Positions 1 through 9,793 of a DNA stretch of 9,793 nt are shown piece by piece. How positions within the stretch are numbered: position 1 is the stretch's first letter; each line of letters opens with the position of its first letter. The notes beneath the pieces are model-generated. The model ran no database searches, was not told the origin of the DNA, and saw only the letters and a program-made list of their open reading frames with translations. This DNA comes from Gemmatimonadota bacterium. GTDB taxonomy: Bacteria > Gemmatimonadota > Gemmatimonadetes > Gemmatimonadales > Gemmatimonadaceae. A program made the position numbers and the translations under genes. Location: positions 1 to 9,793 of the forward strand of contig JARIET010000083.1 of NCBI GenBank assembly GCA_031127185.1. The letters run 5' to 3'.

Positions 1-30
1 GTGCGGGGACGTGAGGGGACGTTGGGGGAC
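1..30. repeat. Three tandem decamers beyond the 3' end of queC
   Basis: Three consecutive 10-base units follow the pattern GTNNGGGGAC (GTGCGGGGAC, GTGAGGGGAC, GTTGGGGGAC). They end 6 bases before the queC stop codon at 37-39. The array touches the window edge and may continue upstream. It contains no gene. The family and role are unknown. It resembles short intergenic tandem repeats rather than a terminator, since it has no self-complementary arm. Confidence 0.75.
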
Positions 31-36
31 TGGCCA

Positions 37-741
37 CTACACCGCGTATCGGGTTGGGTCAGTTATCCCGGCTTCTGAAAAGCCCGCGCGGCGCAGCTGG
101 CACGAATCGCAACGGCCGCAAGCGCCGCCGTCAGGCGATGGATCGTAGCAGCTGGTCGTGTCGCCGTAGTCAACGCCTAGCGACGCACCGAGCGCCACGA
201 TCTCGCGCTTGTGCAGCTTCATCAATGGTGCGTGGATGGTGAAGCGCGCGCCACCCTCCGCTCCTGCGCGGGTTGCGCGGTTGGCGAGCGCCTCGAACGC
301 CTCGATGAACTCGGGGCGGCAGTCGGGGTAGCCGCTGTAGTCGAGCGCATTCACACCGATGAAGATGTCCGTGGCGCCGAGCACCTCGGCCCAGGCGAGA
401 GCGAACGAGAGAAAGATGGTGTTGCGCGCCGGTACATACGTCACCGGCACACCGCTCGACATCGCTTCGGTCGCCCGGTCCTTCGGAACGGGCACAGTCG
501 CATCGGTGAGTGCCGACCCGCCAAACATCGCGAGGTCGATCGTCGCGACGGCGTGTCGGGCCACCTTCGCTTTGGCGGCGACGGCGCGGGCTCGCTCGAC
601 TTCGTGGGCATGCCGCTGCCCATAGCTGAAGGTGAGCGCGTTCACGCTCCACCCGTCGCGTTTGGCGACCGCCAATACCGTCGTCGAGTCGAGGCCTCCG
701 CTGAGCAACACAACGGCTGGTCGGCCGTGCGCGGACGACAT
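37..741 (-). CDS. queC: 7-cyano-7-deazaguanine (preQ0) synthase QueC
   Basis: QueC uses ATP and ammonia to convert 7-carboxy-7-deazaguanine to preQ0. This is a cytosolic step in the pathway to queuosine-modified tRNA and other 7-deazaguanines. The 234-residue protein has the usual family length. It shows the N-type PP-loop ATP-binding motif SGGLDST at residues 14-20, the family segment [11 protein letters not shown] at about 102-112, and a C-terminal zinc site with Cys198, Cys208, Cys211 and Cys214. The ATG start (739-741) shares one base with the TGA stop of the upstream chemoreceptor gene (TGATG), which suggests translational coupling. Only a weak AGAG-like ribosome site lies upstream. No other queuosine gene (queD, queE, queF) is in the window, so the rest of the pathway must be encoded elsewhere. 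Identification is secure from the motifs. Confidence 0.96.
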
Positions 742-2432
742 CAGGACTCTGTTCGCAGCTCGGCGACGATCTCCGTGAGCCGGCCCGCGTTCTGCAGCAG
801 CGCCGAGGACGCCGCGCTCATCTCCTGGCAGGCCGCGCTCTGCTGTTCAGTTGAAGCGCTGACTTGTTCGGCCGCGGCGGCGTGTCCCTCGGCCGTCCGT
901 GCCGCTTGCGACACGAGGGCCGAGGCCGAGTCAACCATCGTCGCGTTCTCCGACGCCGCATTGGTCACCGCGGCCGCGGCAGAGCGTGTGCGCTCCGCCG
1001 CTTTGGTGATCGTGGTCAGTGCCGTGTCAATGCTCGTGGTGATTTGCTCGATCTCGTTGACGTGGGCGCTGCCCGCCCGCATCGCCTCGGTAGTGCTCGC
1101 CACGCGGGCGCTGACATGGGTCGTGAGCTGCACCACGTCGTCGGCGGCCTGTCGCGCCTGTTCAGCGAGCTTGCGAACTTCGTCGGCGACGACGGCGAAT
1201 CCGCGCCCGGCCGAGCCGGCGCGCGCCGCTTCGATCGCCGCGTTCAAGGCCAACAGATTGGTCTGTTCTGCGATGCGGCTTACCACGGTCACAAAACGGT
1301 TGATGCTTTCGACCGTCGAGTTGAGTTCATTAACCTCGCCCGCCGCGCGATTCACGGAGCCCCGGATGTCGGCCAGCAACGTCACGCCGCGCGACACTTC
1401 CTCGCGCTTGGCCTGCGCCGATCGCTCGATCTCCTCTGCGAGCGCACGCACTTCGGCAGCGCCCGTGCGCATGCCTCCCGCGCGCACCCGCATGCGGGCC
1501 AGCGACTCATCCACATCCTGCAGCGCGGCGACCTGCTTTTCCGCGCCGTCCGTGACATCGCCCATGGCGTTCGCCGTCTGGCCGGCCGCGACGGAGATTT
1601 GTTCGGCAGCCGAGGACAACTGATTCGCCGATTCAGAAACTGCGCCGGAGGTCTCCCGCGCGACGATCGCAACGCGGCTCAGTGAGTCGGCCGTGGTGTT
1701 CATGGCGTCGGCCAGGTCCCGGAACTCTCCGGGCATCTCTTCTGTGGTGCGCGAGGCGAGGTTTCCATCCGCCAGCGCCCGGGCATGAGCAACAAGTTGG
1801 CCAAGCGGCCGGCCGATGGATCGCATCGTGCTCACCACAATCACGCCGCCCAGGACGATGGCGACGAAGATCACGCCGATGACGATGTTAGCGCGTTGAT
1901 CCGTGTGCTCACGCAGCGTGCGGGAAGTTGACTCCATCTGGATCGCGCGCGATCCGCTGAACGCCTGGATGTCGTCAAGGAGGTTCGCCTCCGCCGCACC
2001 CGCCGTGTCCACGTACGCAGCCGCCGCCACATCGCGGCGCAGGTCCGCCAGCCGGTGTGCTTCGGTGAGCGTGGTGTCCACTGCGCCGATGCCGCGGCCA
2101 ATCGCAACGAGAAGCTTGATATTATCGGCCGTCATCCCGTCGGCCTTGGTGAGCTCCTGCTGTGCAGTCAGGGCGTTTTCGATGTTGCGTCGGAACGCCT
2201 GACGCGTGGCGGGGGCGCGGTCATTCAGGTAACGGGACCCGGCGGCCAGGCCCTGGGCTACGCTCGACGAGAGTCGGGCAGTGAGCTGGGCCTCGCGTCG
2301 CGACGCGCCAAGCGTGGTGCCGATCTGGTCTGCGACCGACTGCAACGATGCCCGGCCGGTAATGCCCGCCAGGAGCAGGAGCAGGATCATCGCGGAGAAC
2401 CCCGCGAGCATCCGGCCCCGAATCGAACTCAT
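741..2432 (-). CDS. Methyl-accepting chemotaxis protein (transmembrane chemoreceptor)
   Basis: This is a membrane receptor expected to control a CheA kinase through CheW. The 563-residue reading has TM1 at about residues 9-25 and an extracytoplasmic, mostly helical sensor region at about 28-178, probably of four-helix-bundle type. TM2 is at about 181-202, HAMP at about 203-255, and a long coiled-coil signalling domain follows. The conserved hairpin tip runs from [19 protein letters not shown] (386-404) through [17 protein letters not shown] (409-425). Gln/Glu-rich stretches near 270-300 and 522-538 are candidate methylation sites. No C-terminal CheR-binding pentapeptide is seen. The ATG at 2430-2432 was chosen because it puts a short basic tail before TM1. 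The frame is open much further upstream (to 3137), but that part overlaps aguA and the heptamer array and is not coding. A GTG about five codons upstream is possible. No che genes are nearby, and the ligand is unknown. Confidence 0.93.
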
Positions 2433-2472
2433 CGCGTCGCGTATCGCCACGCGGGAAAGGTGCACCCTGAAC

Positions 2473-2542
2473 AGTTCAGAGTCGAGAGTTAAGGGTTGAG
2501 AGTTTGGTTGCGAGTTGCGGGTTGCGAGTTGAGAGTTGCCAG
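2473..2542. repeat. Ten tandem heptamers between aguA and the chemoreceptor gene
   Basis: Ten uninterrupted 7-base units fill this 70-bp stretch. Read on the plus strand they are AGTTCAG, AGTCGAG, AGTTAAG, GGTTGAG, AGTTTGG, TTGCGAG, TTGCGGG, TTGCGAG, TTGAGAG and TTGCCAG. The 3' units converge on TTGCGAG, while the outer units have drifted. The array starts 2 bp after the aguA stop codon (minus strand) and ends about 40 bp before the chemoreceptor start, so it accounts for most of this intergenic gap. It is degenerate but strictly in phase. It resembles the short tandemly repeated heptanucleotide sequences known from some bacterial genomes. Its function is unknown. Confidence 0.85.
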
Positions 2543-2544
2543 TG

Positions 2545-3621
2545 CTATTGGTGATCGCGGGGTGCCGGCTGCTGCTGTGTGAGGCAGTGCAGCGTACCAA
2601 GGCCCCACACGAGGTCCACGGCGTGGATACCGACGACCTGCCGGCGGGGGAAGACGCGCGAGAGCGTGGCGAGCGCCTCCCGGTCTGCGGGGTCGTTGAA
2701 CGTCGGCACGAGGACGACACCGTTGGCGACGTAGAAGTTCGCGTAGCTGGCCGGGAGGCGTTGTCCACGCATGGTGACCGCACGCGGGTAGGGTAGCGGA
2801 ACAACGGTGAGCGGGCGCCCCCTGGCATCCCGGGCCCGCCGGAGGCGCTTGAGATTGTCGAGCGAACGTCGATGGTTTGCATCGCGCGGGTCGCGCTCGT
2901 GTGCCAGCAGCACCACGCCGGGGGCCGCAAAGCGCGCAACATCGTCCACGTGGCCGTGCGTGTCGTCGCCCACGCATCCCTCACCGAGCCAAACAGTGTG
3001 ACGGATTCCGAGTTCGGTGGCAAAGAGGCGCTCGTAGTCGGCGCGACGCATGCCGGGATTCCGGACCTGCACACGGGAAAGCAGCCACTCTTCGGTGGCG
3101 AGGAGAGTTCCGCGTCCGTCCGTCTCAATGCCTCCACCTTCGAGCACCGCGTGGTCGCCAGTGTCTGGGCGGAGTGCGATGCGCGTGGGCGTCTTCGTCG
3201 CCCGGGCGACGCACTCCGGCACCTTCGTATCGCGCGCGAAGTCGGGGTACTTCGCCCAGGCGTTGAATCCCCAGTGGACCCACTCGAGCTTGCCGGCGCG
3301 CGTGAGCACGCCCGTGGGCGCCGAGTCGCGGAGCCAGGCCCTGTCGGTGGGGCAGAGGTGGAGGCGCACGTTCCTGGTCACGCCGTGTGCAGTCAGTGCG
3401 CTTCTGGCTGCGCTGCGCAGGGCTGCTGAGTGACAGAGAATCTCGACGCGCTCGTGGGCGCTTAGGGCGCGCACGATTTCGGCATATACCCAGGGGATTG
3501 TCGCGAGTTTGTCGGGCCAGTCGGCCGCGTTGTGGGGCCAGCTGATCCAGGTGGCCGAATGGGGTTCCCACTCAGCGGGCCAGCGGACGCCAGAGGCGGC
3601 ACCTGCGGGCTTACGGCTCAC
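2545..3621 (-). CDS. aguA: Agmatine deiminase (Porphyromonas-type arginine deiminase family)
   Basis: The likely reaction is agmatine + H2O to N-carbamoylputrescine + NH3, in the cytosol. The 358-residue protein has the usual family length and the pentein-fold signature. The segment [16 protein letters not shown] is at 15-30, WLRDSAP with Asp99 at 96-102, EGGG at 161-164, GTLLATEE at 171-178, and GHVDDVARF with catalytic His224 and Asp226 at 223-231. The nucleophile is Cys346 in HCLTQQ near the C-terminus. The GTG at 3619-3621 is the only ATG/GTG start before the conserved N-terminus. It has no visible Shine-Dalgarno sequence and lies inside a heptamer repeat. The residue usually Cys in ATEECLL is Trp179, which is not catalytic. 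The next gene upstream is aguB, which acts on the product, and this supports agmatine over peptidyl-arginine as substrate. A family member of other specificity cannot be excluded. Confidence 0.92.
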
Positions 3622-3645
3622 GGGAGTCGGTTGACGGTTGACGGC
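3611..3645. repeat. Five tandem heptamers overlapping the aguA start
   Basis: Five in-phase 7-base units are present on the plus strand: TTACGGC, TCACGGG, AGTCGGT, TGACGGT and TGACGGC. They occupy most of the 48-bp gap between aguB and aguA and run into the first codons of aguA. The GTG start codon (3619-3621) therefore lies inside a repeat unit. The period matches the array at 2473-2542, though the unit differs. The two arrays flank aguA. Confidence 0.75.
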
Positions 3646-3669
3646 GGCATGCAGGCGGTGATGGGCGAC

Positions 3670-4581
3670 TCAGTTTCCGATCCAGCGATTCAGGATCGGG
3701 CCATACGCGTCAATGCGCCGGTCGCGCAGAAACGGCCAGTTCCGGCGCGCGCCTTCCACCAGGTCGAGGTTGCAGGTGGCGATGAGTGTTTCGGTGCCGG
3801 AGCCGGCATCAGCGATCAGTCGGCCGTATGGATCGGCGATGAACGACGCGCCGAAAAACTCGAGCCCATCCGTGCCGGGTTCGGGTTCAAATCCCACCCG
3901 GTTTACGGCTGCCACGAACACCCCATTCGCAATGGCGTGCGCGCGCTGGGCCGTGCGCCACCCATCCACCTGCGCGGCGCCCCACTCACTCTTTTCCGCC
4001 GGATGCCAGCCGATCGCCGTGGGATAGAAAATGATGTCTGCGCCCAGCAGTGCCGTGATGCGTGCTGCTTCGGGATACCACTGATCCCAACAGATGAGCA
4101 CGCCAATCGTGCCGAACCGCGTCTTCCAGACCTTGAACCCGTTCGCGGTGCCTTCGCCTTCAGTCACCGCGTCGCCGGGCGCGAAATAATACTTCTCTTC
4201 GTAGAGCGGGTCGTGGGGAATGTGCATCTTCCGGTAGACACCGAGCGCGCTGCCGTCCGCGTCGATGACCACAGCGGAATTTCGGTAGACGCCGGGCCCC
4301 TGCCGCTCGTAAATCGGTACCACGAGCACGATTTCCAGTTCCGCTGCCAGCGCGCAGAGCGTTTCCGTTGTCGGTCCAGGGATCGATTCCGCGAAATTGA
4401 AGTATTCCTGCTTCAGCGCCTTGCAGAAGTACGGCGCGTTGAAGAGTTCCTTCAGGCAGACCACCTGTGCCCCGCGCGACGCCGCGTCGCGCACGCGGTC
4501 AATCGTGGCCATGAGCGTGGCGGCCTGATCGGCGGCGACGCCGTCCTGAATCAGCGCCACGGAGATGGAAGGCCGGGTCAT
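3670..4581 (-). CDS. aguB: N-carbamoylputrescine amidase (nitrilase superfamily)
   Basis: The enzyme hydrolyses N-carbamoylputrescine to putrescine, CO2 and NH3, completing the agmatine route started by AguA. Numbered from the ATG at 4581 (303 residues), the nitrilase triad is Glu45 in LKELF, Lys118 in YRKMHIP and Cys164 in ICWDQWYPEAAR. The ICWDQW(Y/F)PEAAR block and the segment PLYEEKYYFAPGD are typical of the AguB branch. Length is normal for the family, with no signal peptide. A GTG at 4602 would add seven residues. That codon lies in the arm of a strong hairpin (4600-4633), so the ATG is preferred. Neither start has a clear Shine-Dalgarno sequence. The gene is followed after 48 bp by aguA, in the same direction. 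Identification is firm from the motifs and the partner gene; the exact start is less certain. Confidence 0.94.
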   Translation of the reverse strand: MTRPSISVALIQDGVAADQAATLMATIDRVRDAASRGAQVVCLKELFNAPYFCKALKQEYFNFAESIPGPTTETLCALAAELEIVLVVPIYERQGPGVYRNSAVVIDADGSALGVYRKMHIPHDPLYEEKYYFAPGDAVTEGEGTANGFKVWKTRFGTIGVLICWDQWYPEAARITALLGADIIFYPTAIGWHPAEKSEWGAAQVDGWRTAQRAHAIANGVFVAAVNRVGFEPEPGTDGLEFFGASFIADPYGRLIADAGSGTETLIATCNLDLVEGARRNWPFLRDRRIDAYGPILNRWIGN

Positions 4582-4599
4582 TCGGGGGAAGTTAAGCGT

Positions 4600-4633
4600 C
4601 ACGGGCGGCCGACGCCTACGCCGACCGCCCGTG
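4600..4633 (-). terminator. GC-rich hairpin after the peroxiredoxin gene (candidate terminator or attenuator)
   Basis: A perfect 9-bp inverted repeat, CACGGGCGG (4600-4608) and CCGCCCGTG (4625-4633), encloses a 16-nt loop that can pair further but imperfectly. It lies 24 bp beyond the peroxiredoxin stop codon on the minus strand and just before aguB. There is no run of T after it, so a classic intrinsic terminator is not shown. It could reduce read-through into aguB or protect the upstream mRNA. It overlaps the alternative GTG start of aguB. Confidence 0.55.
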
Positions 4634-4657
4634 GGCGTACTGGTGGGGGACCGAGGT

Positions 4658-5242
4658 CTACTTCGCTGCGGCTGCCCTGCTGACGGCGGCCGCCAGCTCG
4701 TCGTACGAGTCCTGCACGAGTTCGCGGAAAGGCCGCATCACGTGGGCAATCTTGCCGTCCTTGCCCACCACAAAGAGCACACGCTGGTAAAACGGCAGGT
4801 TGTTGCCACGGGGTTGGCCGAGCGAGTTGTAGAGCGGGCCCAGGGTACGACCTGAGTCACTGACGAACGTGACCGGATAGCCCGCCTCCTTCGCCCATGT
4901 TCCCGTGAAGGTGTCGACATCAATGGAGATGGCAAGCACAGAGACCCCATTGCCACCGTTGAACAGCTGCGCGTACTGATCACGGTACGCGTTCATTTGA
5001 GCCGTTCAGCCACCGGTGCGCGCTTTCGGAAAGAAAGCGAGCACCACTACCTGACCCTTGAGGTCGGAGAGGCGTACGGGTTTGGCGAGCTTTCCATCCT
5101 TGTTGCTCGCGGGGAGGGAAAAGTCCGGCGCAACATCGCCGACTCGTGGTGCGAGGTCTTGCGCAGGGGCGGCGGCCTGGGCCCCAACTGATGGGGCCAG
5201 GGCGAACACCGACGCGAGCGCCAACGTCTTCAAATGACTCAT
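4658..5242 (-). CDS. Exported selenocysteine-containing peroxiredoxin (AhpC/TSA family) read through an in-frame UGA
   Basis: This is a predicted thiol-dependent peroxidase acting outside the cytoplasm. The 194-residue reading has a signal peptide at 1-23 (Lys5, hydrophobic core, AQA before Ala24), then a thioredoxin-fold peroxiredoxin domain: GDVAPDFSLPA at 35-45 and VVVLAFFPKARTGG at 65-78. The codon for residue 79 is TGA (5006-5008), followed by TAQMNAYRDQY and a frame open to the TAG at 4658-4660. Pro72, Thr76 and residue 79 form the peroxiredoxin PxxxTxxC motif, so UGA takes the place of the peroxidatic cysteine. Arg154 in QRVLFVVGKDG fits the conserved active-site arginine. No cysteine occurs anywhere, so there is no resolving residue and an external reductant is implied. 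The start is set by AGGAGG 9 nt upstream of the ATG at 5240-5242. A SECIS-like hairpin follows the UGA. The alternative is a pseudogene or sequencing error. The selenoprotein reading is inference but strongly supported. Confidence 0.85.
4970..4991 (-). promoter_or_regulatory. Candidate bacterial SECIS element downstream of the recoded UGA
   Basis: On the mRNA (minus strand), 14 nt after the UGA, comes CGCGUAC (4991-4985), then an 8-nt loop CGUGAUCA (4984-4977), then GUACGCG (4976-4970). This gives a perfect 7-bp stem. Bacterial SECIS elements sit within the coding sequence just after UGA. They usually have a short apical loop with a G in its first two positions; here G is the second loop base and is followed by U. 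Further out, UGAA (4995-4992) can pair with UUCA beyond a bulge. SelB would bind here to deliver selenocysteyl-tRNA. The fold is read by eye, not computed. Confidence 0.72.
5006..5008 (-). other. In-frame UGA predicted to encode selenocysteine
   Basis: The plus-strand TCA here is TGA on the coding strand, in frame with both halves of the peroxiredoxin. It lies between TGG and TAQM, at the peroxidatic Cys position of the family. Cys codons TGC/TGT differ from TGA by one base, so a simple mutation is the competing explanation. Confidence 0.82.
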
Positions 5243-5251
5243 GCGAGGCAT

Positions 5252-5257
5252 CCTCCT
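5252..5257 (-). promoter_or_regulatory. Consensus Shine-Dalgarno site that sets the peroxiredoxin start
   Basis: The coding strand reads AGGAGG, then 9 nt, then the ATG at 5240-5242. A second ATG at 5249-5251 abuts the site with no spacer and is unlikely to be used. This is the best ribosome site in the leftward arm, where the other genes lack a clear one. It implies good translation of the peroxiredoxin, and it rules out the longer frame that is open to 5410. Confidence 0.8.
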
Positions 5258-5332
5258 CAGGAAGCCGGGATACCCCAACTTTGCATCCGCACGGTCGAAG
5301 CGCAACTTTCGGTCAGGCGAACCTACCTCAGC
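5258..5332. promoter_or_regulatory. Divergent intergenic region, presumed promoters for both arms
   Basis: This gap lies between the outward-facing peroxiredoxin (minus) and small unknown gene (plus), so promoters for both arms should be here. I found no convincing pair of -35 and -10 boxes on either strand. A weak TATCCC-like box on the minus strand near 5268-5273 is the best candidate. It shows no operator-like palindrome and no repeats. The assignment rests on gene orientation only. Confidence 0.35.
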
Positions 5333-5344
5333 GGGAGCCAGGGC

Positions 5345-5785
5345 ATGGACGGGACGGAGCTCGATGAAGTGTTGGCCAAGCTCGCGAAGGATGTCGAGAC
5401 CGCTGTGCACGCGCTGTATCGCGGTGATGTGCGGCAGGGCACGATGCGCGGGCGGAGCGGGGCAGCGCTACGCGAAGCCCAGGCGGCGATGAAGGCCGCC
5501 GTAGCGCGTGCGGGAGTCTCGTTGGGCACACCGGCCGCCGGGAGCGCCGCCGTGCCGCCACGCCCGTCCGCAACGGCGCCGGTGGTGGCGGGCGCTTCGG
5601 TCGGTTGGTCGAAGGAAGAAGGCGAGGCGGTGACGAAGTGCATTACCGCGTGGCTGCCCATGGGGAACCCCCGCGACGCCGCACCGGACAGCAAGTGCAT
5701 TGCCGCAGCGAGCATGCTGGCACCGACCTGGGCCCAGCGGGAGCGCGCGCGCGAAGCGGTGAAGCGTCTCTCGTCGCCAGCCTGA
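5345..5785 (+). CDS. Small protein of unknown function, first gene of the kinase cluster
   Basis: I do not recognise a family. The 146-residue protein has an N-terminal helical segment with alternating charges (about 1-57, starting MDGTELDEVLAKLAKDVETA) and an Ala/Pro-rich linker (about 58-86). A C-terminal helical part (about 87-146) has two cysteines, Cys99 in TKCITAW and Cys118 in SKCIAA. There is no signal peptide or membrane segment, so it is probably cytosolic. The ATG at 5345 was chosen for GGGAG at 5333-5337 with a 7-nt spacer. The frame is open from 5234, but that longer reading overlaps the peroxiredoxin start and has no ribosome site. The gene ends 16 bp before the first kinase gene, in the same direction, so co-transcription is likely. 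It may be a kinase partner or substrate, which is inference from position only. Codon use matches its neighbours. Confidence 0.75.
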   Translation: MDGTELDEVLAKLAKDVETAVHALYRGDVRQGTMRGRSGAALREAQAAMKAAVARAGVSLGTPAAGSAAVPPRPSATAPVVAGASVGWSKEEGEAVTKCITAWLPMGNPRDAAPDSKCIAAASMLAPTWAQRERAREAVKRLSSPA

Positions 5786-5801
5786 GCCGGCGACCCGGAC
5801 G

Positions 5802-7829
5802 TTGACTTCCGACCCGCGCGCGTCCCGCGACGACCAGACCACTCCGGTCGGGGCACGCACGAGCTGCCCCCAGTGCGGCGTGCAGCTGGACTCCATGACC
5901 ACCACCTGCGGCGCATGTGGTGCGGTAATCACTGGTGGCGCCATGGATGCCGAGCGGATGGAGCGCGTGCGCATCCGGCTGCAGCAGGGGATTGGCGACG
6001 GCTACCAGCTCGGCGACATGCTCGGGCGCGGTGGGATGGGAATCGTCTTCCAGGCGCGGGAGCTCTCGCTCGACCGCGATGTGGCATTGAAAGTCCTCGC
6101 GTTTGACCCGCTGCTCAATCCCGACGCCTACGCCCGTTTTGAGCGCGAGGCCAAGCTGGCCGCGCGGCTCGACCACCCGAACATCGTGCCCATCTTTGCC
6201 GTGGGGCAGGGAAACGGGATCGCCTTCTATACCATGCGCATGGTGCGGGGCGGGAGCGTCGAGGCGCTGGTTTCGGGCGGGCAGGCGCTGACCATGTCGC
6301 GCGCGATCGCCATCCTCGACGATGTCGCAAAAGCGCTCGACTACGCGCACGCGCACGGTGTGGTGCATCGCGACATCAAACCCGCAAACGTATTGCTCAG
6401 TGACTCCGGGCATGCGATGGTGGCGGATTTCGGGATTGCGCGCGCATTCGGTGGGACTGCGGGCGGCACGTCGACCGCCACCGGGACAGGTGTCGTCGGG
6501 TCGCCAGCGTACATGAGCCCGGAGCAGTGGCGAGGCGAGAAGGTGGATGGTCGCGCCGATCAGTACGCGCTGGGCGTGTTGGCGTTTGAGCTGCTCACGG
6601 GGTCGCGCCCGTTCAAGGGCGACTCGATGCAGGAGCTGCTCCGCATGCACCTGCAGGACGACGCGCCCGACATCATTTCCGTGCGGCACGACTTGCCGTC
6701 GCGCCTCACCGACCCGATTCGCCGCGCGCTCTCAAAGGATCCGAATGACCGATACGCGAGCGCCGCCGAGTTCGTGGCAGCGCTGAATGGTGCGACCGTC
6801 GCCCCGGCACGACTGGCGTCGGCGTCGACGGTTGCCGCATCGGCGCCCACGGTTCGCACACCAATGCCTCCACCGCCCGTGCGGGCGCGCGCGCCGGGGT
6901 CGGCGACTGCATCCCAAACCATAGCAGCGCCGGCTGGCGCTGGCGGGTCGCGACGTGTCACGACAGCCCCGGGTGTTCGCGAGACGGATGACGCGCCGGC
7001 GAAGCGTTCCCTCGTGCCATGGCTCGTGCTGCTGGTCATCGCCGGCGCTGGCGCCGGCGTGATCTGGAAGCTCGCCCCGCCCCGCGTTGAAGCGCCGCCG
7101 GCGGTGCAGGCGCCGCCAGCGAGCGCGCCGGCCGACACGGTGACCGATATGGAGCGTCGCCTGCAGAGCCAGATAGAGGAGACGCGCCGCATTGCCCTCG
7201 CGGCCGAACGCCGCGCAGACTCTCTTGCCGAGCTGAACAGGTCTCTCGGAGCCGGCACTGCTGCGGCCGGCAACCCGCGTCCGGCGCCCGCGGCCGAGCC
7301 GCCCCACGCGCACCTCTACGTGTTCGCGCAGGGCGGCGCCGCGCAGGTGGTGCTCGATGGCCAGGTACGGGGCGACAATGCACCGGCCGTCTACCAGGTG
7401 GCACCCGGGCGCCATCGCGTCTCTGTGCGCGGGGCGCAGGAGTTCGTTCCTGCCGAAACAACCGTGGTGCTGGCGGTCAATGACACACAGTCGGTGATCT
7501 TTCGGACGCGCCGCGTGGCGGCCGCTGACGGCGTTCGCGGCGGTATGACGCCGACGAACGTGCCAGGTGTGTCAGCGTTGCCGCCGAGCGCCATCATCAC
7601 GGAGAACGCGCCCCCAGATGCTGCTGCGCTCATCGTCAAGAACCCTTCAACCGGCCAAGCGACGGTGAACTGGCCCGCCGTGATACGCAGGCTCGGATTT
7701 GACCCGCGCAGTGTTGACCAGCGCAGCCTCAGTCCCACGCAGCGCGCCGGGTTGCGCAGATTTCAGCAGATGATGGACTCCCTGCGCCGGGCCGGCACCC
7801 AGATACCCGGACGGAAGCCACAACGATGA
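5802..7829 (+). CDS. Transmembrane Ser/Thr protein kinase with N-terminal zinc ribbon and PEGA-like tail
   Basis: This is a eukaryotic-type (PknB-like) kinase of 675 residues. A zinc ribbon comes first (Cys22, Cys25, Cys36, Cys39). The kinase domain spans about 68-328: glycine loop GRGGMG 75-80, Lys97 in ALKVL, Glu116 as the probable helix-C partner, HRDIKPANVL 189-198 with Asp191, DFG 209-211, and SPEQ 239-242. A Thr-rich activation loop lies at 220-230. A Pro/Ala/Thr-rich juxtamembrane linker (about 330-402) leads to one TM helix at about 405-422. Outside the membrane come a probable coiled coil (447-482), a PEGA-like beta domain (about 503-570, with VVLDGQVRGD and VAPGRHRVSVRG) and a helical C-terminus (about 640-665). 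There are no PASTA repeats. The start is TTG at 5802; no ATG or GTG lies between it and the zinc ribbon. The catalytic residues are intact, so it should be active. Substrate and signal are unknown. Confidence 0.93.
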   Translation: MTSDPRASRDDQTTPVGARTSCPQCGVQLDSMTTTCGACGAVITGGAMDAERMERVRIRLQQGIGDGYQLGDMLGRGGMGIVFQARELSLDRDVALKVLAFDPLLNPDAYARFEREAKLAARLDHPNIVPIFAVGQGNGIAFYTMRMVRGGSVEALVSGGQALTMSRAIAILDDVAKALDYAHAHGVVHRDIKPANVLLSDSGHAMVADFGIARAFGGTAGGTSTATGTGVVGSPAYMSPEQWRGEKVDGRADQYALGVLAFELLTGSRPFKGDSMQELLRMHLQDDAPDIISVRHDLPSRLTDPIRRALSKDPNDRYASAAEFVAALNGATVAPARLASASTVAASAPTVRTPMPPPPVRARAPGSATASQTIAAPAGAGGSRRVTTAPGVRETDDAPAKRSLVPWLVLLVIAGAGAGVIWKLAPPRVEAPPAVQAPPASAPADTVTDMERRLQSQIEETRRIALAAERRADSLAELNRSLGAGTAAAGNPRPAPAAEPPHAHLYVFAQGGAAQVVLDGQVRGDNAPAVYQVAPGRHRVSVRGAQEFVPAETTVVLAVNDTQSVIFRTRRVAAADGVRGGMTPTNVPGVSALPPSAIITENAPPDAAALIVKNPSTGQATVNWPAVIRRLGFDPRSVDQRSLSPTQRAGLRRFQQMMDSLRRAGTQIPGRKPQR

Positions 7830-9778
7830 CTGGCGATTCGACCGTACACTTTGCGCGCCGGTGCCGGCATTGTGGCTCGGAGCTTCCCGGGACCTCCTCG
7901 TTCTGCTCCAAGTGCGGGGCCACCGCGGAGCCAATGGCTCCAACCGGCGATCCGCTGCGCGATAAGCTGCGCGAGTTGTTTGGCGGGGAGATCGACATCG
8001 AGCGGGAGCTCGGTCGCGGTGGCATGGCCGTGGTGTACGCCGGTTTCGACACGCAGCTGCAGCGCCGCGTGGCGGTGAAAGTCCTGCTCCCGGAAATCGC
8101 CAACGACCGCTCCATGGCCGACCGCTTCCTGCGGGAGGCGCGCACGGTCGCAGCGCTGCAACATCCGCATGTTGTCACCGTGTACTCCGTCCGATCTCGT
8201 GACGGCGTCGATGCGATCGTGATGCAGTTCGTTGAAGGCCGCAGCCTGGACGCCGTGTTGCGCGACGGGCGCGCGTTGCCAGTGCCGGTCGCGGGGATGC
8301 TGTTGGCGCAGGCCGCCGCGGGCCTGCAGCATGCTCACGACCGGGGTGTGATCCATCGCGACGTGAAGCCGGCCAACGTGCTGATCGACGCGGACGGTCG
8401 CGCGATCGTGTCTGATTTCGGCATCGCCCGGCGTGATCACGGCCCTCGCACCACGGAGACGGGGCTCGTGGTTGGGACCTGGGCCTACATGAGTCCGGAG
8501 CAGCGGACGGCCGATGCGCTGACTCCGGCGACGGACCAGTACGCACTCGGTGTCATGGCGTTTGAGTTGTTGACCGGCCAGCTGCCCTACACCGGATCGC
8601 CCGGAGAAATGCTCCGGGCGCACATGCACGATCCGCCCCCGTCGGTGCGTACGCTGAGGCCGGAGGTCTCGCCGGCTGTCGATGCCCTGGTGCAGCGGAT
8701 GATGGCAAAGCTGCCCGGAGATCGGCTGTCATCGTTGCGCGACGCCGAGCGCGTCTTTCAGTCGCTCGTAGCGAGTGAAGGGAAAACGACCATGCAGCTC
8801 GCGGCATTTTCGCGAGGCAGGTTGAGCGAAGGGTCAACGGTGGTCGCCGCGATTCCCCGCGCTGGCATAGATGATCCTCGGTCGGCACCGACCGCCCGGG
8901 CCAGCGCGCCGACGATGCCGGTGGCCCCAGGCACCCTTCGTGCGGCACCGCCTGGCGTGCCCGGCGTCTCCGCGCCGGAACCCGCATCGCGTAAATGGTC
9001 TGCCATCGGTGGTGCGGTGGCCGGGCTGGCCGTGCTGGTGGTTGCCTATGTGCTCGTGCAGGGCCGGACGCCGGATGGGGTTTCGTCGTCACGTGCGCCC
9101 ACGACCCCGCCGCAGTCCGAATTGCCGGCGGCCCAGCCAGTGGTTGGCGGCCAAGCCTCGACCGTGGCGGGGGCGCCCAGTTCCCAGGCGCCCGCGCCAC
9201 GTGCGGCTGCGCCACCGCAGCAGCCCGGCAGTTCGCCGACGGATGTGCGCATCGGTGGCGCCGGCAGCGTGATTGGGACCGTTCCGCTCGCGTCGCCGAG
9301 TGGCGCAGAACGTTCACCGGCTGCGACGGCACGCGCGGCTGACTCATCGGCTCGGACGCAGCCACCCGAAGCGGCGCCGGATCGGCCGGTGGTGGCGCCG
9401 ACCCGCACGGAGCCCGCGGTGCCATCCGCGCCGGCGATGCCCGCCGCCGCGCTGGCCGATGCCCGCCGGATTGGCCGGGAATTCGTGACACTGCTCAACC
9501 AGCGCCGGCACCGCGAGGTCGCACAGATCCCCATGGCGGGCGGTGATGCCGCGGCACGGGCTGAGCTGATTCGCCTCACCGAGTCCGCCGCGGATTTTGG
9601 TGCCGGCTTTGACCGCGTGTGTTCCGCGCCGGACCGCTGGTCACTCGGGTTCGAGACGGAGTGCATTCTCGATTTGACGTGGCGCGGTGGGCAAAAGCTG
9701 ATACGGGTTCGGCTTTTCGCGACTCCGGTGGAGTCGGGATGGAAGCTCGCAGGCGTGGCGGTGGATCCCGGCGGGTGA
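7826..9778 (+). CDS. Transmembrane Ser/Thr protein kinase with N-terminal zinc ribbon and distinct extracytoplasmic domain
   Basis: This second PknB-like kinase has 650 residues. The zinc ribbon uses Cys13, Cys16, Cys27 and Cys30. The kinase domain spans about 56-315: glycine loop GRGGMA 63-68, Lys85 in AVKVL, Glu104, HRDVKPANVL 177-186 with Asp179, DFG 197-199, SPEQ 223-226, and Thr residues in the activation loop at 209-212. A Pro/Ala linker (about 340-388) precedes one TM helix at about 393-411. A long Ala/Pro/Ser-rich stalk (about 415-540) then carries a C-terminal alpha+beta domain (about 541-650). That domain has Cys599 and Cys613, which could form a disulfide outside the cytoplasm. Its helix-then-strands order suggests an NTF2/SnoaL-like fold, but this is a guess. 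The ATG overlaps the previous kinase's stop (ATGA), so translation is probably coupled. All catalytic residues are present. It is a relative of its neighbour in the cytosolic half only. Confidence 0.93.
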   Translation: MTGDSTVHFARRCRHCGSELPGTSSFCSKCGATAEPMAPTGDPLRDKLRELFGGEIDIERELGRGGMAVVYAGFDTQLQRRVAVKVLLPEIANDRSMADRFLREARTVAALQHPHVVTVYSVRSRDGVDAIVMQFVEGRSLDAVLRDGRALPVPVAGMLLAQAAAGLQHAHDRGVIHRDVKPANVLIDADGRAIVSDFGIARRDHGPRTTETGLVVGTWAYMSPEQRTADALTPATDQYALGVMAFELLTGQLPYTGSPGEMLRAHMHDPPPSVRTLRPEVSPAVDALVQRMMAKLPGDRLSSLRDAERVFQSLVASEGKTTMQLAAFSRGRLSEGSTVVAAIPRAGIDDPRSAPTARASAPTMPVAPGTLRAAPPGVPGVSAPEPASRKWSAIGGAVAGLAVLVVAYVLVQGRTPDGVSSSRAPTTPPQSELPAAQPVVGGQASTVAGAPSSQAPAPRAAAPPQQPGSSPTDVRIGGAGSVIGTVPLASPSGAERSPAATARAADSSARTQPPEAAPDRPVVAPTRTEPAVPSAPAMPAAALADARRIGREFVTLLNQRRHREVAQIPMAGGDAAARAELIRLTESAADFGAGFDRVCSAPDRWSLGFETECILDLTWRGGQKLIRVRLFATPVESGWKLAGVAVDPGG

Positions 9779-9793
9779 GGCGCGGTGTGCGTT

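Follow-up and report, generated by a model that had tools for sequence, protein, structure and literature searches.

The family into which the gene described here falls is already known. Selenocysteine (Sec) peroxiredoxins with a TxxU motif are treated as an established selenoprotein family in the excerpted text of three papers (PMC13188914, PMC9312934, PMC1088965), and the first of these, in the same excerpts, names the Eubacterium acidaminophilum enzyme as the experimentally verified reference. As for the phylum Gemmatimonadota, the main texts of PMC13188914, PMC5029168, PMC9312934 and PMC2398784 contain no word beginning with Gemmatimon; the portions consulted of other papers list Gemmatimonadetes among the phyla with SELO homologues (PMC3281104) or name Gemmatimonadota in other matters (PMC8318568, PMC4807772). 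A Sec peroxiredoxin from this phylum is thus not mentioned in the parts of the literature covered by our search, and genes of this kind may appear in supplementary genome-wide tables. The locus analysed here very probably encodes one: judged from its sequence and that of its relatives, we have little doubt that it specifies an AhpC/TSA peroxiredoxin whose single UGA, at the catalytic position, is decoded as Sec with the aid of a predicted hairpin.

A peroxiredoxin gene with an in-frame TGA at the catalytic position

The window (the whole stretch of DNA that was analysed, 9,793 nucleotides) contains on its minus strand an open stretch followed, in the same frame and after a single TGA, by a 112-aa open reading frame (Table 1). 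The preliminary description had reported these two stretches as one interrupted gene, and re-reading the sequence gave the same result. With TGA read as U, the frame begins at an ATG, ends at a TAG and gives 194 residues, hydrophobic at the N-terminus, that include Pro72, Thr76 and U79 (PKARTGGU) and not a single cysteine. This protein scores 87.7 bits against the AhpC/TSA family PF00578, for which the cut-off is 26; P72, T76 and U79 occupy the PxxxTxxC/U motif, and Arg154, which we take to be the catalytic arginine of peroxiredoxins, is invariant in a 38-row alignment. The original identification of the joined product as a peroxiredoxin with the TGA at the catalytic position of PxxxTxxC is therefore upheld.

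Table 1 Features of the peroxiredoxin locus and its downstream neighbour, in window coordinates
Feature	Position	Strand	Basis
Sec-peroxiredoxin CDS, complete, 194 aa with U79, stop TAG included	4658..5242	-	Open reading frames, PF00578 match
In-frame TGA at the peroxidatic position, likely selenocysteine	5006..5008	-	Reading, homologue alignments
Predicted signal peptide, approximately residues 1-23, AQA site, boundary approximate	5174..5242	-	Sequence, alignment, crude hydropathy
Shine-Dalgarno-like GAGGAGG, 9 nt ahead of the ATG	5252..5258	-	Sequence
Downstream 112-aa ORF, called separately by the ORF caller	4658..4996	-	ORF list, identical entry P0003
Predicted SECIS hairpin CGCGUAC-CGUGAUCA-GUACGCG	4970..4991	-	Folding, pairing in relatives, bSECIS constraints
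N-carbamoylputrescine amidase-like (AguB), next gene downstream, outside the mechanism	3670..4602	-	TIGR03381 294 bits, below the cut-off of 410

The AlphaFold2 model (pLDDT 91.1), in which residue 79 was modelled as cysteine, places this residue near the start of a helix spanning residues 77-88, and the eight PDB structures that match it best are all peroxiredoxins, of the BCP/PrxQ-like and AhpC/TSA kinds (TM 0.82-0.86, normalised by target length). By this model, the protein adopts a peroxiredoxin fold, the peroxidatic residue lying close to where a helix begins.

The TGA and the reading frame are conserved among relatives

When 148 genomes of the family were searched at the protein level (E <= 1e-10), 144 gave matches. 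From the matches listed we took 70 loci, 30 in a first batch and 40 picked as TGA carriers, which yielded 78 distinct copies. The codon at the catalytic site is TGA in 64 of them, TGC in 12 and TGT in 2, a ratio that is no estimate of frequency because the second batch was chosen for TGA. Adding 20 loci chosen for Cys copies and 119 loci found with a DNA pattern gave a larger set of 195 distinct copies, with 160 TGA, 33 TGC and 2 TGT; 96 of these 160 TGA copies are uninformative on the conservation of the TGA and the hairpin, since the pattern that found them contains the TGA and the hairpin core. The alignment column thus holds either Sec/TGA or Cys, as had been anticipated, in all 78 copies (64 and 14) and all 195 (160 and 35). 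Stops scattered elsewhere in the gene among close relatives had been named as a result that would count against a selenoprotein; a second in-frame TGA is absent from every one of the 78 protein-search copies and of the 195 in the larger set.

Divergence was compared among six copies from five genomes of the genus (15 pairs). The rate of third-position differences is 0.46 ahead of the TGA, drops to 0.06 over the 15 codons that follow it and is 0.49 farther downstream; of all differences, third positions account for 0.55 on the upstream side and 0.54 on the downstream side. The near equality of these shares indicates that the frame is coding before as well as after the TGA, and the value of 0.06 that the codons overlapping the hairpin are constrained at silent sites.

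Export was assessed across the Sec copies with a crude hydropathy measure, which could be applied to 125 of the 160 (31 had no anchor motif and 4 were cut by contig ends). Of these 125, 123 have a hydrophobic stretch preceding the domain and 107 have an AxA motif, making it likely that the protein is exported.

A predicted SECIS hairpin accompanies the TGA but not the cysteine codon

Downstream of the TGA, nucleotides 18-39 counted from its U form a predicted hairpin, the stem beginning 14 nt and the loop 21 nt past the UGA. Of the 59 TGA copies that are distinct (defined as different 60-nt stretches among the 64), 58 keep all seven pairs, against 0 of 14 Cys copies. The pairs vary in composition at the base of the stem: among the 59, the outermost is G-C in 51, C-G in 6, A-T in 1 and an unpaired A-A in 1, and the next is G-C in 58 and A-T in 1. 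In the larger set, at least six of the seven pairs are formed by 160/160 TGA copies and 5/35 Cys copies, and all seven by 113/160 and 1/35, respectively; as 47 of the 160 TGA copies lack the outermost pair, the firm core of the hairpin is 6 bp.

The bacterial SECIS (bSECIS) model, as stated in the excerpted text of PMC13188914, calls for a loop of 3-9 nt, a stem of 4-16 bp, a G among the first two nucleotides of the loop, a spacing of 16-37 nt and a minimum free energy (MFE) of -7.5 or lower. The window hairpin fits this model, with a loop of 8 nt, a stem of 7 bp, a G at loop position 2, a spacing of 21 nt and an MFE of -9.4 kcal/mol. Folding of single sequences was rejected as proof of a SECIS, since shuffled sequences and synonymous recodings reach the same stability in roughly 5-10% of cases: for the window, 11 of 200 shuffles fold equally well (z -1.94) and 535 of 5000 synonymous-codon resamplings attain the observed energy, and none of the 64 TGA copies reaches p <= 0.01 under such resampling (median 0.077; 0.44 for Cys copies). 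Folding energy alone not being decisive, the SECIS claim is carried by the conservation of the pairs and the difference between Sec and Cys copies.

Selenocysteine machinery and its co-occurrence with the TGA

The source genome, an assembly of 219 contigs estimated at 61% completeness, contains selD (386 bits) and, just behind it on the same contig (C95), a tRNA-Sec gene (selC; 78 bits), which ARAGORN also reports as tRNA-SeC(tca). Of the four sel genes proposed as a check on the selenoprotein reading, selC and selD are therefore present; selA and selB were not found in this 61% complete assembly. Seven weak matches to selB were considered and set aside: five of the open reading frames look, on reading the proteins, like EF-Tu, IF-2, TypA, LepA and EF-G, the two weakest matches have E-values of 1.1e-5 and 7.9e-4, and we claim no selB. 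Each of the 13 relatives from the genus that were searched has selA, selB and tRNA-Sec.

Across the family, a TGA copy occurs in 96 of 148 genomes, with protein search and DNA pattern agreeing on which ones (the pattern tally of 107 includes 11 more genomes whose two-mismatch matches are Cys copies). Among the 100 of 148 genomes with at least 90% completeness and at most 5% contamination, two or more of selA, selB and tRNA-Sec are present in 66/66 with a TGA copy versus 7/34 without (Fisher 2.8e-18, a value that overstates the independent evidence because the genomes are kin). When all 148 are counted, at least one of these components is found in 95 of the 96 TGA genomes and in 12 of the 52 others; none was detected in one TGA genome of 78% completeness (G136).

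Seven family genomes of good quality (G016, G025, G031, G037, G043, G063 and G129) have Sec machinery and no TGA peroxiredoxin. The idea that the peroxiredoxin is the sole selenoprotein of these bacteria was rejected, given matches to the alpha subunit of formate dehydrogenase (FDH) with one internal TGA in relatives. Such matches were seen in 10 of the 13 genus relatives (for example, G019, G120 and G137), so the Sec trait probably serves a Sec-FDH as well. In some other genomes that have the Sec peroxiredoxin, G023 and G128 among them, the listed FDH match has no TGA.

Distribution and database annotation

The exact TGA-plus-hairpin pattern was found in 191 of 298 genomes sampled from Gemmatimonadota, and in 0 of the 6 among them from outside the class to which the window belongs, which places a probable exported selenoperoxidase, as far as sequence can tell, in most of the sampled genomes of one class of the phylum. 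A reversed-pattern control gave none among the matches listed. In named genomes the pattern marks at least 119 loci; 113 of those listed are titled Gemmatimonadota, and two (L112 and L175) have titles without a phylum. Four have titles from other groups, namely Acidobacteria (L118), Gammaproteobacteria (L155 and L182) and the Terrabacteria group (L167). Horizontal spread beyond the phylum was considered for these four and is not favoured: L118 is 89.8% identical in protein to L184, L167 is 82.4% identical to L180, and L155 equals L182 and is 97.8% identical to L146. Because the oddly titled loci are nearest to loci titled Gemmatimonadetes or to each other, mislabelled bins seem likelier than transfer. 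It is through such relatives that the window itself is assigned to Gemmatimonadota.

Ordinary annotation had been expected to split the gene in two, and half of this expectation is borne out. The 112-aa C-terminal piece of the window stands alone as a protein-collection entry (P0003, 100% identity over 58% of the query), and entries of 111-112 aa make up 8 of the 120 listed, three of which a source names as peroxiredoxin; no N-terminal piece was seen among the entries listed.

Alternative readings of the TGA

Three other explanations were weighed, and we regard all of them as very improbable. Under the first, the UGA would terminate one product and a second protein would start at an ATG 9 nt past the stop (window position 4996), so that the locus would encode two halves. 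Residue +4 is indeed a methionine in 147 of the 160 TGA copies, and the separate 111-112-aa entries fit such a start, but 12 TGA copies have His and one has Val at this residue and hence no ATG, the Cys copies form one continuous protein, the split would cut through the active-site helix of the AlphaFold2 model and the TGA copies track the Sec machinery. These observations leave a two-protein reading only a very slight chance of being right.

Equally slim are the prospects of readthrough by a near-cognate Trp or Cys tRNA, or of a reassigned code, in place of Sec insertion. Either would conserve the reading frame just as well. However, four of six other frames checked in the window end in TGA, so this triplet is not generally a sense codon there; TGG occupies the site in 0 of 195 copies; and the association of the hairpin with the TGA copies, the tRNA-Sec and selD genes and the genomic co-occurrence all fit Sec. 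Least tenable is a broken gene or sequencing error, that is, a Cys peroxiredoxin rendered non-functional by a recent change of TGC or TGT to TGA: one TGA is all that separates the window's copy from a normal gene, but this explanation is in our view refuted by the joint conservation of the TGA (64 of 78 distinct protein-search copies, and with the hairpin in 191 of 298 genomes of the phylum) and of the downstream frame, which is under coding selection past the TGA.

The reading of the gene as a selenoperoxidase with Sec at the TGA, put forward in the preliminary description, thus gains support from the TGA/Cys column, the hairpin contrast, selC with selD and the co-occurrence across genomes. 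The mechanism would run as follows. A ribosome would arrive at UGA 79, where Sec would be inserted by SelB carrying Sec-tRNA(Sec) and docked on the hairpin. The signal peptide would direct export of the protein, whose selenolate, located at the N-terminal end of helix 77-88, would act as the reductant of H2O2 or organic peroxides. The oxidised selenium would then be reset in a 1-Sec cycle by a thiol donor from outside, which would be required because the protein has no cysteine.

Cysteine copies and the active-site proline

The Sec and Cys copies differ at a further site of the active centre. Residue -7, the active-site proline, is Pro in 35/35 Cys copies and in 43/160 Sec copies, the window copy among them; the remaining 117 Sec copies have F (74), Y (36), I (3), S (2) or V (2). 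No cysteine occurs in the aligned part of 149 of the 160 Sec copies. On a 99-row tree the Sec/Cys state requires five changes, and on a 195-row tree there are six changes of this state and four of the proline state. A statistical link between Sec and proline loss was considered and is unproven: the evolutionary events are few, and an independent-pairs test, which finds one or two pairs on well-supported branches, cannot reach significance. Our literature search found no paper on the peroxiredoxin active-site proline. Some genomes carry both a Sec and a Cys copy, and many Sec copies lack the proline otherwise kept in peroxiredoxins; together they form a natural set for asking what benefit selenium brings to a peroxiredoxin.

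Four genomes of group g32 (G032, G056, G077 and G091) and three of group g23 (G070, G087 and G110) have solely Cys copies among those read, and none of selA, selB or tRNA-Sec was detected at the search thresholds in these seven. Tandem peroxiredoxins were seen in relatives from the genus and family (L026, L029, L038, L040, L042-L044, L046, L052, L067 and L070), mostly as one Cys and one Sec copy, with two Sec copies in G132 (L026).

A broader scenario can be envisioned, which we offer tentatively and consider rather less probable than not. The Sec form across Gemmatimonadota might constitute a subfamily of its own, an exported, cysteine-free 1-Sec peroxiredoxin with a near-invariant SECIS, in which selenium relaxed the requirement for the proline; it might be a main reason for keeping the Sec machinery, and lineages that lost this machinery might have switched to Cys and Pro as they did so.

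Genomic neighbourhood

Downstream of the Sec peroxiredoxin, the window contains AguB-like and then AguA-like genes (putrescine from agmatine), the three together covering positions 2545-5242. For 25 of the 94 TGA copies with enough flanking DNA, an AguB match lies on the same strand no more than 2.5 kb downstream; 27 more had too little. On the other side, a divergent small open reading frame (5234-5785) has matches in relatives, and positions 5802-9778 are taken up by a pair of Ser/Thr kinase genes that overlap, the second of which starts with a zinc ribbon.

Comparison with known peroxiredoxins

One set of counterparts lies in the same bacteria. The Cys paralogues belong to the same family and, in several genus relatives, are tandem neighbours of the Sec copy; they differ in having a Cys codon, in almost never having the full hairpin (0/14, or 1/35 in the larger set) and in always having the active-site proline (35/35).

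PrxQ/BCP thiol peroxidases have a resolving cysteine a few residues past the peroxidatic one, which is missing in some members. They resemble the window protein in that their model (NF006960) is the best-scoring one in NCBIfam and their structures (PDB 3hjp and 4g2e) are among the nearest folds. The score of 62.2 bits nevertheless falls short of the equivalog cut-off of 140, and the window protein, as read here, would have Sec in place of Cys, no cysteine able to resolve it and a probable route of export.

Like the Sec peroxiredoxins proper (PF00578/COG1225, TxxU), typified by PrxU of E. acidaminophilum, the window protein belongs to the AhpC/TSA family and, as read here, has Sec as the peroxidatic residue of PxxxTxxU. 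It is unlike PrxU in scoring 45.3 bits against NCBIfam NF040737, the equivalog cut-off of which is 270, and in combining a predicted signal peptide with the lack of any other cysteine. By its sequence, the window gene probably represents an unnamed subfamily of the known Sec peroxiredoxins, one that is probably exported and mostly cysteine-free.
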